This document shows positions 1 through 64,000 of a DNA stretch of 64,000 bases, piece by piece. The notes under the pieces are model-generated. The model was not told the origin of the DNA and did not search any database. It saw only the letters and a program-made list of their open reading frames with translations. The stretch covers positions 62,001 through 126,000 of the forward strand of contig NZ_JAULRU010000577.1 of the NCBI RefSeq assembly GCF_030518155.1. The letters run 5' to 3'. Both the position numbers and the translations under genes were made by a program. Position 1 is the stretch's first letter. Each line of letters begins with the position of its first letter. The stretch comes from Gilvimarinus gilvus. GTDB lineage: Bacteria; Pseudomonadota; Gammaproteobacteria; Pseudomonadales; Cellvibrionaceae.

Positions 1-2
1 AC

Positions 3-878
3 CAAGCCATAGCACTAGACCCCCTATTTGAAGAAGCTTTGGTGGCCCGCTCCAACGCCTACCGAATACTAATGAATGTCTTCGAAATACCTAAAGATGT
101 ATTGCCAAAAGTAATTTCGGCAAGCATCGATGTCCTGGATGTAAACCCCCAGTCGGCCTACGCACGCTCATCTCTCGGTGTAGCCTACGTACATGCCTGG
201 CTATGGAACGATGCATGGAAAATGCTAAGCGAAGCAAGAAAAAGAGACCCTGATTTAGCCCTGACAGAGCTGGGGTTCAGTTTGTACTATTCCGCGATTG
301 GTGATTTCAGCGCTCTGCACAAATCGGTACAACGAGCCAGCGAGCTAGACCCGCTCAATCCTGAAATCGCCGAATGGGGAATGTGGGCGTTAATGATGGC
401 TAACGAGCTGGAAGCAGCCAGCGACTGGGGAAAGAAGATGTACGCACTGCACCCCAAAAACCCCTATATGGTTTTGAGCTTAGCCGTCAATGAAACCATG
501 AAGGGCAATTACGAGGCTGGCATCAAATGGGCCGAGCAAGGTGTTAACATGAGCAACCGCATACCTTTCTCGCTGATTATACTGGCTCAAGCATATGCAG
601 CGGCGGGCACCACGGCACAAATACCGGCACTTATTGCAGAAGCTGAGGCGGCAAATGAATACATGTGCCCTTATGAAACCGCCGTTATCTACTCCCTGTT
701 AGGGCAACCCGACATTGCCTTTGGGTTACTCAACGAAGCCGTAGCATATCGATCAAATTGTTTAATGTTCACACGCCATGATCCACGCTTACAGCCGTTA
801 AGAAATGACCCTAGGTATGACCACTTATTAGAGCGCTTGAATCTTACCGATGAAGATATTCTCTCTTACTCTAAGTAG
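3..878 (+). CDS. TPR-repeat protein, C-terminal part (5' end outside window)
   Basis: The reading frame is open from base 3 with no convincing start, so the first TTG at base 39 is internal and the gene begins upstream of the window. The visible ~291 residues are helical TPR-like repeats (alternating small and aromatic residues, recurring DP-x-NP turns such as ELDPLNPE). They end in the DPRLQPLRNDPRYDHLLERL tail that closes many TPR proteins whose N-terminus carries a winged-helix, cyclase or kinase domain. That output domain is not visible here, so the function cannot be named; protein-protein interaction is the likely role of this half. It converges on the lipoprotein gene downstream. Confidence 0.75.
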   Translation, partial: QAIALDPLFEEALVARSNAYRILMNVFEIPKDVLPKVISASIDVLDVNPQSAYARSSLGVAYVHAWLWNDAWKMLSEARKRDPDLALTELGFSLYYSAIGDFSALHKSVQRASELDPLNPEIAEWGMWALMMANELEAASDWGKKMYALHPKNPYMVLSLAVNETMKGNYEAGIKWAEQGVNMSNRIPFSLIILAQAYAAAGTTAQIPALIAEAEAANEYMCPYETAVIYSLLGQPDIAFGLLNEAVAYRSNCLMFTRHDPRLQPLRNDPRYDHLLERLNLTDEDILSYSK

Positions 879-929
879 GTAGAGACAGTAACAACGGCAG
901 AATTCAGGGCTATACTTCAGCACCAGGCG

Positions 930-952
930 GCCGCAAGCCCCAAGCTTGCGGC
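930..952. terminator. Hairpin between convergent genes
   Basis: A perfect 9-bp inverted repeat, GCCGCAAGC and GCTTGCGGC, encloses a 5-nt loop in the 87-bp gap between two convergent genes. There is no clear T tract on either side, so it may be a weak bidirectional terminator. Confidence 0.45.
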
Positions 953-965
953 ATTGCCTGCTCAG

Positions 966-2519
966 CTAGGGCAATTGGAACTGCACCAGTGGCGGTGTTT
1001 CCTGAGCATCTTCATGATCACCTATTAGATACAGCATGTTATTCTCAATAAAAAGATCGCTGGGCTCTTCTACCGCCTCAGAGGCAACCGAGTACACCTC
1101 TTCGATTTCTCCAGACGTGGATAACTTCAGCACCTGACGATACTGCTCAGACAAGACATAGACACTACCTTGGTAATAACTAACCCCCACAACATCGTAC
1201 ATTGAAACAGGCAAGTCAACTTCTTGGTTGCTAAATACAGGTGTTCTCGATAGGGGAATGAATCCGTCATCAACGATAATAAGCTCGCTCGTTTGATCGC
1301 TTGCCTCGTGATTAACAAAATAGAATTGGTTCTGCTCGGTATCGCCCCCCATGCCGGCAAAACGAAGTATTTCATTGTCTTGCCCTACAATGTTCATTTG
1401 GTATTCAGCCACTTTGGGATGCTCTGGCAGCGACATTGACAACTGCGCTACGTAGCCCTCATCGTTTAAAACAAATATGGCCTCATCGGTTCCGCTGATA
1501 GCTTCTGTACAGCCCTGGTTGCAAAGTGTGTGTTCATACACCACTTCGATGCGAGCTAAGACATCGAATGAGGCATCCAGTTTAAACACCTCGGATTGAT
1601 CTGTAAGTACATACCAGAAACCCTCCTGAGAACGCCAAAGTCCCGATGGCTGACGAATAACATCGGGTAAAGTCATTCGGTCAACTTCGTTAAGGGTCAC
1701 CGTTGCAGGTAAAGGCGGCTCATCGCGCTGCTGCTTATCCGCCAGAACAATCAAATTATTGTCAGACGAGTCAATGCTGACCACGACTCGCCCATCGGGC
1801 AAAATATCGAGGTCGCTTACAGGCAGGCCCGCGAGCTCTGGAACTAACCAGCTGTAAAGCCTATTCATACTATCGAGGGTGTCAAACATATGCACCCTAA
1901 CGGCTTGATTGTCAGCCTCCATAAGGTACAAGTGCCCCTCAAAGAAAGCCACTCCCGCCAGTTCTCCACTCACAGACAGCTCGTAATCTGTATATTCCGC
2001 TGGGTTACTAACAGAAAACTGAATGAGCCGGGCACGATTGCGTGCATAAACCCACCCTTGCTGGTTAATCGCAAGCTCGGTTAACTGGTCCCCCGCCGCA
2101 AACGACCAGGTTTGGCTGCCGTTGGTTTCATTGAGCGTTAAGTTTTGGTTGCCCTCGACAGACCAAGTACCCGCGTCCGTCATCACCATATCAACCGTAC
2201 CAGGGAAGTACTCGGCAAAACGTGTATAGGGCAGCGACTCCTCGGCGGCATCCACTTCGCCCACCGCCCCGGACTCACTCAAAACGTACAGGCTTGGAAA
2301 GTCCACGCTGACACTTTTGGGGTAACGAATACTCAAGGTTTCGTCAGAGAATCCAATGTAATTGGCCAACGGAAAATCTTCCTGTAACACCCCTTCAGTC
2401 TCAATGGGCAAGTCGATAGTGGCTGGCGTGGCATTTCCCGTTGTACTCGAGTCACTGCCACAAGCGCACAGCGTGACGAATACGGCGATTAGATACGTTA
2501 GTAACAATACTGTTTTCAT
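966..2519 (-). CDS. Unknown lipoprotein, probably beta-propeller-like (517 aa)
   Basis: I start this at the ATG at 2519, not at an in-frame start 14 codons upstream. This ATG is followed at once by a type II signal (MKTVLLLTYLIAVFVTLCAC, lipid cysteine at about residue 20) and is preceded by a GGGAGT ribosome site. The mature protein is rich in short beta strands and repeats phrases such as GLWRSQEGFWYVL, QQGWVYA and NNMLYLIGD. That spacing of aromatic and hydrophobic strands suggests a blade-type propeller, but I recognise no named family. It is probably anchored at the outer membrane. A Thr/Ser-rich linker follows the cysteine. Function unknown. Confidence 0.7.
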   Translation of the reverse strand: MKTVLLLTYLIAVFVTLCACGSDSSTTGNATPATIDLPIETEGVLQEDFPLANYIGFSDETLSIRYPKSVSVDFPSLYVLSESGAVGEVDAAEESLPYTRFAEYFPGTVDMVMTDAGTWSVEGNQNLTLNETNGSQTWSFAAGDQLTELAINQQGWVYARNRARLIQFSVSNPAEYTDYELSVSGELAGVAFFEGHLYLMEADNQAVRVHMFDTLDSMNRLYSWLVPELAGLPVSDLDILPDGRVVVSIDSSDNNLIVLADKQQRDEPPLPATVTLNEVDRMTLPDVIRQPSGLWRSQEGFWYVLTDQSEVFKLDASFDVLARIEVVYEHTLCNQGCTEAISGTDEAIFVLNDEGYVAQLSMSLPEHPKVAEYQMNIVGQDNEILRFAGMGGDTEQNQFYFVNHEASDQTSELIIVDDGFIPLSRTPVFSNQEVDLPVSMYDVVGVSYYQGSVYVLSEQYRQVLKLSTSGEIEEVYSVASEAVEEPSDLFIENNMLYLIGDHEDAQETPPLVQFQLP

Positions 2520-2706
2520 ATGACACTCCCGGTCAATATTAAAGAGTGCCCATCGAAACATGAATCTCAGTAACCGGTAGCTTTGTTGGTATAAGGTGAC
2601 GAAATTCTGTACGAAAGGTAAACTTCAGCCACTACTGTTTGTACAAGTGGTAGTAGGAAGCTGAGCTCGAATCAGCGGAAATTGCTGGCGTCCCCAACAT
2701 TACCGG

Positions 2707-3567
2707 TCAAAAAGCGTTTTCACCCATTTCTAAAGAATACTCTTCGGTAAGGCTATAGCCGGGAATAATCGGTGCCTCTTCGTCGGCATACTCAAAAGGT
2801 GGCAGCCCGAGCTTAATACGCCGAGCCTCATAATAATCATACAATTCTTTAGCCTTTTCTCTGATCACCACCTTATCCTGGTCAGATAAAACAATTTTAG
2901 AGCCTCTACTCTCCTCCAGGCCCTGCAACAACGCCGGCGCACTTTGATATTTATAACTTGTATTCCCACGCATGGCCGAAAACTCCATAAATGAAAATTT
3001 TGCCAGCAAGCCTTCTTTCATTTTCTCCGAATCACGACTATAGGCCTCTTCACCGTAAAACTTCTCAGCATACTCCATCACTTGTGTATCGCCCAAAATT
3101 ATAGCCAGATCAGTGTACCGCTTTAAATTTTGATCACGCTTTTCCCAAAATTCTGCTTCTTCTCTTACAGAGAGATTACTCAAATACTCATCAGATACTC
3201 GTGTGCGGACAATGCGATTAGCCAACTCTTTGACTGCGAGAATATCCCTCTCAGCTGCAAGCGCCTCTAAAGTGGCTTCGTCGTAGCTTCGGTAGACAAA
3301 GGCGTCCTTACTTCTTAAGCTGGGAATGGAACCCTGCGACAATTGAGTATCATGAGCGCTTGACTGTGCCGATCGCGAAACCGTGGCAGTATTTTTTTCA
3401 CCCTCACTTTCACTGCCGATATCACTACTGTATTCGACCGCCGACTCTTGATCAAACACCGGACCTTCACCGTCCTCTCCCGTACCCAACGTAAAATAGA
3501 CAAAAGCCGACAAACTAAAAAGTACAGACAAAGCAGCGATAACCGCGCCTTTCAATTTGGCATTCAT
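2707..3567 (-). CDS. Unknown single-pass membrane-anchored protein (286 aa)
   Basis: An N-terminal hydrophobic segment (residues ~8-28, AVIAALSVLFSLSAFVYFTL) is followed by an acidic, Ser-rich linker (~30-85) and a charged helical domain (~90-286). The stretch SYDEATLEALAAERDILAVKELANRIV resembles a degenerate Sel1/TPR-type helix pair, but only weakly. The domain would lie in the periplasm. Its ATG overlaps the TGA of the upstream gene (ATGA), so the two are probably translationally coupled and work together. I do not recognise the family. Confidence 0.65.
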   Translation of the reverse strand: MNAKLKGAVIAALSVLFSLSAFVYFTLGTGEDGEGPVFDQESAVEYSSDIGSESEGEKNTATVSRSAQSSAHDTQLSQGSIPSLRSKDAFVYRSYDEATLEALAAERDILAVKELANRIVRTRVSDEYLSNLSVREEAEFWEKRDQNLKRYTDLAIILGDTQVMEYAEKFYGEEAYSRDSEKMKEGLLAKFSFMEFSAMRGNTSYKYQSAPALLQGLEESRGSKIVLSDQDKVVIREKAKELYDYYEARRIKLGLPPFEYADEEAPIIPGYSLTEEYSLEMGENAF

Positions 3568-4043
3568 CGCTTAATCCCCCAGCCCGCAGCCCCAGCACAA
3601 GAAGTATCTTTCAACTTAGAATTGTCAAAATCATAATCGCACTTATCAAAATGCTTATCTCTGGCATTTTTCATTTTGTCTGAACAATATTGGTTACCAT
3701 GCACAGCGGGGTTAATCGTAAACGAATACAGGTCGAAATAACTGAACCCCATAGAGTGTGAGACGCTACCACTTTCAATCTCATTACAGACGTCAATCGT
3801 ATCGCTATACTTATCACGCGCATTTACTGTACAGCTATGCTGTTTTTTTCGCAAAGCCCCCATCCTTTTGCCACAACGCTGGGCCCACTTCATCTGTTCT
3901 TGGGCCAATGCACTCATGCCACGATCACTCCCCATACTCAAGTACATGGATCTCATATCGGCGGTATCCATGAAGCTGGACAAGTAGCTATAAAGCCTGT
4001 CGGCACCGGATGCCCGTAAACAATCACCTCTTGCAACGCTCAA
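3564..4043 (-). CDS. Unknown cysteine-rich protein, N-terminus uncertain (159 aa)
   Basis: The annotated start is a TTG without a ribosome site. The frame stays open upstream as far as a TGA, encoding a hydrophobic run (SSIISS-like, then IILRCIVCVSS) that looks like an export signal but lacks a normal start codon. An ATG in another frame at 4113 (MKTSK) would join it after a one-base shift. Either the start is non-canonical or there is a frameshift in the gene or the read. The body has about eight cysteines (for example RCG, SCT, VCN, YCS, KCD, SCA), fitting an exported disulfide-bonded protein. It is coupled to the next gene by an ATGA overlap. Family not recognised. Confidence 0.55.
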   Translation of the reverse strand: MSVARGDCLRASGADRLYSYLSSFMDTADMRSMYLSMGSDRGMSALAQEQMKWAQRCGKRMGALRKKQHSCTVNARDKYSDTIDVCNEIESGSVSHSMGFSYFDLYSFTINPAVHGNQYCSDKMKNARDKHFDKCDYDFDNSKLKDTSCAGAAGWGIKR

Positions 4044-4246
4044 GTTGGAGGAGACGCAAACAATACACCGAAGAATAATGGAAGAGATACTACTAAAGTT
4101 TTGAAGTTTTCATCGACAATCCCATGGCTTATTATTTTTTTGAGCATAATCTCGAAAATATGGTGTATCAGAGAAGATTGGGACACTGCTAGAAACGTTT
4201 TTGCTGATATTCTGCATCACGCCGCGTAAATCATCCATAGATGCTT

Positions 4247-4807
4247 TTAGTGCCACGCTCTATTTTCGGAAAACTGCGGGCGCAGAAACTCCATTTGATC
4301 ACCGCGAATACGATCGGAGTTAATCAGTGCCAGGTATTCGGCAATATTGGGGCAAAAGGGCAGTGCCAGTAACTCCATATCAATGTCCTGGAGCAGATTA
4401 TTACTCTTGCGTTGGTTGCAGCGTTTACAGGCGGTGACCACATTGCGCCAGATATCTTTACCGCCGCGACTGATGGGGTGTACATGGTCCCGCGACAGTA
4501 GCCCGTAGGTAAATGCCTTACCACAATACAGGCAGAGATAATCATCCCGGGCAAACAAGGCGCGATTGGTAAGGGGGGGGATTTGGCGATAGCGGGCGAT
4601 ACGACTGCCGCCACAGGCAATAATAGCCGGCAGGGTTATTTGCGAGCGAACTCCACTGCAGCGGGCGTAACCACCCACCACTTTGCGAACCGGGCCACCT
4701 AAACTCCAGGCCACCAAGTCTCGGGCATAAAGGCAAACCGCGTCTTGCCAATGCAGCCACTCAATAGGCTGGCCGGCGATATTAAGCCGCAGTATTCTCT
4801 CGTCCAC
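4247..4807 (-). CDS. Stand-alone HNH endonuclease family protein (186 aa)
   Basis: The HNH fold is clear in the second half: a CLYCG zinc knuckle at ~93-97, DHVHPISRGG with the catalytic histidine region at ~106-115, and NVVTACKRCNQRKSNN with the second CxxC knuckle. The start is GTG at 4807, chosen because a perfect AGGAGG lies four bases upstream. This compact HNH family is widespread in proteobacterial chromosomes as a single gene without a restriction or phage context, and none is seen here. The substrate is unknown; nuclease activity is inferred from the family. Confidence 0.85.
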   Translation of the reverse strand: MDERILRLNIAGQPIEWLHWQDAVCLYARDLVAWSLGGPVRKVVGGYARCSGVRSQITLPAIIACGGSRIARYRQIPPLTNRALFARDDYLCLYCGKAFTYGLLSRDHVHPISRGGKDIWRNVVTACKRCNQRKSNNLLQDIDMELLALPFCPNIAEYLALINSDRIRGDQMEFLRPQFSENRAWH

Positions 4808-4952
4808 CGGTACCTCCTGTCGCAGTAATCACGGGCGTGATGTATAACTGGCAAAAGACCACTCGATCAATGAGTAGCGCTAACTACTTTGTCCATAAAT
4901 TATGACGATAATATGTCAAATGTACCGTGTTTTTCTGCAATTGCCTAGCAGG

Positions 4953-5100
4953 CTGCTGAAAAACCCCATGCATGCTCAGCGTAGCCTGAAGCGTGCAGAT
5001 GTTGCGTCTTGTCTCGACGCACAGGGTGGTTCCCTTTGCTAGAGGCAAGGCGCAGCAAATGTGCGCTTCAGGTCACGTAGCCAACTCGCCACACAGACGC
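4953..5100. repeat. Dispersed intergenic repeat with imperfect inverted arms
   Basis: The segment opens with CTGCTGAAAAACCC, then CATGC and GCG. The same order (CTGTTGAAAAACCC, CATGC, GCG) occurs on the minus strand at 58649-58688. Downstream, the arm around 4983-5012 (CTGAAGCG...TTGCG) is an imperfect inverted copy of the arm around 5047-5085 (CGCAGCAAATGTGCGCTTCAG). No open reading frame is present. It is best described as a REP- or MITE-like intergenic element. Confidence 0.5.
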
Positions 5101-5102
5101 CT

Positions 5103-5723
5103 CTATTTATCATCTAACGGACGCACTCGTGCCTGACCTGAAGTCAGCAATCGAATATGGTCTTGCAAAGACTCATACTTACTGTAAGCCACCGTCGTAT
5201 AAAGGCTGACTCCGTCTGCATACTCTACATCGTCAACCACCGCGCCCTGTCCATCCAGCGCCAGACGAATTTTTTGCTCGAACGCAAAAGGAACCTCCAC
5301 GACTAATGACAGTTGAGGTACAACTTCACGCCACTGAGCATTGTCTAGCGCCTGCGATACCGATGCGCCATAGGCACGTACCAATCCTCCAGCGCCTAAC
5401 TTGGTGCCGCCGAATGTACGCACAACTACGGCCATACAATCGCCGGCCGAGCGGTGCGTAAGCACATTCAGTATGGGCTTTCCCGCCGTGCCTGATGGTT
5501 CACCATCGTCACTGAACGCCACTAATTTAGGTTGCGCTGCATTGCCCACAATGTATGCCCAGCAGTAATGGCTGGCCCCTGGCAACGCCTGCTTTATATT
5601 TTTCAGCACCCGCAAAGCGTCTTCGCGACTTTGCACAGGCGTTAGTACTGCTGTGAAAGTGCTGCGTTTCTCCTCGTAGAGAAATTGACACGGTTGCGCT
5701 AGCGCCTGATACGATTGCGACAT
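5103..5723 (-). CDS. yigZ: IMPACT/YigZ family protein (206 aa)
   Basis: The family hallmark SDDGEPSGTAGKPIL is present at ~73-87, followed by VVVRTFGGTKLGAGGLVRAYG, both invariant in bacterial YigZ proteins and in the N-terminal half of eukaryotic IMPACT. The length matches E. coli YigZ (about 205 residues). The C-terminal ~70 residues fit the small DUF1949 domain. The role in bacteria is not well settled; nucleic-acid or ribosome-related binding is usually proposed. ATG start with GAGG upstream. The gene stands alone. Confidence 0.9.
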   Translation of the reverse strand: MSQSYQALAQPCQFLYEEKRSTFTAVLTPVQSREDALRVLKNIKQALPGASHYCWAYIVGNAAQPKLVAFSDDGEPSGTAGKPILNVLTHRSAGDCMAVVVRTFGGTKLGAGGLVRAYGASVSQALDNAQWREVVPQLSLVVEVPFAFEQKIRLALDGQGAVVDDVEYADGVSLYTTVAYSKYESLQDHIRLLTSGQARVRPLDDK

Positions 5724-5829
5724 ATGGCCTCACATTGTCCTTTGGGTACAACTATTTTCGCACAGTCTGGTTCAGCGCCACCAAGTCGCAGCCGTTAATC
5801 TCGCGTGAAAGTAACTCAGGGCAGCGCCA

Positions 5830-7245
5830 TTAACGTGCGCAAGCTTTTCCGCGCAATAAAGAAAAAATAACAGCGAGAGCGACAAAAGACATCGAGAGCT
5901 CTAGCGCATGGAGAAAGGTTGCGAGTATGGGTTCTGCCAATGCCCCGGTAAGAGGCCTGTCACCAATAAGTGAATAGACCAGTAAATTGACCAAACTCAT
6001 TCCCACTAGATTGCCGCTTACCCGCGCTAAATTTAGTGTTGCGGAGGCGACGCCGGTCTCAGAGGGATGAGCCGCCTGCATAACCGCGAGGTTATTTGGG
6101 CTCGAAAACAAGCCAAACCCCACCCCCACCAAGCCTAACGCAACACTGATGTAAAACCCCGTGGTACTTAGCTGAAGCTGATGCAGCAAAAAAAATCCGG
6201 CCAAGGTTAAACCGCAGCCAACAGATGACAAGATTCGGGCCGGAAAAAAATCGGCCAATTTGCCGGCAAAGGGCGCGACAACGGCCATTGCCAGTGCTTG
6301 ACTGAGCATGATTTGGCCAGCGTCAGCGGCGCTCAAGCCAAGCACATATTGCAAATAAAGACTCAGCAGAAACCCCAAGGGGTAACTGGAAGCGTACATA
6401 AACAGCGCAGCGGCAAGAGACATCGAGAATAGCCGTGACTCGCTGAACATTTGCACGCGAATCAATGGAGCCTTTGAATTGAGCTGCCCCCAGACAAAGC
6501 CTGCAAACAACAGACATGAAGCGCAAAGCGTGAAAAAACCAACCGGGCTTGGCAAGCTGGTAAAACCAAAAACTAATGTGATGGCCCAAGTCGCCAGCAA
6601 CAGTGCGCCACGCCAATCAAAGCGCTCGCCTTTGGCATTGCGCCACTCTCCTTTGACATAGAAAAAAGACAGGACTAAAACGATGGAGACCAAAGGTAAA
6701 GGCAGCAGAAAAACAAATCGCCAGCCCAGATAATGTGTGACCCACCCCCCGAGCGCGGGAGCCAGAGTAAGCCCTAAATATACACAGGCAGCGTTTAGCC
6801 CCAGCGGCAGGCCACGCCGATGCACGGGAAAAACCGAAATCAAAATAGCCATGCTGGTGGCAAAGATCATGGCCGCCCCCATGCCCTGCATGAATCTCAT
6901 CGCCAACAGCCACCACATACCGGACGCGAAATAAGCGCTAATACCCGCAAGCGCGTTAATCACAATTCCCAGCTGAAACACTCTCTTGCGACCCCAGTTA
7001 TCCGCGAGCTTACCCGCTGGCAACATACAGATAATATTGGCGACCAATACGGCGGTGGGGACCCAACTGACGAGAATGCCGCTGGCTGACAGCTCCTGAG
7101 CCAACGCCGGAATCGCCACATTGACCGATGCCATACCTAAAGGGGCAATAAATGCGCCCAAACACACCATAATTAGGGCAGGCCATTGTGGCGCGACTTC
7201 ACTGTTGTTTACTGCTGCGATCGAGAGCCCCCGGATGAAATGCAC
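5830..7245 (-). CDS. MFS drug/metabolite exporter, 14-TM type (471 aa)
   Basis: Hydrophobic helices run through the whole protein. Motif A appears after TM2 (GKLADNWGRKRVFQLG) and motif C-like glycines in LGLTLAPALGGWV, the pattern of the DHA2 (EmrB/QacA) branch of drug:proton antiporters in the inner membrane. Substrate cannot be told. The only plausible start before TM1 is GTG at 7245; it has no ribosome site and abuts a long perfect hairpin on its 5' side, so translation initiation or leader read-through may be controlled. No membrane-fusion partner is adjacent. Confidence 0.8.
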   Translation of the reverse strand: MHFIRGLSIAAVNNSEVAPQWPALIMVCLGAFIAPLGMASVNVAIPALAQELSASGILVSWVPTAVLVANIICMLPAGKLADNWGRKRVFQLGIVINALAGISAYFASGMWWLLAMRFMQGMGAAMIFATSMAILISVFPVHRRGLPLGLNAACVYLGLTLAPALGGWVTHYLGWRFVFLLPLPLVSIVLVLSFFYVKGEWRNAKGERFDWRGALLLATWAITLVFGFTSLPSPVGFFTLCASCLLFAGFVWGQLNSKAPLIRVQMFSESRLFSMSLAAALFMYASSYPLGFLLSLYLQYVLGLSAADAGQIMLSQALAMAVVAPFAGKLADFFPARILSSVGCGLTLAGFFLLHQLQLSTTGFYISVALGLVGVGFGLFSSPNNLAVMQAAHPSETGVASATLNLARVSGNLVGMSLVNLLVYSLIGDRPLTGALAEPILATFLHALELSMSFVALAVIFSLLRGKACAR

Positions 7246-7246
7246 G

Positions 7247-7296
7247 ACAATAAAAAGCCGACACCCCTGACATCAAAGGCGTCGGCTTTTTATTGT
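7247..7296 (-). terminator. Perfect 16-bp hairpin directly before the MFS gene
   Basis: ACAATAAAAAGCCGAC and its exact complement GTCGGCTTTTTATTGT enclose an 18-nt loop. T runs on both strands make it a good bidirectional terminator. It ends two bases before the MFS start codon, so it could stop transcripts coming from the pom/sRNA side or act as an attenuator. Confidence 0.7.
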
Positions 7297-7422
7297 AAGA
7301 ATTGAAGCGCTATTTAATCACATTCACACATATTTGCGGACAGTCGGACGTATTCTCGCCATAAAAATCGGACACATGACTCAACACCTGTGACATCAAA
7401 ATGCCCATAATCTATGCCTAGA

Positions 7423-7545
7423 AAAGAAAAACCCCACAACAAGGGGGCTTGTTATGGGGTTTTGCAGGATGGAACCCAACCTTGGGCTCTCTAGCGGCGA
7501 GATCCGTCTATTCCTTGCCTCACGTCCTTATGTTTCGTGATCCTT
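7423..7545 (-). ncRNA. Putative CsrA/RsmA-sequestering small RNA (CsrB/RsmY type)
   Basis: No protein frame fits this interval, yet it has all parts of a small RNA gene on the minus strand. There is a CATAAT -10 element at 7557-7552, and transcription would start near 7545. Four GGA motifs lie in the first ~43 nt (7543-7541, 7527-7525, 7514-7512, 7505-7503), three as AAGGA and one as CGGA; one lies in the loop of a CACG/CGTG stem. A small CCCAA/TTGGG hairpin follows, then a strong terminator. A GacA-type box lies ~65 bp upstream. These are the features of RsmY/RsmZ/CsrB RNAs, which titrate the translational regulator CsrA. Family assignment is inference; length ~120 nt fits RsmY/Z. Confidence 0.65.
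7428..7463 (-). terminator. Rho-independent terminator of the small RNA
   Basis: Two 16-nt arms, with one mismatch, enclose a 4-nt loop: AAAACCCCACAACAAG and CTTGTTATGGGGTTTT on the plus strand. Read on the minus strand it ends in TTTTTCTTTTC, a proper U tract; the plus-strand tail is much weaker, which fixes the direction. Confidence 0.8.
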
Positions 7546-7601
7546 GCGCCCATTATGAGCGAGGATGAGCGTCAAAAATAGTGGCATTTGTCACAAGTTT
7601 T

Positions 7602-7619
7602 TGTAAGAGATGTCGCACA
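7602..7619 (-). promoter_or_regulatory. GacA/UvrY-type upstream activating site
   Basis: The plus strand reads TGTAAG-N6-CGCACA, that is TGTGCG-N6-CTTACA toward the small RNA. The known GacA site is TGTAAG-N6-CTTACA: one half is perfect and the other matches 4 of 6. Its centre is ~65 bp before the predicted small-RNA start, the spacing seen at rsmY/rsmZ promoters. Confidence 0.6.
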
Positions 7620-7678
7620 AGTCGGTTTATCGTCACTCGCGTTGCGTTGCCATGCAGCCGACTTAGCCTCTCTGGGTA

Positions 7679-8659
7679 CTAGAATACTTCTTCCGGCTCC
7701 AGATCAAACAGGTACTGAGGCTCCACGTCGAGTTTGCGGATAATGTCGTCGCCTTCGGATTTAAGCAGCTCCATGTCCTCAGGTGCCAGATCGCCCTGCA
7801 ACCCCTGCCGAATGACAATTTCAACCCGACGGTTACGCGCGCGGTTAGACGCACTATCGTTAGGCGCCAAGGGTCTTACATCGGCAAAACCCGAAACTTC
7901 AAAGCGTTTAGGTACCAGATAACCGCCGCGCATAAGCTGTGAGGCAACAGAGGCTGCCCGCATGGCCGACAGGTCCCAGTTGGAGCGAAACTGCGCCGAA
8001 CGGATCGGAATATTATCGGTATGACCCTGCACCTCAATTCGCCCTGGCTTTAACATCAAGACCGCTCTAATCTCATCGATCACATCATAGTAATCAGCGG
8101 CGAGCCTGGCCGAGCCAGACTCAAACGAACCTTTCTCGCGAATCCGAATGATAATTTGCCGACCTTCCGTTTCTATTTCCAATTCGCCGTTGCTAATACG
8201 CTCTTCCAGCTTGCCGGCCAATTCCGCCGCGTCCTGCTGAGTTTGTTCAATCAGGCCTTCAATAATCTTCTGTAGCCGGTCTTTGGCGCCGTCATCCATG
8301 TCCGGTTCACCGCGCTCGATGTCGTATTCTTGCGCATCGCGCACCTCCAGACTCATTTGGGTAATGTCCTGAGTGCGTTGAAAAATTTCGGTAATCGGCG
8401 TTGGATCGGGCTTACCCGGACTAAACTCCTGAGCGATGATGCTGGTGCCCTTGGGAACCTCCGTGACGTTGAGCTTGGCCTGCACACCGAATGCCTGCGC
8501 CAAAGACCCTGCCAAACGCCGAAATTTCATAGCGTCCATTTCTGAAAAAGAAAGCAGCAATACAAAGAAACACATGAGCAGCGACATTAAATCGCCAAAG
8601 GTGGCAAGCCAGGCAGGTAGACCGGGTTCACATTCGCATTCGTTTTCTTCTTCGTCCAT
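7679..8659 (-). CDS. pomB: Sodium-type flagellar stator protein PomB/MotB (326 aa)
   Basis: A short cytoplasmic tail rich in E and C leads to one membrane helix (GLPAWLATFGDLMSLLMCFF) carrying the ion-binding aspartate at position 23, the equivalent of PomB Asp24. The periplasmic OmpA-like domain has IEVQGHTDNIPI and NRARNRRVEI, which bind peptidoglycan. The sequence around the helix resembles Vibrio PomB more than E. coli MotB, suggesting Na+ drive. It lies 14 bp after pomA in one operon. ATG with GGAG upstream. Confidence 0.9.
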   Translation of the reverse strand: MDEEENECECEPGLPAWLATFGDLMSLLMCFFVLLLSFSEMDAMKFRRLAGSLAQAFGVQAKLNVTEVPKGTSIIAQEFSPGKPDPTPITEIFQRTQDITQMSLEVRDAQEYDIERGEPDMDDGAKDRLQKIIEGLIEQTQQDAAELAGKLEERISNGELEIETEGRQIIIRIREKGSFESGSARLAADYYDVIDEIRAVLMLKPGRIEVQGHTDNIPIRSAQFRSNWDLSAMRAASVASQLMRGGYLVPKRFEVSGFADVRPLAPNDSASNRARNRRVEIVIRQGLQGDLAPEDMELLKSEGDDIIRKLDVEPQYLFDLEPEEVF

Positions 8660-8673
8660 CTTCGCCTACTCCC

Positions 8674-9438
8674 CTACCCGGCCGTATCGGCCACTTCGCG
8701 CTTACGCTCGGGTAAGTAGGTGCGCAAAATAGTGTCAATCACCCGGGGGTTCTGGCCATTTTGGATGGCGAGTAAACCGTCAATGATCATACTTTTAATC
8801 AGATACTCTTCCCCTGCGCGCAATTTGAGCTTATCGGCAATGGGCAGCGCAATAGCATTGGCAATCATTGCGCCGTAGAGTGTGGTCAACAGCGCAACCG
8901 CCATCGCCGGGCCAATTGCTTTGGGGTCGTCCATATTCGCCAGCATAGCCACTAGCCCAATCAAGGTGCCGATCATACCCATCGCTGGGGCAACGTCGCC
9001 GATCGCGGCAAATATAGAAGAGCCACTGGTGTGGCGTTTTTCGGCCAAAGAGCGGTCTTTGGACAGCATGGTACGCACCACATCCGGGTCGTGACCATCC
9101 ACCAATAATTGAATGCCTTTTTGCATAAACCCATTGGTGACTTCTTTGCCTTCGAGTGACAGCAGCCCCCCTTTGCGGGCAGCATCGGCCAGATCGACGA
9201 TCTCTTCAATCATATCCAGCGGATCATCCGATTTATTGACAAAGCTTTTGCCCGCAACCTTAAACGCGCTCAAGAATTGGCTCAACCCATACTTCGCCAT
9301 GACAGCGAACACAGTGCCACCGACCACAATGACTAGCGATGGGGCGTTGACGAACATACCAAGCTCGCCCGACATAAACATTGAGGCGACAATCAGGCCC
9401 AAAGCCCCCAATAGCCCAATCAGTGTTGCTAAATCCAC
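8674..9438 (-). CDS. pomA: Flagellar stator protein PomA/MotA (254 aa)
   Basis: Four membrane segments are visible: residues ~4-21, ~30-48, ~150-170 and ~182-202. The conserved cytoplasmic loop contains RSLAEKRHTSGSSIFAAIGD, and GMIGTLIGLVAML forms TM3. The length matches PomA (253 residues) and is shorter than E. coli MotA (295). Together with PomB it forms the 5:2 torque-generating ion channel in the inner membrane. The start is GTG at 9438 with AAGGAG upstream. No flagellar structural genes are in the window, as usual for isolated pomAB loci. Confidence 0.92.
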   Translation of the reverse strand: MDLATLIGLLGALGLIVASMFMSGELGMFVNAPSLVIVVGGTVFAVMAKYGLSQFLSAFKVAGKSFVNKSDDPLDMIEEIVDLADAARKGGLLSLEGKEVTNGFMQKGIQLLVDGHDPDVVRTMLSKDRSLAEKRHTSGSSIFAAIGDVAPAMGMIGTLIGLVAMLANMDDPKAIGPAMAVALLTTLYGAMIANAIALPIADKLKLRAGEEYLIKSMIIDGLLAIQNGQNPRVIDTILRTYLPERKREVADTAG

Positions 9439-9551
9439 TCCTCACTCCTTAGCGGCACCCGGATGAACATTCATTTACCACTTATTCTAGTCGCAAACTG
9501 CACCCAAAAGTAAAAATTAAAAACCGACTCTGAAACCTTGATAGGAAACGC

Positions 9552-9557
9552 TATAAT
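9552..9557 (+). promoter_or_regulatory. -10 element TATAAT upstream of xseB
   Basis: A consensus TATAAT lies ~87 bp before xseB in the divergent gap with pomA. No good -35 hexamer sits 17 bp upstream, so this is a tentative promoter for xseB-ispA-dxs. Confidence 0.35.
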
Positions 9558-9643
9558 ACGCCGACATTCACGGGATATGCCCAGCTTATCGGCCACAGGC
9601 CCATAACATTAAGGCCATTATCCCCCACACTACAGGTTTAGTA

Positions 9644-9886
9644 ATGCCCGGCGCCAAGAAAAAGCCCGACCTTGAGTCATCGCTAAAGCAGCTCGAAAGC
9701 ATAGTCAGTGAGATGGAGTCTGGAGAGCTATCTCTAGAGCAGTCGCTGCAGGCATTCGAAAAAGGCATTAAGCTGACCCGCGAGTGCCAACTGCGACTCA
9801 CCGATGCCGAAGCACAAGTAAAGCAGCTGCTGGAACACAATGGCGAACTGACGCTGACTGATTTCGACCCCCCGGAAGATAATTAA
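9644..9886 (+). CDS. xseB: Exodeoxyribonuclease VII small subunit
   Basis: An 80-residue protein with LESSLKQLESIVSEMESGE and LEQSLQAFEKGIKLTRECQ, the diagnostic helical pair of XseB. Several copies bind the large subunit XseA to make the single-strand-specific nuclease that trims DNA in mismatch repair and recombination. xseA is not in the window. The stop overlaps the ispA start by one base (TAATG), the classic xseB-ispA-dxs order. Confidence 0.95.
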   Translation: MPGAKKKPDLESSLKQLESIVSEMESGELSLEQSLQAFEKGIKLTRECQLRLTDAEAQVKQLLEHNGELTLTDFDPPEDN

Positions 9887-10770
9887 TGTCCGCCTATATG
9901 GATTTTTCGCAGTCGGTACGCTCACGCATCGACAGCGCGCTACAGCAGGCGATCCCCGACACTGCGGACAACCCACTGGGCGCCGCCATGCGCTACGCAC
10001 TCGCCGGCGGCGGTAAACGTATCCGCCCCCTGCTGGTATTTGCCGGCTTCCAGGCGGTAAGCTGCAAATCCGACCACCCGGCGCTGGACAATGTTGCCTG
10101 CGCGATCGAGGCGATTCACGCCTACAGTCTAATACACGACGACTTGCCGGCAATGGACGACGACGATCTGCGCCGCGGCCAACCTACTTGCCACATTGCT
10201 TTTGACGAGGCGACCGCCATTCTCGCCGGTGACGCCTTGCAAACGTTAGCGTTCGAGCTGTTAGCCAAAGCACCCGAGCTGAGCGACAGTACCCGGCTGG
10301 CCCTGATTCAAACTCTGGCCAGAGGTGCAGGCGCGCAAGGCATGGTGTTGGGTCAGGCCATCGACCTGGCGGCGGTTGACCAGGAACTGACGCTCAGCCA
10401 GCTTGAACATATGCATCGCTGTAAAACCGGCGCCCTTATCGACGCCAGTATTACCATGGGGGCCTGGGTTGGCGCCGCCAATAGCGAGTCTTTAAGCGTG
10501 CTTACAGAGTTCAGCCGCGCACTGGGTTTAGCCTTTCAGGTGCAGGACGACATTCTCGATGTCACCTCGGACACTCAAACTCTGGGCAAGCAACAGGGCG
10601 CCGACCAGGCTCGCAACAAGCCTACCTACGTCTCACTGCTAGGGCTTGACGGAGCTCGCCAAAAAGCTCAGGACCTGTACCGCCAGGCACTGGATTGCTT
10701 ACCCCATTTACCCGGAAACACCCAAACATTGCGCGTAATCGCACAATATATAGTTGAGCGTAAACACTAG
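9886..10770 (+). CDS. ispA: Farnesyl diphosphate synthase
   Basis: Short-chain trans-prenyltransferase making FPP from DMAPP/GPP and IPP in the cytoplasm. The first aspartate-rich motif is DDLPAMDDDD (~84-93) and the second DDILD (~221), both binding Mg-diphosphate. GGGKRIRPLL at ~44-53 and the KTGALI segment are also conserved. Length of 294 is typical. It is translationally coupled to xseB and followed 42 bp later by dxs, so the operon feeds isoprenoid, quinone and undecaprenyl synthesis. Confidence 0.95.
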   Translation: MSAYMDFSQSVRSRIDSALQQAIPDTADNPLGAAMRYALAGGGKRIRPLLVFAGFQAVSCKSDHPALDNVACAIEAIHAYSLIHDDLPAMDDDDLRRGQPTCHIAFDEATAILAGDALQTLAFELLAKAPELSDSTRLALIQTLARGAGAQGMVLGQAIDLAAVDQELTLSQLEHMHRCKTGALIDASITMGAWVGAANSESLSVLTEFSRALGLAFQVQDDILDVTSDTQTLGKQQGADQARNKPTYVSLLGLDGARQKAQDLYRQALDCLPHLPGNTQTLRVIAQYIVERKH

Positions 10771-10812
10771 TGGCGCCTACAATGGCAGGTTTGCGATAAG
10801 CGATACTCCCAA

Positions 10813-12702
10813 ATGCTGAACGAAATACCTCAAACGCGACCGGCAACCCCGCTGCTGGATCGCATCGACTCCCCCGCCGACTTGCGCGAGCTCAGTGACA
10901 AAGAGCTGCCCAAGCTTGCCGAAGAGTTGCGAGCATTTTTGCTGTACAGCGTAGGGCAAACGGGCGGCCATTTTGGTGCGGGGCTCGGCGTTGTAGAACT
11001 GACGATTGCTCTGCATTATGTCTATCAAACGCCCGTTGACCGCCTGGTGTGGGATGTCGGGCATCAGACGTATCCCCATAAGATTCTAACCGGCCGGCGC
11101 GAGCAACTGCTCACGATGCGTCAGGCTGACGGTTTATCAGGCTTCCCTAAGCGCGAAGAGAGTGAATACGATACCTTTGGGGTCGGCCACTCCAGCACTT
11201 CCATTAGCGCCGCTCTGGGTATGGCGTTGGCCGGTAACGACAACAAATGCGCCGCGATTATAGGCGATGGTGCCATGACCGCGGGCATGGCATTTGAGGC
11301 GCTAAACCACGCCGCCCATACCGAAGCCGACCTGCTGGTTATTCTCAACGATAACAATATGTCGATATCGCCCAATGTGGGCGGCCTCGCCACTTATCTG
11401 TCGAAAATTTGGGGCAGCAAGTTTTACAACTCGCTACGCGAGGGCAGCAAACAGGTGCTGACTAAAATCCCCTCTGCCTGGGAGTTCGCCCGCCGCACTG
11501 AAGAGCACTTTAAGGGGTTTGTCTCGCCCGGCACTTTGTTCGAAGAGCTAGGCTTTAATTACATCGGTCCTATCGACGGCCACGATATGACCTCGCTGGT
11601 GCGCTACCTGCGCAACCTGCGCGATGTAAAGGGCCCCAAGTTACTGCATATCATCACCCAAAAAGGCAAAGGGTTTGAGCCTGCAGAGCAAGATCCGGTG
11701 GGCTACCACGCGCTCAATAAGCTCGAACCGGCCCCCAAGAAACCCGTACCCAACCGGCCCAAATTTCAGGCTGTGTTTGGTCAGTGGCTTTGTGATATGG
11801 CCGCGATTGAGCCACGGCTGGTTGGCATAACCCCCGCCATGTGTGAGGGGTCTGGCATGGTCGAATTTGCCGAACAGTACGCCGAGCGCTTCTATGACGT
11901 CGCCATTGCCGAGCAGCATGCTGTCACCTTGGCCGCCGGGCTTGCCTGTGAGGGCAAAAAACCCGTGGTTGCCATCTACTCGACTTTCTTACAACGCGCT
12001 TACGATCAGTTGATACACGACGTGGCCTTGCAGAATCTGGACGTCACCTTCGCCATAGATCGCGCAGGGTTGGTTGGCGAAGACGGGGCCACTCACGCCG
12101 GCAGCTTCGACATCTCCTTTTTACGCTGCATTCCCAATATGGTGTTAGCGACGCCTTCTGATGAAAATGAGTGCCGCCAGCTTCTGTACACCTGTTTTAG
12201 CCACCAAGGCCCCAGCGCTGTGCGCTACCCTCGTGGGCGCGGCCCGGGCGCGACCATCGAACCGGCAATGAACGCTCTGCCTCTGGGCAAAGGGATCATA
12301 AAGCGCCACGGCACCAGCGCCGCCCTGCTGTGTTTTGGCACACTGACCGCCAATGCCCAACAAGCTGCCAGCGAACTGGGGTTAACGCTGTGTGACATGC
12401 GTTTTGTCAAACCACTGGATACTGAGCTTATTGGGCAGATGGCGCGCAGCCATGCGCTGCTCGTCACGCTGGAAGAAAACGCCATTGCCGGTGGAGCCGG
12501 TTCGGCGGTAACCGAGTTTCTCAACACTCAACAACTCAACACTCCCGTGCTTCAGTTAGGCCTGAGCGACGACTTTGTCAGCCATGCCAGTCAGTCCGGG
12601 CAACTGGCCAATCAAGGCCTAGACGCAGCGGGTATAGGTTGCAGTATTCGCCAGCGACTCTCCCAACTCGGTGTTCATAGCCTGGAAACCCGAGCGCGTT
12701 AA
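10813..12702 (+). CDS. dxs: 1-deoxy-D-xylulose-5-phosphate synthase
   Basis: Thiamine-diphosphate enzyme joining pyruvate and glyceraldehyde-3-phosphate, first step of the MEP pathway. Visible: [13 protein letters not shown], the [17 protein letters not shown]...NDN ThDP/Mg motif, the central transketolase signature with [13 protein letters not shown], and the C-terminal domain with [11 protein letters not shown]. Full length (629; E. coli 620). It has no strong ribosome site, consistent with coupling to the genes before it. Confidence 0.96.
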
Positions 12703-12766
12703 GCCACAGCTTCACGCGTTAACAACGGGGAATTCATTGCTCGATCAGAGTAAAAAAGGTATCCTA

Positions 12767-12785
12767 ATTAATAATTACTCTCATT
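12767..12785 (+). promoter_or_regulatory. Putative Fur box before feoA
   Basis: The 15-mer ATAATTACTCTCATT differs in one base from ATAATTATTCTCATT, a common natural gammaproteobacterial Fur-site core. It ends 24 bp before the feoA start, where bound Fur would block transcription. Iron-repressed control is inferred. Confidence 0.55.
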
Positions 12786-12809
12786 TTCCCCTTGGTTGAT
12801 TTTCACACT

Positions 12810-13139
12810 ATGACTGCCAGTTCTACCGTTACTAGCCCCGCCGATATGGCTAGCACAACTCTTCCTCTGCACCAATGTAGCAAGGGGCAAACTGTGCGCT
12901 TACTTCAGGTTGCCAGCCAACAGGCTTTTGCTGATCAGGATGAGCTCGTCTCATTGCGCTTAAAAGAGCTGGGCTTTTTGCCCGGTGCGGTATTGACCGT
13001 GCTCGGTTTCGGCTTTCTCGGGCGCGACCCGATCGCCGTTAAAATCGGCAGAACCAAGTTTGCATTGCGCCGCGCCGAAGCCAGTAAGTTGATTGTTGAA
13101 CCGGTCGCGGCAGAGGCTCCAACTGAGGGCAAACAATGA
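12810..13139 (+). CDS. feoA: Ferrous iron transport protein A
   Basis: A small SH3-like protein: LPLHQCSKGQTVRLLQV, then LRLKELGFLPGAVLTVLGFGFLGRDPIAVKIG, the typical FeoA pattern, and RRAEASKLIVEP at the end. FeoA is cytoplasmic and supports FeoB activity. I use the ATG at 12810 (109 aa); an earlier TTG and a later ATG at 12846 are possible because no ribosome site is strong. The stop overlaps feoB (ATGA). Confidence 0.88.
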   Translation: MTASSTVTSPADMASTTLPLHQCSKGQTVRLLQVASQQAFADQDELVSLRLKELGFLPGAVLTVLGFGFLGRDPIAVKIGRTKFALRRAEASKLIVEPVAAEAPTEGKQ

Positions 13140-14983
13140 GCGCTCAGCCTATTCGCTACGCCTTAGTGGGCAACCCCAACTGCGGCAAAACCTCAATTTT
13201 TAATCGTCTTACCGGCGCCCGCGCCAAAGTGGCCAACTACCCCGGCGTTACCGTAGAGAGGCGCACCGGCCCGGTAGGAGAACTCGAGCACAGTGCGCAC
13301 CTGGTCGACTTACCCGGCACGTACAGCTTGCACGTATCCTCTCTGGATGAAAAAGTGGCGCGCGACATCATTCTGGGCTGCATGCCTGGAGAGGCGCCGC
13401 CGGATGTGCTGATTGCGGTGGTGGACGCCACCAACCTGCGCCTGGGTTTGCGTTTGGTCATGGAACTCGCAGAGCTCGGCCGCCCCATGATACTCGCGCT
13501 CAATCAAGCCGACTCTGCCGCCAAGCAAGGCATGAAAATCGATACCGAAGGCTTGGCGCAGGCGATTGGAATGCCGATTGTCGAAACGGTCGCTATTCGT
13601 CGCAACGGTATGCAAGCCCTGCGTACGGCTATGGAGCAGTTTGCCAACAATTTCAGCGGTGAACGCAGCGCCAGCATCGATATGCCCGAGCGCAGCGAGT
13701 CCATTGAGTCGCTCTACCAGCGCATCGAGGCGCTGATTCAACAATTTGTTGAGGCACCCACGGCGCGCAACACGTGGCAAGACACCCTGGATCGTGTCGT
13801 TATGCACCCGGTCATCGGCTTTGCCGTTCTGATGGCTATTTTGTTGATGATTTTTCAGGCGGTATTTGCCTGGGCCGCCCCGGTGATGGATTTAATCGAC
13901 GGATCTTTTGGCGCGCTCGGAGAAACAGTTGCAACGGCTTTGCCACAGGGCATCCTGCAGGACTTTCTGGTCAATGGACTGATTGCCGGGGTGGGTGGTG
14001 TACTGGTATTTTTGCCGCAAATTATTATTTTATTTTTCTTTATTTTAGTGCTGGAAGACTCCGGCTACTTGACCCGCGCGGCGTTTTTACTGGATCGGCC
14101 CATGCGCGGTGTTGGCCTGTCCGGGCGCTCGTTTATTCCACTACTGTCGAGCTTTGCCTGCGCCGTACCCGGCATTATGGCGACACGCACTGTGCCCGAC
14201 CCGCGCGAGCGTTTAGTGGCCATTATGGTGGCCCCTCTAATGACCTGTTCCGCGCGTCTGCCGGTGTACACACTCATTATCGCTGCATTTATTCCCGAAC
14301 AAAACGTATTCGGATTTTTCAATCTGCAGGGGCTTACGCTGTTCGTACTTTACATTGCCGGCATTGTCAGCGCTGCCGCGGCCGCATGGCTTATGCGCCT
14401 GAAGCAAACCCGCGATGAATTTCCACTGCTGTTGGAGCTGCCCAGCTACCGTATACCGTCGCTCTACCATTTGTTGATTGGACTGCGCGAGCGCACCTGG
14501 GTTTTCCTGCGCCGGGTCGGTACTATTATTTTGGCTCTGTCGATTGTGCTGTGGGCTCTGTCGAGCTTTCCGGCAGCGCCGCTGGACGCTACCCGCCCCG
14601 CCATTGAGTACAGCTTTGCCGGACAACTGGGGCGATTGATGGAACCCTTATTCTCGCCCATGGGCTTTAACTGGCAGATGTGTATAGCGCTTATTCCAGC
14701 GCTGGCCGCACGGGAAGTGGCGGTAAGTGCTCTGGCTACGGTATACGCGGTGGGCGGCGAAGCCGCTCTGGGTAGCGCACTGGGAGCCAGTTGGGGCTTG
14801 CCCGTTGCGCTGGCTTACCTTGCCTGGTTTGTCTATGCGCCGCAGTGCTTAGCAACCATTGCCGTGGTTCGCCGCGAAACCAACTCGCGCTCAGCAACGA
14901 CCTTCTTCACCCTTTATTTGTTCGGACTGGCGTATCTGGCTGCCGTTATCACCTACCAGCTTGCCTCATGGCTGTTGGGGTAA
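13136..14983 (+). CDS. feoB: Ferrous iron transporter FeoB
   Basis: The N-terminal G domain has GNPNCGKTSIFN (G1), YPGVTVE (switch I), DLPGTYS (G3) and NQAD (G4). The membrane part follows from ~residue 225, with the Gate motif LPVYTLIIAAF at ~377-387 and conserved cysteines in SSFACAVPGIMATR. At 615 residues it is shorter than E. coli FeoB (773), mainly in the cytosolic helical region and C-terminus, as in other compact FeoB proteins. It imports Fe2+ across the inner membrane. Operon feoA-feoB-Cys-rich partner. Confidence 0.95.
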   Translation: MSAQPIRYALVGNPNCGKTSIFNRLTGARAKVANYPGVTVERRTGPVGELEHSAHLVDLPGTYSLHVSSLDEKVARDIILGCMPGEAPPDVLIAVVDATNLRLGLRLVMELAELGRPMILALNQADSAAKQGMKIDTEGLAQAIGMPIVETVAIRRNGMQALRTAMEQFANNFSGERSASIDMPERSESIESLYQRIEALIQQFVEAPTARNTWQDTLDRVVMHPVIGFAVLMAILLMIFQAVFAWAAPVMDLIDGSFGALGETVATALPQGILQDFLVNGLIAGVGGVLVFLPQIIILFFFILVLEDSGYLTRAAFLLDRPMRGVGLSGRSFIPLLSSFACAVPGIMATRTVPDPRERLVAIMVAPLMTCSARLPVYTLIIAAFIPEQNVFGFFNLQGLTLFVLYIAGIVSAAAAAWLMRLKQTRDEFPLLLELPSYRIPSLYHLLIGLRERTWVFLRRVGTIILALSIVLWALSSFPAAPLDATRPAIEYSFAGQLGRLMEPLFSPMGFNWQMCIALIPALAAREVAVSALATVYAVGGEAALGSALGASWGLPVALAYLAWFVYAPQCLATIAVVRRETNSRSATTFFTLYLFGLAYLAAVITYQLASWLLG

Positions 14984-15017
14984 ACGGTAATAGACAGACG
15001 TCAGGGGAGACGTAATT

Positions 15018-15221
15018 ATGTGGCAGGAAATCATTGTCGGAATTTGCGTGCTAGTGGCGGCCATCGCCGTCATTCGTCGCATGTTGAGAGGGAGCCCTGC
15101 GTGCGGCAGCGGTTGTTCCGGCTGTGCCAGTCAGGGAGCTTGCAGTGTTCAGGCCAGCCCCCAGATCGAGCAACACGCCCTTACATTGTCACCGCAGGCG
15201 CCTTACAAAAACGCTCAATAA
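15018..15221 (+). CDS. FeoB-associated Cys-rich membrane protein (67 aa)
   Basis: One N-terminal membrane helix (IIVGICVLVAAIAVIRRML) is followed by CGSGCSGCASQGAC, the cysteine cluster of the small proteins often encoded right after feoB. It occupies the feoC position but has no winged helix. It may bind iron or a cluster at the FeoB channel; this is inferred from position. The ATG has GGGGAG upstream. Its 3' end overlaps the convergent halogenase gene by 41 bp, at 15181-15221. Confidence 0.8.
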   Translation: MWQEIIVGICVLVAAIAVIRRMLRGSPACGSGCSGCASQGACSVQASPQIEQHALTLSPQAPYKNAQ

Positions 15222-16701
15222 ACTCATCGTGAGTAGGCTGCGTTGCCGCTATTTTCTCAATAGCGGCTTTACCGGCAGCCATTGATGCCCTGAGCGCAGC
15301 GTAATCGAGCGCATCTACAGTCGGGTTGTAGCGCTCGGGGACAACCCCCATTCCGGTCAGAACCATCTGCCAATTCACCGCTTCAAATAGCACTTCAACA
15401 CCCGGCACAACGGTGCCTGATGCCTTAAAGACTGCGAGCTTGCGCTGCAAATCTTCCGACTGAGGCATATTTTGGCAGAATTGCCAAAAAGGGGTGTCAT
15501 TGCGTTTTGTGGTGCAGTAATGCATCACCAGAAAATCTCGAATTTCGGCATACTCCCCATGCATACGACGATTAAACTCATCCACTAAGGTGCTGTGAAT
15601 GCCTCGATCCGGAAAGTGGCGAATAAACATAGCCACCGAACGCGACACCAGATGAATGGCCGTAGACTCCAGCGGTTCCAGAAAACCCTGCGCCAAACCA
15701 AGCGCGAGACAATTCTTATGCCAAATTTTACGGCGAACACCAGTGAGAAATGGTATCACTTTGGGTTCGCCCAACGGTTTGGTATCAAGCGCGTTCAATA
15801 AGGTGTTGGCCGCTTCGTCATCACTGATGTAATCACTGCAATAGACGTAACCATTGCCTGTGCGGTGCTGCAGGGGAATTCGCCAGGTCCAGCCCGCCTC
15901 GCGCGCGGTTGCAAGCGTATAAGGCGCCGTATGTTCGGCTTTGGCACTGGGCACGGTGACGGCGCGATTACACGGCAAGAAATGCGACCAATCTTCGTAA
16001 CCTGCCTTTAACGTTTGCTCAATCAACAGCCCCTTAAAACCGGTGCAGTCGATAAAGAAATCGCCACTGACCGATTCGCCACCTTTTAGCTTTAACGTGG
16101 TGATATTGCCCTCGGCATCTTGCTCAACGGACTCAACATGGGCTTCGGTGCGTTTCACACCGGCCGACTGCGCATAGCGACTGAGGTACTGGCCAACCAG
16201 AGTTGAATCGAGATGCAGTGCGTAGCCAACCGCGGCCAATGGTGTTTGCGCGGCTTTGTGCGGCAGGAAAAATCGGTTCTGGCCTGCCAGAATTCCCTCT
16301 GGCGAGTGCTCCATCAAAGAGACGGAATCGCCTTCGCTGCGGGCCTTTAACCAGAGTTGATAAAAATCGTGTCCATCTATTTGACGGCCAATTTTACCGA
16401 ACGAATGGAAATAGCTTTGCCCTTTCTCTGCCCAGTCGGCAAATTCAATGCCCCACTTAAATGTACTTTGGGTTTGACGGATAAAATCTACCTCGTCGAT
16501 GCCCAGATTGCGTATTGCGGTGAGGAAGTGCGGCAAGGTCGCCTCGCCTACGCCGATAATCCCGACCTCTGGCGATTCGACGACTTCAATGCTCACATCG
16601 GTGTCTTTAAACACATTGCCGAGAGTGGCCGCGGCGATCCACCCCGCAGTACCACCACCGACGACAACAAATTGGGTGATACGGTTGTCAGATGACTTCA
16701 T
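15181..16701 (-). CDS. Flavin-dependent tryptophan halogenase family protein (506 aa)
   Basis: Rossmann motif VVVGGGTAGWIAA at 12-24, catalytic-type lysine K82 in TFKWGIEF, the family signature GWTWRIPL, and EPLESTAIHL supplying the second active-site glutamate. These residues match PrnA/RebH-type halogenases, which use FADH2, O2 and chloride or bromide. Cellvibrionales carry many such genes next to sugar-uptake or glycosidase genes; their real substrates are mostly unknown, so free tryptophan should not be assumed. Here it is divergent from a GH20 gene. No flavin reductase or prenyl/NRPS genes are nearby, so this is not an obvious metabolite cluster. Confidence 0.88.
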   Translation of the reverse strand: MKSSDNRITQFVVVGGGTAGWIAAATLGNVFKDTDVSIEVVESPEVGIIGVGEATLPHFLTAIRNLGIDEVDFIRQTQSTFKWGIEFADWAEKGQSYFHSFGKIGRQIDGHDFYQLWLKARSEGDSVSLMEHSPEGILAGQNRFFLPHKAAQTPLAAVGYALHLDSTLVGQYLSRYAQSAGVKRTEAHVESVEQDAEGNITTLKLKGGESVSGDFFIDCTGFKGLLIEQTLKAGYEDWSHFLPCNRAVTVPSAKAEHTAPYTLATAREAGWTWRIPLQHRTGNGYVYCSDYISDDEAANTLLNALDTKPLGEPKVIPFLTGVRRKIWHKNCLALGLAQGFLEPLESTAIHLVSRSVAMFIRHFPDRGIHSTLVDEFNRRMHGEYAEIRDFLVMHYCTTKRNDTPFWQFCQNMPQSEDLQRKLAVFKASGTVVPGVEVLFEAVNWQMVLTGMGVVPERYNPTVDALDYAALRASMAAGKAAIEKIAATQPTHDEFIERFCKAPAVTM

Positions 16702-16769
16702 AGAAATGTTTCTGCTTTTGTGTGGGGCACTTACCTAAAGAACTGTAATTTTCTGTCCACTGCGCGTTT

Positions 16770-16777
16770 AAGCGCTT
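16770..16777. promoter_or_regulatory. Palindromic AAGCGCTT, possible LacI-family site
   Basis: AAGCGCTT is the core of many LacI/GalR-family operators. It sits in the 254-bp divergent region between the halogenase and GH20 genes, 69 bp before the halogenase start. Only the 8-bp core is symmetric, so this is weak evidence. Confidence 0.25.
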
Positions 16778-16955
16778 GCTCTCACTCTTATAGTTAATCT
16801 ACATTGCACATTAAGTCATGAAATACGGCCTATGCACTGAGCATCAAGGATAAACGCCGCAGAGCGTAAAATCCACTTTGAATACTCGCAATAAGCTTGG
16901 CGCCGTAAACAATAAATAAGTGCCCCATCGCAAAGTCGATACACGGAGCAACACA

Positions 16956-18467
16956 ATGAGACTTATTACCGCAACCCTGGCGGCCTGCCTGTTGGCCGGC
17001 TGTGGCAGTCATTCAACGCAACCACCCCAAGAAGCAGAGGGTACACAGAGCCAAATTGAGAATTCCATGCAGCAACTAGGCGTGGTGCCATACCCCACTG
17101 ACGTCAGCACCACGGGCGGCCAATGGACTTTGCCTGCGAGCGTTCAGCTTCTCAACAGCGGTGGCGATACCGCATTGCTAGCACTGCAGGAACTTCTGTC
17201 ACAGCTGCATATCACCCAGGACCCTACCGCCGCAGCCAGTATTGAGCTATCACTGATAAACGACGATGCTTTGGGGGCGGAAGGCTATCGCCTGAGCATT
17301 GCTGATGGCATCAGTATAAGCGCCAATACTGACACGGGGCTTTTCTACGCCGTACAGACCTTACGACAAATGCTGCCGGCCAGTAGCGAAGCAACTTACC
17401 AGCTCCCGACAGTTGAAATTACCGACACGCCCACTTATCCCTGGCGCGGTAACATGCTCGATGTGGCCCGCAGCTTCTTACCCGTAGAATATGTTAAGGC
17501 GCACATCGACCGGATGTCACTGTTCAAGCTAAACCGTCTTCACCTACACTTGAGCGATGATCAGGGTTGGCGTGTTGAAATTAAAAAGTACCCAAAGCTT
17601 ACTGAAATTGGTGGCGCCAGCGCTGTCGAAGGCGGACGCTCAGGTTTCTACAGCCAGGCAGAGATTCGCGATCTGGTTCAGTATGCCGCACAGCGCCATG
17701 TCACACTGGTACCCGAAATTGATTTGCCCGGCCACACTCAGGCAGCACTGGCGGCCTACAACGAGCTGGCATGTGATGACGTAACCCGACTGGGAACCTA
17801 TAGTGGCAAAGAGGTTGGGTTCAGCAAACTGTGCCTAACCAAACCCGATGTTATCTACCCTTGGGTTGAAGATGTTCTAAGCGAAATCGTTGATCTATTT
17901 CCATCCGACTACATTCATATCGGCGGCGATGAAATCAAAGACCCGCTCTACCCAGAGTTCATTGCACGCGCCGCCGGAATCGTTGCCGACTTGGGCCGCA
18001 CAGCAATAGCGTGGGAAGAAGGTTCGGTCGCAGACAATGAGCCCGATGTGCTACTGCAATTGTGGAATGATAAATACGATATTCAGCCAGCGCTGGAGCG
18101 CGGCCACAAATTAATTCTGTCGCCTTGCTCATACACTTACTACGACCACGGCAACTACCAAGGGCAACCCAACACTTATGATTGGTGTCGCAAAGAGGGG
18201 GTCCCACTGCAGCGTGCCTACAGTATGGACACCAGCAAATTCGGCGCCGCCGTAGGCATTGAATCGGCTATGTGGTCGGAGTTGGTACACACGGATGCGA
18301 CCGCCGACAACCGCCTTTGGCCACGCCTGGCGGTAACTGCGGAACTGGGCTGGAGCCAGGCATCCGACAAGAATTATGAGCAGTTCACTCAGCGTCTATC
18401 GAATTTGCAAGCCCATCTCGATGCGCTAAACATTCATTACTACCCAGAGCCCGACCTCGGCTGGTAA
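16956..18467 (+). CDS. GH20 beta-N-acetylhexosaminidase lipoprotein (503 aa)
   Basis: Starts at ATG 16956 with GGAG upstream and a type II signal, MRLITATLAACLLAGC. Residues ~35-155 form the GH20 N-terminal alpha/beta domain; the TIM barrel follows, with LHLHLSDDQGWRVEIKKYP, the catalytic HIGGDEIK (Asp-Glu pair) and AIAWEEG. The C-terminal W-x-E-x2-H-T region (ESAMWSELVHTDATADNRLWPR) is present, so it is complete. It should remove terminal GlcNAc/GalNAc from chitin oligomers or glycans while tethered to the outer membrane. Confidence 0.92.
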   Translation: MRLITATLAACLLAGCGSHSTQPPQEAEGTQSQIENSMQQLGVVPYPTDVSTTGGQWTLPASVQLLNSGGDTALLALQELLSQLHITQDPTAAASIELSLINDDALGAEGYRLSIADGISISANTDTGLFYAVQTLRQMLPASSEATYQLPTVEITDTPTYPWRGNMLDVARSFLPVEYVKAHIDRMSLFKLNRLHLHLSDDQGWRVEIKKYPKLTEIGGASAVEGGRSGFYSQAEIRDLVQYAAQRHVTLVPEIDLPGHTQAALAAYNELACDDVTRLGTYSGKEVGFSKLCLTKPDVIYPWVEDVLSEIVDLFPSDYIHIGGDEIKDPLYPEFIARAAGIVADLGRTAIAWEEGSVADNEPDVLLQLWNDKYDIQPALERGHKLILSPCSYTYYDHGNYQGQPNTYDWCRKEGVPLQRAYSMDTSKFGAAVGIESAMWSELVHTDATADNRLWPRLAVTAELGWSQASDKNYEQFTQRLSNLQAHLDALNIHYYPEPDLGW

Positions 18468-18475
18468 CAACGAAG

Positions 18476-18505
18476 ACCGCACAGGTGCTACTTCACCTGT
18501 GCGGT
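18476..18505. terminator. 12-bp perfect hairpin between convergent genes
   Basis: ACCGCACAGGTG and CACCTGTGCGGT enclose a 6-nt loop, 8 bp after the GH20 stop. The U tract is poor on both strands, so it may work as a transcript-end stabiliser as much as a terminator. Confidence 0.6.
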
Positions 18506-18529
18506 TGAAACTCACTCGACCCACCTGAA

Positions 18530-19195
18530 TTATAAAAAACGACGCACATCGCGCACACTTTGGGGATGGTACGCTTCGAGCCAAGCAACACACTTCTCCA
18601 ACGTATCATCGGCGCGCATAGGGCCGTATAGCTCACACATCACAACGTACAACTGATTAACCACTCGCCTAATTTCAGGCGATGTACACATCACCGAAAA
18701 CACCTTACCCCCGCCATCGCTGTCGAACCACAATCGCAAGCGCGCTTTCAGTGTAGGGTTTAAATTCATATCACCTAAGCGCACCAAAAAATTGAGTCGC
18801 AATTGCAGAAATGCATCGCTAGGCAGTACTTTTTCGAGCGCCACCAAAAAATTCTCAAAAACCTTATCCAGTCGCTCTGGATACTCAGCCTCAGACTTCG
18901 CCGTGGCCGGCTCATACGAAATTCCGCTACTGGGCGATGGGTCGGGTAATAACGCCGCAGCACCCGGATCCTGACTTAAATTCAGCAGGGTTCGAATCAC
19001 CTCTTTGCGAGGGCCCACGCTCGATGACAGTTCAGACAACTTACCGACAAACTCATTGAGCGCATACACAGGTTTGTCTGAATACTGTTTTTCCCATAGC
19101 CGAAATGCCTTGCTCAGGTCATCGCCCTGCATAAATTTTGACAACGCAGTAAAAACAATTCGGCGCTTTTGAATTTGAACTGGATGGGTACTCAT
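18530..19195 (-). CDS. Unknown cytoplasmic protein coupled to amt (221 aa)
   Basis: A soluble, mostly helical protein without signal or membrane segment. It opens with IQKRRIVFTALSKFMQGDDLSKAFRLWEKQ and ends with DDTLEKCVAWLEAYHPQSVRDVRRFL; there is a Pro/Ser-rich linker at ~82-100. I recognise no family. Its ATG overlaps the amt TGA (ATGA), so it is translated from the nitrogen-controlled amt message. It stands where glnK often stands beside amtB but shows no PII features (no T-loop tyrosine motif), so it is not a PII protein. Confidence 0.65.
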   Translation of the reverse strand: MSTHPVQIQKRRIVFTALSKFMQGDDLSKAFRLWEKQYSDKPVYALNEFVGKLSELSSSVGPRKEVIRTLLNLSQDPGAAALLPDPSPSSGISYEPATAKSEAEYPERLDKVFENFLVALEKVLPSDAFLQLRLNFLVRLGDMNLNPTLKARLRLWFDSDGGGKVFSVMCTSPEIRRVVNQLYVVMCELYGPMRADDTLEKCVAWLEAYHPQSVRDVRRFL

Positions 19196-20511
19196 CGCTC
19201 AAGCACCTCCAGTGTTTTTTCATTGTAGGCCGTGCTCTTACTGAACTCGGGATAACCAATTTCCGCATGCTCGGTAATATCTAAGCCGCGTTGCTCATGC
19301 TGAGGCTCAGCGCGCAACGGTAGAACCAGGTTGATCAGTCCATAAATCGCCAGCGCGCCAACAAATGCCCAGAGGAAACAAGTCAGCACACCAATGCTTT
19401 GTACCACTACCATCTCAATAGAGAACATGTCTTCGGCGTAGAACAAACCCGCCGCGATAGTCCCCCACGCGCCGGCGAATCCGTGCACGGGTATGGCGCC
19501 AACCACGTCATCGACACGAATTTTCAACAAAATATCGGAGCCATACACGACAATCATGCCAGCGACAGCACCTGTAATAATGGCGTACAACGGATCCATA
19601 GTGGCGCAACCCGCGGTAATTCCGACTAGCCCGCCAATGGAACCGTTGATCACTTGTCCGACCAAAATGGGAGTGCGCCTTAGGCAGCAGGCCAATAACG
19701 CCCCGGCGGCACCGGCGCAGGCTGCTAAATGCGTATTCAGGTTGATCAAACCGATCGAAACATCAGCTGCGAGAGTGCTGCCACCATTAAAACCAAACCA
19801 CCCCAACCACAGAATAAAGCCACCCATAGCAACATAGCTTAGGTTATGACCCGGTAATCGTCGTGGACGCCCATCGCTATCAAACCTACCGATTCTGGGG
19901 CCCACTACCAGGGCTCCGGCGAGCGCCACCCAAGCCCCCAGCGAATGAACAACAGTAGACCCGGCAAAATCAATAAAGCCTAGTTGGGCGAGCCAGCCGC
20001 TACCCTCATACGCGCTGCCCCATACCCAGCTGCCAAATACCGGGTATAGAAACCCCATAACGACACAGGCCGCCAGCAAGTAAGCGTTAAAGCGAGTGCG
20101 TTCAGCCATGGTGCCACTGGCGATGGTGGCAGCCGTTGCGGCAAACATCGCCTGAAAAAGTAGCACCGACCAATTCCAGTCTTCATCCGGATTGAGAAAG
20201 AAGTGATCAGTGCCCAGAAAGCCAGAGGGATTGGCGCCAAACATCAAACCAAAGCCCACCAGGCAAAACACCAACGAGCCCAAGCAGACGTCGGCGTAGT
20301 TTTTCATAATAACGTTTACGGTGTTTTTCGCTCGCGACATGCCGCTTTCCAGTAAAGCAAAACCCGCTTGCATAAAGAATACAAGCGCTGCGGCAACGAT
20401 AATCCAGACAGTATCGACCGACTCCTGCGAAGCGATCGATTCAGCGGCTTGAGTTTGACTGGCACAAAATAGCAGCACCGCGCTTAGCAGTGTCCAAATT
20501 ACTTTTTTCAT
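19192..20511 (-). CDS. amt: Ammonium transporter Amt
   Basis: I start at ATG 20511, which gives a clean signal peptide (MKKVIWTLLSAVLLFCASQTQAAE); an upstream in-frame start adds 28 unlikely residues. About 11 membrane helices follow, with FFMQAGFALLESGMSRAKN in TM1, FIDFAGSTVVHSLGAWVALAGALVVGPRIGRF carrying the conserved DFAGSxVVH signature, and the twin-histidine regions. The C-terminal tail (GLDITEHAEIGYPE) is the cytoplasmic gate that PII proteins bind. It conducts NH4+/NH3 across the inner membrane. A sigma-54 promoter lies upstream. Confidence 0.94.
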   Translation of the reverse strand: MKKVIWTLLSAVLLFCASQTQAAESIASQESVDTVWIIVAAALVFFMQAGFALLESGMSRAKNTVNVIMKNYADVCLGSLVFCLVGFGLMFGANPSGFLGTDHFFLNPDEDWNWSVLLFQAMFAATAATIASGTMAERTRFNAYLLAACVVMGFLYPVFGSWVWGSAYEGSGWLAQLGFIDFAGSTVVHSLGAWVALAGALVVGPRIGRFDSDGRPRRLPGHNLSYVAMGGFILWLGWFGFNGGSTLAADVSIGLINLNTHLAACAGAAGALLACCLRRTPILVGQVINGSIGGLVGITAGCATMDPLYAIITGAVAGMIVVYGSDILLKIRVDDVVGAIPVHGFAGAWGTIAAGLFYAEDMFSIEMVVVQSIGVLTCFLWAFVGALAIYGLINLVLPLRAEPQHEQRGLDITEHAEIGYPEFSKSTAYNEKTLEVLER

Positions 20512-20616
20512 TGGGCGTTCTCTTTCGTATTTTTTTATCCCAGCCCCTTCCCAAGAGCTGATTTTGCCCACCGCTTGGCTTACGGTGGTGCACACATGGC
20601 ATAGCCAGAGCTATAA

Positions 20617-20633
20617 GGCATTTTGTGTGCCAC
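20617..20633 (-). promoter_or_regulatory. Sigma-54 promoter of amt
   Basis: Minus strand GTGGCACACAAAATGCC has TGGCAC at -24 and TGC at -12, with the exact GG-to-GC spacing of TTGGCACG-N4-TTGC. The start would be near 20605, giving a ~95-nt leader. It fits nitrogen-starvation control. Confidence 0.7.
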
Positions 20634-20706
20634 TGTCGTTTTTTGCTTTGCAGTGAAAGGGTTAGCCGCGCGCACTCTCTCAATGTTCGCGCTAACAGCG
20701 CCAACT

Positions 20707-20723
20707 TGCACCAATGTGGCTCG
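20707..20723. promoter_or_regulatory. NtrC-type enhancer site upstream of amt
   Basis: TGCACCAATGTGGCTCG matches TGCACCA-N3-TGGTGCA perfectly in the first half and in TGG of the second. It is ~110 bp upstream of the predicted sigma-54 start, a normal enhancer distance. Confidence 0.5.
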
Positions 20724-20930
20724 CCAATGTGTAAGCCGCGCTTACTAACGAACCAGTTTGGGCTATGTACTTTCGCCCGCTATCGCATAGACATTCACGC
20801 CTTCGAGGCGCAATGCATCTGGCGCATTACGCCTCGCGCATTGAACGTGCGGCCTCCCCTACTGCCACGGATGACAGCTGGGCGCCCTCTGCCTTATGAT
20901 GGTGGCCAAAACCACGTCTAAGGCAGGGAT

Positions 20931-22103
20931 ATGTCTGAGCTCAAGCAAAATCTGGAACTAAAATCTTTTTTGGCTTTACTGTTGGTCGTCTCGGCCGCGT
21001 TTTTATGGATTTTACAGCCCTTCTTCGGTCCAATATTCTGGGCCTGTGCACTGGCGATTATCTTTCAGCCCGTGCAGGCAAGTCTTCTTAAGAGGCTCAA
21101 TCACCGGCCCAATTCCCAGGCAATACTCACCTTATTGATGTGTCTGGTCATTGTGATTATTCCAGTTATTTTTCTGGTCAGCTCGGTGGTGGCCCAAGCG
21201 GCTGAGCTCTATCAGAAAATTGAATCGGGCGAGTTTGATTTAGCCGGCCATATTGAACAGTTTCAAAACTCATTCCCTGTTATAAAAGAAACCCTAGAGC
21301 GCTTTGGCGTCAACTTCGCCGACATTAAAAAGCAATCCGTAGACTTTGCGATGAACAGTGGCAAGTTTATTGCCCAGTACACGTTTGATATCGGCTCCAA
21401 CGCGTTTAAGTTTGTACTCGACTTCTGCCTGATGCTTTACCTGACCTTCTTTTTTCTGCGCGACGGTGACAATATCAAAGAGCTGATGGTCCGGGCACTG
21501 CCGATGGGCGACATACGTGAGCGACTGCTATTTGCCAAGTTTGCCGAAGTCACCCGCGCCACGGTCAAGGGCAATTTAGTGGTTGCGATGACTCAGGGCG
21601 CACTGGGCGGCGTGATTTTTTGGATTCTGGGCATTCCCGCCGCGCTTTTATGGGCAGTGGTGATGGCCTTCGCCTCGCTCCTACCTGCGGTTGGGGCCGC
21701 CATTATTTGGGCTCCGGTAGCGATTTATCTGCTCGCAACAGGCGATTACATTCAGGGCATTGTGCTCGTCGCCTTCGGCGGCGGGGTTATTGGTTTGGTG
21801 GATAATGTGCTGCGCCCCATATTGGTGGGCCGCGATACCAAGCTACCGGATTATTTAGTACTACTCTCCACCTTGGGCGGGATGGCGCTGTTTGGCATCA
21901 ACGGCTTTGTGATTGGGCCATTAATCGCGGCCCTGTTTATTGCCTTTTGGGGAATCTTTATGCGCGAAATTAACGTGGATGAGGACTGGGGCGCGTTAGA
22001 TGACAGCGACACAGAGACGACGCAAAGCGAAGCATCGACCGCAGAAGCGGAAGATTCAGGCTCAATGGGCAGCACGACGAGCGGCGATTCCACGCCGCAG
22101 TAG
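20931..22103 (+). CDS. AI-2E/PerM family transporter (390 aa)
   Basis: UPF0118 topology: two N-terminal helices (~13-50), one at ~65-90, an extracytoplasmic/amphipathic stretch (~95-150), then five further helices ending near 345. Typical phrases are LTFFFLRDGDNI, ALLWAVVMAFASLLPAVGAAIIWAPVAIYLL, and DNVLRPILVGRDTKLPDYLVLLSTLGGMALFGINGFVIGPLI. The family includes TqsA (AI-2 export) and PerM; substrates vary, so none is claimed. The acidic Ser/Thr-rich tail after ~350 is unconserved. Single gene. Confidence 0.88.
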   Translation: MSELKQNLELKSFLALLLVVSAAFLWILQPFFGPIFWACALAIIFQPVQASLLKRLNHRPNSQAILTLLMCLVIVIIPVIFLVSSVVAQAAELYQKIESGEFDLAGHIEQFQNSFPVIKETLERFGVNFADIKKQSVDFAMNSGKFIAQYTFDIGSNAFKFVLDFCLMLYLTFFFLRDGDNIKELMVRALPMGDIRERLLFAKFAEVTRATVKGNLVVAMTQGALGGVIFWILGIPAALLWAVVMAFASLLPAVGAAIIWAPVAIYLLATGDYIQGIVLVAFGGGVIGLVDNVLRPILVGRDTKLPDYLVLLSTLGGMALFGINGFVIGPLIAALFIAFWGIFMREINVDEDWGALDDSDTETTQSEASTAEAEDSGSMGSTTSGDSTPQ

Positions 22104-22124
22104 AGTGGCGTTGCACACAAACAC

Positions 22125-22610
22125 TTACAGTAAGCCGGGGTTAAGCTGCCACAGTGTGTAATTTAAAACCCCGGCAAAGCTGACCCAGCCTAAATAGGGC
22201 ACCAGCATCCAGGCTGCGGGCTTATCGTAGCGCCAAAATTGCAACAGCATGGCCACAATTATAAGCCACAGAACAACGATGTTTAGCAGTGCAACAAAGC
22301 CCAACTCCCAGGCAAAAAACAACCAGCTCCACAGCGCATTCACCCCAAGGTGAACCACAAACAGCCCTATCGTGGGGTGACGAGTCCTCGCAAGCCTTGA
22401 CCATACCCGCCAAATCGCAATCGCCATAAGCGCGTACAAAACACTCCACACGGGCCCAAATACAAACGCTGGCGGCGCCCAATAGGGTTGCTGCAACTGA
22501 CTGTATAAACGGGCCGCGTCAACCGAGCCTAACGCCCCCAAAAAAGCCATTGAAAAACACACTGCCAGCCACACCGGCAGGCCTACCCAATAATTCGACT
22601 TAGCCCCCAT
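22125..22610 (-). CDS. tspO: TspO/MBR family protein (161 aa)
   Basis: Five membrane helices and the family signature PYWAPPAFVFGPVWSVLYALMAIAIWRVW at ~41-69, plus NALWSWLFFAWELG and WxxLVPYLGWVSFAGVLNYTLW at the end. TspO proteins bind tetrapyrroles and are linked to stress and porphyrin handling. GGAG upstream of the ATG. It converges on the PerM-type gene with a 21-bp gap; no tetrapyrrole genes adjoin it. Confidence 0.93.
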   Translation of the reverse strand: MGAKSNYWVGLPVWLAVCFSMAFLGALGSVDAARLYSQLQQPYWAPPAFVFGPVWSVLYALMAIAIWRVWSRLARTRHPTIGLFVVHLGVNALWSWLFFAWELGFVALLNIVVLWLIIVAMLLQFWRYDKPAAWMLVPYLGWVSFAGVLNYTLWQLNPGLL

Positions 22611-22683
22611 CTCTGCTCCCTATTGCCCCATGAGCTTACATAATCCCCTACGGTAAATAGCTCAAAGCGGATTAGCGCACACG

Positions 22684-23661
22684 CTAAATAACCCCCGTAC
22701 GCGCGGCGTCGATAATATCCATAATGCGAGCGAGGTAGGCGTCTTTGGGGCGAAAGCTACCGCTCGACTGAGCCAACACGTCCCGTTCAAGGCTATCGAG
22801 CATTCGGTTTAAGCGACGCGCATGAATACCCAAGCAAGATTGTATAGGGTCGGAAAGCAAACCGGAAAAACACGCCACTACGGCGAATACCAACATGACA
22901 GCGCCGGTAGACAAGACAATCAAACCTGCGCCGGGCTCAACGGGAAACAGCGCGTAATACCACTGCCCGACTCCGGCACCGAGAAAAAAGTCCCAGGCGG
23001 CAATGCGATTGGCGACAAAACCCGCCAGTGCAAATCCGATGGCAATGCCACCGGGGGTAAACTTTTGCAAGGTAAACGCGCCGGCGATAGTGGCTATAAT
23101 GGTATTGCCAATATCGGCATTGGCGGTGCGGGTTAGAGCGTACTGAGCCAGTGCATCATTCAGACTTTGTTCCAACAAAGCTTCTTGCTCATCTGGCAGT
23201 GAATCCAAATGTTCGGCCTCAACAATCGCCTCGACAATACATTCGCGCAGCCGGCTGTTACCAGACTCATTATCGCCACTGCGGCGCTGCAATAACTCGC
23301 GCTCAGCGCACGCCATAAGGTGTTGCTGAATGCGGGTACGCATACCCACAGGACAGCGACGCAGAAGTGTTGCCGGCTTTTTGACACTGAGCTTATCTAA
23401 GCCCCAGGCGAGCAAATGCGCGGCTAAATAGAAAGGCACCCACAACAGATTCAGTGGCGAGCGCAGCATATCCCACCCCAAACCATGACGATTGGTATGC
23501 CAGGCACCCGGATAGCAAAAGTGCCGACGCACAAAACCAGGGACGCGTGCCCGGCACTCGGTAAAATACTTCGCCACACCGGCATGGATGGCCGCTAGCA
23601 GCGCCTCCTGACTCGCTCGTGCGCTGGGATCGGTAAAAGTTTTGATTGGTGGGGTCGCCAT
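22684..23661 (-). CDS. Unknown membrane protein, DUF6635-like (325 aa)
   Basis: Residues ~35-90 read HFCYPGAWHTNRHGLGWDMLRSPLNLLWVPFYLAAHLLAW, with the H-R-H-GLGWD-RSP-NLLW block that I associate with DUF6635 proteins (recalled, not checked). Two to four further hydrophobic segments lie at ~178-200, ~205-222 and ~240-270; the C-terminus is charged. The helix-rich middle part (LLRRCPVGMRTRIQQHL) is cytoplasmic by the positive-inside rule. Role unknown. The next gene upstream on the same strand is an EEP-family enzyme with a 13-bp gap, so the two may be co-transcribed. Confidence 0.6.
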   Translation of the reverse strand: MATPPIKTFTDPSARASQEALLAAIHAGVAKYFTECRARVPGFVRRHFCYPGAWHTNRHGLGWDMLRSPLNLLWVPFYLAAHLLAWGLDKLSVKKPATLLRRCPVGMRTRIQQHLMACAERELLQRRSGDNESGNSRLRECIVEAIVEAEHLDSLPDEQEALLEQSLNDALAQYALTRTANADIGNTIIATIAGAFTLQKFTPGGIAIGFALAGFVANRIAAWDFFLGAGVGQWYYALFPVEPGAGLIVLSTGAVMLVFAVVACFSGLLSDPIQSCLGIHARRLNRMLDSLERDVLAQSSGSFRPKDAYLARIMDIIDAARTGVI

Positions 23662-23674
23662 GGGCGCTACTTTA

Positions 23675-24526
23675 TCACTTATTGGCTACCGCAGGATTGA
23701 ACCTAAAAGTAATTAAGAGCGGATTATGATCCGAGCTGTTATGCAGCGGCACCTCACTGGCGGTAATCTTCACACCACGCGTCCATATATGATCCAGCGC
23801 ATTGCCAAAGGTGGTGGTGCGGTTGTCTTGGCTAAAATTCGCCGGCGTCAGCTCCAGTGCAGAGAAATACTCCGAAACGAGGGCTGTGCGCTCTTCACTC
23901 CAGGTATTAAAATCGCCGGCGAGCACAACCGGCCCCGAATGGTCTTCTACCAATTTGCGGACATCGCTCAACTGCGCGGTGAAGGCCTCAATGCCAAATT
24001 CGAAATTGACCGCGTGTAAGTTTACCGCCAGTAATAACCCCGCGGAGGATTGGTATTCCAACACGGCGGTAGCTTTAGGGGTTCGCAACCAGGGCTCTAA
24101 ATGGGTAAACCGGCAATGCACACGCGCCGGCCAAGGGCTGAGAGTGAGTACGCCAGTGGCACGGTTACCGTCCACATAGCCGGGAGCAAAGCGCCAATAA
24201 GGCTTTAAACGGGTAAGACGTTCATCGACAAAGGCCTCTTGCAGCAACAATATATCGGCGGTACCGGCCAACTGCTGTAAATCCGACAGCAAATTGTCCC
24301 GATTGGCTTTATAAATATTCCAACTGACAAGGTGTAGCTGCTCCGGCAACTGGTAAATATGCGCAGCCTCCGCCACCCGGCTCTCGGCCAGCGCTTGCCG
24401 GCACGCGGCCACGCTATTGACCTGTACCGTTAACGCAGCCGATTCCTGTTCAGATGCAACAACTCCTATTGCGCTCCCCCATAACATGCATAGAGCAGCA
24501 GCCCACTTCAACAATGTGCGAATCAT
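23675..24526 (-). CDS. Exported endonuclease/exonuclease/phosphatase family protein (283 aa)
   Basis: A signal peptide (MIRTLLKWAAALCMLWGSAIGVVA) precedes an EEP domain: LVSWNIYKAN (~66-75), ILLLQEAFVDE with the Mg-binding glutamate, NLHAVNF, VVLAGDFNTW with D/N catalytic residues, and SSDHNPLLITF with the final Asp-His pair. The metal site is complete, so a periplasmic phosphodiesterase or phosphatase is likely; the substrate cannot be told. The family spans nucleases, sphingomyelinases and inositol phosphatases. Confidence 0.85.
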   Translation of the reverse strand: MIRTLLKWAAALCMLWGSAIGVVASEQESAALTVQVNSVAACRQALAESRVAEAAHIYQLPEQLHLVSWNIYKANRDNLLSDLQQLAGTADILLLQEAFVDERLTRLKPYWRFAPGYVDGNRATGVLTLSPWPARVHCRFTHLEPWLRTPKATAVLEYQSSAGLLLAVNLHAVNFEFGIEAFTAQLSDVRKLVEDHSGPVVLAGDFNTWSEERTALVSEYFSALELTPANFSQDNRTTTFGNALDHIWTRGVKITASEVPLHNSSDHNPLLITFRFNPAVANK

Positions 24527-24572
24527 TCTTTCCTACGTATTAATGGGTGAGACGTGTTTAGCAAAGCATGGG

Positions 24573-25712
24573 CTACAATTGACTTATCGCATAGCGATGT
24601 TTGCTTTCATCTCCCAGGCTTTGATAAATGTCCGCTGCCAGCCGGTAAAAACGCTTTTCATAGGGCTGGCGCCGAATCGCCGTTTCTATTTTAACAGCCG
24701 CCAACTCATAGGACGCATCATCAAACAATTCTGAGGCAAGCAAATACTGATAGTAAGGGTTTCTATCGCGATGCCGGCTTGCCAGCTCCGACAACTGGCG
24801 GTGCAAAGAGTGTTGCCCGGTGTAACGATAGAGCTCACTTAAGTTCAATATAGCGGTTAGGTCTTCAGGGTTAAGCTCAAGAGCCCTGAGGTAGAGCGCT
24901 TCGGCCAATTCAAAATGCCCCTCACGCGAGTACAAAGCGGCCATATTATTCCACAAATAGCTCTGTTCAGGCGCTTGCGATAGCGCGCGCTGCAGATAGA
25001 CAAAACGTGTCGCCAACGTATCTCGGTTCGCCGGTAACACCATAGCCCTGTTATTGTAGAACTGGGCAATCGCCACATTATCGTCGATAGCTCTTTGCGG
25101 GTAGTAGCTGCGATAGTTTTCCATGTCCAGATCGATAATCATATCGTCACGGCTGAACTTCAGATCCACACGTGTGTTTACATGGCGCATAAACTGAACC
25201 CTGTTATCGGATAGGTTCCAGGTCGGCGGAATGGTGACATCGTTTACCTGCGCATCTAGCCCAACGTGCCGGGCCAAGCTCACAAATAGCAGTGAAAAGC
25301 CCAAACAGTTGGCTTCGCGCAAGCGAAAAGAATCTCTGGGACTATGGGTAGCTGCACTTTGATAGCGTATATTCATGCCACCAGCAGATTCCGGCAGCAG
25401 TAACGCCTTATGTAAAGCCTCCACTTTTTGATCCTGGTGTCTTCTTCCGGCCACACTTCGCTCGGCGAAGCGCTGCATCGCAGGCGTCAGATCTAACAAT
25501 TGACCGGCAGGCTCAACAGAAACCGCCTGCAGATCGACCACTAAAGCGTCACCCGAAAGGGCCATATCAATATGTTGTTGCGGCGCCGTGGCCACGGTGG
25601 CGGAAACTAGCTCCCCCGTACTGCTGCAACCGGCAAAGACCGAGGCCACCAGCAGACCCGTCAAAAGCCTGCCAGTCGAAACAATTAAGCGCAGTGGCTG
25701 TTTTGCCTTCAT
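24573..25712 (-). CDS. Lipoprotein with transglutaminase-like and TPR domains (379 aa)
   Basis: Started at ATG 25712 because GGAGG sits just upstream; the in-frame start at 25754 does not. The signal ends in SVFAGCSSTG, a lipobox. Residues ~125-215 hold LREANCLGFSLLFVSLARHVGL (catalytic-type Cys), a following RHVNTRVDL (His) and DMIIDLDME (Asp), the order of a transglutaminase/NlpC-like fold. Residues ~235-375 form TPR helices (NNMAALYSREGHFELAEALYLRALELNPEDL). Probably periplasmic; function unknown, perhaps peptide or cell-wall related. Confidence 0.78.
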   Translation of the reverse strand: MKAKQPLRLIVSTGRLLTGLLVASVFAGCSSTGELVSATVATAPQQHIDMALSGDALVVDLQAVSVEPAGQLLDLTPAMQRFAERSVAGRRHQDQKVEALHKALLLPESAGGMNIRYQSAATHSPRDSFRLREANCLGFSLLFVSLARHVGLDAQVNDVTIPPTWNLSDNRVQFMRHVNTRVDLKFSRDDMIIDLDMENYRSYYPQRAIDDNVAIAQFYNNRAMVLPANRDTLATRFVYLQRALSQAPEQSYLWNNMAALYSREGHFELAEALYLRALELNPEDLTAILNLSELYRYTGQHSLHRQLSELASRHRDRNPYYQYLLASELFDDASYELAAVKIETAIRRQPYEKRFYRLAADIYQSLGDESKHRYAISQL

Positions 25713-25792
25713 TGCCCGACCTCCATCACTCTTGCTAAGTATAGCCTTTGACAACGAATAGCACTGGAAATTTCAGACTTGGCGCACCGTAA

Positions 25793-25827
25793 TGCACCCC
25801 CGCGCACGCCAATTGCACCAATGCACC
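25793..25827. promoter_or_regulatory. Three TGCACC half sites upstream of nrtA
   Basis: TGCACC occurs at 25793, 25814 and 25822 in the same direction, the half site of NtrC operators. They lie 150-190 bp before the sigma-54 promoter. No full palindrome is present, so binding is tentative. Confidence 0.3.
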
Positions 25828-25978
25828 ACCAAAATCTCTGCAAAAAATTGCACAACGAGCGCCCTTTTTCATGCATCACAATTTTTGAAGTGATTCAGAA
25901 ATGTGCATAAGGGTTGATTAGGCCCAGAATTCAATGGCATTACCACTAAATTCTGCACGGTTTCGGGCAAACACAATA

Positions 25979-25995
25979 TTGGCACGGCCTTTGAA
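25979..25995 (+). promoter_or_regulatory. Sigma-54 promoter of the nitrate transport operon
   Basis: TTGGCACGGCCTTTGAA matches TTGGCACG-N4-TTGCW at every fixed base except the C of the -12 GC, which is A. The start would be near 26007, with a leader of ~158 nt before nrtA. The long leader could hold further control, but I see no clear riboswitch or antiterminator fold in it. Confidence 0.6.
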
Positions 25996-26164
25996 ACTAC
26001 CCAAGGGAACTTTGATAAAAAGTTTTTCAAAACAAACGACGGAAAACATTTATCTCGGAACCGGCACGAGCAAACAAACTTACAAAATGACGGAGCCAAA
26101 TCGCTACCGCCCAAGTGCCGCTAACGAATCAAATTAAACACCCTTGGGAATTAGGAGATTGACT

Positions 26165-27571
26165 ATGGGAAATCGACCGACAATGAAAAACAAAGCAAAA
26201 GGACTGGGCCGCTGGCTTAAGCCTTTCAAGAACGTCATTCTTGGTACTGCGGCTTTATGTGTTTCTGCGCACGCAATGGCCGTTGGCGCGCCCGAAAAAG
26301 AAGACCTAAAGTTCGGCTTCATTAAACTTACCGACATGGCGCCATTGGCGATCGCGCTAGAAAACGGATACTTCGAAGACGAAGGGCTTTTTGTTGAACT
26401 GGAAGCGCAAGCAAACTGGAAGGTTTTATTGGATCGAGTCATTACCGGCGAACTTGACGGCGCCCATATGCTGGCAGGACAGCCGCTGGCAGCGACGATT
26501 GGTTTCGGCACTAAGGCTCATATTATCACCCCGTTTTCGATGGATCTAAACGGCAACGGCATTACGGTTTCCAACGACATCTGGGAGCAAATGAAGCCAC
26601 ACATTCCCAAGCAAGCCGACGGCAAACCTGTCCATCCAATCAAGGCAGACGCTTTAAAACCTGTGGTTGAAAAATACAAACAAGAAGGCAAGCCTTTCAA
26701 TTTAGGCATGGTATTTCCTGTTTCAACCCACAACTATGAGCTTCGCTACTGGCTCGCAGCCGGCGGCATTCACCCGGGCTTCTACGCTCCACACAAAGGT
26801 GACACGTCAGGTCAATTGCAAGCGGACGCACTGCTCAGTGTAACGCCACCACCGCAAATGCCTTCAACTATGGAAGCCGGCACTATTTACGGTTACTGCG
26901 TGGGCGAACCCTGGAACCAGCAAGCTGTATTTAAAGGTATTGGTGTGCCGGTTATTACTGACTACGAAATCTGGAAGAACAACCCAGAAAAAGTATTTGG
27001 CATTACGGCAGAGTTTGCGGAAAAATACCCCAACACTACCGTTCGCTTAACCAAAGCTCTTATTCGCGCCGCCAAATGGTTGGATGAAAACGACAACGCT
27101 AACCGTCCGGAAGCGGTAGAGATTTTGGCTAAGCCTTACTACGTTGGCGCCGACGCAGAAGTTATTGCCAACTCTATGACGGGCACATTTGAATACGAGA
27201 AAGGCGACAAGCGTTCAGTGCCGGACTTTAACGTGTTCTTCCGTTACAACGCGACTTACCCTTACTACTCGGATGCGATTTGGTATCTCACGCAAATGCG
27301 CCGTTGGGGTCAAATCTCAGATCACAAAGACGACACCTGGTATTTTGAAACCGCCAAAAAAGTTTACCGCCCAGACATCTATGCCGTGGCCGCGAAAGCT
27401 TTGATTGAAGACGGCGAAATGAAATCCTCAGAGTTCCCGGCGTTCGCCAGCGAAACTGGATTTAAAGGGCCGCAGCCAGATTTCATTGACGGCATCACCT
27501 ATGACGGTAGCAAGCCTAACGCGTATCTTGAGAAGCTGACCATCGGCTTAAAAGCGACTGACGCATTGTAA
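26165..27571 (+). CDS. nrtA: ABC nitrate transporter substrate-binding protein
   Basis: Started at ATG 26165, seven bases after AGGAG. An export signal ([16 protein letters not shown]) follows a basic N-terminus. The body is the CmpA/NrtA fold: [33 protein letters not shown], then [45 protein letters not shown], and [13 protein letters not shown]. These are characteristic of NrtA/NasF that bind nitrate or nitrite in the periplasm; CmpA (bicarbonate) is a close relative, but the linked mod genes favour nitrate. Length 468 matches. Confidence 0.9.
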
Positions 27572-27648
27572 TTTGTATTCAACATTCGATGGCGACATCG
27601 ACTAGGGCGCCGTACAGCGGCGCCATTTTTTCTTCCGAGGACCAGATT

Positions 27649-28635
27649 ATGAATCCAGCCATATTGATTCGGCAAAAATGGCAACGCACCAGCTTTGGGG
27701 TTGCCCAGTGGCAGGCCTTAGCCAAGGCCATTCTAATCCCCATGGTAGGTCTGGTGCTGTTTTTAGGCGTGTGGCATATTGGCGCCAAACAAGTGGACAC
27801 CTCACTCGGACAGTTTCCGGGGCCTGCTGAGGTGCACGAACAATGGAGCAATTTGCGCTCTGAACACCTAAGTGAAAATGATCGCGAAGCGGCTTTTTAC
27901 CAACGCCAGGAAGATCGCAATGCCAAGAAACTGGAAAAAAATCCGGATGCGGAAGTACGCTGGCGTGACTTTAACCGCCGCCCTACTTTTTTCGATCAAA
28001 TCATTACCAGTTTAGTTACCGTAATGACGGGTTTTTTGCTGGCAACGTTTATTGCTATTCCATTGGGAATCTGTATTGGTTTGAGTAACACGGTTTACCG
28101 TGCCCTCAATCCGATTATTCAAATTTTTAAACCAGTTTCGCCTTTGGCGTGGCTGCCTCTTGTCACCATGGTAGTGAGTGCAGTTTACGTCACTGACGAC
28201 CCGATAGTCGCAAAGTCCTTCATTACTTCGGTCGTTACGGTTACCTTGTGCTGTCTTTGGCCCACCATGATTAACACCGCGGTTGGTGTCGCCAGCATCA
28301 ATCAAGACCTACAGAACGTAAGTCGGGTACTGCGGCTAGGCTGGTTTACCCATGTGAAGACCATTGTTCTTCCGTCCTCTATCCCGATGATGTTCACCGG
28401 TCTGCGTTTATCGCTGGGCATAGCCTGGATGGTTTTGATTGCAGCTGAGATGCTGGCTCAAAACCCAGGGCTTGGTAAGTTTGTATGGGATGAATTTCAA
28501 AACGGTTCATCCAACTCTCTGGGTAGAATTTGTGTTGCCGTGTTGATGATTGGCTTTATCGGCTTCTTACTGGATCGTGCCCTGCTGCTTATTCAAAGCT
28601 GGGTTAATTGGGATAAATCAGCGGTAGTGCGTTAA
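27649..28635 (+). CDS. nrtB: ABC nitrate transporter permease
   Basis: ATG 27649 follows GAGGACC; an upstream frame start is ignored. TM1 (ILIPMVGLVLFLGVWHIG) is followed by a long charged insert (~60-120, RSEHLSENDREAAFYQRQEDRNAKK) and then the five-helix BPD_transp core with the cytoplasmic loop SRVLRLGWFTHVKTIVLPSSIPMMFTGLRLSLGIAW (EAA motif). The insert is seen in marine proteobacterial NrtB proteins. It forms the inner-membrane channel with NrtC. Confidence 0.9.
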   Translation: MNPAILIRQKWQRTSFGVAQWQALAKAILIPMVGLVLFLGVWHIGAKQVDTSLGQFPGPAEVHEQWSNLRSEHLSENDREAAFYQRQEDRNAKKLEKNPDAEVRWRDFNRRPTFFDQIITSLVTVMTGFLLATFIAIPLGICIGLSNTVYRALNPIIQIFKPVSPLAWLPLVTMVVSAVYVTDDPIVAKSFITSVVTVTLCCLWPTMINTAVGVASINQDLQNVSRVLRLGWFTHVKTIVLPSSIPMMFTGLRLSLGIAWMVLIAAEMLAQNPGLGKFVWDEFQNGSSNSLGRICVAVLMIGFIGFLLDRALLLIQSWVNWDKSAVVR

Positions 28636-28664
28636 CGCGCCTGTTGTCCACCACGGAGATTATT

Positions 28665-29516
28665 ATGAGCAAAGTACATTTGGAACTTACTCAAGTTGGC
28701 ATCAGCTTCCCTACACCGAAGGGGTCATTTTGTGCCCTCAAAAATGTTGACTTGAAAATTAAGGAAGGCGAATTCGTATCACTTATTGGCCACTCGGGCT
28801 GTGGTAAGTCTACGGTTCTGAATATTGTAGCCGGACTTTACCAAGCAACTACCGGCGGCGTTGTACTAAATGGCCGGGAAGTCAATGAGCCGGGGCCAGA
28901 GCGCGCCGTCGTTTTCCAGAATCATTCACTGCTACCTTGGTTGTCGGCCTATCAGAATGTTGAACTGGCCGTGAAACGCGTGTTTGGCCGGCAAAAAAGC
29001 CGCGCCGAGATGCGCGATTGGATTGAACACAATCTCGAGCTGGTGCAAATGAGTCACGCCATGCACAAGAAACCCGACGAAATTTCAGGCGGCATGAAGC
29101 AACGCGTCGGTATTGCCCGCGCGCTGGCCATGGAGCCGCAAGTGCTACTCATGGACGAACCTTTTGGCGCGCTGGATGCGCTGACCCGCGCCCACTTGCA
29201 AGACTCACTGATGGAAATACAAGCCGATCTCGGCAACACGGTAATTATGATTACCCATGATGTGGATGAGGCCGTGCTTTTATCCGACCGCATTGTAATG
29301 ATGACCAACGGCCCCGAAGCCACCATTGGCGAAATTCTCGATATTGATCTAGAAAGACCACGCGACCGGTTGGCGTTGGCCGATAACGCCAGCTACAACC
29401 ACTACCGCAGCTCGGTATTGCGCTTTTTGTACGAGAAGCAGAAAAAGGTCGAGCCTTTGGCCGCTCGCCGAGAGAAATCAGAAAAAGCCAAGACTTCCAA
29501 GCACAACGCGGCCTAA
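28665..29516 (+). CDS. nrtC: ABC nitrate transporter ATP-binding protein
   Basis: A single ABC ATPase of 283 residues starting at ATG 28665 (CGGAG upstream). Walker A GHSGCGKST, Q-loop VFQNHSLLPWL, signature SGGMKQRVGIARAL, Walker B VLLMDEPFGALD and the switch ITHDVDEAVLLSDR are intact. It lacks the extra NrtA-like domain found in cyanobacterial NrtC, so it corresponds to NrtD/NasD in form. Operon with nrtA and nrtB; energises nitrate uptake. Confidence 0.92.
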   Translation: MSKVHLELTQVGISFPTPKGSFCALKNVDLKIKEGEFVSLIGHSGCGKSTVLNIVAGLYQATTGGVVLNGREVNEPGPERAVVFQNHSLLPWLSAYQNVELAVKRVFGRQKSRAEMRDWIEHNLELVQMSHAMHKKPDEISGGMKQRVGIARALAMEPQVLLMDEPFGALDALTRAHLQDSLMEIQADLGNTVIMITHDVDEAVLLSDRIVMMTNGPEATIGEILDIDLERPRDRLALADNASYNHYRSSVLRFLYEKQKKVEPLAARREKSEKAKTSKHNAA

Positions 29517-29546
29517 CCCGCATCGTTTATGGCACAATAGCCCCAC

Positions 29547-29568
29547 TTGCCAGTCATTAATCTGGCAA
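29547..29568. terminator. Short hairpin between nrtC and modA
   Basis: TTGCCAG and CTGGCAA enclose 8 nt in the 93-bp gap between the nitrate and molybdate genes. There is no T tract. It may be a weak terminator, a processing site or an operator. Confidence 0.3.
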
Positions 29569-29609
29569 TCATTCAGGCGTTCACCCCGCGTTCTGATTAA
29601 GGAGCTATT

Positions 29610-30332
29610 GTGCGTTTTTTGTTTTTCTGTTTCTTACTTGTTACAAGCGTCTCCGTTCACGCAGACAATGTCGTTAAGATCGCGGTGGCAAGCAATTTCA
29701 AACCTACCCTCGAAGCGCTGCTCCCACTTTGGCAGCGCACCCAGAAAACAAAATTACTCATCTCCGGTGGACCTTCCGGCGTACTGACTCAGCAAATACT
29801 CTCTGGCGCACCGTTTGATGTATTTCTTTCGGCGGATGCCGATCTTCCACTGCACCTATACCACCAACAACTTAGCGAAAAACCCTTTGTATACGCTCAG
29901 GGTCAACTCAAACTCGGCTGCATTAATGCGCACGACTCCCTATCCAATGCGCTGCACAGCAGCGCAAGACTGGCACTGGCCAATATTAAAACAGCGCCTT
30001 ACGGGCGCGCCGCCTGGCAATGGTTGCAACGACAAGAGCCAGCCGTAACGGCGCAAATTGTGCAGACGGGATCCGTCGCCGGCGCGTTACAAACAGTGGT
30101 CTCGGGCAACGCGCCTTGTGGCTTAATAGCCGCGAGTTTTGAACGGTTAGCTTCCGGCCTGCACTGGTATGCTATCGAAACGGCACCTAATTTGCCGCAA
30201 GCTGGCGTATTGATAAACCCGACCAACCCCGCCAAACAATTCGTTGAGTTTTTGCTGAGTGATCAAGCTCAGGGTATGATTCGCAATCACAGCTATATTG
30301 CACCAGAATCTCAAGAATCGACGACACCATGA
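29610..30332 (+). CDS. modA: Molybdate-binding periplasmic protein
   Basis: GTG start at 29610 with AAGGAG seven bases upstream. Signal peptide MRFLFFCFLLVTSVSVHA. The mature part starts VKIAVASNFKPTLEALLPLW and has SGGPSGVLTQQILSGAPFDVFLSADAD, the oxyanion-binding ModA pattern. Together with ModB and ModC it imports molybdate for molybdenum cofactor, which assimilatory nitrate reductase needs; the gene follows nrtABC, so the two systems act together. No moa/moe genes are in the window. Confidence 0.92.
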   Translation: MRFLFFCFLLVTSVSVHADNVVKIAVASNFKPTLEALLPLWQRTQKTKLLISGGPSGVLTQQILSGAPFDVFLSADADLPLHLYHQQLSEKPFVYAQGQLKLGCINAHDSLSNALHSSARLALANIKTAPYGRAAWQWLQRQEPAVTAQIVQTGSVAGALQTVVSGNAPCGLIAASFERLASGLHWYAIETAPNLPQAGVLINPTNPAKQFVEFLLSDQAQGMIRNHSYIAPESQESTTP

Positions 30333-30991
30333 TTGACGCCATATGGGTTACCTGCAGGCTCGCGTTTGTCACAACATTGATCTTGCTGTTGGTGTGTACA
30401 CCGCTGGCATGGTGGTTAGCGCGCGGCCGCACCAGCTGGTTTCGCAATGTTCTTGAGGCCGCTATTGCTCTACCGTTGATTTTACCACCGACCGTATTGG
30501 GCTTTTATCTGTTACTGCTATTGAGTCCTACCGGCATGTTGGGCCAGTTTTTTGATCAGGGGCTGGCTTTCAGCTTCACAGGGCTGGTATTGGGCTCTTG
30601 TGTATATTCCCTGCCATTTGTCGCGCAACCGCTTACCGCCAGCTTCCGCCAGCTCGATCCGCAGCTTATTCTGCTTGGGCGCTCACAGGGACTGAACAGT
30701 ATTGGTCTGTTTCGCCATATAATCTTGCCCTGTTGTGGCTACGCGCTGGTAACGGCTACCGCTTTGGGCTTTGCCCATACGGTAGGTGAGTTCGGTGTGA
30801 TTTTAATGATCGGCGGCAATATACCGGGCGAGACACAGGTTTTATCAGTGCTTCTTTACGATGAAGTCGAATCCCTAAACTACACCAGTGCGCACACAAT
30901 AGCCGGTGCATTGGTAGCAGTGTCATGGTTAATACTATTTGCTTTATACCGCTGGCAGCGCACACGAGGTCCTATTCATGTGGGCACTTAA
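30329..30991 (+). CDS. modB: Molybdate ABC transporter permease
   Basis: Five membrane helices and the ModB cytoplasmic loop FRQLDPQLILLGRSQGLNSIGLFRHIILPCCGYALVTATALGFAHTVGEFGVILMIGGNIPGETQVLSVLLYDEVE, all diagnostic. 220 residues is the usual length. The ATG overlaps the modA stop (ATGA), so translation is coupled. Confidence 0.94.
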   Translation: MIDAIWVTCRLAFVTTLILLLVCTPLAWWLARGRTSWFRNVLEAAIALPLILPPTVLGFYLLLLLSPTGMLGQFFDQGLAFSFTGLVLGSCVYSLPFVAQPLTASFRQLDPQLILLGRSQGLNSIGLFRHIILPCCGYALVTATALGFAHTVGEFGVILMIGGNIPGETQVLSVLLYDEVESLNYTSAHTIAGALVAVSWLILFALYRWQRTRGPIHVGT

Positions 30992-31961
30992 GGCCGGCAA
31001 ACACTGTTTTCATTGGCCTAACGGCAGCTGGGTTGGCATTGATGGACCCTCAGGTTGCGGTAAAACCTCACTCCTACAACATTTGATGACAACCCGCCAA
31101 GGCGAACTCACGTGCGACGGGCATAACCTCCTGCAATCTGCGCCGCCCTTACGCGGTATTGGCTGGGCCGCACAAGGGGCCATGCTGTGGCCTAACCAAC
31201 CGGTAGAACGACAAGTGCAAGCGATTGCCGAAAGACATCGCCGCCGCGCCTGGATGGATCTTGCTGACGAACTCGGTGTTGTCCCTCTCCTCAAGCGCAA
31301 TACCACCGTGCTTTCTGGCGGCGAACGGCAACGGGTCGCTCTGCTAAGCGCACTGCTTTCGGCTAAACATATATTGTTATTGGACGAGCCAGTATCCGCT
31401 TTGGATAAGCGCGCCGCCAACGAGGTACTAGCAGCGGTAAAGCGTGCCGCCCAACAGCGCAGCCTAACGGCTTGGCTGGTCAGCCACCAATGGTGCGATA
31501 TGGCGGCCACTTGCGATTATTACTACGGCTGGACCGAGCAGACACTGATAGATATCGAACGCGCTCAACAGCAACGAGTCAACTTGCACCCGGAGCAAGC
31601 GGCAGCCCTATGGCCAGTCGATAAACTGGATCACGGGGGCCAGCTTTATATTGCCGGTCACAGCATCGAGACGGGGCCACTTAATACTGAAACCCAGCGG
31701 GTCAGTATTGATGCACACGACGTGTCACTGGCCCAACACCGCCCCGGGCCATCAAGTATCGCCAACACGCTGGAGGTCACGGTGAGGGGAATCCGCACAG
31801 TTGAAAACAACAGCGCATTGGTCACCTTGAGTTGGGGGGACTTGGTGCTTTACTCGCTGATTACTAAAAAATCGGCGAGTGAATTGGCGCTGAGTGTCGG
31901 GCAAAAGGTGTTCGCTCAATTCAAAGCGCACGCCGTCAAAACGCCGCTCGCTTCGAAGTAA
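30978..31961 (+). CDS. modC: Molybdate ABC transporter ATP-binding protein
   Basis: Starts at ATG 30978 (GAGG upstream), overlapping modB by 14 bp. Walker A GPSGCGKTS, signature LSGGERQRVALLSALL, Walker B ILLLDEPVSALD and an H-loop-type SHQWCD are present. The ATPase domain is short: TRQGELTCDGHNLL follows Walker A closely and the N-terminal strand is cut down. Residues ~240-325 match the ModC TOBE domain (LEVTVRGIRTVENNSALVTLSWGDLVLYSLITKKS), which senses molybdate. Function inferred as normal. Confidence 0.88.
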   Translation: MWALKAGKHCFHWPNGSWVGIDGPSGCGKTSLLQHLMTTRQGELTCDGHNLLQSAPPLRGIGWAAQGAMLWPNQPVERQVQAIAERHRRRAWMDLADELGVVPLLKRNTTVLSGGERQRVALLSALLSAKHILLLDEPVSALDKRAANEVLAAVKRAAQQRSLTAWLVSHQWCDMAATCDYYYGWTEQTLIDIERAQQQRVNLHPEQAAALWPVDKLDHGGQLYIAGHSIETGPLNTETQRVSIDAHDVSLAQHRPGPSSIANTLEVTVRGIRTVENNSALVTLSWGDLVLYSLITKKSASELALSVGQKVFAQFKAHAVKTPLASK

Positions 31962-31970
31962 GGGCCGTAC

Positions 31971-32333
31971 TTAATCGACCTTAAGCTTATCGTGATATTC
32001 CTTACGCACCTCGCCTAACTTCTTCAAACTGGCCTTAGCAGCCGCTAAGTCTTTAGCCGCAAGTGCTGCGTCTAACGCCTGAGTAAGTTCGGCCAGCTCC
32101 TGCATCCCGTGCTCAAAATCAGCCTGCTCTTCAGGCCCCATAGTTTGCGCCTGCGCTATATCAAGAGCCTCTTTGAAAGATTGCCACTGCGCTTGCACCT
32201 CAACTAGGTCATCGCTCTCGCGCATCGCTTTAAAAGAATCCCCCATAGACTCCATAGATTCATGCAACGGGTCATGCTTAGAACAGGCCACCGCCAGCAA
32301 CGGCAACAACAATACAATCATCAACTTCTTCAT
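31971..32333 (-). CDS. Lipid-anchored cytochrome b562-like protein (120 aa)
   Basis: A lipobox signal (MKKLMIVLLLPLLAVAC) gives a lipid cysteine at 17. The rest aligns by eye with soluble E. coli cytochrome b562: MESMGDSFKAM matches its METLNDNLKVI, DFEHGMQEL matches DFRHGFDIL, and the end RKEYHDK matches RNAYHQK. The two haem ligands of the family, an N-terminal Met and a C-terminal His, are therefore present as M27 and H114. A four-helix periplasmic electron carrier tied to the membrane is expected. The family also includes CpxP-like and haem-free members, so haem binding needs proof. Confidence 0.72.
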   Translation of the reverse strand: MKKLMIVLLLPLLAVACSKHDPLHESMESMGDSFKAMRESDDLVEVQAQWQSFKEALDIAQAQTMGPEEQADFEHGMQELAELTQALDAALAAKDLAAAKASLKKLGEVRKEYHDKLKVD

Positions 32334-32418
32334 GGTTCACTCCATTTACGGTTTGCAGCTTAATAATACCTTAGTTGCATGACAGAAATGCGCCACCTCA
32401 CCCGCAAACTTGCACTAC

Positions 32419-32470
32419 TTGACAAACCATACTGTGCGGTACATAGTATATACTGTGCAACACACAGTAT
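32419..32470 (+). promoter_or_regulatory. Promoter with two abutting PadR operators
   Basis: TTGACA at 32419 is a perfect -35. Two 21-bp palindromes follow without a gap: ATACTGTG-N5-CATAGTAT at 32429-32449 (one mismatch) and ATACTGTG-N5-CACAGTAT at 32450-32470 (perfect). They span the spacer, -10 and start region and end 12 bp before padR, so PadR very likely represses its own operon. Confidence 0.75.
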
Positions 32471-32482
32471 GAGGTTAAAGCA

Positions 32483-32824
32483 GTGACAGAAGAACACGAA
32501 CGTCTGAACAAGCTCACCATGGAGCTACGGCGGGGCGTATTGATAATGGCGGTACTGGAATCGATGGTGACATCACACTATGGCTACTCACTGCGCCGCC
32601 ACCTGGAGCAAAACGGTCTGGATGTTGACGAAGGCACTCTCTACCCCCTGCTACGGCGATTGGAGAGCCAGCAATTGCTCACCAGCGATTGGCAAGTGCA
32701 AGAGGGACGCAAGCGTCGGGTGTATCAATTATCGGACAATGGCCAAACGGCGCGAATCACCATGGAGCGCGAATGGCGGCATTTAAATCAAGCGCTAACA
32801 AATTTAGCGGAGGACACACAATGA
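32483..32824 (+). CDS. PadR-family transcriptional regulator (113 aa)
   Basis: Winged helix with RRGVLIMAVLESMVTSHYGYSLRRHLEQNGLDVDEGTLYPLLRRLESQQLLTSDW, the PadR core, and a short C-terminal helix, as in the compact PadR-s2 subgroup. GTG start with GAGG eight bases upstream. Binds DNA as a dimer; the two palindromes just upstream fit autorepression. It is coupled by an ATGA overlap to a HAAS-domain membrane protein, a common pairing in which the regulator answers cell-envelope stress or drugs. Confidence 0.92.
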   Translation: MTEEHERLNKLTMELRRGVLIMAVLESMVTSHYGYSLRRHLEQNGLDVDEGTLYPLLRRLESQQLLTSDWQVQEGRKRRVYQLSDNGQTARITMEREWRHLNQALTNLAEDTQ

Positions 32825-33768
32825 GTAATCAATGGCTAGAAAGGTACGCATACGCGGTAAAATCACACTTACCACCCAAAGTACGCAACGATGTCGCAGA
32901 CGAGCTGCTCAGTGACCTACAAGATGAGTGTGACTACCGCGCCGAAACACTGGAGCGCGACCTAACCGACGACGAGGTTCAGCAGCTGCTGCAAGAGCGC
33001 GGGCACCCGTTACTGGTAGCGGCCGACTTTTTGCCGCGTCCCTCGCTAATCAGCGAAAGCCTCTTCCCGATATACGCACAGCTGTTGCGCTGGATGGTTA
33101 TGGCTATTGCCATCGCGCAGGTGTGTGTTGGCGTTATTCAAGCAGCGCAAGTATCCTCGCTGAATTTGTGGCAGCTTTTGCCGCAAATAACGTGGGGCAC
33201 CTTGAACGGCAGCTTGTATGGTTTTGCTTGGTTAACTCTAATTTTTTATCTATTCGGCGAATCCATTAATCGAGCCGATATTTTTAAAAACTGGAAGCCA
33301 GACTCTCTGCCTAAGGTGACTGCGCAGGGCGCCTACATCAGTCGTACAGGAACCGCGATAGAGCTCGTGGTACTGACTTATTTTATTGCCTGGATTAACC
33401 GCGTTATTCCGCAGAGTTTGGGAGACAACCCTATCGAACTGGTATTTGCCGATGGTTGGCACAATCTACTGCCCTGGATTACCGCGTTGATGTTCACCAG
33501 CGCACTGCTCGCCGCAGTCAAGTTGGTATCACCTTACTGGACTCGGCCCAAAGCCTTAATCGAGTTGGCATTACATATTCCCACTTTAATAATTCTTGGC
33601 ATCATTAGCCAATGGGATGCGCCTGTAAGCATTATTATTGGCCACGAAGAAACGGCGAAACAGTTCGTCTTTCCAGCGACGTGGTTCACCATAGGCTTGT
33701 TGGGCTACGCCGTTGTGGCAACTATTGACCTGATTAAAAAAAGGGGCATGTTAAGGGCAATGAGCTAA
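32821..33768 (+). CDS. HAAS-domain membrane protein, PadR partner (315 aa)
   Basis: The ATG at 32821 is chosen for its overlap with the padR stop; a longer in-frame start would lie inside padR. Residues ~1-65 (RYAYAVKSHLPPKVRNDVADELLSDLQDECDYRAE...LTDDEVQQLLQERGHPLLVAADF) form the helical HAAS/permease-prefix domain that usually accompanies PadR. About six membrane helices follow (~80-305). It may sense the membrane or regulate PadR; the ligand is unknown. Confidence 0.8.
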   Translation: MSNQWLERYAYAVKSHLPPKVRNDVADELLSDLQDECDYRAETLERDLTDDEVQQLLQERGHPLLVAADFLPRPSLISESLFPIYAQLLRWMVMAIAIAQVCVGVIQAAQVSSLNLWQLLPQITWGTLNGSLYGFAWLTLIFYLFGESINRADIFKNWKPDSLPKVTAQGAYISRTGTAIELVVLTYFIAWINRVIPQSLGDNPIELVFADGWHNLLPWITALMFTSALLAAVKLVSPYWTRPKALIELALHIPTLIILGIISQWDAPVSIIIGHEETAKQFVFPATWFTIGLLGYAVVATIDLIKKRGMLRAMS

Positions 33769-33793
33769 GCGACAGCGCCTGTATATTTGTTTA

Positions 33794-33819
33794 GCCCGGT
33801 TCACAACCGGGCCCTTTTT
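33794..33819 (+). terminator. Rho-independent terminator of the padR operon
   Basis: GCCCGGTT-CAC-AACCGGGC followed by CCTTTTTC, 26 bp after the HAAS gene stop: an 8-bp GC-rich stem with a T tract. Confidence 0.88.
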
Positions 33820-33822
33820 CAT

Positions 33823-34395
33823 CTATATCGACTCGACCACGCTCAAATTAGGCCAGTGCTGCAACCAACGTTTGTCCCGTAGCCTTTGCTGAAAAACCGA
33901 TTTATCTCGCACAGCATTCCAATGAATACAGCCTGCAAATAATCCCCTTAACGGCTGATCGAAGGGCGAAAAGAAATCCAGCCCCCAGGTTTGGTTGCGA
34001 ATAACTGCAACGGCGGTTTCTTTTTCCGGCCAATAAGCCATCGCATCCACTGCGCTGGTGTAGGCGGGATCACCATTACGGACATGCATGCGCGCTTGAT
34101 TACGCACCTGCCAGTTCACTTCGGGCATTAAGACTTTGCAATTTTCTTCTATGGCGTGGTCGTACTGGGAACAATTGTTGGCGGCATCAAAGTAAATTAC
34201 ATCAATGTCCGACAGCTCAGTGGGCGATGTCTTTTTGTGCAAATAGTCCCACACCAAATTGCGCACAAAGCCCGCTGCAATACACCCCTGAGGCAACTTC
34301 AACCGAAACAAAACCTCCAGTGCCCGACAACGTAAAGGGTCCGCATCAATTAGCTTTACCAAAATTTCTTCAGCGTCTTGCTCTAGCAGATCCAT
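33823..34395 (-). CDS. Nucleotidyltransferase-fold protein (NTP_transf_6 / COG3575) (190 aa)
   Basis: The sequence AAGFVRNLVWDYLHKKTSPTELSDIDVIYFDA carries a nucleotidyltransferase-type DxD (DID) after a GFVRN turn, as in the COG3575 family (YiaC-neighbour type, DUF925). The C-terminal part (WGLDFFSPFDQPLRGLFAGCIHWN) is also conserved in that family. Cytoplasmic. The substrate is not known. It follows the SulP gene with an 18-bp gap on the same strand. Confidence 0.82.
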   Translation of the reverse strand: MDLLEQDAEEILVKLIDADPLRCRALEVLFRLKLPQGCIAAGFVRNLVWDYLHKKTSPTELSDIDVIYFDAANNCSQYDHAIEENCKVLMPEVNWQVRNQARMHVRNGDPAYTSAVDAMAYWPEKETAVAVIRNQTWGLDFFSPFDQPLRGLFAGCIHWNAVRDKSVFQQRLRDKRWLQHWPNLSVVESI

Positions 34396-34413
34396 TGTAA
34401 AACCCCTTGCCTG

Positions 34414-36153
34414 CTAACACGTAGGTGGCACCTCGGATGACTTATCCAAAACCGCATCAAGTGCGTCCGCGAGCGTCGCATAAACCACGAAATTGCCATT
34501 TTCAGGCTTAATTTCGGCCTTCACCATTGCGCGCAACGGTTGAAACTGAATGTCCGAGAGTATCAATTCTACGCCGAGCTTTTTGCATCGCTTGATAAAG
34601 CTCGTTAAGCCGTCTAAACCACCGGCATCTAGCAAGGGGACCCCATCCATGTGCAACACCAGGCCATTTTGATTTTCCGCCATGTCTTCGAGCTCGTTAA
34701 AAATTTTATCGGCGGCGGCAAAGAACATCGGGCCAGATATTTTTACGACTCGCCAGCCGTCGGGCAAAGGTCTCGGGACATGTTTAAGCAACTTTGTAAT
34801 GTCACGAACTTTGGTCATCTCGGCAATATCGCGCATAAACAAAAATGCGGCAATCACTACGGCGCTGCCAATGGCAACTACCATATCCACCATGAGAGTC
34901 AACGAAAAGCAAACAAAAAACACCAAAACATCAGCCATAGGGGCTGTACGTATTGTCGACAAAATCTGTCGCCCGTGACACATGCGCCAGGCGACAATAA
35001 TCACTAAAGTCGCCATGCATGCCATGGGTAAGTGCTGCAAATAGGGCTCTGCCCAAATTAACGTGGCGGCTATAACGCCAGCGTGAACAATAGCGGCAAT
35101 GGGTGTGCGCGCTCCAGCGCGGTAATTAGTAGTCGATCGCGCCAGCTCCGGCGCCGCACTAAAGCCGCCAAAAAACGGCGCTATTAAATTACCCAGGCCA
35201 TGGCCAAATAATTCGGCATTGGCGTGATACCGGGCGCCCGTCAAACGCTCTAACATCACCGCACACAGCAAAGCTTCGATCGCGCCAAGAAGAGCAATGG
35301 TTAGCGCCTCGGGCAACAATGTACTCACAAGCTCCAGCGTCCAGGGCGCACCACTACTGTTATGCCAGGGAAGCTCAAACGCAGGCAAAAAATTGGGAAT
35401 GCCTGCCCCGGCACCGCCGTCAGGCGCGGTGTATTCAAAACTACTGCCAATGGTGGCAACCACCACACCGCTCTCTCGCAATGCGAAAACAGCTGCAGTT
35501 GCGACAATAATGGTCACCAGATGTGCCGGCACCGGTACTTTCAGCTTGGGCCATGCCAGCATCACGGAAAAAGAGAGGACAGTTATCAATAGGCTAGGCC
35601 AATCTAGCGAACCTACAGCGGCCAAAATCGTCCAAATCTTAGCGAAGAAAAAATCAGGCAAAGGCTCTGTCAGCTGTAAACCGAGTAAATCAGGTAACTG
35701 CAACGTCGCAATAATGACAGCAATTCCGACGGTAAAACCAAAGGTGACGGTATTCGGGATGTAAGTAACAATCCGGCCGAATTTCGCCACAGCCATTATT
35801 AACGCTATACATGCAGACATGAGCGTCGTCAGCAACAGCCCCGAAAGACCATACTGCTGCACAATGGGTTGCAATATCACCACAAAGGCCGCGGTTGGGC
35901 CCGAGATGCTGTAACGCGACCCGCCAAACAGTGCCATAATGAGGCCCGCCACCAGCGACGTGTACAGCCCGTGCTCGGGAGGGATACCGATCGCAATTGC
36001 GAGAGCCATGGACAATGGAATGGCCGAAATGCCAACGGTCAAGCCCGCCAGCAAATCGCCGCGCAGCTTATCGACGCCGTAACCTTCACCGCCCAGGCTG
36101 TCGCGCAATGCGCTGGCCAATTGAAGGCCTTCGAGTTTTCGGCGTGCTGGCAT
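34414..36153 (-). CDS. dauA: SulP/SLC26 anion transporter, DauA-like (579 aa)
   Basis: The N-terminal ~440 residues form the SulP membrane domain: DLLAGLTVGISAIPLSMALAIAIGIPPEHGLYTSLVAGLIMALFGGSRYSISGPTAAFVVILQPI is very close to E. coli DauA (YchM). Then come FGFTVGIAVIIATLQLPDLLGLQ and further helices. The cytoplasmic STAS domain occupies ~450-570 (VVKISGPMFFAAADKIFNELEDMAEN...LVLHMDGVPLLDAGGLDGLTSF). DauA carries aspartate and succinate at acidic pH; sulfate or bicarbonate are alternatives in other SulP members. ATG start. Confidence 0.85.
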   Translation of the reverse strand: MPARRKLEGLQLASALRDSLGGEGYGVDKLRGDLLAGLTVGISAIPLSMALAIAIGIPPEHGLYTSLVAGLIMALFGGSRYSISGPTAAFVVILQPIVQQYGLSGLLLTTLMSACIALIMAVAKFGRIVTYIPNTVTFGFTVGIAVIIATLQLPDLLGLQLTEPLPDFFFAKIWTILAAVGSLDWPSLLITVLSFSVMLAWPKLKVPVPAHLVTIIVATAAVFALRESGVVVATIGSSFEYTAPDGGAGAGIPNFLPAFELPWHNSSGAPWTLELVSTLLPEALTIALLGAIEALLCAVMLERLTGARYHANAELFGHGLGNLIAPFFGGFSAAPELARSTTNYRAGARTPIAAIVHAGVIAATLIWAEPYLQHLPMACMATLVIIVAWRMCHGRQILSTIRTAPMADVLVFFVCFSLTLMVDMVVAIGSAVVIAAFLFMRDIAEMTKVRDITKLLKHVPRPLPDGWRVVKISGPMFFAAADKIFNELEDMAENQNGLVLHMDGVPLLDAGGLDGLTSFIKRCKKLGVELILSDIQFQPLRAMVKAEIKPENGNFVVYATLADALDAVLDKSSEVPPTC

Positions 36154-36405
36154 TCTGGTTTTCCTTTTCCGCGACTCGCTGATTCAAATACGCACTAATT
36201 ATACACTTTTCATACCAAGCGCTTCGCCGACTGCACTCATAACGCAAAATACAAAAACCCGCGAAACAGCAATGAAACCGTTATCAATAACTACTTGCCA
36301 GCGCTTTCCAGAAGGGCTATAACAGGGTCACAATAATGAAATATATGCCTAGAGCCAACTCTGTCACTTGTCGTTGGCCCCACAGCAATATAATTAGTGC
36401 GATCT

Positions 36406-37299
36406 ATGTTTTTGAGACACATTTTACTTTATCTCGCCACAGCTTCGCTTTGTCTTAGCTGGCCAGCGCTCGCCAACACCACTCAAACAACCGATAAGGA
36501 CGTTATGCAGGTGACTCTATGGGGCGGCAAAAGTGGCCGTACAGCTTATGAGCATGCGCTGCTTCAGCAGATATTGATAAAAACTGCCGATCGCTACCCT
36601 CCTTACGACTTGTGGGTAAATAACGAGCACCTAGGGGCGGAACGCGGGCGACAAGTGGTCGCCAATGGCCAACACGCAAACATTTACGTCTCGGGCTTGC
36701 GCGAGGATGCGTATACCGACAGTGGCGAAATTGTAGTGGTGCCCACCCCCACCATGAAAGGTCTTATGGGCTACCGATCTGCCATTATTCGGGCAGATGA
36801 TCAAGAGCGCTTTGCCCTGGCCGTTCAGCAGTCCGAATTGCGCGAGCTTGTGGTGGGCCAAGGCAACCGCTGGGCGGACGCCAAAGTTTTGCGCCATAAC
36901 AAATTTTCCGTCGATGACAGCGGACGCTATGAAAACCTCCTTAGCATGTTAAGTTACGGACGATTTGACACAGTATTTTTTGGCGTGGTTGAAGCGCCGG
37001 CAGAGCTCGCCGCAAGTAACATGCGAGATGCATTGAGCATCGCCCCACAGAACGTGATCTATTATCCGCATGCCATGGTGTTTCAAGTCAGTGGGCAACA
37101 CCCATTGCTGGCCAAACGCGTCGCGGATGGTTTGGCAATCGTCAGGCGCGATGGCACACTAGACCGATTGCTCGACGAATATTTTTCTGATGCAATTGCG
37201 CACATTAAAGATCCGAATACACAGATCATCGTCTTAGAGCACCCGCAACCTTCTATTATACCCGAGCTGACCCAGCCACTCTTAGCCCAAGGACGTTAA
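36406..37299 (+). CDS. Periplasmic solute-binding-like protein (297 aa)
   Basis: Signal peptide MFLRHILLYLATASLCLSWPALA; I prefer this ATG to the GTG three codons before it. The mature protein has the two-lobe pattern of type-2 periplasmic binding proteins (VTLWGGKSGRTAYEHALLQQIL at the start, GRFDTVFFGVVEAPAEL and HAMVFQVSGQHPLLAKRVADGLAIVRRDGTLDRLLDEYF near the end). The last phrase is typical of family 3 proteins that often sense rather than transport. No permease is adjacent. Ligand unknown. Confidence 0.7.
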   Translation: MFLRHILLYLATASLCLSWPALANTTQTTDKDVMQVTLWGGKSGRTAYEHALLQQILIKTADRYPPYDLWVNNEHLGAERGRQVVANGQHANIYVSGLREDAYTDSGEIVVVPTPTMKGLMGYRSAIIRADDQERFALAVQQSELRELVVGQGNRWADAKVLRHNKFSVDDSGRYENLLSMLSYGRFDTVFFGVVEAPAELAASNMRDALSIAPQNVIYYPHAMVFQVSGQHPLLAKRVADGLAIVRRDGTLDRLLDEYFSDAIAHIKDPNTQIIVLEHPQPSIIPELTQPLLAQGR

Positions 37300-37321
37300 G
37301 CGACACACTTTGTAATAGTCG

Positions 37322-37972
37322 TTACAAGCGTACCCCTGCTAATTCTTGCCGCTCGGCGTACGCATCAATGCTATCGGCACGTACTACATAACGCAGCGGA
37401 CCACCCGCCCGCAGCGCATCGAACGGAAAGCAAGTAACCAGCCACAGGGCGTCAGCGTCTGGATCAATCCATAGCTGGTTGTTACGCGCATCGGCAATAC
37501 TGCGTTTGCTAATCATATAGCTGCGCCAATGGCCATTTTCGTCCTGCCAGCGCAAACGATCACCGTCGCGCAGGTCACGCAAGAAAGCAAAATGCGTGTC
37601 GCGGTGGCCTCCGATAACCCTGGCATCAGCAAAGGAGCCATCCATTAACCCCGGCCCAAACGCCAACGCCTCGCCATGGGTACCCGACAGGACAAACAAA
37701 TCTCGCTCGACCCGCCCCTCTTTATCGAGCCACTGCAGTCGGCCGACCGGTTCGGTATCGGCCCAAGGCCAGGGGCGCGCTGTTACACCAGGTGCGTCTA
37801 ACTTTTGCTGCCAGGCTCGTTCGATCAATACTTGCGCCAGCTGAGCTTTAACCTCAATCCCCAACGCGCTGCCCCACTGATAGAGCAGTACCAACAGCAA
37901 GACTGCTGACAGCATTAGGCGACCTGAGTGGCGCAATGGCAAGGGCTGGCGATCTGAATTCTTCTTAGGCAC
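37322..37972 (-). CDS. Class GN sortase (216 aa)
   Basis: One N-terminal membrane helix (SGRLMLSAVLLLVLLYQWG) anchors a sortase domain. The catalytic triad is visible: His in VIGGHRDTHFAFL, Cys in LVTCFPFDA, and Arg in GPLRYVVRAD. This matches the single-substrate sortases of marine proteobacteria. Starts at GTG 37972, overlapping the substrate gene by 8 bp. It should cut and attach, or process, the neighbouring VIT/VWA protein in the periplasm; such dedicated pairs are usual in this class. Confidence 0.9.
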   Translation of the reverse strand: MPKKNSDRQPLPLRHSGRLMLSAVLLLVLLYQWGSALGIEVKAQLAQVLIERAWQQKLDAPGVTARPWPWADTEPVGRLQWLDKEGRVERDLFVLSGTHGEALAFGPGLMDGSFADARVIGGHRDTHFAFLRDLRDGDRLRWQDENGHWRSYMISKRSIADARNNQLWIDPDADALWLVTCFPFDALRAGGPLRYVVRADSIDAYAERQELAGVRL

Positions 37973-40031
37973 AGGTCACCTCCTTGCGGTTAAGCAACCA
38001 CAACCCCAGTGCAGCCAAGCAACCGAGCAAAAAGTGCCAGTAGAGATTGGTCGCCGTCTGCGGGTAACCCACCGCCTGCATTGTGGAACCCGCCGGCATT
38101 GCATTCACCAAGGCATGCTCTGCGCTAGGGATAGAATCTGGCTTCGTGGGTGTTTTATCCACGGCCACCAAACTGGTAAACCGAGACATCAATTGGTACT
38201 CCAGCGCCACGGGCAATATTTTCGCGCGGGCCTGATCTCGCGCATCCAATCTAATCGCCTCATCTTCTAAAAATGCCACTTGTTCCCGACCAAAACGTCG
38301 CGCCAGTATTGGTACATCAACGTCTCCCGGGCTTTGCGCGGGTTCCGGTAACACCAGTTCTCGCACCCAGGCAGCACCAGAGCTTTCGCCACGAATCACT
38401 ATGCGTTGATCCGACCGGCTTGGCCAGGGCGCTAACTTCACGGTCATAAGCAAAGGTTCACCCCAGTACAAATCCGGCACTTTGCGCGGAAAAACTTCCA
38501 CCGGTTGCGGCCAGTCAATTTCGATATTGGCCACCACTGGTTTACGAAGTTTACTCAGCAAGCTTCGCATACGCTCTTGCACTTGCCCAGCGTTGGCAAT
38601 TTCGGTGAAGGTACCGCGACCAAACTCCGCGGCGCGACGCATAAAATATCGATTGGGCGCGCTTCCTATGGCAACGGTAAAGAGCCGGGCACCTGCCAGA
38701 CGCCGATGTATTAATTTGAGCAGCGCTGCCTCATTGCCCACACTGCCATCCGTGACAAATACAATTTGCTGCAAATGCTGCTCGCCGGCCTCATGCGCAA
38801 ACGCTCGAGAGAGCGCGTCATGCATCTCGGTACCACCTTGCGCACGCATAGCACTAACCGCGCTCGCCGCTTTCGCTATATTTTCAGGCAGAGCCGATAC
38901 AGCAGTGGGAAATACCGAGCGTGTATGACTGTCAAAAAAGATCACATTAAACCGATCCTGTGGGCCCAGTTGCTCGAGGGCGAGCTGTGCACTGGCGCGC
39001 GCCTGCTCAATGGATTGACCAGCCATGGAGCCCGACGTATCGAGCACTAGCAATAGCTCGCGTGGTAAGGCTTGTGTCGGCGTTATTTCTCGCGGTGGCA
39101 TCAGCATAATTTGCGCATACCGATCGCCGCGCCACTGATCCATAAACTGCGCCGCTATCGGAGCGCTACTCGCCACGGGCAGCCACGTCAGCTCAAAATC
39201 CCTATCCATACTTACCTGCCCTTGGGCAAAGCGAATACTGCGCTCCCCCGCTGCCCCCTGCTCTGGCACACTGATGTCGAGCTTATGAGTACTACTGGTA
39301 ACACTGGCCAACTCCATACCCGCGTTTAACTGTAAATCCAGCGTAACGGGGTTCAACAATTGCCCAGCGGTGGCATGTTTTTGGGGTGGCGTAATGGTGG
39401 CGGCGTCCCACACCTGATCCGTTGCCAACGCCCAGCCAGCACTACCGCTCGACAGGCGCGCCTCTGGCACTAACTCTTTGCGAGTTACACCCGGAATATA
39501 GCGTGGTGTCAACGTCATCGGCAGGCGCAAACGAAACTCTCCCGAGTCGTACAGCACTTGTTGGTTATAGCGAATGGCTATTTTAATTGACTCACCCGGA
39601 CCAATATTGGCAATTTGCTGTCGGAATAAGTTGGGACGCTGCTGCTCCAGTAATGTTGCCTTTTTCCCCGCAGCCTTTGCCTGCTGATATATTTTTCGGG
39701 CCTCCTCTTTTTCCTTAATTTCGCCCTCAATAACACGCTGCCCTATCTGCATCGTTAGACGATACACCACACTGTCTTCAGCCAACGGATAGACATAAGT
39801 CGCATTTAACCAGCGCTGCGAAGTGTTGTGAAACTCCTGCTCCACCACAACCTCCGCGTGCATGCCCTGCACACGCATTGTTACATCGCTCGCTACATGC
39901 GCCGCTGCGTCGCCATTACTGAAAACCAGTTTTCCGGCACCTGGCGACTCTTCACCTAGTGCCGAATGTGCCAATAGCATGAACAGCAGCCTATACGCCA
40001 GAGCTCTGTACCCACCCCGATTAATCACCAT
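37965..40031 (-). CDS. Marine proteobacterial sortase target protein, VIT and VWA domains (688 aa)
   Basis: I start at ATG 40031, seven bases after AAGGAG; the ATG at 40037 is too close. A signal peptide precedes the VIT domain (~35-165; VVEQEFHNTSQRWLNATYVYPL, KEKEEARKIYQQAKAAGKKATLLEQQRPNLFRQQIANI). The VWA domain is at ~325-490, with a full metal site DTSGSM...QGGTEM. The C-terminus shows YPQTATN, then a hydrophobic helix and NRKE, a variant of the LPQTAT-type sorting signal. Substrate of the adjacent sortase. Likely a surface adhesion or scaffold protein. Confidence 0.9.
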   Translation of the reverse strand: MVINRGGYRALAYRLLFMLLAHSALGEESPGAGKLVFSNGDAAAHVASDVTMRVQGMHAEVVVEQEFHNTSQRWLNATYVYPLAEDSVVYRLTMQIGQRVIEGEIKEKEEARKIYQQAKAAGKKATLLEQQRPNLFRQQIANIGPGESIKIAIRYNQQVLYDSGEFRLRLPMTLTPRYIPGVTRKELVPEARLSSGSAGWALATDQVWDAATITPPQKHATAGQLLNPVTLDLQLNAGMELASVTSSTHKLDISVPEQGAAGERSIRFAQGQVSMDRDFELTWLPVASSAPIAAQFMDQWRGDRYAQIMLMPPREITPTQALPRELLLVLDTSGSMAGQSIEQARASAQLALEQLGPQDRFNVIFFDSHTRSVFPTAVSALPENIAKAASAVSAMRAQGGTEMHDALSRAFAHEAGEQHLQQIVFVTDGSVGNEAALLKLIHRRLAGARLFTVAIGSAPNRYFMRRAAEFGRGTFTEIANAGQVQERMRSLLSKLRKPVVANIEIDWPQPVEVFPRKVPDLYWGEPLLMTVKLAPWPSRSDQRIVIRGESSGAAWVRELVLPEPAQSPGDVDVPILARRFGREQVAFLEDEAIRLDARDQARAKILPVALEYQLMSRFTSLVAVDKTPTKPDSIPSAEHALVNAMPAGSTMQAVGYPQTATNLYWHFLLGCLAALGLWLLNRKEVTCA

Positions 40032-40178
40032 TACCATTCTCCTTGTTGCCGATTGATGTTTTGGCTGTCAGTAACAGTTAAACAGGGCAAAAAGGCACAG
40101 GCGGGCTGAGCTTCGGGCAAACCAATGATCAATTGTGATTAAATATGGCAACCCAGTAGAGAGAACCTATACCGAGAT

Positions 40179-40736
40179 ATGATTTCTGACAACGCTATAG
40201 CGCTAAGTGATGAATTGGTCATGCGGCTATTGCAAGCCGATGACGCTCCAATGTTGTTCACTCAAATTGACCGCAATCGCTTGCACCTGCGTCAGTGGCT
40301 GCCTTGGCTGGATGATGCGACGCAACTGACCGATTCGGAGCACTTTATTGGACTCACCCGCAATGAAAGCCAATCAGGCGCGGCATACACCTTCGCCATT
40401 ACACTGCAACAAGAGCTAATTGGGATCTGTTCACTGGATGCGATTGAGCAAAACAAACAAAGCGCCAATATTGGCTACTGGCTGGCTGAAGCACACTGCG
40501 GGCAAGGCATTATGACGCGCTGCGTAGAGCGATTAATAACAATTGCCTTTAGGGATATCGGCTTGCGCCAACTGCATTTAAACACGGCCGAGGGCAACGG
40601 AAAAAGTCGCGCCATAGCCGAGCGTTTACATTTTCGTCAGCGTTATAAAATTCTCAACGCAGAAGATCTGTACGGTGAATGGATAGATCATATTCGCTAT
40701 ACACTGAACACTGAAGACTGGACCACTGACAGATAA
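40179..40736 (+). CDS. GNAT N-acetyltransferase, RimJ/RimL type (185 aa)
   Basis: RimL-like order: LLQADDAPMLFTQIDRNRLHLRQWLPWLD at the start, IGYWLAEAHCGQGIMTRCVERLITIAF containing the acetyl-CoA loop (Q/R-x-x-G-x-G/A form) and LRQLHLNTAEGNGKSRAIAERLHF. These enzymes acetylate N-termini of ribosomal or other proteins, or small amines. The target is unknown. Convergent with the TetR gene, 7-bp gap. Confidence 0.88.
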   Translation: MISDNAIALSDELVMRLLQADDAPMLFTQIDRNRLHLRQWLPWLDDATQLTDSEHFIGLTRNESQSGAAYTFAITLQQELIGICSLDAIEQNKQSANIGYWLAEAHCGQGIMTRCVERLITIAFRDIGLRQLHLNTAEGNGKSRAIAERLHFRQRYKILNAEDLYGEWIDHIRYTLNTEDWTTDR

Positions 40737-40743
40737 TCGCCGC

Positions 40744-41289
40744 TCAGAACACACCGTCACGGCAAGCCTGTAACACACGCTCCTGAAGTTCGGGCTCATT
40801 AATGGCCCGCGCCAGAGCCAAACCTCCAATCATTAATACTGCATTACGTATTTCTTTGTCGGGGTCGCCTTTGGCCGACGTTGCCCTTACCGCTGCGATA
40901 AATCCTTTCAACACTTGCGTATAGGCATCGCGCACTTGCTCATCGCGCTGATGAATATCTGAGGTTAGAAAAGCCAACGGACAACGGGTGGTTTTACCCT
41001 CGGCATGGCTCAGCATTAAATACCGGGTGGCAATATCCGCAACACTGGGCCCTTCCTGTAGCCCATGCATAACGCGATCCCGCGCGCACCGGGCAGCATG
41101 CGAAATAGCCTCAGCGTAGAGCTCAGACTTGGAGTTAAAGTGCGCGTAAAAGGCTCCTCGCGTCAATCCCGCCGCCAACATCACGTCATCAATGGATACA
41201 TGATCAAAACCAAGCTCGGTGAATAAACTGGCCGCCGCCTCGACGATATTCTGCCGGGATTGCTGTTTGTGCTCTTTTTGCCACGCCAT
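40744..41289 (-). CDS. TetR-family repressor (181 aa)
   Basis: The N-terminal HTH reads NIVEAAASLFTELGFDHVSIDDVMLAAGLTRGAFYAHFNSKSELYAEAI, a textbook TetR_N domain. The C-terminal domain contains CPLAFLTSDIHQRDEQVRDAYTQVLKGF, similar to AcrR/NemR-type members with a reactive cysteine candidate at that CPLAFL site. It is divergent from a GST gene with a perfect palindrome between them, so electrophile-responsive control of that gene is likely (inference). Confidence 0.92.
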   Translation of the reverse strand: MAWQKEHKQQSRQNIVEAAASLFTELGFDHVSIDDVMLAAGLTRGAFYAHFNSKSELYAEAISHAARCARDRVMHGLQEGPSVADIATRYLMLSHAEGKTTRCPLAFLTSDIHQRDEQVRDAYTQVLKGFIAAVRATSAKGDPDKEIRNAVLMIGGLALARAINEPELQERVLQACRDGVF

Positions 41290-41300
41290 AATAAAACCTT

Positions 41301-41322
41301 AAATATGTTGTTGAACATATTT
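41301..41322. promoter_or_regulatory. TetR operator between tetR and the GST gene
   Basis: AAATATGTT-N4-AACATATTT is a perfect 9-bp-arm palindrome, 12 bp upstream of tetR and 44 bp upstream of the GST gene. Its position suits repression of both. Confidence 0.8.
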
Positions 41323-41365
41323 TAAATGATTTTAGTATGTATGCAAAACCCATAAGGAGAGAACA

Positions 41366-42022
41366 GTGAGCGATTCAATTCATATCATTGGCGTAGGCTT
41401 TAGCACCTTTGCACGATCTGTAGCATTGGCTTGTGAGGAAAAACAGTTGGCGTATACATTGGACATGAGCAAGGACGGCCTCCCCATTGCCATGAAAAGC
41501 GACCCACATATGGACCTTCACCCCTTCGGCAAGATTCCCGTACTGATACACGGCGATCGCCACCTATCGGAAACGGCCTGTATTATTCGCTACCTGGATA
41601 ACGAATTTGGCCCGTCCACTCTGCAGGGAACAAACAACTTTGAAAAGGCGCAAATCGAACAATGGTGTTCCTTGATCACGCAATACATCGACTTTTACGT
41701 CGTAAAGCAATATATGCTGGAATTGGTATTACCCAAGGGGGACGACGGTAGTGTGCGCTATGACGTGATTGAATCTAATCGCCCGGCCGCCGAGCACGCA
41801 CTGAGCGTGGTAGAAACGCAACTTGGACACAATGAGTATTTAGTGGGAAATCGATTTTCCATGGCCGACATTATGTTAGCGCCTATGCTGGCCTACAACT
41901 TTGAATCGCCACCGTGCCTGAACATTGTTGCCCAGTCCGATACGCTGAGCGCTTATGCCCTGCGATTACAAGAGCGTAAAAGTGGCCAGACGGTGTTAAA
42001 ACCACTGGCCGCATCCCTCTAA
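41366..42022 (+). CDS. Glutathione S-transferase family protein (218 aa)
   Basis: The thioredoxin-like N-terminal half has GFSTFARSVALACEEKQLAYTL and HPFGKIPVLIHGDRHLSETACIIRYLD, including the cis-proline and the ES/ET glutathione contact. The helical C-terminal half has YLVGNRFSMADIMLAPML, the N-capping S/T-x-x-D box. GTG start with AAGGAG upstream. Probably conjugates or reduces an electrophile; likely under the divergent TetR repressor. Confidence 0.9.
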   Translation: MSDSIHIIGVGFSTFARSVALACEEKQLAYTLDMSKDGLPIAMKSDPHMDLHPFGKIPVLIHGDRHLSETACIIRYLDNEFGPSTLQGTNNFEKAQIEQWCSLITQYIDFYVVKQYMLELVLPKGDDGSVRYDVIESNRPAAEHALSVVETQLGHNEYLVGNRFSMADIMLAPMLAYNFESPPCLNIVAQSDTLSAYALRLQERKSGQTVLKPLAASL

Positions 42023-42025
42023 CAA

Positions 42026-42048
42026 TGGCAGGCCACTATGGCCTGCCA
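42026..42048. terminator. Hairpin between GST and cellulase genes
   Basis: TGGCAGGCC-ACTAT-GGCCTGCCA, a perfect 9-bp stem in the 34-bp convergent gap. T runs are poor, so termination may be partial. Confidence 0.6.
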
Positions 42049-42056
42049 TCATTGGA

Positions 42057-45000
42057 TCAATAACAGTTATTGCCACCGGGTTCTGCGATTACCACAGGGT
42101 CGGAAATCGCCCAGCTGTCACTGCCAGACCAAACATGCCCATGGTAGACATCGCTCAGGGTGGCTCCGGGAGCTATTGCTACACCATTAGACTCAAGGCG
42201 GTAACGCCACGTTTCCTCTTGCACCACGTTGTACTGAGTGCTGGAAAATACATTCTGAATAGCAGCTGGCGCTTCCAGATAATCTTCACTCGGCCACTCC
42301 AGAACTAAACTCCAGTCAGTCACGGCCTGGTCACTGGTGTTAGTAACCGAGAACGAACCCAACCAGTCGCCGTCACTGTAACGAGTTTGCACTCCAACAT
42401 CGCAACGCAATACCGGATCTCCGGAAATGGTAATACTCACAGGGTCACTGGTTTCGCTTGCCAAACCTGTATCGGATGCAACCGTCCAGGTATGCGTACC
42501 GGGCGACATATCTAATGAGGTAAGTTCGCGCAACCGGTGCACACGGGCTTCCATTCGCGTCCAGTTGCCCTGTGGAATAATCCACACACCGTCGTCCCGA
42601 GCCGTCAGGTCTAAACGATTGCCTTGCTCATCCAGTATGTGAAGGTCCTGTCCACTGTTATTAAACCAGCTGAGCGTTACGAAATCGTCGCCCGTAAACG
42701 CGCCGTTTTCACCACCTTCCAAACTAATGATATCGACAGTTTTCTCAGCAGGAGTGCCACAATCACCACCAATACTTGTGATGTTAGCAGGAGTGTAACC
42801 ATTAAAGCCCGGCTCCCAGTGTTTTACGGTAGGGTCGTAGCCAGTCACGGTTAATGTCATATTGCCGCCGGCGGGGATAGACCCGTTCCAGCCACTGTCT
42901 ACCACCGACCAAACCCCACCTGACGTTACACTGCCGCTGGACAATGTATAGCCGGGCACTTGGTACCACTCACTCCCCAAGGCGCTATCCGCACCAACAG
43001 TTATTGCCAGCTCCCATCCGTTAACATCCTGAGCAGTATTATTTTCCAGCAGCACCTCAGCATTCCAGTGACTGTTATAGGCATCGACATCCTGCACGAC
43101 CTGCCAAGTGCAACTTAATGGTGAAGCGCTCGAGGTCGTTATGGAAATCGTCCCCTCGGTAGATACATCGGTTCCGCGCTGGAATTCATAGGTTAATGTA
43201 TCCACGCCGCTCACAACATCGACACTATAGGTCAACACGCCATTGGCATCTATGGTTGCCGTACCAAACTCGGGAGGCTCGACAATGACAAACGTATCGC
43301 CGGCCTGAGCGTTGTTAATCGTTGCCAAGTCTAGCGTACCGCTGCTGGCCTCACCGATATCCAGTGCCGCGTCTTCGGCCACTAAACCACCGCAGGCTTG
43401 CGGTAAAGCTCCGCTAGCAGCTTCGTCCAAATAGGCGCTCACCCAGGCCAAAGGCGTATTCCAGTTAATGGTGATTTCGTTGGTTGAGTAAGCCTCCAGT
43501 TCATCGACATAACACTTTAATGGGGAGCACCCATCCAATAGCGCTAAGGCAATAGGATCTTCCATGCCAGCGTTAGGCCCGCCCACCAGCACACCCGGTG
43601 GTGGTGTAGGAAAGCTGCTATTCTGGCTGTTAGACCAGTAGCGGTGATGCGGGTTTTGCACGGACTTCTCGCCATAACCTGTAACATAAGCTGTGCCCAT
43701 AGGGTTGTGTCCCATCAGGTAGCCCATCGCACGATTCATGGTTTCCAGATAAGCATCCGTAGTGCAACCGGTAAAGTCGCGGGCAAGTCCCATAACCAAC
43801 GCATTATTGAGAACATTAGAGTTGGATCCCCAATAAACCGTATCCACATTGAAAGGTACACCGTAGCCTTCGCCCTCACTGGCGGCCACATAGGTGTCTG
43901 CGCGATTAGTAATTGCAGTGCGAGCTTGGCTGATCCAGGTGCTGTCCACCCCTGCAGTTTCACCCGCTGTTGCCAAAGACATAACCCCTAAACCCGACAC
44001 ATGGGCCCAGGTCATACTGGTTTGAGGGTCCGCACTTGGCAACTGCAGATGCAAACTGGTGGCCGCTGTCATATCAGCCGCATAACCACTGGCATCGGTA
44101 CCCGAATCAATATTGGCAGCAATATAGAGTTCCGTAGCCGCCCAGTAAAACTCATCTTGAACATAGCTTGCACTGGCCGCGGTACGATCTCCAGGCAAGT
44201 CTTCATATTGACCACCACCATCACCAGACGGGCTGGTATAAGGTGCGCGCAAATACGCAGTGTTTTGCGCTGCGTCATACGCCGTCTTGGCCTTACTTAA
44301 ACACTCATTGGCAAAAGCGGTATCGATATCTTTGTAGACGCGATAACACTGTGCCCCGATAGCCGCAAAATTTAATGTTGCCGCAGTCGATGGTGCCCAA
44401 ATATGCCTAGGATTAGCTGAGGCTGTGGCAGTGGCGGGGTTAAAGGCGCTAGCAGTCCAACTGTCATCATGCAACTTGTGATACACCATACCAGCATTTT
44501 CATAACCTGCCGGGATTTGCATTTTAAGCATCCACTCAATTTCATAGCGAGCCTCGTCGAGGATATCCGCGGTACCGTTACCCGCCTCAGGTATAGCCAT
44601 AGTGCCGTCAGCGAAGTCACCCGCATTCGCACCTAAGTGCAGTGCGCGCTCGTACTGGTTCAACATAGTCCAAACAGAAATACCGCCGTTAACGACGTAT
44701 TTTCCGTGGTCACCGGCATCGTACCAACCGCCACCAGCATCTACGCCCGTGCGACACTCAAAGCTATTGTCGACACAGCCTTTAGTGTCAAGGTTGTTGT
44801 CGTACTCGTGCCCAGCCGCACGCGCCAGATCAGCGCCCACCAAACTGGCGTCCACCGCACTGCCCGCCCTATTGTGATAAAAATAAGCTAGGGCATCATA
44901 TTTCATTGCGCTATACACATCGCTCTGTATGGCGAAACTGGGGCTGAAGTGTTGTTCCGCCCCCTCTAAAATTTCCAATACAAACGCCGGGCCCGTCGCC

Positions 45001-45824
45001 CCAACGCCGGAAAAATCTATCGTATGCAAGTAGTCGCCCGAAGCACTATCTTCACCAACGGCTGACGTAGAACCGGTGGCCACTTCAGTAGCGGTACCCG
45101 CTGTCACTTCTTCACGCGAGCCTTCCAATAACCGCCATACTCTAGGTGTAGACTTATTGACTGCAGCTAAAGGAACTGCATAAGACGCGACCTTTTCAAG
45201 CTCTGGCAGATAGCCCGCTTGATTGACGTGTACAAGCAAGGCGGGTGCCTTCGGCTCTTCGGGCTCGCACGTAGAACAATTTAGAACAAAGTCATCAAAG
45301 CAGATTTCTGTTCCCGGTGACAAACGGGTTCCTCCCATCTGCAACACAAACTCTACACCCGAGTAATCGCTGCTCGGATCAAATGTGCCCGATACAACAC
45401 TAGTGCCACCAACACTGTGGGCTGCTCCCGCATTGTCGAGGTTGTAATTCTCCTCACTACCTTGATCAAATTGAACGAATACGCTGCCCGAAGCAGAAGA
45501 GTGAACGGCAAACTCGTACGTATATTCGGCATCTGCCGCTATATCCAACCCAGCTTGACGCAAGGTAACATGCCACCCGCCACCTCCCGGGTCGGTCACA
45601 TTTAGGCAGTACTCGCCATTCTCTACTTGAGCGGTAAATGCAGAGGTCACACCTCCCCAGCCAATGCTATTTTCCCAGGGGAATTCACCGGTCTCAAAGT
45701 CTGAATTTTCTAGAATATTAACTTGCGCCAACGCGCTTGCCGCACCCAAAAGACTTAATGCGCCAGTTACGGCCGTAGCCAGTAAATGACGGCGTCTAAG
45801 GGGGCGCTTTTTTAGTGTATCCAC
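42057..45824 (-). CDS. Modular GH9 endoglucanase with CBM4-like and two CBM2-like domains (1255 aa)
   Basis: Start set at GTG 45824, with GGAGAG upstream and a signal right after it (PLRRRHLLATAVTGALSLLGAASALA, twin-arginine-like). Domains: CBM4/9/22-like ~35-183; CelD-type Ig domain ~194-303; GH9 catalytic ~305-803 with DAGDH at 369-373 (nucleophile water base) and acid Glu783 in NEITINWNTPLAW; a cadherin/Big-like domain ~812-900; CBM2-like ~903-1022; a second Ig-like domain ~1028-1135; and a final CBM2-like ~1139-1255. Secreted cellulase, probably processive or endo-acting on crystalline cellulose. The divergent AraC regulator probably controls it. Confidence 0.93.
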   Translation of the reverse strand: MDTLKKRPLRRRHLLATAVTGALSLLGAASALAQVNILENSDFETGEFPWENSIGWGGVTSAFTAQVENGEYCLNVTDPGGGGWHVTLRQAGLDIAADAEYTYEFAVHSSASGSVFVQFDQGSEENYNLDNAGAAHSVGGTSVVSGTFDPSSDYSGVEFVLQMGGTRLSPGTEICFDDFVLNCSTCEPEEPKAPALLVHVNQAGYLPELEKVASYAVPLAAVNKSTPRVWRLLEGSREEVTAGTATEVATGSTSAVGEDSASGDYLHTIDFSGVGATGPAFVLEILEGAEQHFSPSFAIQSDVYSAMKYDALAYFYHNRAGSAVDASLVGADLARAAGHEYDNNLDTKGCVDNSFECRTGVDAGGGWYDAGDHGKYVVNGGISVWTMLNQYERALHLGANAGDFADGTMAIPEAGNGTADILDEARYEIEWMLKMQIPAGYENAGMVYHKLHDDSWTASAFNPATATASANPRHIWAPSTAATLNFAAIGAQCYRVYKDIDTAFANECLSKAKTAYDAAQNTAYLRAPYTSPSGDGGGQYEDLPGDRTAASASYVQDEFYWAATELYIAANIDSGTDASGYAADMTAATSLHLQLPSADPQTSMTWAHVSGLGVMSLATAGETAGVDSTWISQARTAITNRADTYVAASEGEGYGVPFNVDTVYWGSNSNVLNNALVMGLARDFTGCTTDAYLETMNRAMGYLMGHNPMGTAYVTGYGEKSVQNPHHRYWSNSQNSSFPTPPPGVLVGGPNAGMEDPIALALLDGCSPLKCYVDELEAYSTNEITINWNTPLAWVSAYLDEAASGALPQACGGLVAEDAALDIGEASSGTLDLATINNAQAGDTFVIVEPPEFGTATIDANGVLTYSVDVVSGVDTLTYEFQRGTDVSTEGTISITTSSASPLSCTWQVVQDVDAYNSHWNAEVLLENNTAQDVNGWELAITVGADSALGSEWYQVPGYTLSSGSVTSGGVWSVVDSGWNGSIPAGGNMTLTVTGYDPTVKHWEPGFNGYTPANITSIGGDCGTPAEKTVDIISLEGGENGAFTGDDFVTLSWFNNSGQDLHILDEQGNRLDLTARDDGVWIIPQGNWTRMEARVHRLRELTSLDMSPGTHTWTVASDTGLASETSDPVSITISGDPVLRCDVGVQTRYSDGDWLGSFSVTNTSDQAVTDWSLVLEWPSEDYLEAPAAIQNVFSSTQYNVVQEETWRYRLESNGVAIAPGATLSDVYHGHVWSGSDSWAISDPVVIAEPGGNNCY

Positions 45825-46164
45825 AGGACTCTCCGATTTATTGTTAGTTATTAAATGTCCGCCGTAGCGGGTAATCAGGCAACTCTCGAGTACATACACC
45901 CAAGAGCCGCGACACTTAATCACGCCGCCCCCACAAAAGCGTCCAAAGCATTGCAATAGTGAAAATTTGAACGTACAGATAAAATATGAACGCCCACAAG
46001 CCACAGCCAGCAAGGGCTGGCACATAAAGCAACGCAATGGAATTTTGTTCCTACAAGCAGTGGAATAGCTTGGTATACTGCTCCCGGCGGGCCAATTTTC
46101 AGGTCCACCATTAAGCTCGGTTAAGACAAGCAAAAAATAATGAATAAAAAAGCTTAGAGAATTT
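45825..46164. promoter_or_regulatory. 340-bp divergent control region of cellulase and AraC genes
   Basis: No gene is seen. It holds a small GCCAGC/GCTGGC hairpin at 46006-46021, and a TATACT -10-like element near 46074 facing the AraC gene. I find no clear paired AraC half sites. In-frame codons upstream of the cellulase start code for cysteine- and aromatic-rich nonsense and are not part of the protein. Confidence 0.4.
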
Positions 46165-47328
46165 ATGGATTCAGTTATATTCAACACTCACGATGTAGTG
46201 CTGCTCATGACGGCATACCAGTGTGTACTTTACGCATTGTTATTGCTTGTTTTGAGCCGTGGCCACTTACCAAGAAATCTGTTTCTGGCACTTTTTTTAT
46301 TATCGCACGCCGCCATTCCGCTGGACATTTTGATTAATTTTGGCGAGGAGTTTCGTTACGTCGCGCTCGACATCTCTCCCAATCTTTTTTATATTTTTGG
46401 CTTCGCCTATTGGCTGGAGGGCCCTTTACTTCTTTGGTACACCCGTTCAGCACTGTATAAGAATTATCGCCCCAAGCCCTTTGAATACTTATATTTAGCG
46501 CCCTTTTTACTGTACTTGGGCTATGAGATTTTGTTTTATTACAGTTTATCCGGCGATGCTAAAACTGCTTTACAGCAAGGCTACGATCTCGCCCTGGCAC
46601 CTAAATACATGAACTATGTGACCTTTGTGCGCGAACTGATCCGCATCAGTTTTGGCGTAATGTGCGTCATCGAAATCCGGCGTTATCGTTCACACATTCG
46701 ACAAAACTTCTCTGACATTCAAAGCATTGACTTTCGCTGGCTTAACCTTTTGGTCGATGGATTTCTGATACTGCGCGTTATTGCTGTCATTGTTAGCATC
46801 ATGATTCTGTGTAGCTTTCACTTCGGAATGACCTTCGATTTTCGCACCATGGGTTTAACCGCCAACTACCTTACATTTTTACTGGTCAGTGTATTAATCT
46901 TTTTTAGCCTGAGACATTCATCACTGGTTGGCACTGTACAGGAATTTAACACTAAGAAGGATGACGCGAATCGGGAGATATTTCAGTCAACCGATATCGA
47001 TAAACTGCTCGATGTAATGGAGCAGGATTCTCCATTTTTGCAACATGCACTTACCGTAGACGAACTTGCGAATATGGTTGGCATCCCACCTAAAACACTT
47101 TCAGCCATTTTCAAACAACACTTCGGTAAAAATTTTTACGAGTTTATAAACAGCTATCGAATAGACAAAGCTCAGGCACTGCTATCCGACCCCATCCATA
47201 AAGACAATAGCATTCTGGATATTCTTTACGAAGCAGGCTTTAACAGTAAGGCAACCTTTAATACCCTATTCAAAAAACGCGTGGGCATGACACCCTCAGA
47301 GTTTCGCAAACACCAACTGCAAGGCTAA
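46165..47328 (+). CDS. Membrane-bound AraC-family regulator (387 aa)
   Basis: About seven hydrophobic helices fill residues ~8-250, followed by a linker and an AraC-type DNA-binding domain at ~285-385: LTVDELANMVGIPPKTLSAIFKQHFGKNFYEFINSYRIDKAQALLSD and the second HTH SILDILYEAGFNSKATFNTLFKKRVGMTPSEFRKHQ. Such 7TM-AraC proteins sense something at the membrane and regulate nearby genes. Its divergent position suggests control of the GH9 gene in response to cellulose breakdown products (inference). Confidence 0.88.
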   Translation: MDSVIFNTHDVVLLMTAYQCVLYALLLLVLSRGHLPRNLFLALFLLSHAAIPLDILINFGEEFRYVALDISPNLFYIFGFAYWLEGPLLLWYTRSALYKNYRPKPFEYLYLAPFLLYLGYEILFYYSLSGDAKTALQQGYDLALAPKYMNYVTFVRELIRISFGVMCVIEIRRYRSHIRQNFSDIQSIDFRWLNLLVDGFLILRVIAVIVSIMILCSFHFGMTFDFRTMGLTANYLTFLLVSVLIFFSLRHSSLVGTVQEFNTKKDDANREIFQSTDIDKLLDVMEQDSPFLQHALTVDELANMVGIPPKTLSAIFKQHFGKNFYEFINSYRIDKAQALLSDPIHKDNSILDILYEAGFNSKATFNTLFKKRVGMTPSEFRKHQLQG

Positions 47329-47409
47329 AACACACTTTCAGTAACAAGAAAAAGGGAAGGCAGCTCAAGCCACCTCCCGTTCACTGTCGCCCGTGAACCG
47401 TTCCCCGAC

Positions 47410-50025
47410 TTACCCTGTGTTACGCATACCAGCGGAAATACCGGCCATGGTTACTTTCAAAGCGCGTTCGAGCTCTTCGCTAAACGGCTTGCCGCTGCGA
47501 TGACGTTTGAGCAGCTCCGCCTGTAAATAATTAAGAGGATCAATGTAGGGCTTACGCACACTTAACGTTTGACGCAACATAGGATCGCTTTCGAACAATG
47601 CATCTTGCTTTTTGATGCGGTTGATCAGCACTTCCAGTGCGCCTAAATCAGCGCGCAATTCCTGTCCCAGCGGGTGCAACTCTTTGGGTACCAATTGCTT
47701 TTCATAGTAAGCGGCAATCGGTGTGTCCGCCTTACCGATCACCATTTCCAGCAAATCCAGGAACGATGAAAAGAAGGGCCAGTTATCCACCATATCGTTA
47801 AGGGTCGCGGGCGCTTCTTGGAGGGCAAATTCCAAAGCCTGACGGGTGCCAAGCCATGCAGGTAAATTTAGGCGCACTTGCATCCAGGCGAAAACCCAAG
47901 GAATCGCTCGCAAACTTTCCACACCACCGGTGGCCTTGCGTTTGGCAGGTCGCGATCCCAACGCCAACAAGCCCAACTCTTGCTCGGGCGTGAGAGAGCG
48001 GAAGTAAGGCACAAATTGCGGATGCCCACGCACCACCCGACGATAGCCCTCAAGGCTCGCCTGCGCCATGCGTTCGATTAATTCACGCCACTGCTCCTGC
48101 GGCGCCTCGTGCGGTTCCAATGTCGCGCGCAAGGTTGCCACCACATACGTTGAGAAACTCGCAAACGCCACTTTCGGCAGGCCAAACTTATAGCGAATCA
48201 TCTCGCCTTGCTCGGTCACACGAATCTTGCCCTTGACCGAACCCGGTGGCTGCGAAGCCATGGCCTTTTCTACCGGACCGCCGCCACGGCCGACGGTACC
48301 GCCGCGGCCGTGGAACAGAACCAAATCCACACCGTGCTTCTCTGCCAGCTGCACCAGCCTCTCTTGCGATTTATATTGCGCCCAGGTCGCAGCGAATTTA
48401 CCGGCATCTTTGGCCGAGTCCGAATAGCCAATCATTACCGTCTGTTTACCGTCGGTGTATTCGCGGTACCAAGGTAACTGCCAAAGCAAATCCATTACCT
48501 GGGCGGAGCGGTCCAGATCATCCAGTGTTTCAAACAAGGGGACAATCGGCATATTCCAGCCCATACCGCACTCTTTCAAAAGCAGGGCGACAACCAATAC
48601 ATCGGAAGGCTGTTGCGCCATCGAAATAATGTAAGTGGATAGCGCCTCGCGTGGCTCTGAGGCGACCACTTTACAAGTGGCCAGCACCTCTGCGCCCTCG
48701 TCACTGACGGGCCATTGGGTAGGAAAGAGTGGGCGCTTGTCCTGCAGGTGTTTAAGCAAAAACTCCTGACGTTCGGCCTCACTCCACTCCAGGTAGCTGC
48801 CCATTTCTAAATAGCGAGTCAGCTCATCCATCACATTTAAATGACGCTCACCATCCTGACGAATATCCAAAGGAACCAAATTAATGCCAAAGCTGTAAAC
48901 CCGACGGATAGTGTCCATCAGGGGACCATTGGCAATGTGCGGCAGCCCCACTTCGCGCAGCGAGCGGTAGCAAAGCATCAATGGCTGCAGCAGGTCTTCG
49001 CGTGACTCAATGATACCGTCCGGCTTAGCGGGCTGCTGCCCCTTTAAGGTTGCCTCTGCCCAGTCTAGGGTTGCCTGAACTTTAGTGCGCAACCCGGCCA
49101 GATAATCGCGGTAAGGTGTGTCGCTTTGACCAACCACGGCTTTCAACTCGTCGCTTGCTGCCAGCATACTCAGGTCACCGTAAAGACCCTGAACATCGCG
49201 CAGGTAAAGCTCGGCCGCCATCCAACGTCCCAGCAACAACACTTCGCGGGTTACCTTGTGGGTCACATTGGGATTGCCGTCCCGGTCTCCCCCCATCCAG
49301 GAGTAAAAGCAAAACGGCTGTAGGTCGAGCGGTAAGGACTCATCCAGATGTCGGCTACACAGTCGGTCCATGTGACGAATAAAATCCGGCACTGCTTGCC
49401 AGAGGCTGTTCTCAATAACCGCGAACCCCCACTTGGCTTCATCCACCGCGGTAGGACGCTCGGCGCGAATTTCATCAGTGCTCCAAATTTCTTCCACCAG
49501 GCGATGCAGGCGGCCACCTATTTTGTCTTTTTCAAACGACAGTAAATTACCGCGCTGCTGATCAGACAAGGTGGTCACGATTTGATCGTATTTGCGAATC
49601 AAAGTACGTCGCGTCACTTCCGTTGGGTGCGCCGTTAGCACGAGCTCGATACGCAGGTTGCGAATCACCTCTACCAGCTTTTCCCGACCATAGGTCTCAG
49701 AAAAGTTGAGGAGCATTGCCTTGAGACCATCCTCTGGTTCAGCCTCGGCGCTGGCGCCGTACTCTTGATCGGCAATATTGGCGAGGTTCAAAAACTGATT
49801 AAATGCCCTAACAATGGGCAGAATGTCATTGTCGTCCAGCTCTTCGAGCAGTTCCACCAACGCACTTGGGTCGTCATCTTCACTTTGATTGATGGTTTTC
49901 CCAAGCTGACGGATTTGCTCGATCTTACCGAAGCGAGCCTCACCTTCGTGATCGCGAATGGTTTCACCCAATAGCTCGCCCAATAAACGGACGTTTTCAC
50001 GCATGGTTTCAGGTAGCTGTTGCAT
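47410..50025 (-). CDS. ppc: Phosphoenolpyruvate carboxylase
   Basis: Carboxylates PEP to oxaloacetate, refilling the TCA cycle. Signatures: VLTAHPTEVTRRT with the catalytic His, GYSDSAKDAGKFAATWAQYKSQERL, LFHGRGGTVGRGGGP with the catalytic Arg, and the C-terminal NTG end that contacts the allosteric aspartate site. 871 residues is the normal size (E. coli 883). ATG preceded by GGAGAG. Confidence 0.97.
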   Translation of the reverse strand: MQQLPETMRENVRLLGELLGETIRDHEGEARFGKIEQIRQLGKTINQSEDDDPSALVELLEELDDNDILPIVRAFNQFLNLANIADQEYGASAEAEPEDGLKAMLLNFSETYGREKLVEVIRNLRIELVLTAHPTEVTRRTLIRKYDQIVTTLSDQQRGNLLSFEKDKIGGRLHRLVEEIWSTDEIRAERPTAVDEAKWGFAVIENSLWQAVPDFIRHMDRLCSRHLDESLPLDLQPFCFYSWMGGDRDGNPNVTHKVTREVLLLGRWMAAELYLRDVQGLYGDLSMLAASDELKAVVGQSDTPYRDYLAGLRTKVQATLDWAEATLKGQQPAKPDGIIESREDLLQPLMLCYRSLREVGLPHIANGPLMDTIRRVYSFGINLVPLDIRQDGERHLNVMDELTRYLEMGSYLEWSEAERQEFLLKHLQDKRPLFPTQWPVSDEGAEVLATCKVVASEPREALSTYIISMAQQPSDVLVVALLLKECGMGWNMPIVPLFETLDDLDRSAQVMDLLWQLPWYREYTDGKQTVMIGYSDSAKDAGKFAATWAQYKSQERLVQLAEKHGVDLVLFHGRGGTVGRGGGPVEKAMASQPPGSVKGKIRVTEQGEMIRYKFGLPKVAFASFSTYVVATLRATLEPHEAPQEQWRELIERMAQASLEGYRRVVRGHPQFVPYFRSLTPEQELGLLALGSRPAKRKATGGVESLRAIPWVFAWMQVRLNLPAWLGTRQALEFALQEAPATLNDMVDNWPFFSSFLDLLEMVIGKADTPIAAYYEKQLVPKELHPLGQELRADLGALEVLINRIKKQDALFESDPMLRQTLSVRKPYIDPLNYLQAELLKRHRSGKPFSEELERALKVTMAGISAGMRNTG

Positions 50026-50105
50026 CGAGTCTCTCCGTTGCTAAAAAAGTGTATTTTAAAAGATTTTTCCAGTGCTCGCATCGCGGTGGGCGGTTCAGCC
50101 AACCC

Positions 50106-50128
50106 TTATCCACACCATCTGTGGATAA
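50106..50128. promoter_or_regulatory. Inverted pair of perfect DnaA boxes upstream of ppc
   Basis: TTATCCACA at 50106-50114 and its reverse complement TGTGGATAA at 50120-50128 are separated by 5 bp. Both match the strongest DnaA box. They lie 81 bp before the ppc start in an otherwise empty 339-bp region (50026-50364) between ppc and epmA. Confidence 0.6.
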
Positions 50129-50364
50129 CTTTGTGCAAGAGTTTTTAGTAACCTTCCCCAGCCCCCGTGGACACTCGCCCCGACCCAACTGTGTGATTAC
50201 CACTCAGCACAGAACTTGCACAAATTCAGGGGGTTAGAGCGCACCGTTATGAACGTTTTACAACCAAGAATGCTCACTCAGCGAACATAATTGTAGTCCG
50301 GCGCAGCGCCCGCCGGCACAATTAGTACGCCTTATTACTGCAAAAAGCTCAATCTATTCACACC

Positions 50365-51315
50365 CTAGGCTCGCGCAGTGGAAAACGTTAACACTTGCTG
50401 GATATGTTCCAATCCTAAACTTTGCATTAACAGCCGATCGACCCCTAACGCGACACCGGCGCAATTTGGCAGGCCATCTTTCATCGCCGCAAGCAATCGT
50501 TCATCCGCCGCAATGTAGGGCAAGCCAAGCTCCTCGCGTCGACGCTGATCGGCCGTAAAGCGCAGGGCCAACTCAGTGGCATCTGTCAGCTCCCAATAAC
50601 CATTAGCTAATTCCATACCATTTAGGAATGCCTCAAACCGACGCGCGACTGGCTGGCCGGTTGCATCGGGCGCTATTCGCGCGAGAGCCGCTTGCGACAC
50701 GGGATAATCGTAAATAAATGTAAGGCCTTGGGGGAGGCGAGATTCGAGCCGGTGCGTGATGAGCAAATCCAACCAGTCATCCTTCGACAAACCATCTGGA
50801 TTTATCTCAATCCACTGCGCGCCAAGGGTTTGCAGCTCCTCGCGAGTTGCGCAGTGAGGGTCCACCCCCAGTTCATTGAAAAACCAATCCCGGTAACTCA
50901 GATAGTTTACCGCCAGATCCGGCACCACAGCCTTCACCAACTCGGCCACCTCAGCCATCAGAGCCCGGTCGTCGAGCTCCACTCGATACCATTCGAGCAT
51001 GGTGAATTCACAATTATGACGCCGACTCGACTCACCGTCGCGAAAAGCCTTACCCAACGAATAAATACACCTGGGCATCTGCGCCAGCAAACGTTTCATG
51101 GCGTACTCTGGCGAGCTTTGCAAGTACGCCTGCCGCCCATTTCGCTCGGCCACTACGGGCTGAATAAAAGGGTCGGTCACAAAGTGCTGACACAGCAACG
51201 GCAGCTCGACCTCGAGTACATGGCGAGAAGCAAAAAAATGACGAATCAACTGATAAAGCGCGGCCCGCGCCTCAAGGGCTGCGGGCGTGCTGGTAGGCAG
51301 GTGGTGATCACTCAT
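50365..51315 (-). CDS. epmA: EF-P beta-lysylation enzyme EpmA (GenX/PoxA)
   Basis: A truncated class II lysyl-tRNA synthetase lacking the anticodon-binding domain (316 residues; E. coli 325). Motif 2 is FRDGESSRRHNCEFTMLEWYRVE and motif 3 is GVALGVDRLLM near the end. It attaches (R)-beta-lysine to Lys34 of EF-P. It is 10 bp after efp in an operon, with epmB divergent on the other side of efp, so substrate and both main modification enzymes are together. Confidence 0.95.
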   Translation of the reverse strand: MSDHHLPTSTPAALEARAALYQLIRHFFASRHVLEVELPLLCQHFVTDPFIQPVVAERNGRQAYLQSSPEYAMKRLLAQMPRCIYSLGKAFRDGESSRRHNCEFTMLEWYRVELDDRALMAEVAELVKAVVPDLAVNYLSYRDWFFNELGVDPHCATREELQTLGAQWIEINPDGLSKDDWLDLLITHRLESRLPQGLTFIYDYPVSQAALARIAPDATGQPVARRFEAFLNGMELANGYWELTDATELALRFTADQRRREELGLPYIAADERLLAAMKDGLPNCAGVALGVDRLLMQSLGLEHIQQVLTFSTARA

Positions 51316-51325
51316 ATTGAGCGAA

Positions 51326-51898
51326 TCAATCTTTAGAGGCGCGTCCCAAATATTCGCCGGTACGCGTATCTACCCGAACCACATCACCCTGGTTCATAAA
51401 TAGAGGCACTTTGACCACCGCACCGGTGCTCAAGGTCGCAGGCTTAGTACCGCCCTGTGCAGTGTCGCCCTTAAGCCCAGGGTCAGTTTCGGTTACTTCC
51501 AGCTCAACGTGATTGGGCGGCGTAATAACCAATGGCGCATCGTTGAACAGTGTAACCACGCACTTATCCTGCTCACGCAGCCACTTCGCAGCATCGGCGA
51601 CGGCTTTTGCATCAGCGGCAAACTGCTCGAAGCTGTCCGGGTCCATGAAGTGCCAAAACTCACCGTCGGTATACAGGTACTCCATGTCGCGATCCATGAC
51701 ATCCGCACCTTCCAGCGAGTCGGTCTGACGGAAAGTACGCTCCCACACCCGGCCGGTGGCCAAATTGCGCAATTTGACGCGATTAAAAGCCTGACCTTTG
51801 CCCGGTTTTACCAGTTCATTTTCAACAATCGTACAAGGATCTCCGTCCAACATTACTTTCAGACCTGTGCGGAAATCATTGATAGAATAGGTTGCCAT
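51326..51898 (-). CDS. efp: Elongation factor P
   Basis: Starts at [13 protein letters not shown] 51898, with GAGGG upstream; six more upstream codons are not used. Residue Lys34 in VKPGKGQAF is the beta-lysylation site. 190 residues in three beta-barrel domains, ending [13 protein letters not shown] rescues ribosomes stalled at polyproline stretches; the gene set with epmA and epmB shows the lysine pathway is used rather than rhamnosylation. Confidence 0.96.
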
Positions 51899-51938
51899 AC
51901 ACCCTCTCGAATTCATTTATCAAATTTTAAAGGCGCCA

Positions 51939-52946
51939 ATGATACATCGAACCGCCCTCACTTGGCACACCGAAAGCTGGCAAGAGGCGCTGAAAAACCT
52001 GATTCGCAGTCCAAAAGAGCTGTTTGAGCTGTTACAGCTAGACAACACAGACCTTGAAATGGCGCTAGAGGCTTGTGGCCAGTTTGAATTACGGGTACCG
52101 CGCAGCTTCGCGGCACGAATGCAAATTGGTGACCCAAACGACCCGCTGCTCAAGCAAGTCTTGCCCACGGGGCGCGAATTGTTGGCTGAACCGGGCTACA
52201 GTCAGGACCCATTGGGAGAACAGGCCGCCAATCCGCACCCGGGTTTAATTCACAAATACAAAGGCCGGGTATTGCTCGTGGTGACCGGCAGTTGCGCCAT
52301 TAATTGTCGCTACTGCTTTCGCCGTCATTTCCCCTACCAAGACAATCGCCCGAGCCGGGAAACCTGGCGGCAGGCTCTTGACTACATCGCTCAAGACGAC
52401 AGCATTAACGAGGTGATATTCAGCGGCGGCGACCCACTCAATGCGCCAGACAGCACGCTGCAATGGTTGAGCGCGCAGATTGCGCAGATTCCACACATTA
52501 CCCGTTTGCGGGTACACAGCCGATTGCCCATTGTGATTCCAGCGCGCATTACCGATAGCTGTCTCGAATGGATGGCCAGCGATCGCTTTGACAATGTACT
52601 AGTCATTCACGCGAACCACGCCAATGAAATAGATGCCGGAGTGGCCTCAGCTCTGGCTCGCTTAAAGAGCCATGGGGTTACCTTGCTCAACCAAACCGTA
52701 CTGCTCAATGGTGTCAATAATCATGCCCAGACACTCATCAATCTCAGTGAACGACTGTTCCAGTGCGGCGTTGTACCCTACTACTTACACATGCTGGACA
52801 AAGTCGCGGGAGCCGCCCACTTTGACGTGGATCAAGCGGACGCTCGACGCCTTGTACAAGTCATGCGAGAGAACTTACCAGGCTATTTGGTACCCAAGCT
52901 GGTGCGTGAAATTGCGGGTGAGGCGAGTAAAACTCCCATTCTATAG
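51939..52946 (+). CDS. epmB: EF-P (R)-beta-lysine synthase EpmB, radical SAM
   Basis: Lysine 2,3-aminomutase family: CAINCRYCFRRHFPY holds the CxxxCxxC cluster site at ~110-117, INEVIFSGGDPLNAPDSTLQWL follows, and the PLP lysine lies in GYLVPKLVREIAGEASKTP. 335 residues fits EpmB (342 in E. coli), lacking the C-terminal part of clostridial KamA. Makes (R)-beta-lysine for EpmA. Divergent from efp with a 40-bp gap. Confidence 0.94.
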   Translation: MIHRTALTWHTESWQEALKNLIRSPKELFELLQLDNTDLEMALEACGQFELRVPRSFAARMQIGDPNDPLLKQVLPTGRELLAEPGYSQDPLGEQAANPHPGLIHKYKGRVLLVVTGSCAINCRYCFRRHFPYQDNRPSRETWRQALDYIAQDDSINEVIFSGGDPLNAPDSTLQWLSAQIAQIPHITRLRVHSRLPIVIPARITDSCLEWMASDRFDNVLVIHANHANEIDAGVASALARLKSHGVTLLNQTVLLNGVNNHAQTLINLSERLFQCGVVPYYLHMLDKVAGAAHFDVDQADARRLVQVMRENLPGYLVPKLVREIAGEASKTPIL

Positions 52947-53019
52947 TCGACGGTTAGGCGACAGAGGCTGTGGTTATCCGCTATATTGCTAATACTGACC
53001 GCAAAGATTCCGTTGAAAT

Positions 53020-54822
53020 ATGACAGAGCCTTCTCAACAATCGCTGCTAGAGCGCTTAAAGCTGCCCGAACCGGACCTCAAGCAATTGAGCTTCTGTAAA
53101 AGCACCTCGGTCAAAAATATCGAGCAGTGGGTAGATAGTTTGCCGTTAACGCGCACCAGCTTTGTCAGTGCAATTCTCTATTCAGCACTGCCAGAGTTAG
53201 CGCGTTTAAAAACCGACGGTGACACACACTTCAAAATGCTTGAGGTCGTTCGCCCGGTGATATATGGCTGCGTTAGTGGCCTGTCAAAAGCTTTTCTAAA
53301 TCAACCCATCATTTTACCAGAGCCCGCGCGCAAGGCCGCTACGGTGGCGCAGGCACTGCAAAAGCACCTAAGCAATGCTTATACCTGCGCCGTTCGGGAC
53401 AGCTTTACCAACAAAACCAGCCAAGATGTGAAGGCTCTGTGTATCCACCGCGCAATTACGGGGCTTGGTTTATTGTTGCTGCGCAGCTATCAGCTGTACA
53501 CACCAACCCCGAGCCAAGCCTGGCGAGAGCTGCATACGCTATACCATTTAGCGGAGCTCAGCGGACTGTCACAGGTGCTACTGCGTGACCCCATGGTGGG
53601 GCAGCGCGGTGTGCGCACCATTGAGCAGGCCTACTTGCGCGTTGTATTACTGTCCGCCTGCCGCCCCAATCAATTGCGTCAAAACGACCTGCACAACATA
53701 TACAATGCGCTAGAGGACTGGTCGGCAAAAGCATCGCTTAATAAGCTAGACCCTTCCGGGACCAAGAATTTGTACAGCGTTATGCTGGACAGCGAAGCCC
53801 CTCCGGTTTATCGCACCCGGCTAGCACTCTATGAAAGCCAAGATATTCGCCAACTGGACACCACTGAACTATGTCAATCCCTGCACGAGATGGTGACAGA
53901 CCCAGAGCGGCTAAAATCATTGAAGCTCAATACCAGTCTACTGGGCCACGCGATTGATGCATGGCAGCAACCGGCGCAACGCAATTTCGAACGCACAGCC
54001 GGCGACGGACAGCTGGAGGTTTGCGTCGGGCTAACCAACCTGCATTTTCATGTAGCCGATGAAACGCCGTTCAATCTGTTCATCAGGCAAACCTCAAGCT
54101 TTGATATCGAGGGCGACGGTGAAATATTTAAAAAACACAGCGTGAAACTGAAAGACCGTATCGACCCCAGCCAAGCTGACCCATGGGGGGATGCTTATGA
54201 TATCGCCAAACCTAGAATGGCGGGGAGCGACAAGCCCACCACCAATATCGACCAGGCACTGCAACAAGGTGCGCGCATGCGGTATCGCGGTCAGCACCCC
54301 ATATTTTCCGTCGAGATTATTGATGTTAGCGCAGGTGGTTATTGTCTGGAATGGCACACCGCAAGCCCGCTGCAACTGAAAGCCGGTGAACTGCTTGGGG
54401 TGCGCGAGCCCGGCCGCTTTAAGTGGGCCATTGCCGCAGTGCGCTGGGTGCAGCAAACCCGCAACACCAGCCAACTGGGCATTCAATTACTGGCCCCCCA
54501 GGCACACCCAGGAGCGGCCGCACCCATCCACAAAACTGGTGACACGTCTGAATATCATCGCGTACTGGCACTACCTGCGCAAAGGCTGGCCAACCGCCCG
54601 GCAAGCTTGTTGACCAATGCGGTGTCTTTTCACGAGCAGCAAAAGGTAAAACTTTATCAGGGGGGGCAATTGGCCACGCTACAATTGACCCGACGACTTT
54701 TTAGCACAGGCTCCGTGAGTCAGTTTGCCTACAAAAACCTAACCAGTGCCAGCGATCAACCTGAAAAGAACGACTCCCGATCCACTTCGGAGGATGATTT
54801 CGAATCGGTTTGGCGCAATTAG
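53020..54822 (+). CDS. PilZ-domain protein with large unknown N-terminal region (600 aa)
   Basis: The PilZ domain lies at about 415-510. Both c-di-GMP motifs are complete: RxxxR as RMRYR at 419-423 and DxSxxG as DVSAGG at 435-440. The N-terminal ~400 residues are helical and of no family I recognise; WRELHTLYHLAELSGLSQ and VLLSACRPNQLRQNDL recall helical repeats. A third region (~520-580) is beta-rich. Soluble. Next to FimX it is likely a c-di-GMP effector in type IV pilus or adhesion control (inference from context). Confidence 0.78.
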   Translation: MTEPSQQSLLERLKLPEPDLKQLSFCKSTSVKNIEQWVDSLPLTRTSFVSAILYSALPELARLKTDGDTHFKMLEVVRPVIYGCVSGLSKAFLNQPIILPEPARKAATVAQALQKHLSNAYTCAVRDSFTNKTSQDVKALCIHRAITGLGLLLLRSYQLYTPTPSQAWRELHTLYHLAELSGLSQVLLRDPMVGQRGVRTIEQAYLRVVLLSACRPNQLRQNDLHNIYNALEDWSAKASLNKLDPSGTKNLYSVMLDSEAPPVYRTRLALYESQDIRQLDTTELCQSLHEMVTDPERLKSLKLNTSLLGHAIDAWQQPAQRNFERTAGDGQLEVCVGLTNLHFHVADETPFNLFIRQTSSFDIEGDGEIFKKHSVKLKDRIDPSQADPWGDAYDIAKPRMAGSDKPTTNIDQALQQGARMRYRGQHPIFSVEIIDVSAGGYCLEWHTASPLQLKAGELLGVREPGRFKWAIAAVRWVQQTRNTSQLGIQLLAPQAHPGAAAPIHKTGDTSEYHRVLALPAQRLANRPASLLTNAVSFHEQQKVKLYQGGQLATLQLTRRLFSTGSVSQFAYKNLTSASDQPEKNDSRSTSEDDFESVWRN

Positions 54823-55105
54823 TAACGCTGGGGACGTCTACTATGTCGCATAATATCGACATATGCCCCACTCACATGCAGTTCTATACGCCAATAGCTA
54901 TTGTCGTAGGCCCGGATTCGGGTAATATAGTTGCCGCACTAGCTCGGTTGAGCTAATAATTTCAACTAGATGGCGACAAACGGTAGCAACAGACACCGCA
55001 ACGGCCTATTACAAGTCGCCGTGCATTGGTTTGACTCTCGCATGTGGTGGATTGCAGGCAACGGGTCACCCATAAAATCAAAATGAAAGAGCGCAGTAAT
55101 ACTCT

Positions 55106-57187
55106 ATGACAGCCAACGATACGATCCGACTGCTCATCCTCAATGACTCACAAGCCGAGGCTGAGCGCCTGATCAGCATGCTGCAAAATGCGGGCAAACC
55201 GAATCGGGCTCAGCATGTCACCAGTGCCGACTCTCTGGCAAAGCTGCTTGAAGATCAAGCTTGGGATCTACTGATCGCTCACGAAAAAACCCAAAACCTT
55301 GCCCCCGCTAGCGCTATCCAACAAATCCGCCGCCTCAACAAAGATGTCCCGGTCATATTGCTCACCGATGAGCAAGGCAGCCAAGTGGTGGTCGAAGGCC
55401 TGAAACTGGGCGCCGTCGATGTTGTACAACTCGATGAAGACCAACACCTGCTCTTTGTCATTAATCGCGAAATGGCTAATCGTTACCAGCGGCAAGAAAA
55501 GCGCATTGCGGATCGTCTGTTTCGAGAGTCGGAACGGCGCGCCCAATCGCTGCTCGACAGCTCGCGCGATGCCATCGCCTATGTCCAGGATGGCCTGTAC
55601 CTCTACGCCAATGAATCCTTCGCCGAGCTGTTTGCCTACGAGGACAAAGACGATATAGATTGCATGCCCATCATGGACATGGTTGCAGAGCGGGATCAAA
55701 AGACGCTAAAAGACTTCATCAAAGAGTTTACCTTGAAGGGCGTGGACGCCGAGTCATCTCAGCTGCAATTCAGCGGATTGAAGCAAGATGGTAGCGAAAC
55801 CAATATCGCCCTGGAAGTAAACCACGCCACCTACGACGACGAACCCTGCCTGCAATTTTTAGCCAAGGCCACAAAGCAAGACGGCGCGTCCGCTGAAGAG
55901 CTGGAGGCGGTAAAATCGCTGGATGTGGTTACCGGTTTATACAACCGCAGCTACATGATGGGGCAAACCAACAAAGTCATTAATAATATTGGGGACGACC
56001 AAACCCGCGCCCTTTTGTACATTGATATCGACGATTACGCGGACGCTATACAGGGTAAGTTCGGGGTTAGCGGTGCCGATGAGGCCATTACTGACCTGGC
56101 TAAACTTTTTACCGAGCTTAAGCATGACAGTGAAATTCTGGCACGCTTCGGCGACAGCAGCTTTACCTTGCTAACCAACACAACTACGGCGTCGGAAGCG
56201 GTAAAGCGCGCAGAAAAAATTAGCAGTCAGGTCGCCGAACACATTATCGACATAGACAACGTTACCCTGCAAGTAACCGCCAGCATTGGGGTTTCGGTGA
56301 TCAACGAAAATAGCTCAAAAGCGGAAACTGCCATAGAGCAGGCCCTGGATGCCATGGAGAAAGCTCGCGCCAGCTCCGAGTGTCAGGCCCTGCTCTATGA
56401 ACCCCCCATGAGCGATGAGGAACGCCAGGAGAAAAATCTTCTGAGTGAAGTACGCGAAGCGCTGGCCAATGATCTTTTCCGCTTAATGTTCCAACCGATT
56501 ATCAGCCTGCGCGGTTCTGACGAGGAGTATTACGAAGTATTAGTCCGGCTGGAAAGCGCCACTGGCGACAAGCTGTCCCCAGAGGGTTTTATTGATGCTG
56601 CGGCCGATGCAGGTATCGGGACCAAAGTTGACCGCTGGATTGTCCTTGAGTCGATTAAAATGTTGTCTGAACATCGCGCCCGGGGCAACCAGACCAAACT
56701 TATCGTCAACCTTAACCGAGTCTCTGTGTGCGACGAAACATTAGTTCCCTGGTTAGGGGTGGCCTTTAAAGCGGCCGGCCTACCTACCGACGCCATTATA
56801 TTTCAAGTGCAAGAACGCGACGTCACAAACCACCTCAACGCGGCCAAAGCACTGAACAACGGCCTGTTAAAAATCGGCTCAATGATGTCAATCAGCAGCT
56901 TTGGCTGCTCGCTCAACCCATTCAATACGCTAAAGCATGTAGACGCCAAGGTAATAAAGGTAGACGGCTCCTTCACTCAAGACATTCAGAGTAAGAGCGA
57001 GAGCCCTGAGGGGCTCTCACAGCTGCTGGCGGAACTGCACGAACACGAGCGCGTTACCATAGTGCCCTTTGTGGAGAACGCCAGCGTACTATCAACGCTA
57101 TGGCAGGCTGGCGTGCACTACATTCAAGGTCACTATTTGCAAGAACCCACGGAATCGATGAGTTACGATTTTAATATGGAAGGGTAA
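55106..57187 (+). CDS. fimX: FimX-like c-di-GMP receptor: REC-PAS-GGDEF-EAL (693 aa)
   Basis: Domains: REC-like ~1-130 without a canonical phospho-acceptor set, PAS ~145-260, degenerate GGDEF ~275-430 (GDSSF at 349-353) and degenerate EAL ~450-680 (EVL at 477-479). Pseudomonas aeruginosa FimX has the same length (691), order and degenerate pattern and also neighbours serB. Such proteins bind c-di-GMP through EAL without making or cutting it and localise to the pole to promote pilus assembly. The 283-bp region before it shows only a TATGTCG/CGACATA hairpin at 54842-54863. Confidence 0.9.
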   Translation: MTANDTIRLLILNDSQAEAERLISMLQNAGKPNRAQHVTSADSLAKLLEDQAWDLLIAHEKTQNLAPASAIQQIRRLNKDVPVILLTDEQGSQVVVEGLKLGAVDVVQLDEDQHLLFVINREMANRYQRQEKRIADRLFRESERRAQSLLDSSRDAIAYVQDGLYLYANESFAELFAYEDKDDIDCMPIMDMVAERDQKTLKDFIKEFTLKGVDAESSQLQFSGLKQDGSETNIALEVNHATYDDEPCLQFLAKATKQDGASAEELEAVKSLDVVTGLYNRSYMMGQTNKVINNIGDDQTRALLYIDIDDYADAIQGKFGVSGADEAITDLAKLFTELKHDSEILARFGDSSFTLLTNTTTASEAVKRAEKISSQVAEHIIDIDNVTLQVTASIGVSVINENSSKAETAIEQALDAMEKARASSECQALLYEPPMSDEERQEKNLLSEVREALANDLFRLMFQPIISLRGSDEEYYEVLVRLESATGDKLSPEGFIDAAADAGIGTKVDRWIVLESIKMLSEHRARGNQTKLIVNLNRVSVCDETLVPWLGVAFKAAGLPTDAIIFQVQERDVTNHLNAAKALNNGLLKIGSMMSISSFGCSLNPFNTLKHVDAKVIKVDGSFTQDIQSKSESPEGLSQLLAELHEHERVTIVPFVENASVLSTLWQAGVHYIQGHYLQEPTESMSYDFNMEG

Positions 57188-57190
57188 AAC

Positions 57191-57251
57191 TGTCGGATGT
57201 CGGATGTCGGATGTCGGATGTCGGATGTCGGATGTCGGATGTCGGATGTCG
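57191..57251. repeat. Heptamer tandem repeat, TGTCGGA x 8 plus partial
   Basis: Eight exact copies of TGTCGGA and a final TGTCG run without interruption just after the fimX stop. Array length not divisible by 3 and no frame through it, so it is non-coding. The last downstream inverted copies (57287-57311) can pair with any unit. Confidence 0.95.
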
Positions 57252-57286
57252 AACAGTGTGGAGTGACGCGTTGATTTTCAAACCTC

Positions 57287-57317
57287 AGACATCGGACCTC
57301 AGACATCCGACTTTTTT
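57287..57317 (+). terminator. fimX terminator formed with the heptamer array
   Basis: ACATCGGAC and ACATCCGAC, the complement of the heptamer unit, are followed by TTTTTT at 57312-57317. Any GTCGGATGT in the array can be the left arm, giving several alternative stems. The T tract runs into the stop codon of convergent serB. Confidence 0.6.
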
Positions 57318-58534
57318 CAAACAATCCGATCGCGTTCGCGAAACCCCATCAAATAGAGAATCGCGTCTAGCCCCAGCGTTGATATTGCCTGCTCTGCGCT
57401 GGCTTTCACCAAAGGCTTGGCGCGAAACGCAATGCCAAGGCCAGCAGCACTTAGCATTGGCAAATCGTTGGCGCCATCGCCAACTGCGATGGTTTGCTCT
57501 ACGGTGATACCTTCTTTCTCAGCCAGAAGCTTTAATAACTCGGCTTTGCGCTGGCCATTGACGACTTCACCTTTCACCTCGCCGGTTACCTTTCCGTCAA
57601 CGATATCCAGCTGATTGGCGAACACGTAATCAACGCCCAATCTTTTTTGTAAGTACTCACCAAAATATTGAAAGCCACCAGACAAGATCGCAGTTTTGTA
57701 ACCCAAGTGTTTTAAGCTACTGATCAGCTTTTCTGCGCCCTCAGTAATTCGTAAATTCGCCGCAATATCCGCAAGTACGTTCTCATCCAAGCCCTTTAAC
57801 AGTGCCATGCGGCGGGTAAAGCTCTCATTGAAATCCAATTCGCCACGCATGGCCAGCTCGGTGATTTCAGCCACCTGCTCCCCCACGCCAGCGGCCTTAG
57901 CGAGCTCATCGATCACTTCCGCTTCAATCAGGGTGGAATCCATATCGAAACAAACAAGGCGCCGATTGCGGCGATAAACGGTGTCCCGCTGAAAGGCGAT
58001 ATCTACTTCATGCTGCGTCGACAGCTCCATAAAGTCTGCGCGCAAAGCTTCGCGATTGGCCGGCTCGCCGCGCACCGAAAACTCAACGCAAGCGCTGCTG
58101 CGCTGATCCAAACCATTGAGGGGAATACGCCCTGAAAGGCGATTAATATTGTCTATATTCAGACCGTGCTTGACGGTTACCTGCGTTAAGTCCGCTATTT
58201 GGCCAGCAGTGACTTCTCTTGCCAGTAACGTCACGATATAGCGGGCCTTGCCCTGATGATTGACCCACTGTTCATAGCTTTGCGCATCAATACGGGTAAA
58301 CCGCACCTGAATAGACAAATCGATAACCGCCGCCCGGATTTCCTGTAGCAGGTCATCTTGATTCACAGCACCCTGCTCAAAACCCACTAACAATCCTAAC
58401 GTTAAATTATCGTGGATTACCGCCTGCCCAATATCCAGCACGGCAGCTTGGTACCGATCAAGCACCTGAGTAATGGCGGAAGTGACACCGGGCTTATCTT
58501 CCCCGGCCGCATTGATCAAAACTATATCTTTCAC
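57317..58534 (-). CDS. serB: Phosphoserine phosphatase
   Basis: I choose GTG 58534, giving VKDIVLINAAGEDKPG, which lines up with the start of P. aeruginosa SerB (MREIVLINITG...) and gives 405 residues, its usual size; an ATG at 58564 and a start at 58669 would add odd sequence. A TATAAT lies at 58568-58563, consistent with transcription starting just upstream. Two ACT domains (~1-180) precede the HAD phosphatase: DMDST at 197-201, LSGGF, and GDGANDLPML. Last step of serine synthesis. Confidence 0.95.
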   Translation of the reverse strand: MKDIVLINAAGEDKPGVTSAITQVLDRYQAAVLDIGQAVIHDNLTLGLLVGFEQGAVNQDDLLQEIRAAVIDLSIQVRFTRIDAQSYEQWVNHQGKARYIVTLLAREVTAGQIADLTQVTVKHGLNIDNINRLSGRIPLNGLDQRSSACVEFSVRGEPANREALRADFMELSTQHEVDIAFQRDTVYRRNRRLVCFDMDSTLIEAEVIDELAKAAGVGEQVAEITELAMRGELDFNESFTRRMALLKGLDENVLADIAANLRITEGAEKLISSLKHLGYKTAILSGGFQYFGEYLQKRLGVDYVFANQLDIVDGKVTGEVKGEVVNGQRKAELLKLLAEKEGITVEQTIAVGDGANDLPMLSAAGLGIAFRAKPLVKASAEQAISTLGLDAILYLMGFRERDRIV

Positions 58535-58648
58535 GGTATAAGGCGCTGTAGTAAAAGCGGGCATTATAGCGGTTAACGCGTTGCAAATACTAATAGGACA
58601 GCGGCAAAACAACCACAGAATGCAAAATTTAAGCAATGCCTGGGCAGA

Positions 58649-58695
58649 CTGTTGAACAACCGCCTGCATGTAAAGGGTTTTTCAACAGCGGCTAA
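58649..58695. repeat. Dispersed intergenic repeat, second copy, with hairpin
   Basis: CTGTTGAACAACC (58649-58661) pairs with GGTTTTTCAACAG (58676-58688) with one mismatch. On the minus strand it reads CTGTTGAAAAACCC...CATGC...GCG, the same order as the element at 4953. It lies between the divergent serB and the next gene. Confidence 0.5.
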
Positions 58696-58778
58696 TGCTA
58701 CAATTGCGTTAGAATGCGCTCACCGTATCGACGCGGTATAAGAGAATACTTAGCCTCAAGGACACCTCAAAACCCGTA

Positions 58779-59900
58779 ATGACACTGAAGCAAACTCTTA
58801 GTCGCCATCCTTTACTCGGCCTGTGCCTGTGCCTGATGGTACTGCTTGGACTGACCGGCGCCATGCTGACTCTGCACTTCGCCGCACAGCAACAGGCGAC
58901 AAGCGCAAGTCAATATGGCAATGCGTTAGCCGAAAGTGCGGCGTCACAGGCCGTAGAGCCGGCCCTGAGCCAGGACATGATCAGCTTGCAGGTCATTTTA
59001 CAAGCCGTTGCTCAGCAACCCAATGTCAGCGGCGCGACCATTCACGATGTCGAGAATCAACTATTGGTGCAAAGCGGCTCCGGCAATGCCCCGCCACATT
59101 ACAGCGAGCTAAACTTCACCGCCCCCATCACGTTGGACACACATATTGCGGGCCACCTAGGCGTCACACTAGCGCTGCCTCCGATCCAGCAAGTTTATGA
59201 CAGCTTTATTTGGGCGTGGGCTCTAACCGTTTTTATCGCCATGTTGGTCTGCGTGCTGGCCTATAGGCGTCTATCGCAACAACAAGGCGCGGGCAAAGAG
59301 CCGGCCCATGATCTAGAGCAAACAGCGGCCGACTCACAAGGTGTCGAAGACGAACCCAGCGAGCAAGAGATTGCCGGCGCTGAGTCAACGGACAGCCACT
59401 GCGTTACCGTAAAGTTGCAGCTGCTGAACATCAACAAACTGGAACAACAACTGTCGTTAAATAACTACCAAAGCTGCTTGAAAAAATTTGACCGACTTGT
59501 AAAAGGCATACTAGCGCTCTATGAAGGCGAGAAAAACACACTAGAGAACGGCCGGCTAACCCTCTCTGTTACCAGTGACAACCTGGATGACGCCAGCTTC
59601 TACGGAATTTGCATCGGCCACCTGGCATGCGAATTGTCACAACAGCAGCCCAGCCCCCGACTAAAAATTTCAGTAACCGTTACGACACCCGACGGGAGCT
59701 CTCAGCGGACGCCCGAACAGACACAGCTTCCTGACGCAGGTACTATTTGGGTTGACCCAGCACTGCACAGCCCAGCCCTGGCATCGCATGTCAGCATAAC
59801 TGAACGCCAACAGGTAGCAGTGATCAAACCGCCCTATCAAGCTCTGCTCGAACGCCAATGCAAACAACTGCAGGCAGCACTGCACCAAGACGCAGAGTGA
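58779..59900 (+). CDS. Smp/YtjB-like two-helix membrane protein (373 aa)
   Basis: TM1 ~11-33, a periplasmic domain ~34-135 (ASQAVEPALSQDMISLQVILQAVAQQPNVSGATIHD, sensor-like), TM2 ~143-163, an acidic linker, and a cytoplasmic domain ~205-370. The last begins VTVKLQLLNINKLEQQL, reminiscent of the first strand of class III cyclase or GGDEF folds but without catalytic residues I can point to. Gene position beside serB is that of E. coli smp (ytjB) and of the Pseudomonas gene after serB. Function unknown. Confidence 0.65.
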   Translation: MTLKQTLSRHPLLGLCLCLMVLLGLTGAMLTLHFAAQQQATSASQYGNALAESAASQAVEPALSQDMISLQVILQAVAQQPNVSGATIHDVENQLLVQSGSGNAPPHYSELNFTAPITLDTHIAGHLGVTLALPPIQQVYDSFIWAWALTVFIAMLVCVLAYRRLSQQQGAGKEPAHDLEQTAADSQGVEDEPSEQEIAGAESTDSHCVTVKLQLLNINKLEQQLSLNNYQSCLKKFDRLVKGILALYEGEKNTLENGRLTLSVTSDNLDDASFYGICIGHLACELSQQQPSPRLKISVTVTTPDGSSQRTPEQTQLPDAGTIWVDPALHSPALASHVSITERQQVAVIKPPYQALLERQCKQLQAALHQDAE

Positions 59901-59933
59901 AGCATACCGAGCTTGCAGGCTACACGGGCGAGC

Positions 59934-59973
59934 TTGTCACTCATCCGTCACCAAAGCATCACATAACTGTCAC
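59934..59973 (+). promoter_or_regulatory. Tandem Pho boxes upstream of olsF
   Basis: Four heptamers related to the PhoB half site CTGTCAT are spaced exactly 11 bp: TTGTCAC at 59934, CCGTCAC at 59945, GCATCAC at 59956 and CTGTCAC at 59967. The ATCAC/GTCAC cores start at 59936, 59947, 59958 and 59969. Two tandem Pho boxes are implied, ending 70 bp before the gene. Confidence 0.65.
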
Positions 59974-60043
59974 TAAAGCCAACTAGCGTAGCGTATCACC
60001 GTCCGCCCACATCCAGCACGGGGCATAGATACAGGTTACGCGT

Positions 60044-61798
60044 ATGCTGAATATCGAACAGTCCGTTAATGATAAATTCCCCCGCTTTGCCGGTACTAAA
60101 CCCCTCTTAAAAAAGCCTACGCTGTCGTTGCTGCGCAAGCTCACTCATGAGCAAGAGATTAATGACTTCCTAAGCAACAACGAAGGGTTAAAGGGAATTG
60201 ACTTCATCGATCAAATTTTCGATTACTTTAATTTCAACTACAGTGTCAGCTCGCGTGACCGCAATAATATTCCCGCTCAGGGCCGCGTCGTCATTATTGC
60301 CAATCACCCTATTGGCTCGCTAGACGGGCTCGCTTTACTGCACATGGTACGCGGCATTCGCTCAGATGTTCGTATTGTTGCCAACGATATGCTGATGGCC
60401 TTCGAGCCGCTACACAACGTGTTTCTGCCACTGGATAACATGACCCGCGGCGCCTACCGGAAAAGCTATAAAGCTATTTTGGCGGCACTCAATAACGAGC
60501 AGGCCGTCATTATTTTTCCTGCGGGAGAAGTATCGCGCGCCACCCCCAAAGGCATTCGCGACGGCGCCTGGCACGCAGGCTTTTTACACTTTGCCCGCAA
60601 AACCAATGCTCCGGTACTGCCTATCTGCATCGACGCGAAGAACTCTCTGCTGTTTTACTCTGCGTCCATGCTCTACAAACCTTTCGGTACCGCGTTGCTC
60701 GCGCGTGAAATGTTCAAAAAGCAATCAACCGAAATTCGTATGCGCATTGGCGAGCCGATTCCTGCCACGGAATTGGAAGCAAAGAACCTTGCCGATAAGG
60801 CCCTGATCCGCCGCCTGAAAAAACACCTGTACAAACTGCGAAAAAAACGTGACGCGCAGTTTGTTACCGAACGAACCATAGCCCACCCGGAAGAGCGCAG
60901 TGCACTGAAAAAAGAATTTTCGCTGGCGCAGCAAATTGGCACCACCTCAGACAACAACAAAATATTTCTCTGCAACTACGCTGACCACCCAACCATCTTG
61001 CGGGAAATAGGGCGACTGCGAGAACACACCTTTCGCAAAGTAGGCGAAGGCACTGGCGCGCGCCGCGACCTCGATAAATACGACCACCACTATTTGCATC
61101 TGGTACTGTGGGACGAAAGTAACCTCACTATTGCAGGGGCTTATCGCATAGCCGATTGCGGTCGAATTTTGCAACAATACGGCGCCGAAGGGCTTTACAC
61201 CAACGAGTTATTCACCTTTCACCCCAATCTATTCCCCTATTTAGAGCAAGGCGTAGAGCTGGGCCGCAGCTTCGTGCACCCAGACTACTGGGGCAAAGCC
61301 AGTTTAGACTACCTTTGGCAGGGGTTAGGTGCCTACCTGACACACAATCCTCAAGTGCGCTATGTACTCGGACCTGTCAGTATGAGCGCCACCTACCCCA
61401 AAAATCTGCGCGATTTGGCTGTCTTTTTCTACCAGCGCTATTTCAGCACAGCCCAGCCGATGGCACTTGCCCCACACCCTCATGTCATCAATCAAGAAGA
61501 CCATGAACGGCTAATCTGTGAGTTTCGCGATAAAGAACCCGACGATGCCATGCGTTACGTGCAGCAGCAATTCAGCGCCGCTGGCCACAAATTCCCAACG
61601 CTCTATAAACAATACGCCGCACTGTATGAAGCCGGCGGTTACAGCCTACTCGCCTTCAGCGTCGACTCGGATTTCGGCAATTGTTTAGATGGCCTGTTTA
61701 TGGGAGATCTAACCAAAATGAAGGCGACCAAAAAGAGAAGGTATTTTGGGGAATCGTTACGGGCGTCCGAGGCCCAGGGTCTGATGTCCGACGCTTGA
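60044..61798 (+). CDS. olsF: OlsF-like bifunctional acyltransferase for ornithine lipids (584 aa)
   Basis: The N-terminal half (~1-280) is a PlsC/OlsA-type acyltransferase: ANHPIGSLDG with N87-H88 and D94 (H-x5-D spacing), and FPAGEVSR. The C-terminal half (~305-560) is an OlsB/hemolysin-type GNAT: LREHTFRKVGEGTGARRDLDKYDHHYLHLVLWD, then ELGRSFVHPDYWGKASLDYLWQGLGAYL. This fused order is that of OlsF of Serratia and Flavobacterium, which N-acylates ornithine and then O-acylates it. The preceding Pho boxes fit phosphate-starvation membrane remodelling. The last ~12 codons lie inside a dispersed repeat. Confidence 0.83.
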   Translation: MLNIEQSVNDKFPRFAGTKPLLKKPTLSLLRKLTHEQEINDFLSNNEGLKGIDFIDQIFDYFNFNYSVSSRDRNNIPAQGRVVIIANHPIGSLDGLALLHMVRGIRSDVRIVANDMLMAFEPLHNVFLPLDNMTRGAYRKSYKAILAALNNEQAVIIFPAGEVSRATPKGIRDGAWHAGFLHFARKTNAPVLPICIDAKNSLLFYSASMLYKPFGTALLAREMFKKQSTEIRMRIGEPIPATELEAKNLADKALIRRLKKHLYKLRKKRDAQFVTERTIAHPEERSALKKEFSLAQQIGTTSDNNKIFLCNYADHPTILREIGRLREHTFRKVGEGTGARRDLDKYDHHYLHLVLWDESNLTIAGAYRIADCGRILQQYGAEGLYTNELFTFHPNLFPYLEQGVELGRSFVHPDYWGKASLDYLWQGLGAYLTHNPQVRYVLGPVSMSATYPKNLRDLAVFFYQRYFSTAQPMALAPHPHVINQEDHERLICEFRDKEPDDAMRYVQQQFSAAGHKFPTLYKQYAALYEAGGYSLLAFSVDSDFGNCLDGLFMGDLTKMKATKKRRYFGESLRASEAQGLMSDA

Positions 61799-61855
61799 CG
61801 GTCCAAGAGGCTTCTCCTGCGTAGCGAAAACTCGTCAGACATCAGGCCTCAGACG
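61764..61855. repeat. Inverted repeat pair related to the fimX/serB terminator
   Basis: Left arm 61764-61792 (CGTCCGAGGCC...CTGATGTCCGAC) and right arm 61834-61855 (GTCAGACATCAGG then CCTCAGACG) are inverted copies with a 6-nt bulge. The same GTC-Y-GAGG and GATGTC-Y-GAC units occur at 57287-57311. The left arm codes for the end of olsF; the pair probably terminates its transcript. Confidence 0.6.
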
Positions 61856-61915
61856 TCTAGCATCGCAATTTATGCTAAGCTCGCTGCAATCAAAAATGAC
61901 GATTGAAGCGAGTTT

Positions 61916-63277
61916 ATGCACATACATATTCTTGGTATTTGCGGTACGTTCATGGGCAGTCTGGCCTGCCTTGCCAAGGAACTTGGCCACCGGGTGACAG
62001 GCTCGGACCAAAACGTTTACCCACCCATGAGCACTCAGCTGGAGCAATTGGGTATTGAGCTTATCAGCGGCTACGACCCCAGCCAGCTCGACCCGGCCCC
62101 CGATTTGGTTGTTATCGGCAATGCGCTAAGCCGTGGCAACCCGGCGGTAGAAGCTGTGCTTGAGCGAGGACTGCCTTATACGTCTGGCCCCGAGTGGTTG
62201 CGACAACATGTGCTGCCGGGCAAATGGGTGTTAGCGGTTTCTGGCACTCATGGTAAAACCACAACGGCCAGTATGCTGGCGTGGATTTTAGAGTACGCCC
62301 AAATGAGCCCCGGCTTTTTAATCGGCGGCGTCACCCAAAACTTCCCCGTATCCGCCCGCCTGGGCGATACCCCCTTCTTTGTTATCGAAGCCGATGAATA
62401 CGACAGTGCCTTCTTCGATAAACGATCCAAGTTTGTTCATTACCAGCCGCGCACGCTGATTATTAACAACATGGAATTCGACCACGCCGATATTTTCGAT
62501 GCACTGGCGGACATCCAACGACAATTCCATCATCTGGTACGCACAGTACCCGCTAGCGGTCGTATTATTTATCCGGCCAATGTCGCCGCCATAGAGGACA
62601 CCATTGCCAAAGGCTGCTGGAGTGAGACAGTCACCACCGGCGAACAAGGTGAATGGCAATGCACTAACCTGCAAGCCGACGGCAGCCAGTTTGCTGTATG
62701 CCAAGGCGGACAGCAACATGCCGTTGTCGACTGGGGGCTCAGCGGCCAGCACAACGTCGACAACGCGCTTGCAGCGATACTGGCGGCGCGCCACGTAGGC
62801 GTTACACCAGAAATTGCGGCGGCGGCGCTGTCGGAATTTAAAGGCGTAAAACGCCGCATGGAATGCATCGCCGATACACATTCTATAAAGGTGTACGACG
62901 ACTTTGCTCACCACCCTACGGCCATTCAAACCACCCTGGCCGGGCTGCGCGCCAAAGTGGGCGATGGAAAAATCATCGCCGTAATTGAACCGCGATCAAA
63001 CACGATGCGTATGGGTGTCCACAAAGATAATTTGGCTGCCGCCTGTGTCGACGCCGATGATGTACTCTGGTACCAGCCACCCGATACCGACTGGGATCTG
63101 GCCGATGTCATTAAACACTCGCCCGTGCCCGCAAAGTTATATCGTGATTTGAATGCAATTATTCACGACGCGCTGGCATTGGCCGAGGCCAACTGCCACA
63201 TTGTTATTATGAGCAACGGCGGCTTTGGTGGCCTGCACGGCCGCCTGGTGGAACAACTGAATAAACACGCACTGTGA
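61916..63277 (+). CDS. mpl: UDP-MurNAc:L-Ala-gamma-D-Glu-meso-DAP ligase (murein tripeptide recycling)
   Basis: Mur ligase: [26 protein letters not shown] (N-terminal UDP-binding), [15 protein letters not shown] (P-loop), [23 protein letters not shown] and [12 protein letters not shown], which distinguish Mpl from MurC, then [20 protein letters not shown]. 453 residues matches E. coli Mpl. It joins recycled tripeptide to UDP-MurNAc in the cytoplasm. Followed, with a 4-bp or 11-bp relation, by ubiX. Confidence 0.95.
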
Positions 63278-63288
63278 CGGAGGCCAAA

Positions 63289-63900
63289 ATGAATGAGGAG
63301 CGCACCGTAACCCTCGCTATGACGGGCGCCTCAGGCGCTCAATACGGATTGCGACTACTGCAGTGCCTGCTCGCTGCCGAATGTCGCGTCTACCTATTGC
63401 TGTCGTCCGCCGCCGAAGTGGTGATTCGAACGGAAACCGAATTAGATTTACCCTCGAACTTGGAAGAACAACAGATCTTCCTTAGCCAGCGTTATGGCGC
63501 CGAAGATGACCAGCTTATGTTATTCGGCCGCGACGATTGGTTTTCGCCGGTGGCCTCTGGCTCGAGCTCCCCGGCCTCTATGGTTATTTGCCCGGCCAGT
63601 GGTGGCACTTTATCGTCCATCGCGACCGGCGCCAGTAACAACTTAATTGAGCGCGCCGCCGACGTGGCGTTAAAAGAAAGGCGACAATTAATTTTAGTCC
63701 CGCGCGAGACCCCCTACTCGGCCATTCACCTTGAGAACATGCTTAAACTTACCCAGCTGGGCGCGGTGGTATTACCGGCCAGCCCTGGCTTCTATATGCA
63801 GCCTGACAGCGTCGAAGCACTGATTGATTTTGTCGTGGCCCGTATTCTCGACCAACTGGGTATTGAGCAGGAACTGATGCCGCGCTGGGGAGAGGAATAG
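63289..63900 (+). CDS. ubiX: Flavin prenyltransferase UbiX
   Basis: Makes prenylated FMN for the decarboxylase UbiD in ubiquinone synthesis. [17 protein letters not shown] binds [57 protein letters not shown] is the UbiX signature with the prenyl-transfer region. Start taken at ATG 63289, after GGAGG; a GTG at 63274 overlapping the mpl stop is an alternative. 203 residues, normal length. mpl-ubiX linkage is common in gammaproteobacteria. Confidence 0.95.
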
Positions 63901-64000
63901 TGCTACCGGGTAAAGCCACCTTGGTGGAAGTAGGCCCGCGCGATGGCCTGCAGAATGAGACCGGGCTCATTGCCAGTGCCGACAAAATAGAACTCATTAA
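63900..64000 (+). CDS. mvaB: Hydroxymethylglutaryl-CoA lyase, 5' end only
   Basis: The window ends inside this gene. The first 33 residues, from GTG 63900, contain ATLVEVGPRDGLQNE, the start of the HMGL-like TIM barrel with the metal-binding Asp in RDGLQNE, characteristic of HMG-CoA lyase in leucine breakdown. The GTG shares a base with the ubiX stop (TAGTG), so it is coupled; GAGAGGA lies just before. Homocitrate-synthase relatives have a different N-terminus. Confidence 0.8.
   Translation, partial: MLPGKATLVEVGPRDGLQNETGLIASADKIELI

Follow-up and report, generated by a model that had tools for sequence, protein, structure and literature searches.

Downstream of pomB in Gilvimarinus gilvus, on the minus strand at 7619-7421 of the 64-kb stretch of DNA that we analyzed (the window), lies what is very probably the gene of a GacA-activated, CsrA-sequestering small RNA (sRNA) of about 120 nt. 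Those features of GacA-activated CsrA sponges that a sequence can reveal, namely a box at a fixed spacing, GGA motifs, a terminator and partner genes, all appear to be present. The anatomy of the gene, its conservation, the fixed spacing of its promoter and the presence of candidate partner genes were directly observed, and we judge it from its sequence to be a conserved, unannotated sRNA gene whose kind is known, while the member itself and its place are new.

Anatomy of the sRNA gene

A sequence-only reading of this DNA had proposed a GacA-type palindrome, a -10 element, four GGA motifs and a U-tailed terminator on the minus strand, and the sequence together with a terminator scan confirmed these parts. 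The features are as follows.

7619-7602, minus: GacA-type palindrome TGTGCGACATCTCTTACA, with 10 of 12 matches to TGTAAGN6CTTACA
7577-7592, minus: conserved linker element GACAAATGCCACTATT between the GacA box and the -10 element (G-N7-C-NN-CT)
7557-7552, minus: -10 element CATAAT, read from the sequence
7424-7546, minus: predicted sRNA of about 120 nt, both ends inferred and the start placed about 7 nt past the -10 element
7543-7541, minus: GGA motif 1 at the 5' end of the sRNA, read from the sequence
7520-7540, minus: stem-loop 1, UCACG...CGUGA, from minimum free energy (MFE) folds, with GGA motif 2 in its loop
7527-7525, minus: GGA motif 2, in the loop of predicted stem-loop 1
7503-7514, minus: sRNA core AAGGAATAGACGGA with GGA motifs 3 (7514-7512) and 4 (7505-7503)
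7472-7489, minus: stem-loop 2, GAGCCCA-AGGT-TGGGTTC, whose loop holds GGA in many other genera and is degenerate here (AAGGTT)
7465-7470, minus: ATCCTG ahead of the terminator, complementary to a GGA core
7421-7463, minus: intrinsic terminator, a 16-pair stem (7463-7428) with a T-rich tail
7679-8659, minus: pomB (MotB_plug and OmpA domains), its stop 59 nt before the start of the GacA box
8674-9438, minus: pomA (NF006527 PomA, 416.8 bits against a cutoff of 341)

The order along the sRNA is a 5' GGA, a hairpin with GGA in its loop, the two-GGA core, a second hairpin, ATCCTG and the terminator, and the four GGA motifs span 41 nt (7543 to 7503). We infer transcription, GacA binding, CsrA binding and a regulon along the following lines. 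Phosphorylated GacA, bound to the palindrome some 66 bp ahead of the start, would switch on transcription from the CATAAT promoter, and the strong 7463-7428 terminator would end the sRNA. The sRNA would bind CsrA dimers through its four GGA motifs, one of which sits in a hairpin loop, and this sequestration would release the mRNAs that CsrA targets. The sequence-only reading further suggested that such an RNA could link motility, c-di-GMP and the use of polysaccharides through a single switch.

The folding z-score of the sRNA was -3.96 with the terminator and -0.99 without it; the body alone folded no better than shuffled sequences in the window, and body-only folding was not significant in three relatives either (z-scores of -1.92, 0.00 and 0.64). 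The proposal that one GGA lies in a stem-loop was borne out by the MFE folds, in which motif 2, one of the window's four GGA motifs, is looped on a weak stem (3 bp by a strict count; the MFE fold gives 5 bp around an 11-nt loop). A GGA-loop hairpin 1 of at least 4 bp was found in 21 of 30 relatives, compared with a mean of 10.2 and a maximum of 17 in 200 shuffles, and it was built from 24 different stems among the 30 sequences. Stem-loop 2 had a mean stem of 5.12 bp in 50 loci (shuffle mean 4.25, maximum 4.6), with the motif chosen inside the terminator in some rows. GGA motifs averaged 4.78 in the first 95 nt vs. 2.71 in dinucleotide shuffles (maximum 3.0), an excess that is partly circular because the models used to find the loci contain GGA. 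The ATCCTG element was predicted to pair with GGA motif 3 in one fold and with motif 1 in another.

A near-perfect hairpin (AATAAAAAGCCGAC...GTCGGCTTTTTATT) was also seen at 7251-7300 of the window, just before the start of the MFS gene. Weak Rfam matches of the Thr_leader type at 7211-7317 were set aside as a separate hairpin, not the sRNA.

Conservation in the genus and the family

The sRNA was found directly after pomB in all eight sampled Gilvimarinus genomes, and BLASTN detected the region in the other seven of them; in one of these (G003) only the box was scored (E 0.01), and the sRNA was read from the sequence. The box, the -10 element, the GGA motifs and the terminator were kept in 8/8 genomes, the distance from the box to the -10 element was identical in every locus, and at least four GGA followed it in each. 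In the eight-sequence genus alignment, five terminator pairs had changed on both sides with pairing kept, and the core with GGA motifs 3 and 4 was near-invariant in both the genus and the family alignments. Two genomes, G002 and G005, carried an sRNA about 70 nt longer, with nine and seven GGA, respectively, an eighth GGA counted in G005 being excluded as it falls beyond the terminator. The sequence-only reading had looked to relatives for a copy beside pomB and had staked itself on the conservation of the GGA motifs and the box; both were conserved in all eight genomes, and box and sRNA recurred across the family.

For the family, a model (R1) was built from the eight genus sequences with the promoter left out, and at E<=1 it had matches in 44 of the 100 family genomes sampled. 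Thirty loci were followed up, 22 of them outside the genus, where 36 genomes had been matched, and a GacA-like box of at least 9/12 stood within 150 nt upstream of each of the 22. A second model (R2), built from these 30 loci, had matches at E<=0.01 in 53 of 100 family genomes, spread over 20 of 32 genera, 30 of the 53 being its own builders. Outside the building set, a box of at least 9/12 was found upstream of 22 of 23 R2 matches, the remaining one scoring 8/12, which brings the total to 44 of 45 non-genus loci examined. The GacA box lies outside both models, the promoter being no part of them, and random 150-nt stretches of the same loci had such a box in 101 of 4400 cases (159 of 5208 in a looser sampling). 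RNAalifold gave a structure of only six pairs for the 30-row alignment; therefore, R2 is mostly a sequence profile. Alignment A3 was made without an antisense match on L070 (22.3 bits), and two rows (L098 and L099) had their ends adjusted by hand.

The E-values of both models are rough. R2 had no match in 47 of 100 family genomes, reflecting either absence or insensitivity. Among the 44 genomes matched by R1, 34 had an R2 match at the same place, four (G011, G012, G104 and G105) had one at a different place, and six (G062, G077, G079, G098, G107 and G114) had none, suggesting that about 10 of the R1 matches may be false. In the sample of the order, R2 matched 9 of 293 genomes, seven in this family and two in another; the latter two (G216 and G262) had no box of at least 9/12, were read as the end of a GroEL gene with GGM repeats, and were rejected as false positives. 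In one locus of G011 (L133:2701-3032, minus strand) two R2 matches stood in tandem, a clear GacA box being present only at 2701-2841, the match transcribed second; the other, lower-scoring match, whose box reached no more than 7/12, was left out of the count.

The promoter linker was compared in 50 box-anchored loci, which are related and hence not independent. Counted from the start of the box, G at +27 was found in 48 of 50 loci, C at +35 in 50 of 50, and C at +38 and T at +39 in 47 of 50 each, with the -10 element at about +62 to +67. CTATC occurred in the linker of five of the eight RsmY promoters that we read, about 1 nt off the CTATT seen here, and the conserved linker may be shared with RsmY promoters. 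A study is said to have dealt with a linker in the rsm promoters of Pseudomonas fluorescens. Near-identical small ORFs with GacA-like boxes directly upstream were observed at two places in G013 (L009 and L036), possibly of prophage origin.

Gene neighbourhood and alternative readings

In 36 of the 50 loci pomB precedes the sRNA on the same strand, with a gap of 2-739 nt in 35 and of 2269 nt in one. In the remaining 14 no pomB was present within the fetched flank of 1.5-2.7 kb, the box and the sRNA still being there, and an ORF read as a polyprenyl (farnesyl-type) synthase was nearby in four of the six such loci inspected. The PilZ domain was detected in both tested genes lying between pomB and the box in other genera (L115:1964-2524 and L121:2948-3526). 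This pilZ gene is gone from that place in the genus of the window. The order pomAB-pilZ-RNA may be the older one, judging by these arrangements, with pilZ perhaps lost from this place in Gilvimarinus.

Among the best 80 pomB loci of more distant groups, 10 matched R2 at E<=1, and a scan for a box plus GGA flagged nine of these 10, missing L154 (22.4 bits). The scan also flagged L169 (box 10/12, four GGA, no R2 match). Marinomonas and Marinobacterium loci among the 80 had neither an R2 match nor a box with GGA, and an Amphritea locus (L216) had a 9/12 box, one GGA and no R2 match.

This neighbourhood bears on whether the stretch could mainly serve the pomAB operon as its 3' UTR and terminator, with pomAB transcripts running through it, so that the GGA-rich RNA would act as, or be processed from, an mRNA tail and the GacA box would be a second input. 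The pomB stop lies only 3, 6, 13, 16, 17, 17, 22 and 59 nt from the box in the genus and 2, 10 and 10 nt in the three loci of genus g20 (which includes Marinimicrobium agarilyticum); thus, there is little room for another terminator, and the terminator scan found no minus-strand site between pomB and the box in the window. However, 578-739 nt and an intervening gene separate pomB from the box in 23 of the 36 pomB-linked loci, and the loci without an adjacent pomB keep both box and sRNA; the sRNA is thus independent of pomB. We regard the mRNA-tail reading as unlikely, and it could hold together with the sponge reading. In a combined form that we put forward tentatively and hold to be rather doubtful, the sRNA of Gilvimarinus and g20 would have turned into the stator operon's 3' UTR, fed by both GacA and pomAB transcription, so that making stators would lower free CsrA. 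If true, such a two-source sponge would couple motor building to the Gac/Csr switch.

That the sRNA acts mainly by base-pairing with mRNAs through ATCCTG, rather than by titrating CsrA, seems improbable to us. The element is present in 47 of 50 loci and would be complementary to AGGA-containing, Shine-Dalgarno-like sequences, but it also pairs with the sRNA's own GGA cores in the predicted folds, and a hallmark of CsrA sponges is the presence of several GGA motifs behind a GacA box. A chance collection of ordinary motifs beside the pomB terminator would at first sight be favored by how common GGA clusters are (14 overlapping ones in the window, 10 on the plus and four on the minus strand) and by a generic sigma-70 scan of the window, which did not report the sRNA promoter, its two sites lying elsewhere. 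Against chance stand the fixed distance from box to -10 element in 8/8 genus loci and the boxes ahead of 44 of the 45 non-genus model matches that were examined. A GacA box of at least 10/12 with TGT and ACA ends, which as a palindrome can be read on both strands, occurs at two places in the window, and only that at 7619 is followed by four GGA within 43 nt; the combination turned up two times when both strands of 100 dinucleotide-shuffled versions of the whole 64 kb were scanned. We consider the probability of a chance collection to be negligible. The CsrA-sequestering sRNA under GacA control is the reading that we retain below.

Partner genes and comparison with known RNAs

The genome encodes CsrA (86.9 bits), in a gene that follows an ORF read as aspartate kinase. 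A GacA-like regulator of the UvrY/SirA/GacA type adjoins uvrC and scored 256.2 bits with NF007018 vs. 140 for the next family, below the NCBIfam equivalog cutoff of 280. The BarA sensor domain PF09984, sought in the genome as a marker of GacS, was not found, and the full-length BarA model was used in its place. The best of its 69 matches was a BarA-like hybrid kinase (HAMP-HisKA-HATPase-REC-Hpt) that covers positions 1-913 of 920 and scored 747.8 against an equivalog cutoff of 890.

The genome holds five sites of the form TGTNNGANATNTCNNACA, compared with one for the reversed control. Behind one of the other sites a second GacA-box RNA was recognized at about 8535-8896 of L145, on the minus strand of another contig (C346), with a similar stretch in G005 (L033). 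The 340 nt examined of this CsrB-like RNA contain 14 GGA, and by reading it ends in a GC hairpin and a T run; scanned through L031, it had no Rfam match. A ppnN-like gene of the same strand stops about 23 nt before its box, and thus both GacA-box RNAs come directly after a gene. The csrB gene of E. coli is three genes away from ppnN. The sRNA of the window would be the short partner of this longer RNA. Two further contigs, C809 and C823 (L103 and L104), each terminate in a roughly 1.8-kb repeat whose two copies are 94.6% alike and near whose edge a GacA-type box is followed by four GGA, possibly, by its sequence, a third and duplicated GacA-linked element. A 63-nt stretch in G002 (L032) is similar to this repeat.

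Rfam scans with the whole library, at gathering level and at E<=10, gave no relevant match to the sRNA, and CsrB, CsrC, RsmX and RsmZ were not among its matches even at E<=10. The RsmY model (RF00195) exceeded its cutoff in none of the 100 family genomes, whereas it did so in 12 of 293 order genomes, all of one other family, presumably Pseudomonadaceae, which served as a positive control. Weak RsmY matches at E<=10 in 88 of 100 family genomes were rejected as evidence of membership, none being over the cutoff; many among the matches listed are confined to the model's 3' end, and the single one in this genome sits on another contig. The earlier naming of a CsrB/RsmY-type RNA thus stands for the functional kind and fails for the curated family, because the named Rfam models do not match. 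Likewise, the proposal of a CsrA-titrating RNA gene is supported by sequence, conservation and partner genes, and membership in an Rfam family is the part that did not hold.

Marine gammaproteobacteria outside the classical models are also reported to carry Csr-type RNAs, among them homologues of CsrB/CsrC in Marinomonas mediterranea (PMC8523701) and, in Alteromonas macleodii, Aln1a-c, located between Te101_04650 and Te101_04655 (PMC5864184). In the parts of these two papers available to us they are not placed beside pomB, and they are likened to the present sRNA by description only. Further Csr RNAs are described in Pseudoalteromonas (PMC11882849, seen in part). GacS, GacA and CsrA homologues are noted in the accessible part of a report on Teredinibacter turnerae, a shipworm symbiont (PMC2699552) and probably a relative of the present host; we found no report of an RNA partner for them in the open-licence literature. 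The matches listed from that literature likewise contained no report of the present sRNA, and an earlier prediction is possible. Kulkarni is said to have published a prediction paper in 2006. Through this sRNA the Gac/Csr switch of Cellvibrionaceae can be approached from a defined sequence; its loci could seed an Rfam entry, and both the conserved linker and the ATCCTG tail lend themselves to testing.

CsrB of E. coli (RF00018) is under control of the UvrY (GacA) type and carries many GGA motifs. At 369 nt it is far longer than the sRNA of about 120 nt, and a longer, CsrB-like RNA exists separately in this genome. RsmY of Pseudomonas is likewise about 120 nt long (121 model positions), with a GacA palindrome upstream and several GGA motifs. 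The 3' block of the window's sRNA, CTGCAAAACCCC, is identical in two of eight RsmY loci and similar in the rest, and the best R2 match in each of the eight falls on RsmY, with scores so weak (20.2 to 11.0 bits) that common descent is possible only. Taken together, these comparisons suggest that the sRNA works like RsmY while standing outside the Rfam RsmY family.
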